Positions 1 through 64,000 of a stretch of 64,000 nucleotides of DNA are shown in pieces. Origin of the DNA: Harmothoe impar (Eukaryota > Annelida > Polychaeta > Phyllodocida > Polynoidae). Every line of letters starts with the position of its first letter. The stretch's first letter is position 1. Both the position numbers and the translations under genes were made by a program. The notes under the pieces are model-generated. The model was not told the DNA's origin, did no database searches, and saw only the letters and a program-made list of their open reading frames with translations. The stretch lies in assembly GCA_947462335.1 (NCBI GenBank), contig OX381721.1, forward strand, positions 11,669,910 through 11,733,909. The letters run 5' to 3'.

Positions 1-21
1 ATCACCATACAGAAACATTTC

Positions 22-250
22 CGAAGCCCCCATAGTGCCTCTATCACAAAGATGTTTGACCTGAAGTCCCCATAGAGCCTCTATCACAATGATGTTTGAC
101 CTGAAGCTGCTATAGTGCCTCTATCACAATGATGTTTGCCCCGCAACCCCCATAGTGCCTGTATCGCAATGATGTTTCACCTGAAGCTCCCACGATGCCT
201 CTAGCTCAATGATGTTGGACCTGAAGCTCCTATGTGCAAGTCCTATCACA
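22..250. repeat. 40-bp tandem repeat, 5-6 diverged copies
   Basis: A 40-base unit (core: CCCATAGTGCCTCTATCACA followed by ATGATGTTTGACCTGAAG) repeats five to six times in direct orientation and decays toward about 250. Copies differ by several substitutions. The array probably continues beyond the left edge of the window. No coding potential is visible. Confidence 0.85.
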
Positions 251-589
251 GGCATGCTACAGGTGGACCTACAGGTGATATGAGGCATGACACATATGTA
301 GGGGCTAGGGTTATATGGGGTTTATATTACGGGTTCTGTTGGATGCTGTGTTGCGAACTCCGTCCGAACCCTTCAGCCTGACGGCAGGTGGCAGCACCTG
401 CCCCGGGCTTGGGGTATGGACAGAGGTCGCTATAGGCTTCCGGTTTGCGTGTGCGCGCGCAGGCTGGCTGCCTATATATAGCTGGCATCCAATGGGACTC
501 GTCGGTCACTCTGGATCCATACTTGGACAGAGGCCCTGTGATCGTATCGGCTACAAGCCTACTGACCCGCTCCTAACTCTATAGTATAA
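251..589. other. Noncoding stretch, nothing recognised
   Basis: Unique-looking sequence between the 40-bp repeat and the non-LTR fragment. It has short open frames on both strands, but none has family features or splice signals that I can support. Confidence 0.5.
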
Positions 590-1580
590 GCATTTGATAC
601 GGTAAATCACTCCATCTTGCTTAAGAAATTGGGCAAGATTGGCTGTAGTGCTGGTGTCATTGCTTGGTTCCGTGATTACTTATCTGGACGTGCACAGCGT
701 GCTCGTGTGAATGACGTAACTTCCTCTAATCGGGCCATTACCTGTGGTGTGCCCAGGGTTCAGTCCTGGGGCCTTTATTATTCATAATTTATATGAACGA
801 TGTTGTAAAATGTATTATAAATGCCTCATATTTCTTATACGCTGATGATCTAGCAATAGTTATTAATGGGAAATCACTGTGAATTATGCAAGCTTTAATG
901 CAGGCTGACCTGGATAATGTTGACAGATGGTGCTATGCTAATATGTTGATCTGTCTAATGGCGTGTGTGACTTGAACCTGGGTGGCACTATCCTCCAAAT
1001 TGGTTCTCAATTTAACTATCTAGAGGTAATTATTGACCATGATTTGACCTACAAATTACAATGTCAAAAGGTGCATTCCTTGTCTGACTCGCGCTTTAAG
1101 CAGCTTTGTTTTATAAAGAAGAGTATTAATCAGAAAACCGCCCTGTCGATTTATAAGTCGATGATACTTCCTATTTTTGATTATGGGGACATTGTTATTG
1201 ATTGTGGCCCTGTGATGGCTATAAATAGGTTGCAGACGGTTCAGAATAATTGTTTGCGTTTGTGTTTGGGTATAAGAGACCCTCGTGATATAAGTACTAT
1301 TGATCTACATGCTTTATGCTCAACTGTGAAGCTTAAGGCTCGTCGCAGAAAACATCTATTAATTGCAATGTACCGTTGGTCTAGAGATCCGGACAATGTG
1401 GTAGCTCCGGCTAGGTTATTACGTAATAATGCTAAAGTTAAACTGCGTGTCAGTTGTCCGATCTTGGAATCATTTAGATAAAGTCCCCTTTATAGGGGCA
1501 TGTTGTCATGGCGCGCCCTGAATGCTGAACATCGAGGTTGTGTGAGTCTGAGTTCATTTAAAGTACTGATTCAATAGGTA
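590..1580 (+). pseudogene. Reverse transcriptase C-terminal half, frameshifted
   Basis: RT motifs appear in order: AFDTVNHSILL at the start, WFRDYLSGRAQRA near 665-700, a broken GVPQGS-type motif near 745-770 where the frame changes, then YADDLAI near 838-858. The 963-1481 frame carries the typical downstream region with an FDYGD motif and a run of basic residues (KARRRKHLL). At least two frame changes and a stop before the final conserved block (WRALNAEHRG in another frame, about 1510-1540) make it non-functional. Host codon constraint is not visible. It is a dead LINE fragment, not a host gene. Confidence 0.8.
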
Positions 1581-2008
1581 TGCTTGTTGTATCCACTTTT
1601 ACTTTATACCATGATTAAACCAAAAACTGTGCCTGTGATAATAACTCAATGCTGTACTCTGTGGTGTTCGGTGTAGAGGCCTGTTGCGCTACTACTGGCT
1701 TATAGATTTGTGATTAAACAAAACCTGTAAATCGAAACTGGAAAAATGATGGCTGTCTATTACAATGCTCATGGAAACCACTTATTTACACACTAGAAAT
1801 GTCTCTGATGGAGTTTGTACGCATGATTGATTTTGTTCACTGTGACGACCCATTTGTATCCTGTTGTTCATTTGATATTGAAGTGTATTGACCACTATGT
1901 TTTGTTCTGTGGAACTCGCTTCAACCTTGGCTTTATTGTTAAAAGCATCTTTATTGTTATGATTATGGAGCCAATAAAAATATTTAAACTTCAAACTTCA
2001 AACTTATA
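590..2008 (+). mobile_element. 5'-truncated non-LTR retrotransposon copy (jockey/CR1-like group)
   Basis: The fragment opens abruptly inside a reverse transcriptase at the AFDTVNHSILL motif. It continues through the YADD region and the C-terminal region that follows RT in LINE ORF2 proteins, and ends in an AT-rich 3' UTR. An AATAAA lies near 1973. The 3' terminus is a short tandem repeat of AACTTC (about 1986-2008), a terminus style seen in several non-LTR clades instead of a long poly(A). The missing 5' part fits incomplete target-primed reverse transcription. The family differs from the minus-strand LINE at 57-62.9 kb. Confidence 0.8.
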
Positions 2009-2158
2009 GGGAGTTCGCACTGATATAGCTTTGCCTGTCTAGGTTACTGAATAAACCTGTGATTCGCAACCTGTACACTTGATCCGAACTGTGTTGACTT
2101 TGGTTCTTTACTTAACAACATAACAATATTATAAAGGACAAAGTATCGTTTATTACAC
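2009..2158 (+). repeat. Probable 3' part of a 5' LTR
   Basis: This AT-rich stretch contains GAATAAA at about 2049 and ends in ATTACA immediately before a tRNA-primer-like sequence, which fits the R/U5 end of an LTR. The left boundary is unclear because the preceding LINE tail abuts it. I could not find a matching copy after the gypsy coding region, so the LTR assignment rests only on its position. Confidence 0.45.
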
Positions 2159-2171
2159 TGGTGCCGTGACC
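2159..2171 (+). other. Putative tRNA primer-binding site
   Basis: TGGTGCCGTGACC directly follows the presumed LTR end, begins with TGG (complement of a tRNA CCA end) and is a primer-site form seen in gypsy and BEL elements. Which tRNA it pairs with was not determined. Confidence 0.5.
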
Positions 2172-2252
2172 AGTTCTGAGTGAAAACACAGGTTAGCCTG
2201 TGCAAAGCACAGACCACATATTCTGGCAGGAGTACGGAGGTCTCCCGATGAA

Positions 2253-4719
2253 GTGCAAACTTCATCCCCGGAGGGGACATTTGCCATAGAGGAGGCAGAT
2301 ACCCCAACAAGAGGTGCCAATGTTCTACAGGGGGCAGCCGCACCGTCAAGAGTGGAGGAAACTCCGGGGCCACGAGGGCCCAAGTTAATATGTCGATCAT
2401 TAGAAGAGATGAACATGTCAATGTTTTACATTGGCGGGTCCCGTGCAGCGGCTCCTACACCTGGGATGTACGGCAATCCGGAGGAAGGTCGCTTTGATGA
2501 CTACAGGGAGGCAAGAGTGCAGGAACGACTGCAACTTGCCCAAAGAGAGTTGATGACCGTACAGACCAAGTCCTTAGAGTGGTCTGATAAATTGATTTCT
2601 CTGGAGGGTGCGATATGTCACCGAAACTCCAAGATAAAGGAGAAAGACGCAAGGTTATCAACTTTGCTGGAAGAGAATGAGAAACTGACGCAGTCCTTGA
2701 GCGTGGTCAGGTCCGAATTCAGTAATGCGAACACGGACCTGAACCAGATTTGTGAAGCCAGAGATAGGATGGCAAATAAAGCTGCGGGTCTGCAAACGGA
2801 ACTTATCAGGGATACGGACACCCTGAAGGAAGCCCGCCACAGTCTAGCCGCTGAATGGGAGGTGCTGAGGACGAAGAAAATGCTATGTTAGAAGCTCGCC
2901 AGAGCTTGCAGGACAGTAGGGCGGACTGTAGTAGTACCTCCTTCGCCTCTGCGGATAAGGGAAGCCCGACAGCTGCCCATTATATGAGTTTCACGGACAC
3001 TCCAAATCTACCAGGTGGACGGGGAGTAACGATAGAAATCCTTTGACCGACTGGGTAACTACTCAGCAAGAGAAATTGCAGAAGCAAGAAAAGTTATTGG
3101 AGGAGAAACGTCTGAATAAGGCGGCGATCCAAGAAGCAGCAGCCAAGAAGTATCATACTCCAATAAGCTTGGCCGAATGGCAAACCTGTCAAACAGAAAA
3201 GATGTTCCAGGAGCAAAAAGCTCTGGACGACGAGAGATGGGAGTTGTTCCGACAGCAGGAGGCTGTCATAGAGCAACAAAAGAAACATATGAACGAAAAT
3301 GCTGTGATGGCTGAGGAGTTGGCCGAACAGGAAGCCGCAGTACTCAAAGCCCGAGCAGAAGGATTGAGAGCTGCCGGAGAGGCTGCAAAAGCTAAACTTG
3401 CGCAGGCCCAACAAGAACAAGAGGCGGAGAGACAAGCGAAAGAGCTTGAAAAAGAGAAGGCGGAGCATCAGTTGTTACTGGCTCTGTCACAGCAGTGTCA
3501 GTATATGACAGATGTGGAGAAAAATTGGTGGTTCAATCAGGGGATTGATCCAACCAAAGAAGTGGTAGCGTATGGCACGTACCAGGCGTATCTGGAGCAG
3601 CTGAAAGCTGCGATTACAACAGTGGGGTCTGCAGAACCAACAAGTCCGAAAAAGACTCCGAGGAGGTCAATCCTGAGTTCAGCAATGCAGGAGCTGTACG
3701 ACACGAACCCTGCTATAGCTGGGATAGGATTGCACAATGTGGGAGTAGAACAGGACGCTTCGTCGGCCATTTCTAAATGCCTATCGATCACCTCTAAAAT
3801 TAGGGGATCGACCAATGCAGCCAGGCGGATAGCTAGTGGGCCTAGCCCATACTGGCAGAGGAATTCGTGGGAAGAATGGCTGGGAGCCACTGTGGAAGAT
3901 ATCAACCTGAGTGGTTGGGATCAGAATGAAGCTATTCCTTACATCTGTAAGGGATTGCGACTGGGAGACGGCCTCATAGCGGTCGAACAGTGGAAGGAAG
4001 ATTGCGGTCCGCAAGGTACCTTCAAGCAGTTGGTGGAAACATGCACCGTGCTGTTTGGAGGTTCCGCCCGGACAGATCCAATGGTCGCTTTTAAGAAGCA
4101 AGTGCAAGGCAAGAACGAAGCTCTGAGAGTATTCAGTCTTGCATTAATGCGACTCCTGAAGAAAGTACACCCTTCTTCAGGAATCCATGATGCCTTATTC
4201 TTTAAGGAACTTTTCTCTCAATTCGTCGCCGGATTGAAAGATCCTGACGTACAACAGACAGTGTATGACACGTGGAGGGCGGATACGTCTTTGGATGACC
4301 TTTTTAAGGCCATAGAGATACAAGCCCTCAAAAAGTCCCTGCTGGGAGACCAGGTACCAACCCGCTCATCTGCCATTCAGGAATGTTCTCCGGATCACTC
4401 TGAAGGGGAAAGCAGCGAGGAGGAGGCAACAGCTTCCGCGGCCCAGTTTAAGAGGAATGGTAAATCCTCTAAACCACCGTGGAAGAATAGGACACAGGAG
4501 GGGGTAGGTGATCCACTTTCGAAGAAGGAGTCCTCGGAGAAAAAGACTCCTGTGATGGATGCCGCATTCTTTACGGCATTGTTTGAGAAAATGACGACTT
4601 CCATTCAGGGGGCTACCCAGCCTAACCGGAGGAAGATCAACCGGAAGACCGCCAAGTGCCATTTTGCTGCGGAGTGCATGGCTCCGAGCCCGAAAGTTCC
4701 CAGTAAGGAGGGAAACTAG
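2253..4719 (+). pseudogene. gag region of the gypsy element, frame-broken
   Basis: Three successive frames (2253-2891, 2855-3046, 3043-4719) carry a long Glu/Lys/Gln-rich coiled coil followed by a capsid-like segment (WEEWLGATVEDINLSGW near 3870-3920). The listed frame starts are not real initiators. Two shifts separate the coiled-coil part from the capsid part. Near the C-terminus only the second half of a CCHC zinc knuckle survives (CHFAAEC, about 4657-4677); the first CxxC is absent, so nucleic-acid binding would be impaired. The 3043 frame ends six bases before the next frame, which fits gag-pol expression by frameshifting in the parent element. Confidence 0.7.
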
Positions 4720-4724
4720 GTGGG

Positions 4725-6077
4725 GTGGTCCGAGCTGGCGAGCGGACGACCCCTGGTAATGAAGTACGCCAACATACCAGAGAGGTAGAGCCTAGTGGAG
4801 TTCTTAGGACAGAAAGAATACCAGGGGTGGCTTCGAGCTTGGGGAGTTCGGATGCTGGTCTGGTGGACATTTCAGTCCAACAGTTGCCCGGCAATGAGGC
4901 AGGGAGGCCCATTACGGAAGGAGACGAGAAAGTAATGGCTGTCACAGACACCGTTTGGGTAGGGAGTACCCAGCTTTCCCCTGATCATCCATGTTTCGAC
5001 CATTTGAAGAAACATTCGTTAGATTTGGCTGCTCCGAAGGACTTTAAACGCTTCACTGTAAACCCGTCTTCGCTGGGAGGGAGACGGTGGTATGTGTCTG
5101 TTACTGTGGCCGGTAGGGCAGGCGAGTTCTTAGTAGATACCGGAGCTAGCCACTCCTTTATCTCCTCAAACTTTTATGCTCTTATGCCAAGTAGTCGCGA
5201 TGACTTCAAAATGAAGGTAAGCGCCTGCTCGGCCGATGGGTCAAGTATGCAGATGTATGGGCGCGCGTTCATACCACTCCGAATTGGAGGGAAGGAGTAT
5301 GTGGCTTCTCCCACAATTGCAGATATTGCAGACAACGGTATACTGGGGTTGGACTTTGCGGCGTTATATGACACGGTCCTGAATCCTATTACAGGGGTAC
5401 TCCGGATAGAGCACCCGTACCTGACGGTAGAGCAGTGTGTGCTTCGGCAAGTTTCAACAGTGGCAACGGTGGTCCAAACTGTGAAAATTCCTCCCGGACA
5501 GACTCGTGACGTGCTGGTCCGAAGCAAGGGGCTTAGGAGAGAGGAAGAAGCAGTTGTGGAACTGGATATGGCCATGTTGGGGAGTATCGGTCTAGTGGGC
5601 ATGGACACCCTGGTGGGTGATGGTGCTTGGACTGTGGTGCCGGTTTCTTACCCCGGGTTAGAAGCTAAGTATCTGAAAAAGGATACGGTGTTGGGGGAGG
5701 TGTTCTCCAGCAAGGCAGTGATGCCTGCTGGTCATGTGAGCATGAAAGGGGACCCTTCGCCTACCAATCTGAGTGAGGGACTGGAGAAAATGATCTCCGA
5801 AACGGATCTTACGGACCCGGGGGATCTCAGTTCCTTGAGAAGGCTGGTGGAGAGGTATGAGGATGCGTGGCAAGTGGAGGGGGAGCCTTTGGGCCGAACT
5901 GACAAGGTGCTACATTCCATCAATACCGGGGATGCACAGCCATTTAAAATGCCTTACCAACGCTTGCCGTTGAGTAAGAAGAGAGTTGTTGAAGAACAAG
6001 TGAAAACCATGCTGGAACAGAAGGTGATCATGCCTAGCACTAGCCCCTGGTCTAGTCCGGTTCAGATGTTTTTTTAA
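4725..6077 (+). pseudogene. Aspartic protease and N-terminal RT of the gypsy pol
   Basis: A retropepsin-like protease is marked by FLVDTGASHSF, with the DTGAS catalytic loop at about 5135-5149. Roughly 230 residues later the frame enters the RT N-terminus (PYQRLPLSKKRVVEEQVK and then SPWSSPVQ near 6050). The frame terminates at a run of T residues at about 6070, where the conserved RT sequence continues in another frame. This looks like a slippage-type insertion or deletion. The frame differs from gag, as expected for a pol frame. Confidence 0.75.
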
Positions 6078-7373
6078 GAAGGATGGGTCTATTCGGTTTT
6101 GTATCGACTATAGACGTCTGAACGGAGTAACCAAGAAAAATGCCTATCCTCTCCCCGTATTGATGAGACTCTGGACTCGTCGGGTGGGAACCAATGGTTC
6201 TGCACCCTGGATTTGCAGTCCAGATATTGGCAAATCGGAATGAAGGAGGAGGATAAGGAGAAGACGGCTTTTACGAGCCATATTGGACTGTATCAGTTCG
6301 AACTGATGCCTTTTGGGTTGTGCAACGCCCCGGCTACTTTTGAGGCCATGATGGAAACTCTCCTGAGTGATCTATTATGGCGCAAGTGCCTGGTCTACTT
6401 GGATGACATCATTGTTTTCGGCAAAACGTTTGAAGAGTGTGCGTTGAACCTCGGCGAGGTATTGGAGCGAATTCGGTCTAATGCGTTAACCCTGAAGCCG
6501 AAGAAATGTGAACTTTTTAGGAAGTCCATGGTCTATCTGGGCCGAATCATCTCCACCATTGGTGTGGAGGCTGATCCGGCCAAATCGGAAACTGTGGAGA
6601 CTTGGGAAGTTCCAAAAGGACCGAAGGACGTGAGGTCTTTCTTGGGGTTCTGTTTCTATTATAGGGACTTCATCCCCGGATTCTCGGGAGTGTCTCAACC
6701 TTTACAGAAGTTGAGTCATTGGACTCCAGGGTGGAAAAAAGAACCTTTTCCCTGGGGGATGGAACAGAGCAATGCTTTCAAAGAGATTAAGGCATTGTTC
6801 CGGGACACCCCCTTGCTGAGATACCCTACGGAGAAGGGGCATTTTATCCTTGACACTGATGCGAGCAATGAGAGCATCGGGGCCGCATTGTCCCAAATCC
6901 AGGGTGGAGTAGAGGTCCCGCTGGTGTTCGCTAGTAACAGTATGAACAAGGCGCAGAGAAACTATTGCACTACCAAGCGTGAGTTGCTGGCGGTGGTAGT
7001 TTATACAAAGAAGTTCAGACACTTCTTGTACGGTGGTAATTTCACATTGCGGACGGATCATTCAGCTTTGAGGTGGCTCCTTAATTTTAAGGACACGGAG
7101 GGGATGATTGGTCGGTGGTTAAATCACCTAAGCAAGTTCGGGTTGGAGAACTCTCATATCCAACACCGAGCAGGCACGAAGCATGTAAATGCTGACTGTC
7201 TAAGTAGACGTCCGGTTCGCCGTTGTGTGCGTCCGGACTGTGGGGATTGTGGTGCTCACAATGCTGTGGTAGCGAGTGTGCGTTTGCCTTACGATGGGTT
7301 GTTGCAGAACCTGTTGGATTGGTCCACCGACACTATAAGGACGTACCAGATGGCCGACCCTACCATAGCATGA
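6078..7373 (+). pseudogene. Reverse transcriptase and RNase H of the gypsy pol
   Basis: The RT core is readable from about 6080 with a second frame change near 6150. From 6213 a single frame gives YQFELMPFGLCNAPATFE, the YLDDIIVF active site (about 6396-6420) and the gypsy thumb. RNase H follows (ILDTDASNESIGAALSQ near 6846-6900, KRELLAVV near 6976, LRTDHSALRWLL near 7047-7085). The frame stops at 7373 just before the integrase zinc region. Catalytic residues look intact, so the decay is recent in this part, but the two upstream shifts disable the polyprotein. Confidence 0.85.
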
Positions 7374-7406
7374 CTGAGGGAGCTAGTTCCCACCGGGATC
7401 TGTCCA

Positions 7407-8126
7407 GTGAGGCCTGAAATATCATTGGAAAACAGAGAGATGCAACGCTTTCTAGCTCAGCTCCATGAACTAGAGATGCGGGATGCATTATTGTGCAGGT
7501 GGAAGTCTTGTCCAGGAAAGCGGAGGGTATTGCAAATGGTAATCCCGGCTGCTATGCGGAAGGATATCCTGTACTACTGTCATGGCCATTTTACGAGTGG
7601 ACATTTCGGAAAGAAGCGTTCGCTGGAAATGCTGAGTCGGCGTTATTGATGGCCGGGTATGTCTGGTGATCTCCTGAGATAAATCAAGACGTGTCCGGCC
7701 TGATGTTTGGGCAAACCTGGTCCGGGACTGGGCAAACTGCCCTTGCAGCAGGAACTATTCGGAGTGAGGTTCGCTCGGATAGCTGTGGATAAAATCAGTG
7801 GAGTGAAACCCACTCCTTAAGGGAATACGTGTATGATGGTGGTCTCGGACTATTATACGAAATACACGAGAGTGTACCCACTGGAGGATCATACTGCTGC
7901 TACCTGTGCGGAAGCACTGGTTAAGGGGTGGATACTCCATCTGGGGGCTCCCTTGATGTTACATAGCGATCAAGGGAGAGAATTTGAGTCAAAACTGTGG
8001 GCTGCTATGTGCCATCAGTTGGCTATCTGTAAGACCCGGACAAATCCGTACCGACCCCAGTCCGATGGACAGGTGGAACGGTTTAATCGGTTTTGGGGTG
8101 AAATTGAAGAGGAACAAGTGATTTAA
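7407..8126 (+). pseudogene. Integrase of the gypsy element, interrupted
   Basis: An H2C2 zinc-binding region ends in YYCHGHFTSGHFGKKRSLE (about 7570-7630). A stop follows at about 7648 with a scrambled stretch of about 180 bases. The catalytic core resumes at 7833 with the first-Asp region (VVSDYYTKY), the second Asp in LHSDQGREFES (about 7960-7990), and the Glu of the DDE triad in SDGQVERFNRF (about 8060-8095). The frame ends at 8126, so the C-terminal domain is missing or shifted. All three acidic residues seem present, but the protein is split. Confidence 0.75.
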
Positions 8127-8163
8127 AAGAGGTGGTAAGTGAGTAAACTCTTTTCTGAGGTCG

Positions 8164-8982
8164 TTGTTACAAAAGAGGGCGGCGGGGAACTTTGTGTTTC
8201 CCGTCAACTCCTCTGTCGTAAGACACCCTGTGCTGGTAAGGATGGCCGAGCAGCAGCTCCACCACTCCGAACCACTTGTTGACCCCGAGACGGCTTCAGC
8301 CGTCGAGGGACTTGTGGGAGCCAACCCCAACTCGGGGGACAAGCTCAGTGAGAGAATAGCGGAGATGCAAGTTGACCCCGCTGTCTCACCGATCCAGAAG
8401 TCACCTTCGCCGGACGTCGATGATGACTTCGCACTGCCCGCAGGATTGGAGCTCTCCGAGAAAGAGTCCGAACCCACCGGAGCCGCTTGCGAACAATCCC
8501 GGTTGGTAAGTCTCAGCATCCCGCCGGCCTTGAAAAAGTCGGTGAACCGTCGACTGTCCATGAAGGACAACTTCACCCACAGTGACCACAGTGATGCCTC
8601 GGGTCCAAAGACTCGTGGCAAGAAGACTAACCGGAGTAGATCCAAGTCGACTGACCGACCTGGCTCAAAGGTTATTAAGCAGTCCGGGCCCGGCAAGAAG
8701 GCTCAACCTAAGGTTGAGAAGTCTGAGCCGAAGAAGCCTGAACCCAAGAAACTTAGTACTTCGAGTACTAAGACCAAAAAGGATCCGGTGGCCACCAGTA
8801 GTACTGTGGTAGCGGATCCGAAGAAGTCCAAGGCCAAAAAGGACGTGAAAGCCGACATTAAACCCAAGGGCAAGGTAGAGGTGAAAACCGAACCCAAAAC
8901 AAAGGGTAAGGTGGACATTAAAACCACAAGTTCCGCCGGACCGAAGAAATACGGAGGAGCTACAGCGCAGAAACCCGGATGA
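8164..8982 (+). CDS. Lysine/proline-rich frame downstream of integrase, unknown function
   Basis: A 272-residue open frame follows the integrase in a different register. The first half is acidic and Ser/Pro-rich (QKSPSPDVDDDFALPAGLEL). The second half is strongly basic with repeated K-P-K/E-P-K words, resembling a disordered nucleic-acid-binding tail. No domain is recognised. It may be the C-terminal extension of integrase separated by a frameshift, or a third ORF of the retroelement. The initiator is uncertain because the region just upstream (8126-8164) is also coding-like in other frames. Confidence 0.45.
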   Translation: MLQKRAAGNFVFPVNSSVVRHPVLVRMAEQQLHHSEPLVDPETASAVEGLVGANPNSGDKLSERIAEMQVDPAVSPIQKSPSPDVDDDFALPAGLELSEKESEPTGAACEQSRLVSLSIPPALKKSVNRRLSMKDNFTHSDHSDASGPKTRGKKTNRSRSKSTDRPGSKVIKQSGPGKKAQPKVEKSEPKKPEPKKLSTSSTKTKKDPVATSSTVVADPKKSKAKKDVKADIKPKGKVEVKTEPKTKGKVDIKTTSSAGPKKYGGATAQKPG

Positions 8983-9242
8983 ACTTGCTGCGCTAGTGGA
9001 GACTGCTCTCAAAGCTAACGCAGTGGGAAAGTTCAAATTCTTTACGCCTATGTGTGTGGGGGATTGTGTCTAGATGCATGGACTGTAGATTGGTTTTGTG
9101 GGAATGTGAAAGACTACACCATGTTCCTGCTTATCGACCTAACCAGCCATCATAGGTATATGAGTCCAAACTATCATTGTTACATTGGTCATTCCACAAA
9201 GGAGACATATCCCGTTTATTTTATCCTGGTGTACAGAAAGAA

Positions 9243-9365
9243 CTCTCCATTCCTCGACCTCCCTTCTCCATTCCCTGACCTCCCTTCTCCATTCCTGACC
9301 TCCCTTCTCCATTCCCCACCTCCCTTCTCCATTCCCCGATCTCCCTTCTCCATTCCCCACCCTGG
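9243..9365. repeat. About 21-bp pyrimidine minisatellite
   Basis: Six imperfect copies of a unit close to CCTCCCTTCTCCATTCCCCA lie head to tail. The plus strand is almost pure C/T, so triplex or H-DNA folding is possible. It marks the point where gypsy-derived sequence can no longer be followed. Confidence 0.85.
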
Positions 9366-9524
9366 AGTCGGGAAAAAACACGGATGTGTTTTGATATAGC
9401 AGTAAAACTAATCATAATAGATGCTAGGAGAATGCATCTTTTTGGAATAAAGTTGATAGAAGTTGAACTATTTATGTATTTGTTTAAGTGCTTACGATAA
9501 ATGAATAATGGGTCAAGGTTTATG

Positions 9525-9747
9525 CCGTAAATTCCCGCATATAACCAGCACCTCACGTATAACCTGCACCCTGACTTTGAGAGAGTCATAGAACCTGCAT
9601 CTGGGGTCTGAAAATCGCCGATTTAGTACTATACTATACTTATAAAAACCCTCATATAACCCGCACCTAGACTTTGAGAATATGATATAACCCGCACTGG
9701 TGGCTTGGTTAGCACATAACCCGCGGGTTATACGCAGGAATTTACGG
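9525..9747. mobile_element. 223-bp MITE with about 22-bp terminal inverted repeats
   Basis: The left end begins CCGTAAATTCCCGCATATAA and the right end is its near-complement (GGTTATACGCAGGAATTTAC, then GG). Internal sequence repeats the words ATAACCCGCACC and ACCTAGACTTTGAGAA. A second, more diverged copy of the same size is nested at 38670-38888. No transposase is present and no target duplication is clear, so the superfamily is undetermined. Confidence 0.75.
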
Positions 9748-9865
9748 TGATTAACATTGGATCTACGTCAGAACACATTATTTCTAACCTCTAAATATGA
9801 TTGGCTAGAAGTTGGTACGTGAGAATGTGATGTTGGTACAAGGTTGGCCCACCATTCATTTGCAA

Positions 9866-10810
9866 ACACACACTGTGTGGCAATGTCCCCAGTTTGCATA
9901 CACACGCCATACCTAAGACCAAGTCCTCTATTTGCAGACACACACTGTGTGGCAATGTCTCCAGTTTGCATACACACGCCATTCCTAAGACCAAGTCCTC
10001 TATTTGCAGACACACACTGTGTGGCAATGTCCCCAGTTTGCAAACACACGCCATACCTAAGACCAAGTCCTCTATTTGCAGACACACACTGTGTGGCAAT
10101 GTCCCCAGTTTGCAAACACACGCCATACCTAAGACCAAGTCCTCTATTTGCAGACACACACTGTGTGGCAATGTCCCCAGTTTGCATACACACGCCATAC
10201 CTAAGACCAAGTCCTCTCTTTGCAGACACACACTGTGTGGCAATGTCCCCAGTTTGCAAGCACACGCCATACCTAAGACCAAGTCCTCTATTTGCAGACA
10301 CACACTGTGTGGCAATGTCCCCAGTTTGCATACACACGCCATTCCTAAGACCAAGTCCTCTCTTTGCAGACACACACTGTGTGGCAATGTCCCCAGTTTG
10401 CATACACACGCCATACCTAAGACCAAGTCCTCTCTTTGCAGACACACACTGTGTGGCAATGTCCCCAGTTTGCAAACACACGCCATACCTAAGACCAAGT
10501 CCTCTATTTGCAGACACACACTGTGTGGCAATGTCCCCAGTTTGCATACACACGCCATTCCTAAGACCAAGTCCTCTCTTTGCAGACACACACTGTGTGG
10601 CAATGTCCCCAGTTTGCAAGCACACGCCATACCTAAGACCAAGTCCTCTCTTTGCAGACACACACTTTGTGGCAATGTCCCCAGTTTGCAAACACACGCC
10701 ATACCTAAGACCAAGTCCTCTCTTTGCAGACACACACTGTGTGGCAATGTCCCCAGTTTGCATACAGCCACTGTGCAATTTCAGACCAAGTCCTCATTTT
10801 GCATACACAC
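9866..10810. repeat. 72-bp minisatellite, about 13 copies
   Basis: The unit (ACACACTGTGTGGCAATGTC, then CCCAGTTTGCATACACACGC, then CATACCTAAGACCAAGTCCT, then CTATTTGCAG) repeats with very high identity. It is itself a diverged dimer of about 36 bp, since TTTGCANACACAC recurs twice per unit. Because 72 is divisible by three and the unit lacks stops in several frames, long frames of about 300 residues appear on both strands. These follow from periodicity and are not annotated as genes. Confidence 0.95.
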
Positions 10811-10824
10811 AGTTTGAGTTCTGA

Positions 10825-11201
10825 TTTATTCGAGCACACACCCAGGTTATAATGTATTGCCCCTATTAAACTCATTATTATTCATAAATTGACTTATCAC
10901 TTTTATGATTAGGAGCAGAAAAGTAGATATTAGATCTATAAATATTTGAATTGTACAAACATGTCCTCACTTTGGTTGTGAAACACTTGCCATGTCCTCA
11001 GTTTGGATGCATTGTACTGCTCTACTTTGGAGCACCACAGGCCAGCTCAATATTTTTCAATATGATAATTTACTGTTTAATGGGGGTTAGAATTATGCCG
11101 TGCCCTAAATTGAACCCAAATTAAGTGAAAGCTGGGTTAATTTGTGAAGGTCCCCACTTTGTAGGAATGTGCAACAGTGGTCCCGATTCGCTGGTAACAC
11201 C

Positions 11202-11205
<4 letters not shown>
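10825..11205. other. Noncoding; degenerate relatives of the 72-bp unit
   Basis: After the array, words such as TGTCCTCACTTTGGTTGTGA and TGTCCTCAGTTTGGATGCAT (about 10963-11008) and GGTCCCCACTTTGTAGGAAT (about 11149) resemble half-units of the 72-bp repeat. They suggest an older, larger array that has decayed. Nothing else is recognised. Confidence 0.5.
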
Positions 11206-11267
<62 letters not shown>

Positions 11268-11273
11268 TGTGTG
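11206..11273. repeat. GT microsatellite
   Basis: About 30 uninterrupted GT dinucleotides with one AT interruption near 11261. Confidence 0.98.
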
Positions 11274-13860
<2,587 letters not shown>

Positions 13861-13869
13861 GCGTCTCTC

Positions 13870-13970
13870 CTCCCTGTGACGTCACAGACAAACGTCAGCT
13901 CTTATATCCCGCCAAAAATCACATCGCGAGATTCTCGCCTTGTCTCTTAACATTAACAGTCTCCAATCAG
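13870..13970. promoter_or_regulatory. Promoter-like patch: CRE, E2F, TCGCGAGA and CCAAT words
   Basis: Within 100 bp lie a perfect palindromic CRE TGACGTCA (13877-13884), an E2F-like CCCGCCAAAA (13908-13917), TCGCGAGA (13924-13931; core of the TCTCGCGAGA promoter word) and CCAAT in CTCCAATCAG (13961-13970). CpG is locally enriched. The combination is typical of animal housekeeping promoters. Direction is unknown; a candidate first exon lies 200 bp downstream on the plus strand. Confidence 0.4.
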
Positions 13971-14170
13971 AGAACCTGAATGGCTACTGACGGTATCACC
14001 AGTGATCACGTAGGAGGAGTGTGAGGTTGAAAAGAATAAAGTTGTGGTAGGGGATGGGTGTCCTCAGTGTTGGCCTTACATAGCATAACACAGTAACTTT
14101 ACGGCAGAGTTGGTTATCCCACCCACTTTAGCACACATTCATCAATACCAAAGGGACAAATTGAATCAAT

Positions 14171-14245
14171 ATGGCTCCCAAACTGGCATCACCAAATCTG
14201 ATTCATTCTAGTAGTACTACACTTAATTGTTCATCAGGGATATGG
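14171..14245 (+). CDS. Candidate short first exon, unidentified
   Basis: An ATG in a reasonable context (CAATATGGCT) opens a 25-codon frame (MAPKLASPNLIHSSSTTLN) that reaches a donor-like GG/GTGAGA at 14246. It lies about 200 bp after the CRE/CCAAT patch. No downstream exon was found before the minisatellite that starts at 14478, so this may be chance. Confidence 0.18.
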
Positions 14246-14477
14246 GTGAGAGCTCCTCCCGGAACCTTTATTTAGTCCTACAACTATCCCGCCGAGTTGC
14301 ACGTGATGTCTCAGGTTTCTGAATAATCATTATGTCGGCGTCCCCGGGGAAAATCTCCATCTATTATTATTCCCGAGCTCTGTTACCCACCAACATTCTC
14401 TGCCTGTCTTTGACAATCTCCCCCAACCTATATCATTATATGCATCTTGGATCGTCGTGAGATCAGAATCTAAACTA

Positions 14478-15430
14478 CTTACACCTGCAGTGCCCCCTGG
14501 TCAGTCCCAGCCCCTGACTCTATAATACTACTCTTACACCTGTACCCGAGCACTGCCCCCTGGTCAGTCCCAGCCCCTGACTCTATAATACTACTTACAC
14601 CTGCACCCCAGCACTGCCCCCTGGTCAGTAACAGCCCCTGACTCTATATACTACTTACACCTGCACCCCAGCAGTGCCCCCTGGTCAGTAACAGCCCCTG
14701 ACTCTATATACTACTTACACCTGCACCCCAGCAGTGCCCCCTGGTCAGTACCAGCCCCTGACTCTATTATACTACTTACACCTGCACCCCAGCACTGCCC
14801 CCTGGTCAGTAACAGCCCCTGACTCTATTATACTACTTACACCTGCACCCCAGCACTGCCCCCTGGTCAGTACCAGCCCCTGACTCTATTATACTACTTA
14901 CACCTGCACCCCAGCACTGCCCCCTGGTCAGTACCAGCCCCTGACTCTATTATACTACTTACACCTGCACCCCAGCACTGCCCCCTGGTCAGTCCCAGCC
15001 CCTGACTCTATAATACTACTCTTACACCTGTACCCAAGCACTGCCCCCTGGTCAGTCCCAGCCCCTGACTCTATATACTACATACACCTGCACCCCAGCA
15101 GTGCCCCCTGGTCAGTAACAGCCCCTGACTCTATATACTACTTACACCTGCACCCCAGCACTGCCCCCTGGTCAGTACCAGCCCCTGACTCTATATACTA
15201 CTTACACCTGCACCACAGCACTGCCCCCTGGTCAGTAACAGCCCCTGACCAGCTGCTGACTCTATTATACTACTTACACCTGCACCCCAGCACTGCCCCC
15301 TGGTCAGTACCAGCCCCTGACTCTATTATACTACTTACACCTGCACCCCAGCACTGCCCCCTGGTCAGTACAAACCCCTGACTCTATATACTACTTACAC
15401 CTGCACCCAGCAGTGCCCCCTGGTCAGTAC
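14478..15430. repeat. About 61-bp minisatellite, 16 copies
   Basis: The core GCCCCCTGGTCAGTACCAGC with TTACACCTGCACCCCAGCA occurs 16 times at spacings of 60 to 63 bp. One copy (about 15240-15262) carries a 12-bp internal duplication. Two copies share an alternative form (TACTCTTACACCTGTACCC), which indicates exchange between distant units. No frame is maintained. Confidence 0.95.
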
Positions 15431-16980
15431 TCCATAAAAAAATTACTTACACCTGTACCCCTACAGCATGTTATCCGCAGGGGCATCGCAAATGGGGGCG
15501 GGGATGGAACGAGGGGGGAGGGGCATGTTCTCCCCACCTTTTGTCAACCTCAAAAATGGTCAAACCTAAAAGGTCAACAACAGAAAGGATCAGAACCCCC
15601 TCTGCCCCCTCCCCCTTACTTTGCCATTGCTTGCTATGTATACCCCTGTTTCGGGTAGTGCAGCTTGGTGAAAGCTGTAAGCTGCTCCTGTAGGATGAGC
15701 TGCTCCTATAAGGGATGTTGTCCACACCCGGCACTGGGGTCTACAGCTTTGCTATACTGATGTGTGTCGGAACACTGACATTTACCACTTTCAAAAGGGA
15801 TCTTACAAGAACAGATCGCACATTGCAGGACACTCTACACTACATGTTTTCAACGCATAGTATGGCCTCCAGAAAGAAGCAGCAAAACACAGATATGGCG
15901 GGAATTCTTACACAAAATGGCCGTGCTATTTACCTAGCCTCTAGTATAATATAGGCTAGTAAAATGAAACTGAACCTACGGTCTACCGCCCGTCCAGCCC
16001 CATCAGTCAAGTTGAGCTCTTTCGGAAAGACGACCCGGACATGACCCTGATTACCTGCGGCTCTTCTACAGCACGCAGGGATGAGCGCATTCGGGAAGCA
16101 ATGACAAAGTGAAACGGATTTCCTGATGAAAGAAGAGCTCCCGTTAATGGCTTTAATCACCCGCCGCCATGTTGGAAGTACTCAAGGGAAGCATCCTCGG
16201 CTTTTAGGGAAGTCATTAGCAAGTGTAGTGAAATACTCAAGTGTTGAAGGCAATACTGTTGGAAATTTCAGAATGATTGGCAGCAACTGTCACTCCCATC
16301 ACATTGAATTGTATTTCCATTTGTCATTGATATTTCCTTCATTTTAATTTATATCTAGATATCTAAATTTATGGATGGCATTGAGATTGTTCTGAGTGAG
16401 TGTTGTATGCCATCAGACACCTTCAGCTACACTCCCGGCAGTAAAATCCATTAAATCTGTAAAAAATATATAAAATGTTCCTGATATGTGAATATTGCGC
16501 AGAGGGAGAAGTGTATCATAAATAAATGAGCCTCTTAAAATAAAGTTCTGGCAGGTACTGTTAAATGTGTAATGCGACTTCATAGTATATAGGTACTCTA
16601 ATGTGATCCCCCTATTACATTGCAATCATATCTACTGCTGCGATCTAAATGGGACTGCATCATGTATATCAGATTCACTGTTTCCTATATCAAATACATC
16701 TCAACGTTCTAGCAGGAATTAAATCCGTGCCTATACAATCTACTCTAAGTGCCTCCCAACGTTTTAGCAGGAATTACAAGCATTTACTTGCCGCTGGTAA
16801 TCTCTGCATGACGCATGGTATTATGATGCACAGTTTAATGAGATTTATGCTAAACTGTCGTGCTTTAATTACCGTGTAAGTGGACTGGCTGCAGGCGTGT
16901 AAGGTGTATGTGTATGGGGGGGGGGTCTGATGTTAGACTCCTGGGGGCACCAGACAGAGACCCAGACACCCTCCATTATT
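15431..16980. other. Noncoding stretch with a small GC-rich patch
   Basis: 15960-16180 is CpG-richer. On its minus strand it shows AACATGGCGGCGGG (about 16160-16173), a YY1-like initiation word, and an AG/GTAATC donor-like site near 16056; a weak minus-strand promoter or first exon is possible. The motif AACGTT(T)TAGCAGGAATTA occurs twice near 16704 and 16759. No supported gene. Confidence 0.35.
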
Positions 16981-17367
16981 GGCACATTCTCGCTTAAGTA
17001 TATCTTTCCATGTCCTCAGAATCATTTTGGTTCTAAGGAATGCATATAATGCTCATTGCTCAATATAATTGTGTATCAGTAGAAGCCAGACATCCTTGCA
17101 ATTATATCATAAAAGGTTAATGTGTCTATATGTACATTATCTATACGATTAAAGTATCTGATTAGTGGAAAGTGGTCAAAAATGGCTGTCCTCAACCCAA
17201 ATTTCCTTTTTCACACTATCATTTTAAAATGATTTTCCAGAGTAACACTTAAAAAGTTGATGTGGATCTTTTCATTAGTATGTCTTCTTGTGTATAGAAA
17301 GTGCATTTCAGCTTTATGTGTGTATATCTATTTAATATGATTTTTTATATAATGTCCCTGAATATCT

Positions 17368-18152
17368 GTCCTTTCCAAACGATTAATTAAAAATCGATCT
17401 ACAGCTAAACCTATTCACCCATAGCTGAATGTTTCTGGTCAGAATATAAGATTTCAAAAGGTTTTAACTCTAGAAACAACAGTATATGACATCAAAGATA
17501 TCTAAATGCACAATATGGGATCTGAAAGTTGTGAAAAAATTGAGATTTTTTAAGGGTGTCCTTTCCAAACGGTTAATTAGAGGTACTTATACTGGAGTTA
17601 TGATTGCAAACATCATATGATATTTAGAACTTTGTAATATGAACCAGGAAAAATTTTTTCGAGATGGTATGATGACTTGAAAATGATTCTTTTCAGTTTC
17701 CAGATGGAAATGTCCTTTCCAAACGGTCCTTTCCAAACGTTTAATTGTTTTGGGGCTTGGTAGCTGGTCAGGGATATAGTTGATAAGATCTGACACAGAA
17801 TATTCCTGTCAGCATAACAGCAGATTGAGTTGTGGGTAAGATAATCCTAGAGGTCTGCTGATCACTTTCAAGCATGAATTGGCTCATTGAGTCATTGACT
17901 AAATTGTGTGAGTCCATGTGATTGAGTCTCAGGATAACTCACATTGTGAAGATTTTAGAAAATGAGATTCAGTGGTTGGAGATGATATATGTCAAACATC
18001 CTAGAAAATGGCATATTTTTCTAAAAGAAACAGTAGAAAACTCAAGCCAAGCCCTGTGATATCAAATGGGTTCATTAGTGGGTCATATCTAGGATATCTA
18101 TTGATTAATCTCAAATCTTAATAGGTAGTAATTAAACGTTTGGAAAGGACAA
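17368..18152. repeat. Cluster of GTCCTTTCCAAACGTTTAAT words, left part
   Basis: Forward copies lie at 17368-17389, 17558-17579 and a head-to-tail double copy at 17712-17747; an inverted copy lies at 18129-18152. The words are 85-100 percent alike, while the DNA between them is not obviously related. Sequence between copies is AT-rich and noncoding. Confidence 0.8.
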
Positions 18153-18738
18153 TGGTTAAAAATCTTTTGCAAACCTTTAATAACAGCTATCTGTGATATC
18201 TTCCATAGTTACTATGTAGATATTATAGTATGAAAAACTGCATATATAGGTACTTTAATTAATACTAGATGTATGGAGTGCTATTCAAAGTATATTATGT
18301 TTAATTGTGATACATGAGGTCCAGCTTATAAACGGAAATATTATAGGGAAACACAGTAATGGCCAAAATCTGCTAGAGGATTATGATTCTCTACTGATAT
18401 GTGACACAACAGGGCAAAACATGTTTTTTTTTGTGGGAATTAGTGTCATAAACAACCACTAGGTGGCCACCACCTATGCTATAATATGAAATTACCCTAC
18501 TGACTAATCATTGACTTTCAGCCATGTCTCCTTTCCTATTTATGACAAAACCACCCTCAAAATAATTGTCAAGAACTTTTCTCAGCAACACATACAAACT
18601 TGTGCTGGTGCTACTGAGTGTCAAATTAAATAATCACACAAATACATGTCACACCCATATCTGTTGTAAATTGCATGTTTTGCCGTCTATCCTTGATCCT
18701 CCCTATTGTACATTCTAAGAGTTTGGAACAAACAATGA

Positions 18739-20102
18739 TTGTACTTTCCAAACGTTTAATTACACATATCTATGGCACATTGCAACTAATATTAGCATTT
18801 CATGGTATGGGCACCTAAATATGAAAGTAGTTATAGTGAATACCCAGATAACATTGGTCCCTGGGTTCCATATGTGTTTTACTTGGTCATTTTTGTCCAG
18901 GGCTACCAGTGTGAGCCCAGATGGTCCAGCCCACGAAAACTTTTTTCCATAAATACATTTTATATATTTCGAAACATACTGACATCTGATTTCCCTCCAG
19001 AAATTACCATTTATTGTACATATTTAGAGCCTGTGCTAAATCTGGGCTAGAGCTGGACACTTTGAATCTGGGCTGACCCATCTGGGCTCACACTGGTAGC
19101 CCTGGACAAAATGGACCAAAACCCAGGGTGCGCAAATCAGCTTGCCCTAGTAAAAACACATATGGGCCCATGCATAAAGCAATGTTGACTGGGAAGTTTT
19201 TAAACAAACCACTAGATGTCCTTGTCAAAGTTAATACTACATTTATGTTTAACAGAGCTATTTATATCTAGATTACAAAAGTTTATGATTCTCAATAATT
19301 CCAGAATGGCTAGGAATATAATAGATTTCATACTAGGTTCTTGAAATGCCATGTTTTATAACCCCATTCTACATATGAATGTAGAAACAAGCAGCACCCT
19401 GATACAAACAGCTGTTCCCTGAATGTCATAACTACATTTAATCCTGCCACTGACTGACTTATCACACACAGACTGCTCACTTGCTGACTGCATCACACCA
19501 GTTAAGAAATGTGTCCAGCCCAAATGTACGTCAGATAAAGGATACATTTGTCCTCCCTCTGAATGGTAGAGGAATAGATTCCTACCTATATGGAGGAACC
19601 AACTTAGTTGGGACACGGGCCATAACATTGGGATATCAAATAATGGCAAACAACTACAGTAGAGTTTCACAACCCTATATCACCCCCGCAAAGCCCATGT
19701 GGGCGCCATCCTAAGCCCATGTGGATACCCTTGCTTCAAATATGGGCTAGCTCATCTTGGTCCCAGAACATAGCCCAGGACAATATGTAGTGGGCCCCAT
19801 ATGGACTAAGTGACATTGGTCCCACCTAATGGCCCACCTTTAGACCCAGAAAACAATGCTGACTTGGTATTGAGTGCATATTTGTTTAAGCATAAGTTTT
19901 TAAGTTTAAAAGAAGTAAGAATAATAATCATAATTTTCCAAATTTCTTCCCCATAGAAACCGTTAAATTACATGTTGATTATTCAAAATACCATGAAAAT
20001 GATTAAATTAACTGAAATTGCAATTATTGTTGGTGTTTTGTATGGTATCTATTAATATATTACAACTTTAGTGCATTGGTAATTAAATGTTTGGAAAGGA
20101 CA
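18739..20102. repeat. GTCCTTTCC module 0, expanded by insertion
   Basis: The module opens with a forward word (18739-18762) and closes with an inverted word (20081-20102). Its outer 100 bp on each side align by eye with the two 400-bp modules downstream. The middle is replaced by about 1 kb (about 18848-19868) of a different repeat with CCCAG-type ends, so this is a module with a nested insertion. Confidence 0.6.
18848..19196. mobile_element. MITE with inverted arms of about 100 bp
   Basis: The left arm CCAGATAACATTGGTCCCTG and the inner block GTCCAGGGCTACCAGTGTGA (about 18896) recur in reverse complement at 19073-19196, ending CAATGTTGACTGG. The arms can fold on each other over about 100 bp. 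A third copy of the end word, in TCTTGGTCCC and ACAATGCTGACTTGG (19757-19868), suggests either a second nested copy or the true right end of a 1-kb element. Confidence 0.6.
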
Positions 20103-20655
20103 ACTACCAATTGTCCTTTTGAAACGGTTAATGACTATTATCTATTATATAAGCTGCATCTAATATACACATTTTGTGGAGCTGCATGCATAGGTACTTA
20201 AAAGACTATTCAGTGCACATAATGTAGTTTATGGCAAAATGTAATAAACAATACTAATTATGATTTTCTAAAAGTAGATCCGGTAGTTCAGACAAGCGCC
20301 CAGAAATCCATTTATTCCTGAGAACTTCAACTATCTGTTGTATCCAAAACAATGTATTATGATTGTACAGTAAAATCTCGTTATAAGGAGCACCTTTTGG
20401 CAAGGCAAATTTTCTCCTTGTAACCAACCTTCCTTATAACTGATTTTGGTCATATGATATACAGATACATATATATATTTATTATACGATCGGACGACTC
20501 ATCGTGCTTTTTAGGTGATATTCCCGTTCTGATATTCCTGCATACCGCACACTTGGCAAGGTGAAATCGTGCTGATATTCTGGATATCAGAACGATTTGT
20601 GATGAGTTCCCGGATATCAGAACGATTCTGTCGGAACTCTCGACAGCCATAAAAT

Positions 20656-20735
20656 CCGAGGATTCATGGAGACTCGAACACGCTACATCAAGACTTGAAG
20701 TCCGATGTGCTAACCACCACGCCGTGAAGGCGCTG
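20656..20735 (-). ncRNA. tRNA-like module (SINE head or tRNA pseudogene)
   Basis: On the minus strand, a TGGTGGTTAGCAC box A-like word (20707-20719) and a GTTCGAGTC box B-like word (20671-20679) are spaced as in a tRNA. A GACTTCAAGTC stem-loop sits in the anticodon position. The acceptor stem is not clean, so this is more likely the 5' head of a tRNA-derived SINE than a working tRNA. Confidence 0.45.
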
Positions 20736-20967
20736 GTAGAGGTAGGTGGCGAAACAAGGAGTCTACAGGCGGATTTCCAGCCCTGTAGGACCATTATTTA
20801 CCGAGTTACAGAAGAAAAGGCATTTTTTGGTCTAGTTTCTTTGAAAATCCAAATTTTTTTCTAATTTCTTTTTTACTATAAAGGTAGAAGTTGGACTTTA
20901 CTTAGCCTTTCATTAAAATAATTCTAGGGACTTTTTTTCACATAGAAATAGGCATTTTGAAAAAGGT

Positions 20968-21040
20968 TCGTTTCCACCCAGGATCGATCCTGGTACCCTT
21001 GGTGTGTGAGGCGGCGACGCTAGCTGCCATGCCTATCCGG
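20968..21040 (-). ncRNA. Second tRNA-like module
   Basis: Minus strand: a TGGCAGCTA box A-like word (complement of 21021-21029), CCTCACACACCAAGG in the anticodon-arm position and a palindromic GGATCGATCC box B-like word (20981-20990). The general form resembles tRNA-derived SINE heads. No run of T terminator follows closely, and function is doubtful. Confidence 0.4.
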
Positions 21041-21381
21041 CTGTGGTGGTTGTGGAGGGAAACGCTGTGTATATTGCAGTGTATCAGGGAGCAGTTAGTT
21101 TTTAAAGCAGCAGGTCGCGCGGCGTAAGTACAATCCTATACGTTAGCACTGAGAGTATGTTGGATTTGAAATAATGACTGATCCCCTGGAGATTGAGGCT
21201 ATGACGTCACCAGGCTCCACCAATCAGCGAGCAGGGTTGGTGGGAGGTCAAAACAACATGGCGCTACTGCTGTACGAGTGATATTCAGTCAATAATCTTT
21301 CAAAATGGCCAAATTAGGACTCATATAAGGTAACTAAAGACATTTGAATGGGAATATCGTATAATAAACCTAATAATATAT

Positions 21382-21441
21382 GAATATCACCGAACTTAGG
21401 GTGTGTATTCATGAATACACACCCTGCGTTCGGTGATATCC
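21382..21441. repeat. 60-bp near-perfect palindrome
   Basis: GAATATCACCGAAC and GGGTGTGTATTC are followed directly by ATGAATACACACCCT and GTTCGGTGATATC. The arms of about 28 bp have few mismatches and essentially no loop, so a cruciform is possible. Confidence 0.85.
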
Positions 21442-21599
21442 ATACATTATTGGTTAAATATATAACATTATATACATATTATACACACATATGTATATAT
21501 ACACAGTAAAACTTGGTTATCATGAGCATGGCTACGTCATATCCTGTTCTTCTCCTTTACAAGAAACACTGTTGGAACGACCTAGACTGGCCCTAACCC

Positions 21600-21895
21600 C
21601 CCCCTTGCCCCCCCCCTCACAGGTCCGTATCTACATTCCTGTAGGCAGTCCACATCACAGGGGAAGTCCTTACAAAGCCCCCCCCCCCTCACAGGTCCGC
21701 ACCTACACCCCTGTAGGCCGCCCACATCACAGGGGAAGTCCTTACAAAGCCCCCCGCCTCACAGGTTCGCATCTACACCCCTGTAGGCCGCCCACATTAC
21801 AGGGGAAGTCCTTACAAAGGCCTCCCCCTACCCCTCACAGGTCTGTACCTACACCCCTGTAGGCCGCCCACCTCACAGGGAAGTCCTGGCAAAGC
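21600..21895. repeat. 67-bp tandem repeat, four copies
   Basis: Units contain CTCACAGGTCCGCACCTACA, CCCCTGTAGGCCGCCCACAT and CACAGGGGAAGTCCTTACAA. C runs of 6-10 separate the copies. It lies inside the pogo-like element. Confidence 0.9.
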
Positions 21896-22193
21896 CCTAA
21901 AATGTGCTCCTTATAAACGATTTTTGGCTAGAAATGCTCGTTATAATGAGGTTTTATTACTATAGAAATGTATAGAAAAAATCCTGGCAGAGCAAATTTG
22001 CTCCTTATAACGGTCTGCTCCTTATAACCGTCCTCGTTATAACGAGATTTCACTGTACAACAAAACAATGAAAATAATAGAATGTGTCCTCTAGTATCAT
22101 AAATGGCTAATATAAAGGCTACATTCATGAGATTTATTAATATATTGCAACTTTAGTGCACTGGTAATTAAACGTTTGGAAAGGACAATTACC

Positions 22194-22595
22194 AATTGTC
22201 CTTTCCAAACGTTTAATCACTGTTATCTATGATATAAGCTGCAGCTAATTTATACATATTCTGGTATAGGCAGCTGCATGCACAGGTACTTAGTTGAATA
22301 TTTAGTGCAAATAATGTAGTTTTATGGCCAAATAGAATAAACAATACTAATTATGATTTTCTAAATTTATAGCCAGGAGTTCAGGTAGACAAGGGCCCAG
22401 AAATTCATTTATACCTAAAAACCTCAACTATCTGTTGTATTCACAAAAATGCATACTGATTCCACAAAAAACAATGAAAATAATAGAATGGGCCCTCTAG
22501 TATCATAAATAGCTAATATCAAGGTTACATCCAAGAGATCTACTAATACATTACAACTTTAGTGCACTGGTAATTAAACGTTTGGAAAGGACAAT
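22194..22595. repeat. GTCCTTTCC module B, intact 400-bp unit
   Basis: Forward word at 22194-22217 and inverted word at 22571-22595 enclose about 350 bp of AT-rich DNA. Together with module A it forms a 51-bp head-to-head palindrome at the junction (22167-22217; 24-bp arms, 3-bp loop ACC). The unit looks like a MITE in tandem array rather than a classical satellite. Confidence 0.8.
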
Positions 22596-22791
22596 AATCC
22601 ACATGGGAATTCCATCACCTAGACTTCAAAGCTTCTTAAGTAATGAAATAAGGATGCCCAAGTGCTGAAAATTGGTGTACATACTCTTTATAACATGGAA
22701 AACAATAATTGGCATAGATTTAGATAAACTATTAGGATCTAATTTTCACTTTTTGACACCCCCAAAAGATAGACTTAAGCGAGAATGTGCC

Positions 22792-23543
22792 TATTAAGCA
22801 CAGTAAGATGGGGCAGAGCAGATAGGGGAGGGCTGGGGGCAGGCTGGGCACCCCCTCATCCCATCCCTCACAGTACATGTCATGTTTTTAAAGCTCAATA
22901 TAATTACAATTATCCATTAATGAATATATCTTTCATGAAAGACTACTATGTCTCACACAAGATATTGCGTGATACATGTCAATTTGTTCAGGTTACTTTA
23001 CAGTATTTAATTAACATGATATTGTCACGTTTGGTAAGCATCTAGTCATGATTGCCCAAAGTACTTTGTCGTGATTACTCTGAGGGATCCCAAGGTTTCC
23101 AGTGTATACATATACTTGGTACCTGTTAACCTGATGATGTATTGAATAAAACATATGCCCAAAGTAATATCTAGATTGTATAGGCTGCAATCAAGGGACC
23201 TTAATACCATTTTACTGGGTCATACAGCAGACACAGAAATATCTATCAACATCTCTATCAACATCTGAATATAGGAGAACCAGCATCAAAATTGATCTCA
23301 GGTAAGCATCATAACTGAAGTTGTACCAGGGCTTCCCCCTGAGTTTATCACTTTCCTTAATGGGCGCCTTAACAGGACACCGTCTGCTGCTTTATATACA
23401 GGAGAGGCAGTAAATGTACAGGCATCACTTGAGCCATCACTCTCCTTCCACCGTCATCCATCCTGGTCCTTAATAGATACATGGTGATTCAACCCTCCAA
23501 GCATATGTTCCCACTCAGCCCTCCCCCCTCTCTTTCTGTCTAG
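22792..23543. other. Noncoding stretch
   Basis: No repeat or family feature is recognised. The last 30 bases (23510-23543) are pyrimidine-rich and end in AG, serving as the acceptor-like tract of the next entry. Confidence 0.5.
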
Positions 23544-23733
23544 GAACCCCACAGGCACCACGACGTGATCTACGATGGGCGCCACTCATTAATGAGTTCA
23601 ATCTCCAAGCAGTTACCGATGCTGAGCATGGCACCTACTATGCCTCAGGGAAAGTAGTCATACCCTCTGCTAGGAGAGTGCAGTGGGAATCCTGGAAGTC
23701 TGGATGGATGGTTAGAATCATGATTTACTTGGT
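23544..23733 (+). CDS. Candidate internal exon, unidentified
   Basis: A strong acceptor-like tract (CCCTCTCTTTCTGTCTAG, 23526-23543) precedes a 63-codon open stretch that includes WAPLINEFNLQAVTDAEHG. A donor-like TTG/GTGAGA lies at about 23733. The GTYY segment is weakly reminiscent of Ig-fold strand F, but the cysteine is missing and I do not call a domain. No linked exon was identified. Confidence 0.28.
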
Positions 23734-26308
23734 GAGACGGGTTATTTATGGTCATGGGAAAACTGTAGGAAGAGATGAGCAGTGAAGGTAGAAGATGGAT
23801 ATTGATGTCTTTTAGATGGGTGGTATTAAAGATGGACTGCTCTCCACTTCATGATACATGAGCAGCTCAGTTTACACCCCATCCATACACCCGCCACCAT
23901 ATCCACGACATATGGCCAGGGATGGGGCCATAATGACTAGTACTGGTAGACCAAGACCATTTTTGAAAGTGGCACCTCCTGATTTCTCGTTGAGAGTAAA
24001 CTATGACTTTCTTTTATAAATGTTCAGCCTATGTATATGATGGTTATCTCCTTTGGGTCAACATGCATTTCAAACCATAGCCATAACTACAGCTTATGCC
24101 GGTAGTATCAGGTTAAATCCCAAAATAGTGTCACTGCAAGGGGAGAAATATTTAGGTAACCATATCAAATTCTCCATTTTACTGCATTATTCACGACGAC
24201 CATCAATCCTTATCATTATGGCTTTTACCGCGGATCAATCATAAAACATGATCAGAGCTTAACGGAAATCCCTTTATCTTTAATTTCTTAGTACCTTTGC
24301 TCATGGTGATGATAAGATCAGACCCCCGTTGGCACCGATGATGAATACAGCTAAACAGTAATAAATGTGGTGGTGACAGCACCTGAAGACAGGCCCACAC
24401 ACACCACCTGTCTAACTAAGCCTATCCATCACACACATAGACCCTAAATCAACCCCAATCCATCAGGCCTAGTCCCCATCCCACTGACGCCCGCCTAACA
24501 GGCTTATAAAGAGCGGACTGGGTCGGAGCAGGGCTGGGCCCAGATCTAACACTGTCAACAAGGCCCAGCCAGGACACTGGGTGCACCAGGAAGGAAGGAA
24601 GGAAGGGAATGGAATGGGTAGGGGGGAAAGAGTAAGAAGCAAAAGATAGGGAGGGGCAGGGGCAGGTTAGAGAACAGGGGGACAGTTGTGGGGTAATGGG
24701 AGAATGAGGGAGGCATGGACAAGGAGAGCGAATAAGGGCAGGAAAGGCAGGGTTGATAAAGGTGATGACAGGTAGACGAGGAGACATGCAGGACAGGTGA
24801 CTGCAGGGGGGGGGCTATGTCTGGCGGGAGGTCGGTTGATGGCCGCGACCCTGGCGAGGGACGCAGGCATTAAACATGGGCTCCTTCCGGTCAGCATTAA
24901 GTCTGTATTAGTCTGTACAGTGGGCACCTGTAGGGTAGCCCCGGGGGCAGTATTAATACGGTATTTAATTAATAGCTGAGGGGATTTATAAATACCGGGT
25001 ACTTGTGCTGGACATTGTACTTTATCTGTACATGTATACTGAAAGTATAGGTTATTGTTCCTGTCGTGTCTAACCAGCTCTCCCAGACAATGAGACTTTA
25101 CTCCAGCCCAATCTATTCTAACCTGTTCCCCGATACCTAGTTCATGCATGTTTTCCTTACATCCAAAAGGGTGAGCAGTGTCTGTGCTAGTGCATGGTAG
25201 TAGCTCTGCAAATAAAAACGTCTATAAATACGCCTGTGAAACAGAATGCCCTGCCATTCTCTTCTGAGCGAATCGTGAGGATCTTAGTATCCTGGAAAAA
25301 GATATCAGCTGAGCACAAATACCACTTAAATTGGGACAGGGGAGTCATCTCAGCTGGAAATAGTCATGGGGGCTTTGCTGCTGTGACATGAAACTGCTTC
25401 ATTTCTTCTCTGGTGTTCACTTTGATGAAACTTCATGTTAATAGATTTGACTGGCACTAATTGTTCTTTTCCTATACTACCTATCTGGCGATGACTCCGT
25501 CAATACAACGGCAGGGTTAAAGCTCGAATACCCCCGATAAGCCAAAGAAACTGTTCGCATTCAAATTCGCTGTGTCATCAAATTGTACATGAATCATCAT
25601 GTCTCTCGTCCATTTTTAACTTTGCCATATTATGCCACTATGACATTGCGGACGCCAGCGGTCAACCATCGCTTTCCGCTTTTTTCTGTGGACCAATTAT
25701 TATCCACTTGATATGAGCTTCTAGGCCTGTCGTGGTCGCACTACAGTTAGACTCCCTGCAATAATTAGACTGATATTCCACTAGACAAGTCGACACTCCT
25801 GACCTTCTCGCCTTGTCTACTTTTTCATTTTCCATCCACGCAGTGTTTACAACGTCTTGATCCGAGGCTTCCTGAGTTCAGGAGAAGGGAGATAATTATA
25901 AAAGGTAATAAGGAACAATTATCTGTACACCTAGGATTCAAGGTGATGCGGTATGATTATACAGTTGCTCTACTCGTACCTAGGACCCATACTTAAGATC
26001 TACCTATTCTGAAAATAGTCAAGCCTCTCTGAATTTAGCAGTAACTAATGGAACAATCCTTGGATTGCATCAGACATTTCAGCATTTGCAATATGGGATT
26101 ATAAATCATCCTATACGCTCCAACCTCCCCACCTCTTAAGGTCTCTAGCTCTGTACCGTGCATGCAGCGTCGTCCCAGCGCCTTCCGGCTGCGTTATACG
26201 TCTTCGTCAGGCTGAGAGCCGTACACGGGCAGTGATAGATCAGTGCACAAAGTGACACAGAGCAGCCGGCGGGGGCCCAGAGCGATCACAGCACGCATAG
26301 GGAGTAAC
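23734..26308. other. Noncoding stretch with purine tract
   Basis: 24590-24780 is a G/A-rich tract (AAGGAAGGAAGG, GGGGAGGGGCAGGGG). A GC-richer patch at 26130-26300 (CGTCGTCCCAGCGCCTTCCG) could be regulatory but shows no clear word combination. No supported gene. Confidence 0.4.
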
Positions 26309-26920
26309 GGTGGGAGCTGCTCAGGGGCCACTAACCTGAGCGACTCGGCCACAGGTAGTATATATGGGGACTACAGTGTTAAAGGTGTGAGCAGCTCACC
26401 GGCCACTAACCTGAGCAACTCGGCTACAGGTAGTATATTATATCCATGGACACTACGGTGTTAAAGGTAGGAGCAGCTCACCGGCCACTAACCTGTGCAA
26501 CTCGGCTACAGGTAGTATATATGGGCACTATACAGTGTTAAAGGTGGGAGCAGCTCACCGGCCACGAACTTGAGAAAATCGGCTACAGGTAGTATATATG
26601 GGCACTACAGTGTTAAAGGTGGAAGCTGTTCACCGGTCACTAACCTGAGGGACTCGGCTATAGGTAGCATATATGGGCACTATAATGTTAAAGGTGGGAG
26701 CTGCTCACCGGCCAACATAGCCTGAGCGACTCGACCACAGGTAGTATACATGGGCGCCGGCTACTAACCTGAGCAACCCAACCACAGATAGTACATTGAC
26801 ACTACAGTGTTAAAGGTGGGGAGCGGCTCACCAGCCACTAATCTGAGCAGCTCGGCCACAGGTAATATATATGGACACTACAGTTCTAAAAACTGCTCCC
26901 TGAGCAATTCGGTCTGCTGC
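26309..26920. repeat. About 77-bp tandem repeat, eight diverged copies
   Basis: Each unit contains GAGCAGCTCACCGGCCACTA, ACCTGAGCAACTCGGC, ACAGGTAGTATATATGGGCA and CTACAGTGTTAAAGGTGG. Divergence between copies is 10-25 percent, and one unit near 26710-26815 is rearranged. The palindrome GAGCAGCTC in this unit recurs elsewhere in the window outside the array. Confidence 0.9.
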
Positions 26921-27370
26921 GGTGCTGTGGTGTTACGTCTACTACTGGTGGTAGGGGAGAGTGTGCAAGTACCGTCACAAACACATGAATGGCGACAAAG
27001 CCTATCGATAAATCAGGCGCTCTCTGTGCCCTTTACTTTACCCCGACATCAGTGTTAATACTGCAGACACTCACAGACGTTAATGACTACCTGTAGGGGC
27101 CTGGGACCCCCAACTTGCCCAAGGCTGGGGTAATAATAATGCACTGTCATGGAGCCTGGAGAGATGAGGGTTAAGTTCAGGGTGGCTGGCGGAGGCACAT
27201 CTAAGGCTGACTTCTACATCACCATATTCCTCCATGGTGCTCTGTGAGCCTGCCCATACTACACCCATTAATAACCACTCCCCACCAACACAAGACACCG
27301 TGAAATTGAAGTCCTTGATAAATCTCACCCCCACCCTACCTACCGCCAGATTAGGGAACCAATCTAGACC
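26921..27370. other. Noncoding stretch upstream of a promoter-like patch
   Basis: Unique-looking sequence. The minus-strand frame across 27080-27472 overlaps the promoter words of the next entry and has no family features. Confidence 0.4.
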
Positions 27371-27372
27371 AG

Positions 27373-27431
27373 TCACGTGACAAAAACGCGCATGCGCGAA
27401 GGGACAGGGCTTTGAAGACGAGCTCAAAATG
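27373..27431 (+). promoter_or_regulatory. Core-promoter-like patch: E-box, NRF1, YY1/ATG
   Basis: GTCACGTGAC (E-box CACGTG at 27374-27379), a perfect NRF1 palindrome GCGCATGCGC (27388-27397) and AAAATGGCCGC (27426-27436, YY1-like word overlapping an ATG) follow within 60 bp. This arrangement is characteristic of animal housekeeping promoters with the start codon close to the transcription start, and it points to the plus strand. Confidence 0.5.
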
Positions 27432-27590
27432 GCCGCAGGGTCTGTGCAGCAAATGGCGCATAAAAACACCATTTTGGGAGGCGAATTCGACGAATATGGT
27501 TCTTTGAGTGGCCACAGGGACCCTTGGTTTTTGTTGGTGTGTCAGGGAGAGGCTGAGGGAGTGCCTATAACCGGGAGGTTGAGGCCGTAA
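27429..27590 (+). CDS. Candidate first coding exon after the NRF1 promoter
   Basis: The ATG at 27429 (AAAATGGCC) opens 53 codons (starts MAAGSVQQMAHKNTILGGEF) ending in TAA at 27588. A donor-like TTG/GTGTGT lies at 27537 in phase 0, so the true exon may be 27429-27536. The product is not recognised. Support is the promoter context and the start context, not homology. A strong donor-like GAG/GTGAGG at about 27676 could belong to a following short exon. Confidence 0.3.
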   Translation: MAAGSVQQMAHKNTILGGEFDEYGSLSGHRDPWFLLVCQGEAEGVPITGRLRP

Positions 27591-29005
27591 AGACGGTTTA
27601 TAACAAGCATCAACTTGGACATCTCCTGCTGCATCAGCACAGATTTATTCACCTGGAGTGGATGGGATCAAGATGAGGTGAGGACCATCTATTATGGATG
27701 GGTGACTTCCAATTACATGACATTGTGTTATATTGGGAGGTCATGATATCCTGGGATTAATTAAACTGAGGTCATTATCTTCCACTGGATTTTTTTAAAT
27801 CAACATGACAATAATTGTCTAGATTTGGAATTGAATATGCCACTCATATTTTATCCACTGTTTCTAATCGCTATTTCTAACTGTAAAAATGAATTGATGT
27901 AGTGAATAGACACCTGGGTACAACAATGGTTCTGTTGGAGTGCGTGAACGTTATTATATGCTCCAACCCAATCAGGCCATATAGGTTTGTCTGGTTTGGT
28001 AGCATAAGCACTAAGACAGCAGCAGCAGTATGCAAACATAACCTCCTCACTGACTCCCATCGCCTATGATACACTACAAAGGTAGACCCCGTCCTCCCTG
28101 AACTCACTGTTAAAGAAACGCTCTCCTGATCGACCCCCTTTATCTCTGTACACTGCCTTATCCCCGGAGTATCATCACACTCTCCGGTGCTGGAGTAGAG
28201 AATACGACCTGTGCAATATCGCCTCCCCTTTCATCCCCGATGAGCGCCACCATTGGGGCCCATGATAAAGGACTGTTGTCAGGCAGATAGAGTTAGAGTG
28301 TGGGGGATGGGGATGAGGGGGATTAGCTTCCTGACCATGCCTCGGTAACATGGGGTACATAAGGTGGGACCTCTCATGGCAAAGTACCTTAATTCTATTA
28401 GTCCTATCTGAGATCTATAGGCGGCTACGGGGGCAAGTTCATTGGTATTCAGCCCCCTTTATGTGGTACAGCTGGTTCTAAATTGAGCAGGAGAATGATC
28501 TGTGGTGGTTTGCGGGAGAGGTAGCTATATGGTACAAACGTATTCTATGTCTCTATGCTAAGATAAAGGATGTACAGTATAGGCATTAAAACGTATACAT
28601 CATCTTATCATTAGTAACATGGAATTGCAGTATATCTAGTCTAACATTGAGGAAGACAGCAGATTGAACAGAGAAAGTACATGTATGTGCTCGATTCTCC
28701 ATGGGCTTGATAGGATTAGCTTCTTGTGTTAATCTAATCCGCTAATACATCGTGGTATCAGGCAAGGCAGGAGGGTGACACGCTGGGAGATCTCTACACA
28801 GATCCTGAAAGATGGTGTCCACAAAAAGGACAGTATTCAGCTACTGTGTCTCTCTAATGTGAGACAATGAGACAGAAGGAGGTGGAAACCCAATTGTACG
28901 GAGAGGTGATCCTTCCTCTATCGGTGCTGATCATTCTACAGCTTCTGTAGCCTGGTACACTATGTGTTTGCGGTCATGGCACTACTATACCCCCTATGCC
29001 CAGTC
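27591..29005. other. Noncoding stretch, possible intron
   Basis: No repeat or family feature recognised. It may be intron of the gene starting at 27429. Confidence 0.4.
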
Positions 29006-29586
29006 AAAGATGGGTTAGGAGCTTATCATTGGGTCGATTTCATTTTTCAGTCACACAATGAATACATGCTCATAATGTTCATATAGATAATGTGTGTAAC
29101 AGTTTGAGTCATTTTGATACATTTTATAAAATGCAGGGGAACCCTTCTCTTAATAGGGGGCCTAAGCGGAAACGGATCTAGTATTAAACGTTGCCTGCAT
29201 TCAGATGCATTTGGGGACCAGGTCAGTAGGCCACAGTGCTGGAGAGATAGGGAGTGTGACATACATGTATCCACTTTACTGGGTTATGTCAAATCCCTTT
29301 TGAAATAACAAATACTTTGGATACAAAGGCATAGCCTCTGGTGATATTTAGCAATAGAAAGGATTTAACTTAACTCAGTAAAATCTCTCCAGCACTGTAA
29401 GCTATTGACCTTGTCCCCAGTTGCATCTGTTTTGAGCCTAGTTTTGATACTAGATCCGTTTCCGCTTAGGCCACCTATGGAGCTGGGTCCCCTGACCTAT
29501 GCTGACCATGATTTGCCCTTTATTTTATGGATTTATCAGTATCGCAATATCGACCCCAAAATAATTAGCTCCTAACCCATCTTTAA
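29006..29586. mobile_element. 581-bp foldback element
   Basis: The outer ends AAAGATGGGTTAGGAGCT (29006) and its exact complement (to 29586) bound a structure whose halves pair along most of their length. GGCCTAAGCGGAAACGGATC at 29159 matches perfectly in reverse at about 29453-29472 as part of a 26-bp perfect arm, and CAGATGC...GTGCTGGAGAGAT near 29204-29250 pairs with 29376-29420. No coding frame. This is a foldback/MITE-type element; superfamily unknown and no clear target duplication. Confidence 0.75.
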
Positions 29587-32550
29587 CCGCCTACTGCTTA
29601 AGACCTCTGCAGACCTCACTCTCCTCCTGTGGTCTCATTGCCGAGACTGATTATCTACCGCTCTGATTTAGAGCCAATAACTGATCTGAATTACTCCATA
29701 TCGTCATATCTTATTGACTCCCTAACTGGGTTTCCCAATAGCACCGCTCTGAACCAGCCTACCTACAGGACGTTAGGGCCCTCCACACAGCCTTCTAACA
29801 CAGTATAGAAGACTTTCGAGCTACTCGAAGCCTACACTCCGACGGTAGGAGGTGCTCAGCAGCAAAAAGGCTTCTCTTCCATCAGCTTCTTACTAAGAAA
29901 CAGTCTGTAGCCTTCTGGGTTCTACTAAGGACGGGTTAGTTCCAATTAGGGCCACCAGGTCTGGAGCAGCTCATTAACAGCAGGCTGTATAGAGGGGAGC
30001 AGCTCGGAGCAGCTCGGGCATGACCTACTTACTCTGATGGTAGACCCAAGGCATAGGGATTTAGCTGGAAACTCATTTCCTAATGTATTAGATTTGGCAT
30101 TAATAAAGTTGAGTTAGGGAAAATCGGAAATGTATTATACTATGGTGGGTGGGCTGTAAATCTGAGTACCACAATACCAGGATAATATACCCCTGCCTCT
30201 TTATAAACGATATATCAAAATCATTCCAATATGTAGCACTTATTCTAGATGCACATGTCGAGATGGAGGTTCTGTTTTGCTACTATCTTTTAATGACTAT
30301 TGGCTAATGCACTCTATAAACGTTTAATTATAGGGACAGTAAAATTACAATTAACTGTGAAGGTTTTCATGACATTGAAGCAGTCCTTTCACGTCTTAAT
30401 GGGGTGTTTGTATCAGAAACCCGCCTTCCTTGATTCCTATTCTGGTTCAGCTATTCACTGATGATGAAAGAAGACACAGATAAAATCTCCACTTAGCCCA
30501 CAGATAAGCGACACATCCGATTCCCAGATCCCTCCTTTAGATTTTGAACTTCTTAACCAACTTCTTTTTCCTCTGAGCACAAGACAGCATTCATGCATTT
30601 TGTAGGGTCGCTCTCTTTTCTGATCCTCAAGAAGGAACATGTGAAGCTCATTGAGAAGGCACTTTTGCTGGGGAGATCTCAGGTTAATCTTTCTAAGCCT
30701 GAGACTAAGCCTAAGATGCTCACATCATAATGTGACATATACTGGGAAAAAGAACCTTAATGCACCCTGCACTAATGTCCCTTTTCGCAGATCGTGTTAC
30801 CCACTATCTGACCTACCTGTACCTTGAGGTGTGGAGTATGTGATAGGAAACTCACCTGTAGGGAGAGATAACACAACTTTAGTATGGGATATACAATCTT
30901 TGTGGATATTATATTACATGAACATGTATGATATTTTACCTCTAATCAACAAAGGTCAATGTAGCATTTCATAATACGTGATAATACAAATAAACGGATG
31001 CATCACAATTGAGGAAAGGTCAATCTGAACTATACTCTGCTGGCGGTTATTGCACTGTAGAGAACTGAACTTATATCACGTTAATTATGCTTTATATACC
31101 AACATGTAGGGGGATTAGAAATACTGTCCCCTAAAAGGATTGGAATTCGGTGCCATTTGCATAATGCCTTCAATTGAACAAAGTATAATCATACTGTATG
31201 AATGAAAGGGTGCGTCACATAAACATATCATATTCGCCTATAGAATCCTTATATTCACCAAGACAGACGCGGATCGGAGATGGAAAGAGGTCATATTCTC
31301 TGAGTGGTTAGGTTTTCGAGCATTACAATCATCTCCTATGGGTGAACCGTGACATAAAACTGGGGTTTATTATCGGGGCGATAAAAGCTAATGCTAGTCG
31401 CTCCGTCCCCTCATGTCCCATTTATTGGAGTAGCTCTGAGGGCCTCTGAGTCAGTCACAACAGGTGGGTGTCTGTTTATACGTTTGTAATAGGACTTTGT
31501 TCCAGCAACACCATCTTGTATAGGGGCTACTGTCAATGAATAAGGTTTGGGATTTCACCTGCATTATAGATGTAAAAGATGTATAGTCTGTATAAACAAT
31601 GTACCATAAGTGGCACTTTGTGAAGCCCTTCAGCAAGACCAGACTAGTAAGCCATTTAGAATGTAGATTTGCCTCTTGTGAGGATCCAGTTTACTCTGAG
31701 ACCTGTGTCAGTGCTGGACCGCCCCACTACCCTCTGACCTCCCGGCCATGTATTGCTCCCCACCGGCTTATTATCCTGCCCAGCCTGTGAGCAACTCGCC
31801 CCATGAGCTGCTCATAAGGAGGCTGGGTGAGCTGCTCACCCACCCAGTCACCAGGGGGCGGGGCAGCTGCGGCACCACCTGGGTAGTAGTATAGGGGGAT
31901 AGTATGGACATGGAGGAGGGGGAGGGCATTAGTGATTATTCCTCGAGTATCTAAAGTAGTGTGTTATCCTCAGTTCAACCAGTTAGTTTCGCTGTTGACT
32001 TCCTCACTTAGTTTGTCATAGGATTTTAGTTTATTCGGTCACATGTGTGTGTTTCTTGTTGTCTTTCCGCTTGCTCGTTATATTAACATTGTTCGGTAGT
32101 ATGTGTGGTGGAGGTGGTGCCCCATTCAGCAATCCTACATCCTTTACTAATAATGATGTGACTTCCTCTTTGGTCATTTCAGCTGATCAGAACAGATGAT
32201 TTATATGGACAACCAGTATGAATCCGACCACTATCGCACCGACATCGGACCAGCTCATCCCCCAAGTACACGCACAATGTCGTCTGGGCGGCTGAAATAG
32301 CACCAATATTAGAAAGCATGTGTGCTGTATTTCTGTCAAAGAATAAAACTACGCTAAAATAGCATGCCATAGTGGGAACTGTAGATTATGGTAAAGGGTG
32401 GGTGGGGTGGGGCATAGGCCAGGCTGGGTGAGGTAGGGCAGGGAGGGGGGTGAGGTGAGGGAAGTGGTAGAGTGGAGAGGCTGCACAAGGAGAGGGAGTG
32501 GGTCATGGAAGAAGGCAATTCTCTTGTTGCCTTGCCTTCAAATCGTCCAG
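29587..32550. other. Noncoding stretch, possibly holding decayed repeat
   Basis: 29600-30060 reads weakly like decayed LINE sequence between endonuclease and RT (plus-strand fragments such as AKRLLFHQLL), with many stops; I do not annotate it. 29955-30022 holds three GAGCAGCTC words within 70 bp. 31790-31870 repeats GAGCTGCTCA-type words and is GC-rich. No supported gene. Confidence 0.35.
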
Positions 32551-32644
32551 CAATGAGACGGTGCTGTGGCTATAGGGACGTAGCGGGTCAGCTACAGCGC
32601 TGTGTTGGCAATAGCAGCTGCGGATGGGAACTAAAACATTGCAG
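32551..32644 (+). CDS. Candidate internal exon, cysteine-rich, unidentified
   Basis: The acceptor-like tract TTGCCTTCAAATCGTCCAG ends at 32550 and a donor-like CAG/GTATCT follows at 32645. The 94-bp interval is open in one frame with five cysteines (RRCCGYRDVAGQLQRCVG then NSSCGWELKHC). Extracellular cysteine-rich modules look like this, but no family is recognised and no neighbouring exon with matching phase was found. Confidence 0.25.
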
Positions 32645-34068
32645 GTATCTGAACATGTTCACACTGACTACCAATCACTGTTGCTAGTATTGCAGCAATC
32701 CTCTGGCAACCAACAGTAGTTTGAGGGGACAATATGGCTGCCTACAAGGTGTGTCCCGTTACAGACCTATAACCGTAAAGTGACCAGTCGTGTCCTGTTG
32801 CGCCCAAAGTGGCTACAGGGGGACGCAGGGTCAAATCACATTTATGACCTCCTCACCGACAGAAATGTGTTTTCTGTCTGGGGGGCCGGGCCTTTATATT
32901 GAGCATAGATCTATATATGTATACTATGTATATCGACTCCTGTCCGGACCCTCTGGTTATGTCTACCTCCAGTTTTATTTTCTCGTTATTCGTATTCATT
33001 TTATCTTTTTTGTTTAACCTTGTGTATGCAGGGAGGGACTACCTGCAGCAGTTTGTGTACGCCTTGCAACGTCTCTATCGCCAAGCTATTGTTATTGTCT
33101 ATAGTTCCATAATTTATCGTACTCCATAATGGCTGGGTAGGCGCAAGGTAAGCTATAGGGGTCAAGATTATTGTCACCTGGGCGTGGCCATTACTTAATC
33201 TGGTACCTCCGAGATAATCACTGATAACAGCTGTCACAATGCATGGATATCAGTTGTACCTGGTAATTCCGCATTGAATAGAGGGAATCATTTCATTGGT
33301 CTAAAATGTATTCCGCTAGTGGCATATAAGGCTCCATTAATCGTTCTGCCTCTCACTACCTTACTAATTCACTCAGCCCCCACTTACTGCTCTCAGAGGT
33401 CCCCTGTGCCCCAGCACAGGAAGGTGCAGAGGTCCTCCATCTGGGGTATACTTTATTACGGCCACCCTCATTATATCATGTACTTCCAAGGACAGCCTCA
33501 GGGTACACTTAACATGTCCCCTATACTGCAATAACCAGTCGCCCTATGTAGGCAGCCATATTGTCCCCCATGACGCCCCTGGCTCCCCACCTATAAAGGT
33601 ACAAGCAATTGCTGCCGGTGGAAATGCCATCATGTCGTTGTATTGAACCCTTATATCCCTCCAGCATGCAGCCTCTAGGCTGCACTTCACATCTTGAGGA
33701 CCAGGCAACGGGTTGTAGGTTCACTTTGACCTCGCTCTGACTTAAAAGGGGTGAAGGGGTTTCCGGTCCTTCTTCGAAAAGTAGGCAAGCCCATTTTCTT
33801 AATCTCCTCCCACCCCACTCTGTCGTAGAAATAATAGGATATTACCCCAGGCCAATTAGCTCCACATCCACAAAATATCAGAATGAGTTTCAAACATGTA
33901 AGTATTAGGAACTCCTATATAATGCCATGTATAAAGGGTGATTTTGCTATCACTTGCATGTTCACTATGGTAACATCCAACATAGTTCACATACTCCGTG
34001 ACAGAGATAAATCCCAGGACGTTGCTTTTGCCTAGTGCTCCTTTCGCCCTCACCAAAAAGGGGCCTAC
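32645..34068. other. Noncoding stretch
   Basis: Plus-strand frames at 32790-33129 and 33274-33534 lack family features or good splice sites. Nothing else recognised. Confidence 0.4.
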
Positions 34069-34368
34069 CTTAGTGCCTGTCTGGTTCTTGTCATGGAGAG
34101 GTCCTGACTGACTAAAGGGATGGGGCTGAGGAAGTGTGTATGGGGGGGGGGGGGGGTGGGGCGGGGTCCTTAGGTCCTCCATATCGTCTAGAGTTAGAGG
34201 CCAGAGACAGGGGGACAAAGGAGGGGGTACACAGGAGGCTCTAGATACCCTAGTACAGTTAAGGCGGCCCTTTAGGTGTAGCCTTCCCCTGCTGCTGCTG
34301 CTGCTGCTGCTGCTGACACTAACCTCCAGGTTATCAGCAGATCCTATATAACAAAGGCCTTTCATCAT
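34069..34368 (-). CDS. Candidate minus-strand exon with poly-Ser and poly-Pro tracts
   Basis: The minus strand is open from about 34368 to a donor-like CTAAG/GTAGGC at 34068. The frame encodes serine repeated eight times (the CTG microsatellite on the plus strand), then LTLDDMEDLRTP, a proline run and HDKNQTGTK. Such low-complexity tracts occur in disordered regulatory proteins. The open frame may also be a by-product of the repeats. The initiator or acceptor is unclear. Confidence 0.25.
34289..34315. repeat. CTG trinucleotide repeat, nine units
   Basis: Nine perfect CTG units. It reads as Ser (AGC) on the minus strand in the overlapping candidate exon. Confidence 0.97.
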
Positions 34369-35520
34369 GGCTCACATTGCCCGTCAGAACTTTGCAGGAT
34401 GAGGTCATTTTGTCTGCTATCTAAAGTGCTTATTATTCGCAGGCTGGAAGTGGCAGTTATTTTTCAAGCAAGTATAGCATCTATATGAGGGTGAATGTAC
34501 CTCATCCTACACGGGATGTATACTGTGGCATAGATGAGGATTCCTCAACGTACTATAATTAAATACCTGTGGGGCTTTATGCGAGTCGGAGGGTGGCTGC
34601 TGGGAGGTAGGTATATACCAACCATTTACCCATCACAATACTTCATATTGGAGCAGATTTCCGAGCCATCCCTCTGAGCCATCTTCTACACAGTCACCCG
34701 AGAGACACAGTAGATAAATATGATAGCCATGCATACAGTCGGTCCACAAGGGATGTACACACATGCCGGTGCCCCATTATTATACATTGGCCTGTGTCAT
34801 TTATCATCACACATCTTCTGTCTCGCTCTGTTATTCCTGTCCCATCCAGCTTTCATCAAAATGTCCTTTCTTCTCCATGACTCCATCCACCCTTCGCCTC
34901 CCCCCTTCCTTTTGCTACACGTCCCCCGTCACCTACCCTCAGAATAGCTGCCCCAGGACTGATGGCTTCAAACAAATTGGCTAAAATGGATTTGGTTCCC
35001 AACTTTAACCTTTCGGTTGGGTCAGGTACATGCGGTTCACGGCCTGCTAATTTGATTTTCTTCTCGCCAGGCCAATTCGGAGCCGATTGGAGCTGGGTGA
35101 AGCTCGGCTTGTGGGCGCCCATGTAATATGAGGGCCTCTTTTATATTCTACACACCGCTTAAATAGATGGTTATAGGCCGCTCCCGTTCACATGCACCTA
35201 CCTGCTCCTTTTATTTTCATTAGCTGTTAATATACTTCTGCGTTTAAGCAGCGATCAGAGACTTTGATTGTAGCGTTTGAGGTTAGAAAGAAAATGCTTA
35301 AGCAAAAAGGGTGTAAGAGAGCGATGTAACAAAAATATGAGCAGCTCAAGGAAAGACAACTGCCTCACAGTGATGGGAGAAGGGCGGGAGTATAACAGCT
35401 CAGCAGTCCAGCGCAAATGCCTGCTGTCAAGTGTCTGCTCTGCATACCACTCTCGTGTCCCCACGACAAGAACGAGAGGAAACGAGAAAAGGGCTGACTG
35501 GTACCTGGTCGGCTAGCGGA
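34369..35520. other. Noncoding stretch
   Basis: No element recognised. A G run (13 bases) lies just left of it at about 34142. The stretch leads into the GC-rich promoter patch. Confidence 0.4.
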
Positions 35521-35840
35521 GCAATATGCGCATGTACCAAGGCGTCGCCGGTAACCAGCAAAGGAGCAATATGGCGGGCGGCCACGTGATCTGTCCGCAG
35601 AGACGCGCCGCCGTTTGTCGTCTGCGCCGGGCGTTCCTGCAGCGTTCCTCTTACCGACTTCCGGCCGGGAGGAACTAGATTACTCCCCTCCCTCCCCCCT
35701 TCCCCAATCTCTACTTACACACTCTCTCTACACCCCCCCGCACCACCACCCTCCTTCTTCCTCTCAAATAAACCCTAGTGGCAGCAGCAGGAGGCGACAT
35801 CCGGATCCACTTTGTGACCACGTGACCCGGGCCACGTGAT
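35521..35840. promoter_or_regulatory. CpG-rich promoter-like region with three CACGTG boxes
   Basis: E-boxes CACGTG occur at 35583-35588, 35819-35824 and 35833-35838, two of them in the identical context GCCACGTGATC (USF/MITF/TFE-type). A YY1-like AATATGGCGG sits at 35568-35577 and an NRF1-like TGCGCATGTACC near 35527. CpG is dense (CGCCGGGCG, CGCGCCGCCG). From 35571 an ATG opens a short Arg-rich frame (MAGGHVICPQRRAAVCRLRR) that stops after 35 codons, which may be 5' UTR or a mitochondrial-type leader. Direction uncertain, perhaps bidirectional. Confidence 0.5.
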
Positions 35841-38335
35841 CACTACGTCCATTGTCGTCTGCCGATCTGCCGCCAAAAAGGGCAAAACGGAAAACTGAAT
35901 CTGGTCTCATCGTCAATTGTTTCCAGATAGGAACTATATCTGCCTAGAGGTGGATTTAATTGATTTAGTAGTGTATGGATACATTCACGCCATATAAGTA
36001 GATATCCAAAAGGGTGAAACTATTATTTTAAGTATCATGCTAGCCCGTCCCTGCTAACATAATATAAATACATATGAGTATGTGTATAATCTCGTGATGA
36101 CACGGAAGAGGGCGGAGATTAATGGCAAGTTTTTCTTATCAAAGGCGATCAATGCATACCCACTTCGTACAACTGTAAATGGTCTATAGATACAATGTCA
36201 TTTCCTGTTTATTTTTGTCATTAGAATTAAGTGTTTTGTGTCCTTCGTGTCATCACGGAAAAACTACAATGATCAATTAGCCTCCTCTAGTTATTTTATG
36301 AGGGTTATGTCAACAACAACTAAGGTAACAATAACATAAACAGTAAAGGATGAAGGCTACTTCCGGTGTAGTCTGCGCATGTCATACGGTCCTATTAAAT
36401 ATGGTGGTGAATATCCCCCCCCCCCCTGTCAACGTTTAACAATTACCACTATACATTTAACAGTATATATGGTATATAGAAACAGAAAAACCTATTCTTG
36501 ATTTTATTGACTTTATGATAGTTTACATAACTTGAAGCACACCTGAATAATACGTCACGAGTCCATCGTCACGTGCATTCAATATATCCATTTAAATCAC
36601 AATGCTACTCACAGATTGCTATGATGTCACCATCCAAGCTATGCCTTATATCCATGAACTGATTACAGTCATGCAAGCGGAAGTGGTTGACAGGGATGAA
36701 TATAAAGTAGTATAGAAAATCTAATAACAGGTCAACGAAGAGTTCAATAAGCAGCAGTTTAACAATTACCAGCTATTATAAAACAGCAAAACAGAAATCT
36801 TGCATCTCCCTATAGCTCATTTTTCCATCCACTGTGACATTAATGTCAGCACACATAAAAGCATGTAGTTATTCTGCACGTGTTCTACAATTTGTCACGG
36901 ATGCTGTCATCATAATAATTATTGCAGACTACAGTCAGGTGACATTTATAATATCACAGTATATATGCACACTGTACGTATAATTAATACAGTATCATGA
37001 GGCCTGGACGCATGTGCCATACAGCCTCTTGATCCTCACATTCCTAGCATGCTATAATGTATATAAAGACCATAGATTTATTTCAATTCCTACTAAATGT
37101 CCTCAGCTTTGGCCATTCCATTGTATGAAAACCCAGCGCATGATTTTACTAGAAATTCAATCCGTGTTTGTAAAATCAGCATGGCTCAGATGAAAAGGTA
37201 AATCGCATAAAATCTAAGATAAAGAGCAATGGTTGTAATTCTACCCCAAAAGCATCGGTTTGGGTGAACCCTTGTAATCAAAGCTCGAATAAATCTATGG
37301 GATCGGAAGGGTTTGTCGACATGTGGTCTATTTTATGTTATCTTAGTTCTTTTATCAAATTCTTGTCCCCGAGAGGTCTTTGTATAGCTATTCATGCCGC
37401 CCCATGACCTTAAAACGACCTTCAAAATAATGGCAAATGTGGTACAAAATGTGTAACTATCCTCAGGGATGACAGAGGTAGATCAAAATTCAGTTTCTAC
37501 CCTTTTCTACTATGAACTCCTTTTACCTGAAATATAAATATTCTTCCATAAAGATGAGCCATACGAGGTTCCATTATATCATAATAGTTAACCACATAAT
37601 CTTATTCGTGTTGAGATTACAACAAGTTCTACTGGAAGTTAAGTGGATTATTTCTCCGATTATACACACACCATTACAGCAAACACCGATCAAAGGTAGA
37701 TATAAAGGCGGAACCACTTTGTGTAACCACATGCGTGACCTGGCCGAAGTCAACCCTCTCAATCTAAAACATGACATTGTGGATAGACATGTCGGTTATA
37801 CTAAATAGCTATATCACTCTTGACATGTAAAGATCATCTTGGGCTCACTATTATTCACATGTTTAACCCTTTAAACTGGGATGGTTGGTTGACTGCTACG
37901 TTGGTGCACTATGCCAAACACTCGGGAGTGTTTATCATCCCTGTATAATGTCGGCATGATGTATAAATGCAGCCAGAGTGAGTTACTTGCAGATGATGTA
38001 CTCATGTATCATGTGAACAAGGCATAGTGCATCAAAACATTAGGCTGATTTTAAATAGATAAATACCTAGAGATGGGCAGCGTCCGTGAGAAAGAGACAA
38101 TGTGTGATACACTTGACTAACGTCTACGCCAATGGGTCGACATGCACTCACCCATGACGTCGTAGTTTATCTGTAACGTCACTATCGTGAGAAAATGTCC
38201 TATATGCTGACACTATAAGGTTGAGGTATTGGTCTAAGCTTAATCAGGTGACCCAAATACAACAACACATAGAGAGGAGATGAATTAGGATGACAATCTA
38301 TTTGCAAGCTGTTAAATGACAGAAGGTAGAGATAA
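35841..38335. other. Noncoding stretch
   Basis: AT-rich, with a C run near 36416. A plus-strand frame at 37512-37808 ends in a plausible-looking segment (RDLAEVNPLNLKHDIVDRHV) but has no splice or family support. Nothing else recognised. Confidence 0.4.
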
Positions 38336-39298
38336 GGGAACATTCACAAATGACGTCACCTTTTTTTGGGCCATTTTCAGGACCCCCCCACCCCGTGTCA
38401 CCTTTTGTCACCTACCAGCAATAACCCCCCTAAGAAAGACGTCACTAATTTTGAAGACCCCCCCCCCCCTCCTCCCCCCCCCCTAGGAAATCCTCTAAAT
38501 GCAGTCTCACACAGATCATAATTAATACTAGTCATTCCTACCTGAGAGATAAAAGCCAGGGAGATATAAGCACTAAGTTTTGAATAAGCACCAGTCTTGT
38601 ATAAGTGCCTGGGGTAATCATGCCTCCACTGGCCAGGGCACTCATATAGGATTGTACAGAATAAATCTACCACAAATTCTCGTGTATAAGCCTTACTTGC
38701 TTATTAGCTGCACCTAGACTTTGGGAAAATTGTATAAACCTCAAAGGGGGTATGAATTGGACGAATTCAGTACTGTATAGCGAAAACTTGCATATTAACC
38801 ACCCGTTTACTTTTGGTCAAGGTCGATCCCATAAGTCTGACACTGACAATCTGACTATTAGCTGTGGCCTCTACATGAGAATTTAGGGTAATCATTCATT
38901 CCTGAATTAAACCTCTAAATTCCCCTCACTGATATAGCCTATGTGTCCTATAGCAGCATTGACATAATTATACATTGATGACCGGTACTAGTCTAAATCA
39001 CTTTTTACACCATGTGACAATGGCCAATTAGTTCCATTCCAGCTAGCTAGCAGAGATACTGTTACATTGAATATCAATCATAATAGGCACAATATCAGTA
39101 AAGTTCCCAGAGCCTAATTAGTCATTTTCATTTCATTTTTATCTATGCTCTATACTGTTTTTATTCATAAATATGTCTGGACTTGAAAAGGTGATGTCAC
39201 ACAGACCTTGACACCCCCCCATCCCCATGTCACTTTTTGTCACTAAACCCAAAGACCCACCCACCCCCTAGCAGGTGACGTCATTTGTGAACGTTCCC
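38336..39298. mobile_element. Harbinger-like MITE, 963 bp, TAA target duplication
   Basis: The termini begin GGGAACATTCACAAATGACG with a 27-bp inverted match at the right end (one mismatch). TAA flanks both sides (38333-38335, 39299-39301), as in PIF/Harbinger elements that target TWA. Each terminus contains the perfect CRE palindrome TGACGTCA (38351-38358, 39276-39283). C-rich subterminal tracts follow. No transposase. It carries a nested 219-bp MITE. Confidence 0.7.
38670..38888. mobile_element. 219-bp MITE nested in the Harbinger-like element
   Basis: Ends CAAATTCTCGTGTATAAGCC and the complementary right end (CTACATGAGAATTTAGGG) and the internal word CACCTAGACTTTGGGAA match the 9525-9747 MITE family. 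It is more diverged than that copy and interrupts the host MITE, so it inserted later. Confidence 0.55.
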
Positions 39299-39301
39299 TA
39301 A

Positions 39302-40160
39302 TTGGGGATTGATGTCTCTACATTAGGCTATACTTTTATAAATACAAATAGTGCCAAACAGAGCCAATACAAGTCCTTATCCATATAAACGCCCTATTGG
39401 CGTATGCATATCTCTCACCACCGTACCTATATTCTCCCGTGTATACATGTCCCTAACCACCCACACCTGCCACACACGCCCCCCCCCCTTCCGTCTGCCC
39501 ACCCCTACTGCCGGCCAGGCGTGGATCCTGCGGATCCCAAGGCAGTAAAGCTGCTGTCGTGTTGTCTCTCTATTCTCACTGGAGTGGGATAGAGCTCTAA
39601 AGTGGGACCTGTGGATTGTGTGAGGGGATAGAGTTCTAAAGTGGGACCTGTTGATGGGGATGTGACTTGTGGATGTCAGTAGGGGAGATGGTAGATGGTA
39701 CATGTGCCACTGATTGCAGACTATAGAGACTCTGGTTGTTATATTGTCAATGTTCCTGTCATCATGCAACCTTCCATGAGTAGCTCACCGTCAGTGATGT
39801 ATCTGAATGTTTTTATATGTCTTCATATAGGTCAATTCTGTGTGGATTTATTCCTGTACATAGTTTTGTTCTTCACATCTAAAGTTGATACATTCTTCTG
39901 CCGACTATACAATTATATCTAAATAGGATCAATCTATAGCACCCCATGGAAAAGAACATGCACTATCATTAATGTCATACATTTTGTCATTGTGAAGTGC
40001 TTGATACCACACCCTCCTAGACAAACCCTCTTTCCATCTCTAGTGTAAACATATATGCACTAAGATCGCCATTCGTGGTAGATTATTCCCATGATCTTAC
40101 TAGCTATGGTACATAGGCACACGTCCTAAACACAAGTGCTTTATGTCAAGTCTAGTATAC
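39302..40160. other. Noncoding stretch
   Basis: Contains a C run near 39480 and a pyrimidine-rich patch. Frames on both strands between 39351 and 39769 show no family features. Confidence 0.4.
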
Positions 40161-40267
40161 CCATAGTGTATCATTATTTGCATTTGCCCTGACAGCCCTC
40201 TGTGGCCTGCTAACACGTGAGGGATCATCCCCTCGTACGTGTACACGGAGTGTTGTTTGTGAGGGGC
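40161..40267 (-). CDS. Candidate minus-strand exon, unidentified
   Basis: The minus-strand acceptor tract TTGACCCCTCTCTCAG precedes a 107-bp open stretch (starts APHKQHSVYTYEGMIPHVLA) that reaches a donor-like TATGG/GTATAC. The frame stays open to 48 codons. Product not recognised; it could belong to the minus-strand exon cluster at 42.7-48.7 kb as a downstream exon, but phases were not linked. Confidence 0.25.
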
Positions 40268-42750
40268 CTGAGAGAGGGGTCAATTCTCACCACTTGGGGC
40301 CACGCTACTCATGTGGGCCTTTGCCCTACAGCCTTAATATGATAGAAAACCAAATGAACGCTTTTTTCCATTGATCTTCCTTCCTGTCATACGTGCCAAA
40401 CCCATGCCAGAAATGTAAAAATGCAATGTTATAATCATATAGACTGTAATGCAAACTATTTTGAGAGAAAAAAACAATCTACGACATTCCTTTCAGTTAG
40501 GACCTCCCATGAATATATTAGTATTATTTTATAAGTTGTGTTCCCGCCCCGATTTCGAAAAAAAAGTGTAGAAACAAGTATCCACAGGTTATTAGGAGGA
40601 ATATGATGAGCTTTCATATATATTTCGCTTTGTTCTAATCTCGTGAGAACTACACGTGGATGTGTGGGTGGTTGGTTGGAGGAGGGGGGGGGGGGGTATT
40701 TACCATGGGGAGTGAGGCGTCTCAGCTAAAGGTCATACACACTGGTTGAGGACATGATTTAGACATTTCATGTCCACATCAATCTGGTGGTGCAGATGGC
40801 CGGGGTTTGTTTTGTCAAGGCACTATAACCATTGTACATGTTTGCATCTGTTTGTGTTCCCACTAAAGCTGACGCAGCGTTTCTACTTCTTTCTTAATCA
40901 AAATATATTAATAATTCAATCATTACCCGCCCCCTCCTACAGCGCATGCCTTCGAGTCTAGGAATATTAAAACCTCTCTAAATACTGAGATATTTGTCCA
41001 ATACTCCCCACAGGATCTGCCCTGGCTTAATAACAAGACTGTTATACCTTTTCAAAGAAGGATATTACTTTTAAGTTTTAAAACCAGAATTGAATTAATT
41101 GTTAGAAATAGAGTATAGTTCTGAAAAGGTCACGCCTACACCAGGGTTTAACATCCCCAGTGGACTGAACAACTCGTAAACGTGTACGTAGTAAGGGTGG
41201 TCGTAGGCTTTAAACCTTTAAGAATAGCATGATGGTTCTAGGGTTCATGTTCATTTTTTGTTGTCATCATGCTGCTCCAACGTCGGCGGGTGACACACTG
41301 CCGTTGCATTGGTCCATCATGCCGACTCTTCTCAAAGGCCATAGAATGCTTGCCTGCAACTCTGGCGTGTTGCTCACCAACGCTGAATATATGCATCATG
41401 ATGATTAACAAAAAGGCCATATTACATTACAGCATTATGCTGTCGTTGGAGGGTTAACAGACAGGAAGGCGGCAATCAGGCTGCCACAATAACTGCCCCG
41501 GTCCATGTAGACGTATGCTGATTAAAGACTAACACCCCATAGAACATGGACACAGGTCCAACACACCCGGACAACGACCACAGCACATGCAGACCTCCCC
41601 CCCCCCATCTCTGTGGGTGTTCACACTGCTCTACACCCACACCCACAACCCTACAACACAGGCCTTACCAAGGGCAGATTCACAGAGCTCAGTCCAGCCT
41701 CCATCATGTTGACACGGCTACACATTGAAGCCATCTATGTGAAGCCATGTTAACTTAGTCTCTCATTCGGGTCTGCAGTCAGTCATCCAGCTAATCTTAA
41801 TTTACCTTTGAGAATTCTGGATAATTTGCAGCAATGCATGGGTGTTTGTTGGGGATGACTTGAGGATTCGGAACAAGAATATAGCCCGACCCTTGCCTGG
41901 GGAATCATATTCAAATTAGCTATTGTGTTTTATGGGTTGTTGCATTGAGCATTAGTGGAATTCTGCTATTACTGAGATCGATATGATATCACACTGATAT
42001 AAGCACTGACGTATGTATACGAATGTAACAATGAACCTTCTAATAGTCAATTCATAACCTTAAAAAATATCACTTTCTAAAATGGATATTACGTCTGGTC
42101 TTCAACAGAATTGACAGTTTTTCGCAGAATCTGTCCTATACCAAATCGTCCTTCCTAACTCGACCCATTACGCCAATTCAATTGCACTTTCTTATTGGAC
42201 AAATCATACGCCATCAGCCTAAATCAAATCAGCCAGGATCAGATTAATGTTTTTCACACAAGGACCCTGTCTTTGACAATTTCCAGCCTCCCGTTAAAAG
42301 GCTGAAGACGATAAGAATTCCCCCAAATGGTTATGGAAGTCCTTGTTTCAGCCCTGGAGAATTGGGATTTGTGGCCGTGGGATGGGAATGGATGGCAGTG
42401 TTTCAGTAATAGAACAGGTTTATGGAACCGACTCGGAGATTAGGGGGGACTGCCAGGGGTATTAAGTCCAGCCAAAATCACAAGGAAATCTGATATGAAT
42501 CAGTTGAAATGCACGCACAAGCTTCCTGAACGAGAGAAAGTAGCATAGGTTAGTGCATACACATCACATTTCTTATGATACAACAGAATCAGATGATTGA
42601 GGTGGTCGCCAAAGCCTCAGCTATTGTCTCAGGATCAGGTAACACTCGGTGTGGCTCAACACTACAATACCTTGTTCAGCAAAAGAGATTAACCCCGGGA
42701 TCAACCTCAACTCTTTTGTGCAATATTTAAGTAATTTTGTATATTGTCCT
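40268..42750. other. Noncoding stretch
   Basis: Holds a G run near 40682 and a C run near 41598. No repeat family or gene recognised. It would be intronic or 3' flank if the minus-strand gene model is right. Confidence 0.4.
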
Positions 42751-42926
42751 TTAGCATTTTACAATTTTAAAATCCGACCAACCTAAGTCAGTTTTCTTTA
42801 ACAATGTTGACCTTAAACTACATGTACTAGGGTGGCACTGCGTCATGGAGAGGGGGTGATGGGGTGACGGCTGGTGACTGTTGGGGTAGTGGATGGTGGG
42901 TGTGGGGAGTTGAATGTCCTCTAGGC
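42751..42926 (-). CDS. Candidate minus-strand exon c, possibly terminal
   Basis: The minus-strand acceptor (…GGGGCACCAGCAG) precedes a frame starting with a two-base partial codon and reading LEDIQLPTPTIHYPNSHQPS, then PHHPLSMTQCHP, a Pro/His-rich segment. It remains open to a TAA at about 42751, or may leave earlier at a donor-like TTAG/GTTGGT. The starting phase fits exon b. Product unknown. Confidence 0.28.
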
Positions 42927-43205
42927 CTGCTGGTGCCCCAAAGGCTCCAAAGGCTCCCAAGGTCACCTGATGTGGTCAGACCTTGTAAAGGTCATCCACA
43001 CCCCTGGGAGGTCACCAGGGGCCACCAGGGGTCAGAGAGGTCAGGGACAGGCCGCGGGGTTCAGTAAAGCACTTTGGTAGGTGGGAGGTGTGCTGACATG
43101 GACGGGTCACCCGTCATAACGATAATACATGGACAGTGCTGCAGTGGGCAAACATGCACAGGGCACCACCAGGCACAGGGCACCAGGGTAGGTGCAACAG
43201 GTCAC

Positions 43206-43304
43206 CTGTGTCTCTGAGCAGGTCATGTGACATGTCTAGCCCTATGTGTAGAATGTCAAGGTGGAAGATAGGCATAAGGTGTGTACACATACGTGCTCCC
43301 CACT
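43206..43304 (-). CDS. Candidate minus-strand exon b
   Basis: A 99-bp interval between GATAGCAG and a donor-like ACAG/GTGACC, open with a two-base start and one-base end phase. It encodes THLMPIFHLDILHIGLDMSH and then DLLRDTG, an alternating hydrophobic pattern like a globular protein. The polypyrimidine tract is weak. Its phases fit the exons on either side of it. Confidence 0.33.
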
Positions 43305-43762
43305 CTGCTATCACAATGAGACATACACATATCGGCCTCCTTGTCCTACTACATGGATCTACATTATGCTGCAGAATATCGTATCATTATTTCATCACTT
43401 TTCATTATGTCCAAATTAATGTATCAGAACCTCTAGAAATAATACAAGGGCACATAAAGCGGTTTACAGATCAGGAGATACTTGAGATCACTGGCAACAG
43501 AAATGTTTGTTTGTTTGTTTGTGTAGTTTAACGTCCCACTGACACTGCAGGTGATACTTACTCAAGTTTCAGTTTTTCACAAGTAAAAATGTAGGCCGAA
43601 GGCCTACCGTATATCAAATAGGGCCTTTCAAATAGTATTTCAATTATTGAGCTGACTAGTAGTCTCTATGCTAACAGGTATTGCCATATTTACAACAACA
43701 TCAACTGCACAATTCCCCTGTCCCACGGTAGATAACAAAAACATGACTGCTTCCCTTTGTAC

Positions 43763-43948
43763 CTAGGTGCTGAGATACTACAGGTATTGCTCCTCCATCA
43801 CCCCTAACCAGACAGCCACTTATATTATTCATGCAGCCTGATAGAAGTGGGGCCAGTCCCTCCCACTGGTGGTCCCTGAGAGGACTGGGGGCTTGTGACA
43901 GGGAGGCTTCTACTTTTAGTATGTCCTTCTGCACACCACTGTTGCAGT
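43763..43948 (-). CDS. Candidate minus-strand exon a
   Basis: The acceptor tract CTGCTTGTCTCCTCTGGGACACCAG is the best in the cluster, and the donor is CCTAG/GTACAA. The 186-bp exon is open with a two-base start and one-base end. It encodes KDILKVEASLSQAPSPLRDH, then EGLAPLLSGCMNNISG and a Gly-rich turn. The surrounding frame is open for 102 codons. A helical repeat protein is possible, but no family is recognised. Confidence 0.4.
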
Positions 43949-44009
43949 CTGGTGTCCCAGAGGAGACAAGCAGTAGGAGACAATAGACAGACTGTGTGTA
44001 GAGTGTCAC

Positions 44010-45188
44010 ATGAGGGATGATTCCGCTGACGACTGTCAGGATGACTTTAGTACTGACACTTTGTGTTCGGTGTGTGGGAGGAGGGGATACAGTAATTCAA
44101 CCTGCCTCCACATAATATCTGAATCTAATTTCGTGATCCTTGTTTTGCTGGCTTTGGTTTACAAAGTGACAAGTTGCAAATTCACAGTATGTTACCTGAA
44201 AGGATAGAATTACGTCCTCAATCCAGAACTAAATCATTGGCCTGTGGGTTTCCATTTGAATAATAATTTTAGGTCATAAGACTAAAGGCAGCTCTCAGAA
44301 TGTCTAGCCTTAATGCCACCAACTTATTTAACAAAATTGCATACCGGTAGTGTGTATATTGTATGTCGATGTCACTGTTCCACATATCACACTGATGTAC
44401 ACAGAGGATATCACATATGAACCACCTATTTCCCATCACCCATCTGACACAACATAGCTTCTGATTACAGTTCTTCCTAATATCCCATGGACACATAATA
44501 TTATTACAAAGTGTTGTCTTATAATTACTGACATGACAGACAACCTTTCAATCTCAGGCCAGGAGTGTTGAATAACGTCTCATGGGGACTTAAACCATCA
44601 GGATACTGCAGTGGGACATATTACTACGGGTATTATGTCAAAATAATGTGTCCTAATCATCATGTTACCATGGAAACACAGTAGTCCCCCCATATCTGTA
44701 TGTTATCTATAATCTGAGACTTAATAACGGATTACATTTCATGAAGTACCAGTTTCTATTGTCTTTACACTGACATTTACACCATCCAGGTATTCTTAAC
44801 AGGTGAACCCTCATGTATCAAATAACGTACAGATGTACACCGTGGCTGATTACATAGATATCTGATGCAGCACCTCGTGTTCAATATAGGGTAAAGCACG
44901 TTAATCTGTAATGTAAGGTAGGCATATAATAATAACGGCCAGTATATGAAATGAATATGATATATTATATTTCAAATCACAACCCTGACTATAATATTCT
45001 ATTCATAGGCAGGATGACAAGGATCTAAACCTTGATATTATTTGAGAATTAATTAGAAAGGCACCAGCTAACTTGCAATAATATATGAACTATGCCAGTA
45101 GATTACCATTGTGGTTGGCAACGTCTAATATTATGTTGAGCGACTTTTTTCTAGCTTAGCAAACTCTCATTAGGAATGACTAATACAC
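44010..45188. other. Noncoding stretch, possible intron
   Basis: AT-rich sequence with no recognised repeat; would be intron in the minus-strand model. Confidence 0.35.
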
Positions 45189-45379
45189 TTGTCTCAGTGT
45201 CCTTTGTATTTGGCTAAATCCCTGGTGGCTGAATGGGTTGTTGATCCACTCGCTCTTTGACTGGTGTCCAAGCCCTGACCATTGTGGATGGCCATGTGCC
45301 ATGGTGTTTTGTACAGACAGTGGTATAGATGGGTCCTGGTCACACCATATCACAGTTAGTGCTCGTAAGGAGGATGATG
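45189..45379 (-). CDS. Candidate exon with open frames on both strands
   Basis: On the minus strand, an acceptor-like TTTATTTACTGGAG (to 45380) and a weak donor ACAA/GTGTAT enclose an open frame (IWCDQDPSIPLSVQNTMAHG). The plus strand is also open from 45238 to 45510 and reads equally protein-like (GSWSHHITVSARKEDDAPVN). The two frames share codon third positions, so composition cannot decide the strand. The minus-strand end phase does not fit exon a, which weakens that model. Confidence 0.2.
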
Positions 45380-45659
45380 CTCCAGTAAATAAAGCCATAG
45401 TATGTGGTAGTATCGTCTATATAGGACAAGTCAGTGGTAGAACAAGGGGACACATTCAAGGATTTTACGGCAAAGCCGTAGTGGCTTTGGGTTTTATAAG
45501 ATTGTTATGAACTACATGTGAGAAAACGAGGGGGCATAGATTAATAATTTTTGGTGTTTCTGGGGTTCTTATGCAATTCATGTATGGCATAACAATAGAA
45601 TCCAATATGTGTCAATGGAATCAAATAGGTACCAATGCACCTCCATTGATGCCTATGCA

Positions 45660-46205
45660 AATACCATCCTGGCAGCCATCTTGAAAATTACCTGGATCAA
45701 AAATCGGAGCCTACAAATGGATTCTACACCCCAGAAAACCCTATTATACATGTGTCATACAAGGAAATCGGACAATCTTGAGTATTTGGTGGCCATCTTG
45801 GCAGCCATCTTGGAAATTTCTCGGATTGAAAATCTGAGCCTGAAAATGGATTCTACATCCTAGAAACCCCTACTATCCATGCATCACACAAGGAAATCAG
45901 ACAATCTTGAGTTTTTGGTGGCCATCTTGGCAGCCATCTGGGAAATTTCTCGGATTGAAAATCTGAGCCTGAAAATGGATTCTATATCCCAGAAAACCCT
46001 ACTATCCATGTATCACACATGGAAATCAGACAACCTTGAGTTTTTGGTGGCCATCTTGGCAGCCATCTTGGAAATTTCCCGGATTGAAATTGTGAGCCTG
46101 AAAATTGATTCTACATCCCAGAAACCCCTACTATCCATGTATCACACAAGGAAATCAGACAATCTTGAGTTTTTGGTGGCCATCTTGGCAGCCATCTTGG
46201 AAAGG
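45660..46205. repeat. 129-bp tandem repeat, about 4.3 copies, in-frame
   Basis: The copies start at 45671, 45800, 45929, 46058 and 46187, exactly 129 bp apart (43 codons). Each unit contains GGTGGCCATCTTGGCAGCCA, a doubled CCATCTTGG word that is a YY1-type motif on the minus strand. The plus frame is open across most copies as a 43-residue repeat (ILAAILEISRIENLSLKMDS), with one TAG at about 45861. No splice or start evidence; treated as a repeat. Confidence 0.9.
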
Positions 46206-46371
46206 GGGAGGGGTAGATGGGGTAGTAGGAGGGGGCATAGGAAGGAGGAGAGGGCAGAGGGAGGAGGAGAGGGCAGAGAAAGGAGGGAGGAGGAGGAGAG
46301 GGCAGATGCAGGAGAAGGAGAGGGCACAGGGAGGCACAGGGAGGAGGAGGGGGCACAAGGAGGACTTGTGA
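46206..46371. repeat. Purine-rich GGA/GAGGGCA tract
   Basis: Nearly all G/A on the plus strand, with the degenerate unit GGAGGAGAGGGCAGA. It adjoins the 129-bp array and makes spurious open frames on both strands. Confidence 0.85.
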
Positions 46372-46379
46372 TGGCCTAA

Positions 46380-47378
46380 CTTTAAATACTGTAAAATATT
46401 ATTTCAGGGTTGGAGCATGTGTGTGTGGGGTGGGGGAGGGGTAATTATGTTGGACTTCACAGTTTGTCTTTGGGCGGGCTTGAGTGATTTCAAGAGCCAC
46501 CCTGGACCCACTCAACTTCTAGTATAGGTCCTGTATGTGCATAGTATGGGAATTGGCATTGACATTGACAGCTTGGCTTGACATAGGAGTCAATAGTTAT
46601 TAGGCTGGTACATATCCTTGCCATTGACAGCCACATTAGAGAACTCAAAATATGGCTGTTCACAAGATGTCTAGGCCTTACCACAAGGTACATTGGTTCT
46701 AAATGTAGTAACTGAAAACAAGATCTAGGATAAATTAGTCTTGCACATGCCTACAAGGACACATGGGGATACCAGTCCTAAGCAAGGTTTAAGGGCCAGC
46801 TAGGGCTATATCTAACAATGAACAAGGGGGCCTATGCTAGTCTTTTCTTGTTGAAAAGCTGACACACTGGTCAGTGGTGCAAATGGCTTTGGGGACAAGG
46901 TCCCAAAGCCAAAAACAGGATCCTTACAATGTTACACAGGTGTCTTCTTACCGTATCATGGCCATGAATCTGGTATACAGTAATACACATATCCAGAGTT
47001 TATCCCTGCTCTACAAAGTGCCCCTATACATGTACACAACTTTCTTTACGCATGACATACTAGTACCGGTAATCTAAAAACGAGGAGAAGTGGCATCTCT
47101 GTTGATGCAGTAGGTCTAGTATGGATTAAACTAATATTCAATACTGACTTCGATAGGCGTCAATAATCCCCCAAAACCTACATAATCAAGCATGCCTTCA
47201 TGTTCTTCAAGTTCTCTATCTCGTTTAGTTATTTTATCACGGGAAATGATTACATATCTAGTTTGTAATGATATCAGTTCACCCACCATGCTCTACATCT
47301 CTTCGCCATGGCCAGTCATGCAGGGCTCAGACTTTGCACCAGCCCCCAGTGTCAGGGGTGTCCATGTCCACAGGTTAC
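46380..47378. other. Noncoding stretch, possible intron
   Basis: Nothing recognised; small frames only. Would be intron in the minus-strand model. Confidence 0.35.
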
Positions 47379-47487
47379 CGGAGGTACACGTGGGGTGTGG
47401 GGGTGGAGTGTGGCTGGATGAGCAGCACAAACATGACAGGCGCCTCAACGCTCATTGCAAACATGATGCATGCTTGTATGGTCACTT
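47379..47487 (-). CDS. Candidate minus-strand exon, hydrophobic
   Basis: The acceptor TTTTCCCGTGAGAGCCCACCTGAG and a strong donor CTCCG/GTAACC bound a 109-bp open stretch with a two-base start and two-base end. It encodes VTIQACIMFAMSVEAPVMFV, then LLIQPHSTPTPHVYLR, with a segment hydrophobic enough for a membrane helix or a buried strand. The plus strand of the same interval is also open (47324-47492, with CAG/GTGGGC), so the strand is not certain, but the minus splice words are better. Confidence 0.38.
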
Positions 47488-48069
47488 CTCAGGTGGGCTC
47501 TCACGGGAAAATCTGTAATACTTTGTACCAATAGACACATGGCAGAGTGTCAGCGTGGATTCACTCATGTAGGTGGCACTTTAACGCTTTAAGGATGGCG
47601 AAGTGTCAATGCGTCATGCTCATGTGTCGTCAAGATGGGGTCACGATGCACCAACGCAGCTCCGACATATAGCAGTAAAAGAGTATGCTTCCTTTAAATA
47701 GTAAGAGGTCATAACATGAGTATTGTACAGCTGTAAGAAAGCAATAACAGCTCTCAAGAAATGAGTATACCCTTCTTATTATTGGAAAAAGTAGAATCCA
47801 TCTGTACCACGAGTAGTAGCCATTAGTACCAATATAGGGTGTGCCAATGCAGTAATGTATCAATATCATAGTAGTATCACGAGCTCACGTGTTACTATAC
47901 ACTTGTACAGGTCACCTGATAGGGTTGGCAATCTCATGAATTCAGGGTGGGATTCAGGGTCCACCAGAGCCTGAGCCACAAATACAAAAGACACAGAAGG
48001 GGGCGTCCCACTTTATTGAGAACCTGTCAAACATCCGGGCACCCGTCAGCACGCAACCAGACCCGACAC

Positions 48070-48190
48070 CTAGCGGCGACTGACCGCCAATTGTCACGTG
48101 ACACTGTGTAACCATGGTTACCAGGCTGGCGGTCATGGAGACCGATAGGCCTCCTGGTGGTCCCTCTAGTCCCTCCTCCTCCATGAGGCC
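48070..48190 (-). CDS. Candidate minus-strand exon
   Basis: The excellent acceptor tract CCTTTACCTGGTTGTGTTAG plus TCCCAACAG, and donor CGCTAG/GTGTCG, enclose 121 bp. In phase 0 it reads LMEEEGLEGPPGGLSVSMTA and then SLVTMVTQCHVTIGGQ; its one-base end joins in phase to the 47379-47487 exon. A second frame (48027-48281) is also open across it. A third frame is closed by a TAG. The reading frame is therefore chosen by phase only. Confidence 0.3.
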
Positions 48191-48316
48191 CTGTTGGGAC
48201 TAACACAACCAGGTAAAGGTCCTGACATATCCCATAGAGATAATTCCCGATAAAAATGACCTCATATAATTGATATTCCATCCAATAATGCTATAGCTGG
48301 TCCACTGCCATCTCAC

Positions 48317-48387
48317 CTTTTCAGGTAGTACTCGAAAGGTAAGATGGCGCTGATACAGCCTAGACCGTACCGTTCAGCAGCAGCCGT
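48317..48387 (-). CDS. Candidate 71-bp minus-strand exon
   Basis: Acceptor ACTAACCTTCCACCCGCCAG and an excellent donor GAAAAG/GTGAGA. Following the first exon in phase 0 it reads TAAAERYGLGCISAILPFEY. Its end phase (two bases) does not lead into an open frame at 48190, so either this or that exon is alternative or wrong. The plus strand here also shows AAGATGGCGCTG, considered and set aside. Confidence 0.3.
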
Positions 48388-48555
48388 CTGGCGGGTGGAA
48401 GGTTAGTTTCTACTATCGGCCATACCTCTCCAACCTCCACATGCAAATCGGCTTTCCCAAGACTACTCTACAATACAGATCAATCATTGCCTTGTGTTAC
48501 ATTTTTTTGCTCTTACTTTCTTCCCCCATTCCTCTCCGGTATTCCCATGTGCTAC

Positions 48556-48690
48556 CTTGTAATCTTGTATACTTGAGCGATGCTTGCAATCATATCCAAG
48601 TCGGCAAGTTAAATCGATCAATCGTCTGAGAAGCGACTCGCTTCGATTATTTATACATTTGTGCATGTTTTCACACCCCGTCCCCTCCAT
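48556..48690 (-). CDS. Candidate first coding exon of a minus-strand gene
   Basis: The minus strand has CCACCAAGATGG, a near-ideal animal start context, with ATG at 48690. Forty-five codons follow (MEGTGCENMHKCINNRSESL, then LRRLIDLTCRLGYDCK) to a donor ACAAG/GTAGCA at 48555 in phase 0. The amphipathic leucine pattern looks like a real helix. The frame stays open past the donor to 79 codons. No family recognised. Candidate downstream exons follow at 48.39 to 42.75 kb on the same strand. Confidence 0.42.
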
Positions 48691-48699
48691 CTTGGTGGC

Positions 48700-51600
48700 T
48701 GTCGTGAGCTTTTTGCAGCTCACATTGACATGACACCAACACGCAACACGCCTTAAAAGGAGCTGCTCCGAGTTGCTCCAGAGCTGCTCTCAGCCTCCTT
48801 AAAGTACTGGCCGAGCTCACTCTATTAGAGGGCCCCTCTCTTTAAATGAGTTTTATGACTATACATTAAGTACGTATGATTAGGATCTACATGCTGTACC
48901 TCGAATATCGTATATATCACAATAAAGGAGTCTGATGTGTCAAATATTTATATCCATGGGAGCCCTAACATTCCATTATCACATAGTATGACTAAACCAT
49001 AAACGGTTTATCACTATAGGACAAATGGGGTTATAATGACTAAAGACCAACTATAATACAGTGAGGTTCCTGTTAGCTTGATGCGGATCTTCCCATACAT
49101 GTGCATGTAGCCTACCACATATATAAAGGGCTACATTAGCTACAGTGAACTTAAGGATTGTGTTATGACCTGTCACATGTGGCAGGTAGTTTATCCCTCT
49201 GCTAACATTATCCAGGGTAACATGTCTCAACACATCTCAACATGTGGGTCACACTCAAAGGGAGGCCCCTTTCAGCACCCACCACCAGCTCCCACAGATA
49301 TACACGTCATACATGTAGGCACCATCGTGACAGGGAGGGGGAGTGGTCGTGATGTTTCTGTCAATATTAAATAATAATATATAGCAACCATGTATGTTGC
49401 ACTGATCGAAGTGAAAGAGAGGAGGGGGAGGATGAAGCGGTAGAAAGGAGGCAAGGGGGTGGAGGGAATAAAGGAGCTGGGGAGAGGAGAGAGAGGAAGG
49501 AAGGAGCATGGATGGAGAGAGGGAGTGCATGTAAGCTTCTACTGAGGTGGCACCCTCCTCCCTGTGATCCTGGATGTTTGGTCAGGTGGGTGCACATGAG
49601 GACATATTAGGGTTGGCTCACATGAAACCTGTAACCCATATACCATCCCTCGATGGGTGCAGTGGCTAACTCGTCATGTAAGTTCTACTGGGGTCAATGG
49701 GCCGAGCTGATGGATGACTCCAGGTGATTATATAGACCCTAATGGGGTGAGAATTATTTCTTCCCATGACATGAACATGAGAGACACGGGGGCATACAGG
49801 GGCTACAGCATCTACTTACCCCTCACCCCATGGCTTCACCCTACATAGATCCATATTAAAGGTACATAGATATAATTCATTTGTCCAAAAGATGGTAGTT
49901 ATATATTATAGAGTACAGATTTTGGTATTACATTATTTTCTACACATTAATTCAGAGCCTATAAAATTATTTTCCTATACTACTATCAGTCCTCACTAAG
50001 TCTAAAAACCCTGATAAAGCCTTCTACGGGAAAAGAACTGTATTCCGATTCACTAAAATATTGAAACCCAAATAATTGTGGCTCTGGCTTTAATATGAGT
50101 ATGCATGTGTGTATAGTATGGCATCAGTAGGTAGCTGGAGATGGCAGCAGCAGGAGAAGGCTGACAGGGGAGGGGGGACATGTACTACAGGGTTCGTATA
50201 ATCCCCCCTGGAGCAGTGGGACGGCTTCAATCCTCTTTTGTCATCACAAGGCACCAGACTCAAAGGTCAAGTACCCCTGGGGCAAGGTCAGAGACAGGTC
50301 ATGGTCATGGTAATCCCTGCTGCATGCTGGGACAATATGGGTGCCAGACCATCATAATCCTCCACGTGTCAAGGAGAATGAGATCTATATTCAACACTAT
50401 ACGTCTTACAGAGTATTAGAGACGTCACCTGTGTTATATACAGGCCATGCAGATCTATATTCCACATGAGGTCTTACATAAACTAGCCAGCTGTCTGAAG
50501 GACATGGGGATCAATATTCAGAGTTAAATCCATATAGAGATTGATTATCGTCCTGTGCAACTCGAAAATATGGAATAATTGGCCTCTTTCAGAGAAGAAT
50601 CTTACATCTTGAACAGAATTAGCGTTGGTGGTTTTTACCTGTTAAATCCATTATATTTGGGTCAATCTCAGCTTCACCAGTACCTGGGACATGGCTGCGA
50701 TAGGGACTAGAGCTGATCAGTCACAATTTAAGGAGAAGAATTGACTTAAATTCATTTTGATCCAAGAATAGATTATCACTCTAACCCATTTCCCAAGTGG
50801 GAACTTTCTATCGCTTTCTCCTGGAAAAACTTTTTTTCATGGGAAATCCCGTCTAAATGCAAATAGGTATCATGATGGGTGAATTATTAAGGGCCCTCTT
50901 CTGGACTACTAATCCTACCCACTCTGACACAGAGTTGGGACAGGTTAATAATTGGGATGCTATCAGAATTATAACAGTTATTCCCTTGACAAATTGACGT
51001 ATTTCATTTGCAACTAATCCACGAGCTCAAAATTATTTCTTTTTATCGATATCACTTTCCTACAGCCGATCGATTGGAAACTATATATACACGAGCCTGT
51101 ATCGATGATCGACGGAAACGTGCAAGTAGGGGCATGTAGGCGGTAGGAGTGGCTGAAGCCATAGATTACAGCAGATGGGATCGACATTATGGAATATCCA
51201 GATCCACATCTCATTTCTCATGTCCCTCAAGACCCCCCCCCCCCCTCCCCTACCCACTGAATCCTTCACTAACCTCTAATGTGTTAAAACAATTGGACTA
51301 GACAGGCCAGACGATGCCGTTGCGTGCAGGTAGAGGCCAATCGGAATATCACATGTTGGGAAGGTGAAGAATGACCTTAGTCTTGTCTTACCATATCAGC
51401 CCCCCCCCCCCCAACACACACACGCCCACAGCGACTGTCAAAAACATGCGCTACTTTCACACTGTCCCATTATAAATCATTTTACCATCAGTACCTGACC
51501 GTTGTCTAGCAGGCCGCCCCACCACTATACTATAGTGGTTGGGATATCAGCACTCATATCATTTCAACATCAAATATTCATGCGTGTGTGGTATACGCAC

Positions 51601-52062
51601 ATGTCAGGCTTCTGTTGTTATCCTTACCAACAGCTCCTATACTAAAGCCATGCTAACATGTACCCATCCCCCCCTCCCAACATTAGCTTTCTATCCACAG
51701 CCCAACCCATCTCCCGGACACACACCCTCTACACACACTGGAGGATGTGACAGGTGACATGAGGACCCCCTGTCTAGGCCTTGACAGGTATTCACCCCAA
51801 ACACACTAGAGGACAGGTTCCCACTTTCCCCCATTACCTCCTCTAACCCTAGTGGAGGGAGCTGACAGTCTGGTCGGGCCAGCCTGTAGGGTTGGCATTG
51901 TGACCAGGTTTAAGGGGCTGTCACCAAACCAGTGTTCTACAGGTGATAGCACTACCTCATGTCACTGACATATGTGTATGTATACCATGTACATTAGTGT
52001 AAAGTTGGACTTTTTCTCTACATTTTAATGTGTATTCACCTCGTGCTTCAATGTGTATGTAG
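48700..52062. other. Noncoding stretch between divergent candidate genes
   Basis: 48760-48810 has clustered GAGCTGCTC-type words just upstream of the minus-strand first exon. 49418-49525 is purine-rich. On the plus strand at about 50135-50310 a 57-codon frame (SYNPPWSSGTASILFCHHKA) looks protein-like but lacks clear splice sites. 51236 and 51402 are C runs. No supported gene. Confidence 0.35.
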
Positions 52063-52194
52063 AGACGAAGCTCAATATAACATCATTAGACAAATTCGAA
52101 CACGTAATTTTCTGGTGGCACACAACGCCATGACTACACCGTTCGGAAGGGAGTCACGAGCAGCTGGAATCTCCCTCAAAGTCTACCAAAACCA
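52063..52194 (+). CDS. Candidate internal exon, plus strand
   Basis: The acceptor TTCACCTCGTGCTTCAATGTGTATGTAG and a consensus donor CCA/GTGAGT enclose 132 bp, open with a one-base start and two-base end. It encodes YNIIRQIRTRNFLVAHNAMT, then TPFGRESRAAGISLKVYQN. Amino-acid content is strongly protein-like and the minus strand is closed in all frames. Product not recognised. This is one of the more convincing host exons in the window. Confidence 0.42.
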
Positions 52195-52580
52195 GTGAGT
52201 CCTGAATTAGACATTCTAACGACATGTCTGCCTTGATTTACGTCCCATAGTCTATGCAGATTCTCATAGTAAAACCAGGGATCATCATATATTATTCTCT
52301 TTTATGTTTTTAATCGGGTGAGCCATTACCTGTACAGGTGTCAATTCACTTAATACCACCCATCCCCATCCCTTGACTGGTGGTGACACTACTCACCCTC
52401 AATACCCCACCTACAGGTATATAATATATTATTATAACTAATTACCACATCTAACCTCATTCTTGGCCTGCGCGCCGACCATCAGCCTATTCTACTCACG
52501 CCGTCAACCAACAAACACCTCTCAAAAGTTTGTTTGTGAACGTTCCCCAGTGTTTTCTGGGTGCTGCCAGCCGCCGTGAG

Positions 52581-52737
52581 AGAAGCCTCTGCTGGTAGAT
52601 GTCTTCATCACCAGCCTCCTTCAACTCTCCCTGACAAAACACACCTATCAGGAACCCTTACTGAGCCGACAGCAGCAGCTCATGGAGCAGCTCATAGAAG
52701 CTGTCAACCAGCACTTCTACACGACACGTCACCGGTT
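52581..52737 (+). CDS. Candidate plus-strand exon, reading frame ambiguous
   Basis: A consensus donor GGTT/GTGAGT ends it at 52737; the acceptor (GCCGCCGTGAG) is poor. One frame reads LLVDVFITSLLQLSLTKHTY and then a Gln/Leu helix ending QHFYTTRHR; another, which fits the end phase of the 52063-52194 exon, reads EASAGRCLHHQPPSTLPDKT. The minus strand also offers a short frame with a good donor CTCA/GTAAGG. Coding is likely; frame and even strand are open. Confidence 0.3.
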
Positions 52738-53484
52738 GTGAGTGTGTAGAGGGGGGGGGGGCTGTTCTTACCTCCTGCTTACCGCAATACTGCCTGCTAG
52801 AGGAGTTTTAAATGGAAAACCTCTTCTGCATTTTCACAAACATTCTGAAAATTAATATGATTTATATAGGAATATGGCTCAGCGTGATACTCATGATCTA
52901 CCACTAGTATTGAGACTGCATGTGGATGAGTATTTTTTTGTGCCTTTTTTTTTCTCTTTTATATATTCAAATCCAATGTTTTCCACATAATATGCGGTAT
53001 GCCTGATAGCATGCATTCACCTTCACCTTCACCAGGGCCAAACATTTCATGTTGACAACAATGCCATCCTGATCTCCCTATGGTACATAGTCTATAGCCG
53101 TGAGATATAGCCCTCCACACACCTCTGCTATACACACTCTACACCCTGACATACTGACAATGCTGCAGACTGAGCTGCTTGTTATAACGACTTACAAACT
53201 CCCCCTTTTGCTTCAACATGCTCATAGTCCCTAGAGACGCCTGCCACCATTGCTGAAAGCACAACGTTTTTATACCCTCCGGTCTCCTTATTCACAATAA
53301 GCGATCAATATACAGGAAAGCCTGACTGCCTGCTTTTTTTACTACCACCTTTTTTTAAAGGGAGGAGCGAGACTGACTGGGTGTTGGGGTGGGGTAGGGG
53401 GTGGCGGTAGGATTCTGCTCCAGGGGACTATTCATGAACGCTCCTTGATTGAACTTATATATTACCCCTTATCTTTCTACCCAG

Positions 53485-53568
53485 GTCCGCAGGCCCCGCC
53501 ACTCATCACTCATTAGTTTTTATGCAGCCATCGCCTCCCTTTTGAAGACCACTTTCTCATATCTTTAA
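53485..53568 (+). CDS. Candidate terminal exon, plus strand
   Basis: A very good acceptor (TTACCCCTTATCTTTCTACCCAG) at 53484. In phase 0 it reads VRRPRHSSLISFYAAIASLL and stops at TAA 53566-53568; in the one-base phase it reads SAGPATHHSLVFMQPSPPF and stops at TGA 53543-53545. Each phase can be reached from one of the two frames of the preceding candidate exon. No clear AATAAA was seen close downstream. Confidence 0.32.
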   Translation, partial: VRRPRHSSLISFYAAIASLLKTTFSYL

Positions 53569-54591
53569 TGGACCAGGTTGAAATATATAAAGCATTTCTC
53601 ATATGAACATAGCACTGTTCCATGAGTACGGTATACAGAGTATACAGACACCAGGAGCATTAGCATTCCATCTGCTTTATTATACTATTACTGATCACGT
53701 TGACTTATCTATAAGAGGGATTGTGCAGCTATCTTTTCCTGATGTGTCAAATCACTGTTGCCTGTCTCAGATCTATATCTTAAAATTCCCATCTTAATCA
53801 CATCTTTGAGAAAGACTTAGATGTGCCACAGACAGTCTTACATATGATTAATGACATTCAGTGTTAAGGCTTTCACTTACTTAATACCCTGGACGATAGG
53901 ACGAATGTCTGTATTTCCTTTATGAGCCTTAATGACTTTGAACAGTCCCTATACACTATAATCTAGATGTAGATAACATTCTGTCTCTAAAATAGTTTTC
54001 ATGTTATACAGAACAGAGGCTATAATACGTTGTCACCAGGAATGTGAAAATAGATGAGGTAGGGGGACAATACTGCATGGTAAGACACACTCCAGGTTTT
54101 GGAGTGTCAAGCAAGATGCAATACTGCATGGGCAATATGTCTAAGTGCCTGGAGCCCCTTTCTTATGGCACATGATACAGCGACTTCATCATTGAGTTTG
54201 GCTTAGAAAGCTGCATAGTCAGGTTTTTATCCTGCCCCTAACACTACACCATTCTGAGTGAGTAGCTGAAATGTCACGTGATAAAAAAGCTACACACTGA
54301 TTGGTGTGTCTGTTGTTGTTGGCTTGAGATGGAGTTTATGATATTGCTTAGTAGTGTGGCCAGCAGTACCTGAATGTAAGATTGGCCTCATAAGCTCATC
54401 TTACTGTTCCCTCACCTGGTCCATTATAAGGTGTGTAATATCGAATACTGAACTCACCTAGAAAGACAAGAAAACACACATTAGTTTGATTACACAAATA
54501 CCACACAATGAAATAGCTAAATAATTAAAATGCCTAGGGTAGATAATATCAGATACTGTGCAGTTGTTCTACCACCGATTAGTAGTAGTAA
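53569..54591. other. Noncoding stretch
   Basis: Nothing recognised. Possible 3' flank of the plus-strand gene. Confidence 0.4.
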
Positions 54592-54914
54592 GGGAGTGCT
54601 AATTTTTTAACAACAGGGGGGGTGGTGGATTTGGGGGGGGGGTAAAAAATGTGGACCCCTTGACCGGGGGGGGGGGGGTAAAAAAATTCAGACCCCTCTT
54701 GGGGGGGGGCAAAACAATTCAACCTGTTTTGAGGGGAAAAGCCCGGCCGTTACTATGCTACAATGGGGCGCGAACGTGCACGATTTTCAGCCTGCCGGGG
54801 GGGGTGATAAATTTCGACCCCTCTAGAGGCGGGGGGGGGGGTAAAAAAAATGTGCGCGCTCCGCGCGAAATCTCACCACCCCCCCCCCCCTGTTCTTAAA
54901 AAATGAGCACTCCC
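54592..54914. mobile_element. 323-bp Harbinger-like MITE with G-run interior
   Basis: The ends GGGAGTGCTAATTTTTTAAC and the complementary right end (GTTCTTAAAAAATGAGCACT, CCC) are flanked by TAA on both sides (54589-54591, 54915-54917). The interior repeats a module of G-run then TAAAAAAATTCAGACCCCT three to four times. It shares the GGGA-start and TAA preference with the 38336 element but not sequence. Confidence 0.7.
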
Positions 54915-55023
54915 TAATACATCATAGTAATGAATCAAGACGCATCACTTGGAAAACTAGGATGCAAAGACAAAAATACTGAAGATCCAACGTATTTAAC
55001 TATTAATTCATATTCTGTGTAAA

Positions 55024-56263
55024 CCCGGACCAGAATGCAGTAGAAAAACAGCCCTAAAACAGTGTGCAAACAGTGTAGTGCTGCAGTATTGCTTCAGTTC
55101 CAAATCAGTCTGATAATCAGTGTCAAATCAGCATCTACTGCTAGTCTACTGGCAAAAGCTACAGAACAGTGCAGCAGTAGCCCAGCTCTAAATCAGTAGT
55201 ATATCAGCTAGTAGGCAGCATTGGAACAGCATGTCCGAAATATGTAAATGAGGTGGCAGCTGTTGAACAGCATCTACTGATTTGCTGCTGGAATACAGTG
55301 CCTATTCAGTAGTAGTAGCACCCCATAAAGGATCAGCATCGAATCAGTACTGCTGGATAACCACTGTCCTGGCAGCAGTTGAAAAGTACACTACTGACTA
55401 CGTACTGCTGTAGCAGTATGCCATCAGTAGTACGGATGTTAAGGTGAGTGATTAGTAGATTTGTAAATAAAAGATGTTATTCAAGAAAAGGTCAAAATAG
55501 TGAATCCAGTAAAATTACTATGCAACACATTAGGCCCTCCCCTTCCATCCACTGTTGTACACTGTTGACATCCACAAATATAGTATGTACCAAGGAGATA
55601 CAGTATACTTCTACCCAGACAGTCTCACTGCTTTCTCCATCTTACTCTAATAGAACATAGAGATAGATTTCAAATTACTGATTTACTTACCAAGGTGAAC
55701 TCTAAAATTCAGTTTCAAGTAGCCCACTGTAGTCACGGGGTCTTCAATGCATTGTATGCCAATTCTTGTAACATTAAATGGGATCCTTTAGTGTGTATTT
55801 CTCTAAAATATGCTCCCTGTGTGCTTCTTTGTTTGGTCCATGGCCAGTTCCCTCCTTCTCTAACTGTCAGAATTTTATAACCCAAATAAAATGAGGTCAC
55901 AAGCACTAGGGAACTCTGGGAATTCAGCATTGAATCAGTTGACTGCTGCAACCACGCTATGTCTCAGGAGCATTGAATCAGTTGACTCACTATATTCATG
56001 AAGTGACAAAGTGACAGCAGTTGACATTCAGTTGACTGCTGCCTCTATACTGCTGCACGGAGTGTGTCAGCAGCAGTACTTGAATATATCTTATCAAGTT
56101 TCAGTTGAGGGTTAGCGGACTGCTGAATCTAGACTGTATAAAGCAGTGGAGGATCAGCAGGTTTGGGAGTGGTGTATCAGTGCATACTGAGATCTGCAGT
56201 TGTTATTCAGCATATTTTCAGTATCCACTGATTTAGGAAGTATATGCTGCCTTCTGGTCCGGG
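55024..56263. mobile_element. 1.24-kb TIR element with CAGT-rich subterminal arms
   Basis: The ends CCCGGACCAGAATGCAG and, in reverse, CCCGGACCAGAAGGCAG match with one mismatch. About 400 bp inside the left end and 310 bp inside the right end are packed with CAGT, CAGCAG, ACTGCTG and CAGTTGACTG words in both orientations, while the 480-bp core (about 55445-55925) lacks them. No transposase frame. Subterminal motif arrays of this kind can be transposase-binding sites. Target duplication not clear. Confidence 0.6.
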
Positions 56264-57034
56264 AAGGGTATTACTATCAAATAGTACATAGCTATAGACA
56301 TACTATGATATTCAATAATAGAGATCCGCTCCCTCCGCAGATCGGTTACATGGTCTTTCATCATCTAATCATATATCATATTAGGGTGTCAGCGCAAAAC
56401 CATCTTCACCCTGCATACTTCCAGACTGTGAAACCTCACTTAGCAACAAAGCACTTTTGACTTTTCCAAATCCAGATAGAATCTGCTTTACAGACATGTA
56501 GGAACATAACATTTGTTGCACACTACAGCAGACTAGATGGTATAAGGATGATGGCACTAGGGAGCAGGCCAGTCATCATGTAGAGCTCGGAATAGCGCTG
56601 CCTCCTAATCAACCCCCTCTGCCTGCAGGTCAACACGGTAACATCATTTAGGTGAATGGGGAGAGACAGACCACCACAACCTGAACCTCTGTAGGAACAG
56701 AGTAAAGCAGTTGTTTGTCTGCAGGTATACAGTGTCTCTGCAAATCTCCAAGCTAAATTCCATGGCTGCTGTACAACTTTTTCTTTCTTTTTTTGAACTT
56801 TTCCCATTGGACCTTTTCTGTGATTATATCCCTGATGTAACTTGTAGGTGTCCCATCGTAAAATCAGTTCATTCTGGTACAATCCATTCAATACTAATGT
56901 GACAATTTGTTTGATTATGATCCGGGTATTTGTCTCCATTAGAGCCCAGGATGAGCCCATAATGCATGAATCATAGTGAAATGACACTTCCCTACCTGCT
57001 CTGTTCTTTAGTACTGCTTTCCTTAGATTCTATC
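56264..57034. other. Noncoding stretch, insertion target of the LINE
   Basis: A minus-strand frame at 56523-56987 (154 codons) has no family features and no intact splice context. The LINE poly(A) tail begins at 57035. Confidence 0.4.
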
Positions 57035-57052
57035 TTTTTTTTTTTAATGTGT

Positions 57053-57058
57053 TTTATT
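57053..57058 (-). terminator. Polyadenylation signal of the LINE
   Basis: AATAAA on the minus strand, about 8 bases before the A tail that ends the element. A short GATGA pentamer repeat (57263-57283) lies earlier in the 3' UTR. Confidence 0.75.
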
Positions 57059-57349
57059 GGGTAAAAGATAACAAATACAAGAGTAGATGCATCATCCTAG
57101 CATAGGCGCATTGCCTTACTTCCGCTAGGTCCCCTATCATTCAAGGCTTATCACAGATATTCAATACATATGGTTATGGCGTATCATTCAATATATATAT
57201 CTCATTACATGATCAGACTCAGGGTATTCCGTTATCACAATGTGTATATCACAGTCCGTAATGATGAGATGAGATGAGATGAGTGGGGGGGTGGTTGGTG
57301 TACAAATAAATAGGGGGCATTCTTCAAGACATACATAAAATTTATACGA

Positions 57350-60199
57350 TCACATAAAACAGTGGGTATAGTCTTTTTTAACCTGAATTTTAAATTCAGC
57401 CAGGCTGTCGATGTATGTATAAAAAGGTTTTAACATATTCCAACGCGTAATGGCTCTATAAAAGCAGCTTCTTAATACGATAGGCTTTAGAGACCTGGGT
57501 ACTTTTAACCTTATGCCTTGGTTGTGTCTAGTGGGTAGGTTTCTGTTGTCCACCAGCTTACGCTGGTGTTTAAGGGTAAAAGCATAGAAGAGGAGGTGTA
57601 TATCCCTCCTAATATTAAGATACATACATTCGCTATTATTATGTAATTGAATAGTATTATACAGAGGATTTGCCTCTAGCTTAACTCTATATACCGTCCT
57701 GAGTGCTTTATTCTGTAAGAACTGCAGCTCATTAGATTCTCCAATATTGCCTCTGTCCCATTTGTAATCCACATAATCAAAGGAAGGAAGGGTCATTGTC
57801 TTGTACATAGTTAGGGCAGTGGGCGTGTCAACATAAACTCTTGCTCTGGCGGATTGTATGATTTTGTTCCTGATGTTATTTACAGTATTAGTTCTATGCT
57901 GAATAAATTTCAACTCAGGATCTAAGGTGAGCCCTAAGTATGTGAAATTATATACTCTTTCTAATACAGCACCATTCAGATAAAAGACAGGATATTTTCT
58001 CTGAAAATTGTTAAAATACATCCATTTTGTTTTTTTCACATTAATTGTCAGACTATTGTCTATGCACCACTTTGAAACAAGGTTAATAGCAGTTTGCATT
58101 TCATCAGGACAGCACAGTGATATAACCGCGTCGTCTGCGTAGAGAGTTATATTAAAATTATATACTTTTGGTAAAGAATTTATATAAATAGAGAAAAGCA
58201 CTGGGCCCAATACTGAACCCTGAGGAACACCATACGTGATAGTTTTTTCTGAAGATAGAATATTATTAGCAATTGTTTTCTGAGTTCTAAGGTGGAGGTA
58301 GCTTTTGAACCATTTTAGGGTATTTTCACTGAGTCCGAAAAGGGATAATTTTTTTATTAATTTGGAGTGTGAGACTGTATCAAAAGCCTTTTTATAATCG
58401 AGATATAAAGAGATAGTAGGCCTGTTATTTATTATGTTTTCAATTATATTTTGTAAGTGTTCCTGGATAGCAGTCTGAGTCGAGTGCTTAGCTCTATAAC
58501 CATGTTGTCTCGGGGACAAAAGTTGACTATCATTCATGTACGACTGTAATCTATGACAAACAATCTTTTCTAAAATTTTCCCTGGTAAGGGTAAAAGACT
58601 TATTGGTCTGAGATCACTCACTTCCATTGAGTTAGCTTTTTTAGGAAGGGGGACCACTGTCCCTGCTTTCCATTTCGAGGGAAAAACACTTGTCGATAAA
58701 CATTTGTTATATAAACATAAAATAACTTCAGGTATACACATGAAGGCGTCCTTTAATACATTAGTCTTTATATGTTTAATAGAGGAGGCCTTTTTGGTAT
58801 TAATCTTCCTTATATATTTCATTATATCAATATAAGACAATGGCATAAGCAGGTCTGTACCTTGAATAGGTTCTCCATACGGATTACGTTCATTCCTCTG
58901 CCCCTCACCAGGTGGCAGTTCATTAGCTAAGGTCTCACCGATCGTAGAGAAATATGAATTGATATGATCAGCGCATTCTTCTGTTGGTACAGTTAAGCCT
59001 GTTATGTTATTCCTTAGTTTTATTAGAGTGGAGGTGGTTTTTATAGGTAATAATTTCCTAATGGCTTGCCAGAATTTTGCTGGATCATCCTTTCTATGTA
59101 TTAGTAGCATGTCGATTTTTTCTTTTCTACTCATGAAAATCATACTTTCCACTCGATTTTTGTGAAAATCTGCAATACGCCAATCATCTAAATCCATGCT
59201 TCGTCTTGCAATATTATATAATCTATCCCTTTCCCTCATTGCTTCTATAATAGGAGGAGTCATCCATTCAGGAGTGAATTCTGGAACAACTATTTTTCTC
59301 ACCGGACACATTTCATCTAGAATCAGTCTTATAATATCTATTAGTCGCTCCCACATGAGATTCACATTATTAGCAGTGACAACTGGGGTCCAATCAATAG
59401 CATTGAGAGAGTTTTTAAAATTAAGAAAGTCATATTTCCTATAGGATCTTGCCATGACAATTTTCTTTTTAATTTTCGTGCGTTGACATTTAAGTACCAT
59501 ATAGACAGGAACATGATCTGAAATTCTGAACCCAATTGTGCCAGATTTAGCGACATTATGCACATTTGTATAGAAATGATCTAACAGAGTCCCCGACTGA
59601 GGTCTTGTAATTTCATTTATTAATTGAGTAACATCATTATCTGTACAAAAGCTATCTACCTTAGAGGTTTTTATATCATCTTGAGAGAAGAGATCAACAT
59701 TAAAATCGCCCATAATTATAATTTTTCTATTTTTAGTTACAGGTTTCTTTAACTCTTCAAGCTTCTTATAAATAGCATTTTTATCATTATCTGGGTCAGG
59801 TGGCCGATAACACACATATATTTTATATTTGATAACACCTACTATCACATCAACACATAAAATTTCATATTCCTTGTGGATACATGATGAGTCTATATCG
59901 ACCGTAGCATTGTAGTGGTCCTTTAAATATAACATAACGCCTCCAGCACCTTTGTCTCTGTGTGGAGTTCTGTCTAGCCTTATGTATTGATACCCCGGAA
60001 TATACAGATCTAAGTCATTATGCGTAGGATTTAGCCAGGTCTCCACTATACCAATGATATCTGCACAGGAGATTATTTTGAAAGCGTCACATCTTTTCTT
60101 ATACACAGATCTAGCATTAATGCATACAAATCTTAAGCCTTTCGTGGCTGTTAGCATATCTAGATCATCCATTATGAGAATTGTAAAAAAATACACCAT
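57350..60199 (-). CDS. LINE ORF2: AP endonuclease and reverse transcriptase
   Basis: A 949-residue protein nicks the target and copies the element RNA in place (target-primed reverse transcription). The endonuclease spans about residues 21-235: CINARS at 26-31, catalytic Glu in VETWLNP (residue 53), GGVMLYLK 86-93, YRPP 131-134, MGDFNVDL 163-170 and SDHVPV 227-232. The RT spans about 480-760: LRPISLLPLPGKILEKIV 530-547, LDYKKAFDTVSH 600-611, GVPQGSVLGP 657-666 and the YADD active site 687-690. The C-terminal region lacks a clear zinc knuckle or RNase H. The motif set fits the jockey/CR1 group. ATGs at residues 1, 10 and 15 are all possible starts; all keep the whole endonuclease. Confidence 0.95.
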   Translation of the reverse strand: MVYFFTILIMDDLDMLTATKGLRFVCINARSVYKKRCDAFKIISCADIIGIVETWLNPTHNDLDLYIPGYQYIRLDRTPHRDKGAGGVMLYLKDHYNATVDIDSSCIHKEYEILCVDVIVGVIKYKIYVCYRPPDPDNDKNAIYKKLEELKKPVTKNRKIIIMGDFNVDLFSQDDIKTSKVDSFCTDNDVTQLINEITRPQSGTLLDHFYTNVHNVAKSGTIGFRISDHVPVYMVLKCQRTKIKKKIVMARSYRKYDFLNFKNSLNAIDWTPVVTANNVNLMWERLIDIIRLILDEMCPVRKIVVPEFTPEWMTPPIIEAMRERDRLYNIARRSMDLDDWRIADFHKNRVESMIFMSRKEKIDMLLIHRKDDPAKFWQAIRKLLPIKTTSTLIKLRNNITGLTVPTEECADHINSYFSTIGETLANELPPGEGQRNERNPYGEPIQGTDLLMPLSYIDIMKYIRKINTKKASSIKHIKTNVLKDAFMCIPEVILCLYNKCLSTSVFPSKWKAGTVVPLPKKANSMEVSDLRPISLLPLPGKILEKIVCHRLQSYMNDSQLLSPRQHGYRAKHSTQTAIQEHLQNIIENIINNRPTISLYLDYKKAFDTVSHSKLIKKLSLFGLSENTLKWFKSYLHLRTQKTIANNILSSEKTITYGVPQGSVLGPVLFSIYINSLPKVYNFNITLYADDAVISLCCPDEMQTAINLVSKWCIDNSLTINVKKTKWMYFNNFQRKYPVFYLNGAVLERVYNFTYLGLTLDPELKFIQHRTNTVNNIRNKIIQSARARVYVDTPTALTMYKTMTLPSFDYVDYKWDRGNIGESNELQFLQNKALRTVYRVKLEANPLYNTIQLHNNSECMYLNIRRDIHLLFYAFTLKHQRKLVDNRNLPTRHNQGIRLKVPRSLKPIVLRSCFYRAITRWNMLKPFYTYIDSLAEFKIQVKKDYTHCFM

Positions 60200-60811
60200 A
60201 TATTGAATGCATTATAATGATATTGTGAGGTGATACCTAGTATGAGGTGACCGAGTGGGTTGTTAAAATACATTTCTCGTCTGGCTATGGCTGTCTGAGG
60301 CAGCGCGCTCCTGTGGTGTACAGTTATACATACAATAGATTGCATAGACATTCCCTATATGTGGTTCTAATTTCATGATACATTTTAGATGTCGTTCTAG
60401 TTTACAAATCAATCAAAATATATTAAGGGGTTATTCCCTTTACAAACTCATGCATTAATATAATATACATTAAATGACATGACATTTACCGGCATTCTCA
60501 CTGTAAGATAGGTATATATATATACATTTGTATTGAAACAGCTGATTCAACTTGACCCAGTAACCTTGCTTAGGACGGACACTTCATGTAAGACGCTATT
60601 ACCCGGTCGCCCATTCTATAGTATTATGTAAGTAACAACCTGTTGCATAAAGTCAATTGGCTTGAACTCATTTGTACCGTAATGGGACTGTAGGGCATGT
60701 GCACTCACAGCTCAGAGCCTCCCGAGACAATGCTAATAGGTAAGCGAGAAGTTTTCTATAGGAGTACATACATTGTATAAATATATAATTTTATCTACTT
60801 ATTTAATTCAG
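60200..60811 (-). other. 612-bp spacer between the LINE ORFs
   Basis: AT-rich with no long frame. How ORF2 is translated from a bicistronic RNA with such a long gap is unknown; internal initiation or a subgenomic RNA would be needed. Confidence 0.6.
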
Positions 60812-62662
60812 TTATTTTTTTACACTTGTGATCCTTTTGGTGGATCCAATTAGCCCTAGCATGCGGTCTTGCAACCTTACAGAGTCACTGTTCATTTGTG
60901 GTTTCTGGCCCCGTTCTGCCTTGGGCGGTTTCTTTAGCTGTTGGTTGGTGCGTGACGGGGTGATAACAATAGAGGTTTCATCAGTCGCTGTAGGGCTCCG
61001 AATAGTGGCATTTCCGTGTTTTTCCTGCAGGTCTTGCATAGTTATTGGCTTGCCCAACCTCTTCTCTGCCGCTGATGGTGATACAGTGGTCACTGTCATT
61101 TGTATGCCACCTGGTGTAGTTACTACTGTCTTATCAATAATCGGGGGTGTGACCACAGCAGGTGTTGTTGTTGTTGTTGTTGTTGTTGTTGTAGGAGTAG
61201 TCGGGTCGGCAGCTGGTGTTGCAGTGGCAGCTACTGTAGCTACTGTAGCCGTAGTAACTGTGGTAGTGGCAGTTACTGTCACTGTATCGTCCCTTACAAG
61301 GGGGGGTGCTGCTGCTGCTGGAGGTTGTTCTGGGGTGGGCGTGGCACCTTCAGTCGTGGCGGGAGGAGCTGCTGGTGGGGTGTTGCCTTCAGGTGGTGGT
61401 TGTTCTGCGGGAGTAGGAGGCTTGGGAACTAAGTCAGGGTATTTAGCTCTTAATTGTCGTCGTACCTCCATTAGTACATGCCCCCCCCTGTTTTTTCCTT
61501 TGAAGTTATTCAACTGGACAGCCTTGGATTTCAGGGGGGCCCCGGCCCCCCAGTAGGGGCATGTCGTGGCCTCAACTAGGTCACGTGACCCGCTCGACAA
61601 GAGGGTGATGAGCAGCTCGTTGTGTGACTCGTATTTTATAAGATTTAATTCAGTTAAGTGTGCCTCGTCAATCTGCTTCCAGCCTTCACTCACCATCGTT
61701 TTGGCAATGTTTTTGGCCGCTAATGCAGTGAAGCAGTCTTTTATCCTTTGGGCCTTTTCAGGGTTCTTGCAATAGACTGCCTTTCTATGTGCCAGAGCCT
61801 GTTCGACACAGTGAAATGTGTATCCATCAACCTCAATATCACACTGGTAGAAGTTGCTCAGAGGAGCCAGCTCGGAGTGAAAAGCAACCATTTTATCTGT
61901 GATGTATGTCCTGGCGTTGGCAAGGTGAATCTCTGGGGGCAGGTCCCCCAGGGCCTGGTGCGGGTAGAATTTGCCACCATATATGATTCCTCTACCCCTC
62001 GGTTTGACAGATATGCCAGCCTCGTAGGCCAGCCTTGCTATTGTGCTCACATCAGCCTTCTGTTTACGGATGGCATTATTACTGTCTTCTGATAGATACA
62101 CTGAAGGATGATTTCTCTTGAGCCTGCCCTTAAGGGAGAGGAGTCTGTCTCTCGTGCTTCCTTTGACACAAACCACAATGATAGTTCTTATTTTACTTGT
62201 TGGAGATCCTTGCCTGTAGGCATAGTCAATTTCTCTTTTCAAAAAATCGTCGTCAATTGACGCTAAGAGAGAGCTGGCTACGTCTAGTGTGGATTCATTG
62301 ACTATGAACTCAAGGCCGTCAATGACAAGATTTCGCCTCCTTAGTGCATGGTCATTTAAACAGATCGACTCCCTGTTATCATCAATGGCTGTAGTATTTA
62401 CTCTGAGTTGCCTCTCACTCTTTGCCAGCCTATTTTTTAGGGACTTTACCTCATTTTGTAGTGCCTCTCTGTCAGTTTGTAGAGTTGAGATATCATCCTG
62501 GGAAAAGACCAGCGAGTCTTTCAGGGCATCTCTTTCAGCTAACAGATAATCCAAAGTGTCACTGAGTCCTTCTGTGTATGAAGAGATATCTCCTGGATTA
62601 TGCCTTGTTATAGGCTTCCGCAGATCAGCTATTGCCTTAACCGCCGTGTCTCGAGTCGCCAT
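60812..62662 (-). CDS. LINE ORF1: coiled coil, RNA-binding region and NADAR-like domain
   Basis: The frame is open from 62755, but the first ATG in good context (CAACATGGCG) is at 62662, giving 616 residues. Numbered from that ATG: heptad-like coiled coil at about 36-89; an L1-ORF1p/Transposase_22-like RRM and C-terminal region at about 110-235 (RRRNLVIDGLEF, IRTIIVVCVKGS, VYLSED); a NADAR/YbiA-like domain at about 258-406; a Pro/Ala/Thr-rich linker at 411-510 with a 10-Thr run encoded by a GTT/AAC-type microsatellite; and a basic tail. NADAR family hallmarks are LSNFY (268-272), a Glu-Gln pair (287-288), Trp328, LLSSGSRDLVEAT (354-366), YWGAG (370-374) and GGHVLMEVR (393-401). The family is associated with ADP-ribose and with removing ADP-ribose from guanine bases. 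In the element ORF1p should coat the RNA; the role of the NADAR part is inference. Confidence 0.88.
   Translation of the reverse strand: MATRDTAVKAIADLRKPITRHNPGDISSYTEGLSDTLDYLLAERDALKDSLVFSQDDISTLQTDREALQNEVKSLKNRLAKSERQLRVNTTAIDDNRESICLNDHALRRRNLVIDGLEFIVNESTLDVASSLLASIDDDFLKREIDYAYRQGSPTSKIRTIIVVCVKGSTRDRLLSLKGRLKRNHPSVYLSEDSNNAIRKQKADVSTIARLAYEAGISVKPRGRGIIYGGKFYPHQALGDLPPEIHLANARTYITDKMVAFHSELAPLSNFYQCDIEVDGYTFHCVEQALAHRKAVYCKNPEKAQRIKDCFTALAAKNIAKTMVSEGWKQIDEAHLTELNLIKYESHNELLITLLSSGSRDLVEATTCPYWGAGAPLKSKAVQLNNFKGKNRGGHVLMEVRRQLRAKYPDLVPKPPTPAEQPPPEGNTPPAAPPATTEGATPTPEQPPAAAAPPLVRDDTVTVTATTTVTTATVATVAATATPAADPTTPTTTTTTTTTTPAVVTPPIIDKTVVTTPGGIQMTVTTVSPSAAEKRLGKPITMQDLQEKHGNATIRSPTATDETSIVITPSRTNQQLKKPPKAERGQKPQMNSDSVRLQDRMLGLIGSTKRITSVKK
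61163..61192. repeat. GTT microsatellite coding poly-Thr in ORF1
   Basis: Ten GTT units on the plus strand, read as ACA-type Thr codons on the minus strand in the ORF1 linker. Length change by threes would leave ORF1 in frame. Confidence 0.9.
61445..61891 (-). other. NADAR/YbiA-like domain inside ORF1
   Basis: Begins MVAFHSELAPLSNFYQCDIE and ends GGHVLMEVRRQL. The order of conserved blocks (LSNF near the N-terminus, Glu-Gln-Ala helix, Lys in LIKY, LL-x-TG/SG-x-x-x-LVEA, WG-x-G, GGN/KNxGGxxLMxVR at the end) is that of the family, as are its length of about 150 residues and frame integrity. It is not a remnant; the putative pocket residues look retained. Confidence 0.82.
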
Positions 62663-62755
62663 GTTGACCAAAGCACAGGTAGCACAGGGGGAACAAAGGC
62701 TGGAGGTGCGGGTCACTGGTGCGTGCAGTCCAAAATAGCTCACCGGCGTACTCAC

Positions 62756-64000
62756 TGAGAAATAAATCTCCTATATTTCCTTTTGTATTAGGAATCCTCC
62801 TTAATTAACCAGATCCAGGGTAAGTAGGACCCTTTATACGACTCTTGTGCAAAATCTGTCGCAATGGGTAGTCTTATTCCTTAGTAGATCTTGAAAAATT
62901 GAGGAGCGCGCTGTGAGGTCCGACTAGTGTGATAGAGACGCCATAGCCAACTATTAGAGTAGAGACAGAGTATTGAGGCCTAACCAATAGCACAAACACG
63001 GTGTATAGGAGAACACACGCCTGACCTAAATGTGGAAGCAGAGTGTTGGGAGACTGATGGTGTAGTGGCATACGTTACAGAAATCGATGAATACACCAAA
63101 AGAGGAGCTGCCTATGGGAAGCTATCCCTAGAGATCCATACTGCAGAGGTAGTAATCACCCCTGCTTGTTGGAGGCAGGAACATGGGCAGGGTGTGGAAC
63201 AGGGTGTGAAGGGTGTGAGTACTACTAATTGTGCTTAGGAAGGAAGGTGTATAGAGTACTGCAGGGGAAAGAGGTAGGGATACTGGGAGGGAGGATGCTT
63301 AGTACTCAAGCATTTATTTATAAGGCTCAAGAAAACATGAAGAAAGATTCATTCTTGCTGTAGTCAAATACGCAGGGGCTCTTATTAGGAGGGAGGCGCT
63401 TAATATAAGGTCCAATACGGTAATCTGATTATAAGATCTACAATGTAATTAGATTATTGGGTTTCTTCTCTGACCAGTAGGAGTTGCTACAAGAGTAATG
63501 TCCATCAACCAGTCTAGTCTCTTGTTACACCAAAAAACCCTCACCCCACACGTACCCTGGTACGTCGTACAGTCCCTCTTTGATGTAGTAGAATCATTAG
63601 TCTCTAATTAGTTCCATACAGCCACGTCCATTCCCCACATACATTACTCTCCGTCTCCTGCCCCAGCCCTGTCCTACCACTGCTGCTATCTCCTATGTCC
63701 TTTATAGAGGTTTTTTAACTCCCAATCCCTTCTCCCTCCTGTCTCATTTGCACGGTGGCTATTTCAGCTTAATTGGCAGAAGCTGTCAATTGGGATTCAA
63801 ACTCACAAGGCCTTGGACACTTCCAAGAGTGAATTTAATTATCAATCTATGAAGTTTATAGAACAGTTTGTTATCTTATAATTAGCTTATTAATTATGAT
63901 TTCCTCGATGTAGTTTAAGAAATGCGGTTAAGATGATAGCTTTCAGAAAAGAATCAAACCATGAAAAGAAGATATATGACATGAATGCGGCAAACTGGTA
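62756..64000. other. LINE 5' leader and right flank, nothing else recognised
   Basis: 62663-62900 is probably 5' leader of the LINE, though no sharp end or duplication was found. From about 62900 to the window edge there is AT-rich sequence with no long frame, tandem repeat or recognised family. Confidence 0.4.

Follow-up and report, generated by a model that had tools for sequence, protein, structure and literature searches.

The window, i.e. the whole stretch of 64,000 nt of Harmothoe impar DNA that was analysed, carries a LINE on its reverse strand at positions 57035 to 62949. The 3′ end of the element was set by a run of eleven A residues (A11, 57045-57035) preceded by an AATAAA signal (57053-57058). 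The 5′ end is approximate: at seven other loci the similarity to the window element extends 286-288 nt beyond the ORF1 start codon in the 5′ direction, and the extent of about 62949 to 57035, including an approximate 5′-UTR at 62663-62949, follows from this. ORF1 occupies positions 60812-62662 of the reverse strand and, exactly as given in the initial annotation, forms a single uninterrupted frame of 616 aa that is open from its ATG. ORF2 (57350-60199, reverse strand, 949 aa) contains an endonuclease and a reverse transcriptase (RT) domain (Pfam Exo_endo_phos, E-value 6.8e-11; RVT_1, 6.7e-40). An intact endonuclease-RT frame had been described as directly following ORF1; both domains are present, but a spacer of 612 nt (60200-60811) without a long frame on the strand of the element intervenes. 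The GC content amounts to 48% in ORF1 and 35% in ORF2. A search for long terminal repeats (LTRs) found none, the biggest direct repeat within 55500-64000 being 35 nt at 71%, and no target-site duplication was found at the window copy, where the longest exact match was 6 nt. An SGNH esterase domain, as in type IV ORF1 proteins, was found neither in ORF1 nor in ORF2 nor in the spacer, and an Rfam scan gave no matches. The element thus combines an endonuclease-RT ORF2, a poly-A tail, dispersed copies and the lack of LTRs, which characterizes it as a LINE. The RT motif of NADAR-bearing LINEs reads GVPQGS[VI]LGP (GVPQGSVLGP in the window) as compared with GxRQGCPLSP in human L1; the L1-type RQGCPLSP is absent, and the RT of the window element is therefore not of the L1 type. 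Motifs of the kind GVPQGS[VI]LGP mark the Jockey, CR1, I and R1 groups, while Tx1 is an L1-like LINE clade.

The central part of ORF1 (aa 265-405; 61448-61870, reverse strand) is a NADAR domain. It matched PF08719 with 77.4 bits (cut-off 35.1; E-value 1.9e-21) as the sole Pfam domain of ORF1 above cut-off, and NCBIfam TIGR02464 also above its cut-off (2.1e-22). The only significant PDB sequence matches of ORF1 were YbiA (2b3w, 5.2e-9) and 8bau (1.3e-4), the latter being the NADAR of Phytophthora nicotianae with bound ADP-ribose. An AlphaFold2 model computed from a 60-row alignment reached a mean pLDDT of 88.9 and retrieved 8bau first (TM 0.79), then 2b3w (TM 0.75), and no other structure below an E-value of 0.001 in Foldseek. 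Hence, the profile comparison and the structure prediction that had been proposed for aa 258-406 both returned a NADAR. With regard to the fold the domain is complete, as described, whereas the pocket lacks an Asp that is nearly invariant elsewhere. Protein database searches with the whole ORF1 and with the bare domain gave no matches.

The other parts of ORF1 are less clearly defined. A coiled coil at about aa 35-95 (62378-62560, reverse strand), already proposed in the initial annotation, is probable in view of weak matches to coiled-coil families below cut-off. The conserved region at aa 101-257 (61892-62362, reverse strand) may bind nucleic acids, judging by its position. An L1-ORF1p-like RNA-binding region had been assigned here, which no profile supported: neither RRM nor Transposase_22 nor L1 ORF1p matched about aa 100-257, be it as a single sequence or as a 16-row profile. 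The strand and helix order in a single-sequence model of aa 84-410 was compatible with an RRM followed by a CTD (type II ORF1) at a pLDDT of only 36. The C-terminal tail (aa 407-616; 60815-61444, reverse strand) is rich in Pro, Thr and Ala and is the least constrained part of ORF1.

The genome assembly holding the window (1.51 Gb) was searched for further copies, all resulting lists being top scorers and not full counts. With PF08719, 3484 first-look candidates were obtained, and the best 150 that were scored all lay above cut-off and were free of internal stops; since the lowest of them (88.4 bits) still exceeds the 77.4 bits of the window domain, this listing is far from complete. With ORF1 as query at least 73 matches were found (71 of 26828 candidates scored), and the near-full-length ones other than that of the window itself were 49-80% identical. 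Downstream of ORF1, the ORF2 endonuclease was present on the same strand at 28 of 30 loci, the remaining two (L050 and L052) being partial tandem repeats that adjoin a third locus, L027. At 22 of the 30 loci, the window copy included, ORF1 remains uninterrupted over at least 590 aa; in all 22 intact copies the Met start lies at the same place, and the distance between ORF1 and ORF2 is 516-753 nt in 21 of them and 1167 nt in the remaining one. Near-identical copies were located on different contigs (up to 99.75% over 3645 nt, with 5′ starts within about 30 nt of each other), so that some family members moved recently. The domain is therefore no peculiarity of a single copy, which would have spoken against its relevance, but recurs in many copies and lineages. 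Loss of NADAR from some family copies was also considered, using as a small sample the first ten copies by rank, among 150 ORF2 matches, that lacked a listed ORF1. Part of the NADAR is retained in four, four match the tail only and two are without any ORF1; aa 1-252 were seen in none of the ten, and an ORF1 lacking just the NADAR thus occurs in none of them. The three loci L027, L050 and L052 (C21, 57.40-57.41 Mb) contain a tandem unit of about 3.1 kb, covering the 5′ part together with the bulk of ORF1, with copies about 99.8-100% identical, upstream of a full-length ORF1 copy.

Selection on ORF1 was assessed by dN/dS in a codon model of 16 non-redundant copies. The values were 0.057 for the NADAR (aa 258-406), 0.028 for aa 101-257, 0.066 for the coiled coil and 0.173 for the tail. 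Fixing omega at 1 (with kappa fixed at 2) lowered the log-likelihood for the NADAR from -3980 to -4664. Pairwise estimates gave a median of 0.055 from the 9 of 231 pairs that were usable; synonymous sites are near saturation, and the conclusion is accordingly carried by the codon-model values. As far as codon sequences report on it, strong purifying selection on the NADAR of the window family is shown. The dN/dS comparison proposed initially hence gave about 0.06, and the pocket residues are kept across copies instead of decaying neutrally.

For the comparison of the pocket, residues were mapped by a phmmer alignment and multiple alignments, with the residue numbers of the chain shifted by two relative to those of the paper, a shift deduced in this analysis. 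In 8bau, ADP-ribose is contacted by E43, K50, R79, W89, R93, E125, D130 and W133 (PMC11543638). The equivalents in the window family are E287 (E43), K294 (K50), K321 (R79), W328 (W89), E364 (E125), C368 (D130) and W371 (W133), which lie within 61550-61804 of the reverse strand and are each invariant in the 22 intact copies; the place of R93 is taken by D or E. A set of 101 rows was then compiled, comprising 31 non-host NADARs of the genome and 70 others (4 stand-alone genes of the genome, 11 from phages or plasmids and 55 database proteins). L033, L043, L045, L051 and L052 were first left out as broken or short; a locus was then removed if its identity to a retained row reached 85%, and a database protein if it reached 75%. 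The database proteins are a biased sample from a word-limited search in which 178 of 7996 candidates were significant and the best 120 were listed. Nine of the 31 rows belong to the window family and ten are called transposon-borne by likeness; ORF2 was seen downstream for 18 (the nine of the window family, L021, L055, L056, L057, L063, L071, L072, L076 and L077), L066 has a distant RT match only, and L061 and L065 are without RT within 4 kb.

The equivalents of E43, K50 and E125 are kept in all 31 non-host rows and all 22 family copies. W89 is present in 30 of the 31, W133 in 26 and the complete set of five residues in 25. E125 and W133 are separated by 7 in each of the 31 rows, a shorter spacing than in any of the 70 others, of which 68 have 8 and the remaining two 9 and 12, respectively. 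The pocket Asp occupies its exact position in 69 of these 70 and in 12 of the 31, where it is otherwise replaced by Cys (12, nine from the window family), His (4), Asn (2) or Ser (1). Furthermore, the window domain retains 16 of the 25 columns that are invariant in 59 bacterial and phage NADARs, fewer than any of these rows, and 59% of the 32 most conserved columns, as against at least 94% in each of the 59. The counterpart of the missing Asp is presumably one of the four critical residues (E, W, D, W) of YbiA, an N-glycosidase of riboflavin intermediates, a set that is broken by the exchange of Asp for Cys in all 22 family copies. In YbiA, four residues were described as critical for N-glycosidase activity (PMC9303266). 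At the E125 place all 31 rows carry Glu and not the Asp of DarT1-linked antitoxins. Mutations of the E. coli C7 NADAR bear on the positions that are kept: K95 proved indispensable, guanine-ADP-ribose was no longer hydrolysed efficiently by D171A and D171N, E88Q was inactive and E88A was affected less in vitro, while changes at all three positions failed to rescue cells (PMC11543638). These residues correspond to the K50, E125 and E43 places, and the milder effect of E88A than of E88Q in vitro means that one of the three catalytic positions is not strictly needed. Due to the invariance of the Glu-Lys-Glu set in the rows examined, an eraser activity is plausible. The catalytic core appears to have been held while its surroundings drifted or were retuned, and an enzyme of shifted specificity would fit these alignments better than a decaying passenger.

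NADAR was found in the ORF1 of at least ten LINE lineages of the genome, whose ORF2s are 24-45% identical. Endonuclease and/or RT likeness was detected downstream in family B (L018, L054), in family D (L056) and in seven of ten further stretches (L079, L080, L082, L083, L084, L086 and L087); of the other three, L078 has a distant RT match only, and L081 and L085 show no RT within 4 kb. Downstream of the NADAR, the L078 stretch has an unusual RT-like frame that contains GVLQGGVLSPKLF and is only distantly similar to other LINEs. The ORF2 and NADAR trees of the ten lineages share the groups {A,B,G}, {D,H} and {F,I} with weak support in the NADAR tree (67/64, 82/92 and 88/86, respectively). An 80-row tree built without the spacing columns and including 34 of the 55 database rows divided the transposon NADARs into two sets, with those of the window family beside YbiA-like rows and with long branches present; a single clade of all transposon NADARs was not rejected (p-AU 0.27). 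Two gains would require the one-residue deletion to have occurred twice. A single old gain followed by descent is the simplest reading of these trees, and the domain was probably acquired once, in the ancestor of the NADAR-LINEs, and then inherited together with ORF2.

Four stand-alone NADARs (L014-L017; C19 at 3.415 Mb, C21 at 30.056-30.084 Mb) of 183-268 aa in a single frame, three of them within 30 kb, have the usual Glu-Trp spacing of 8 and the Asp, group near a Solemya velum protein in the tree and are taken as host genes; L014 has an RT fragment nearby on its strand. Their candidacy as the source of the transposon NADARs was rejected, as a joint clade gave p 0.0042, a result weakened by the fact that the groups were named after the tree had been seen. 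The Solemya velum protein (P0097) was rejected as an ORF1, its NADAR part alone matching.

Eight NADAR-bearing stretches (L055, L057, L078, L081, L082, L083, L084 and L085) carry, 3′ of the NADAR frame, an additional ORF of 217-293 aa; five have GDS or GDD near the start, and the Ser of GDS is missing in several. The best PDB match of its profile was 4c1b ('ORF1-encoded protein'), which we take to be the ZfL2-1 esterase, at a marginal E-value of 0.016. Pfam searches with two of these ORFs and a PDB search with one alone gave no matches. Perhaps the ORF is of the LINE esterase (SGNH) kind, as its profile hints; the window element is without it.

A NADAR in the ORF1 product of a LINE is not without precedent. 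Contrary to the initial annotation, which knew of no characterised retrotransposon ORF1 with this domain, YbiA-family NADARs in the ORF1 of several Crassostrea gigas Tx1 LINEs have been mentioned briefly, in one sentence and a supplementary alignment (Genome Biology 2025, PMC12477816). These oyster elements were assigned to clade Tx1 (PMC12477816); judging by its GVPQGS[VI]LGP motif, the window element may lie outside that clade. The same report describes a NADAR in the Pol protein of an Ectocarpus Gypsy element, likewise captured by a retrotransposon but by one with LTRs, which as a query matched almost exclusively bacterial proteins (PMC12477816). No further report of a transposon NADAR occurred among the matches listed for NADAR, DUF1768 and YbiA, and a word search in the main text of a survey of 448 Jockey-superfamily ORF1s found no ybiA, riboflavin, glycosidase or 2b3w (PMC4120745). 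The presence of NADAR in LINE ORF1s is thus known, while the lineage spread, the selection and the pocket data are apparently new to the literature. Comparable combinations exist with other enzymes. Type IV ORF1 proteins of CR1/L2 LINEs, e.g. ZfL2-1, also include a hydrolase module, which is an SGNH esterase and not a NADAR (PMC3905857; PMC4120745). Insect LINEs took up and kept an enzyme domain of host-parasite conflict in ORF1 or ORF2, in their case a virus-derived RNA helicase proposed to suppress RNA silencing (PMC5563155). Polyproteins of animal RNA viruses, likened here by description, join a NADAR to the replication proteins of a parasite (PMC9503650). The NADARs of DarT1 operons and YbiA share the fold and the E, K and E/D positions with those of the LINEs (PMC11543638, PMC11125620), which differ in having no linked toxin, E and not D at the D171 place, a spacing shorter by one and an often replaced Asp.

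Taken together, the best reading of the comparisons is that NADAR constitutes an old, inherited and probably catalytic ORF1 module, and its maintenance suggests that it helps the element to survive in the host. The LINE NADAR is probably a working N-glycosidic (ADP-)ribosyl hydrolase. All NADARs tested, including YbiA and covering several subtypes, hydrolysed guanine-ADP-ribose in vitro (PMC11125620), and packaging of RNA is a presumed role of LINE ORF1 proteins (PMC3905857); for both reasons nucleic acid is favoured as the substrate. The NADAR would travel in the ORF1-RNA particle, strip ADP-ribose from guanine of the element RNA or cDNA, or of nearby nucleic acid, and so blunt a host modification that would block reverse transcription. 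For this complete mechanism, a particle-borne NADAR that de-ADP-ribosylates guanine and counters a host modification, a probability of roughly 0.4 is estimated. Several points count against it: DarT (PF14487) gave no matches in the host genome, the same search being positive in one of 14 control genomes; the pocket Asp is often lost; R93 is changed; and activity in vitro does not predict rescue of cells, as YbiA and a phage NADAR that were active in vitro failed to rescue cells from DarT1 (PMC11125620). Scabin-like domains (PF22596) also gave no matches in the host genome, but likewise none in the control genomes, and this negative therefore carries no weight. Removal of ADP-ribose from its own RNA or cDNA by the element, as suggested initially, is hence plausible with regard to the retained Glu-Lys-Glu, but the DarT-type writer did not appear. 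A wider scenario is rather doubtful, in which some invertebrate hosts would restrict retrotransposons by guanine ADP-ribosylation and a LINE radiation would undo it by an ORF1 eraser, paired in several lineages with the second, hydrolase-like ORF of the esterase kind. If true, eukaryotic retrotransposons would have a counter-defence comparable to that of phages against DarT.

The same catalytic residues could instead serve an active N-glycosidase acting on a small signal molecule made from NAD, for instance a derivative of ADP-ribose in cyclic or linear form, by which the element would be shielded from a diffusible host signal. Such a role was proposed for phage NADARs, although those of animal RNA viruses were argued to act mainly on macromolecules (PMC9503650), and fusion to an ORF1, a kind of protein presumed to package RNA (PMC3905857), makes it unlikely for the LINEs. 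A similarly low probability is given to a NADAR that acts solely as a binding module, for ADP-ribosylated nucleic acid or protein or for RNA, in particle assembly or localisation: the lost Asp and the changed R93 of the window family and the loss of W133 in five of the 31 rows would suit a domain without catalysis, the retention of Glu-Lys-Glu in every row would not. Still less probable is a function in transcript processing (5′ end, cap or trans-splicing) like that of SNA-3 in nematode SL1 trans-splicing; processing of RNA intermediates was suggested for transposon NADARs (PMC12477816), whereas SNA-3 is reported to be nematode-specific. Finally, the unlike GC contents and the missing target-site duplication might indicate a single captured copy or a host gene that is by chance the neighbour of an unrelated LINE, but dispersed copies with ORF2 at a similar distance and the post hoc rejection of a clade with L014-L017 leave practically no room for this artefact.

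In vitro, NADARs erase the ADP-ribosylation of guanine; an animal substrate of theirs is not named in the passages cited. A NADAR with conserved catalytic residues in many LINE ORF1s suggests that retrotransposons may meet ADP-ribosylation of nucleic acids, or a related signal, in animal cells, and the NADAR-LINE family offers a repeated and partly young system with a short list of residues open to testing. Moreover, some 'NADAR genes' of invertebrates may be transposon ORF1s.

Scans of viral contigs gave no matches apart from two contigs with phage-like frames, which were taken as chance. The window itself contains further repeats. A decayed RT fragment of another LINE on the forward strand (590-1574) shares 29-48% identity with parts of the ORF2 segment aa 605-941, and a Gypsy-like element with gag-, protease- and RT-like frames recognized by eye is located at 2253-7373 of the same strand. 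Tandem arrays occur at 9858-10766 (unit of 72 bp), 14487-15430 (61 bp) and 45664-46203 (129 bp), and several frames are open in the first of them.
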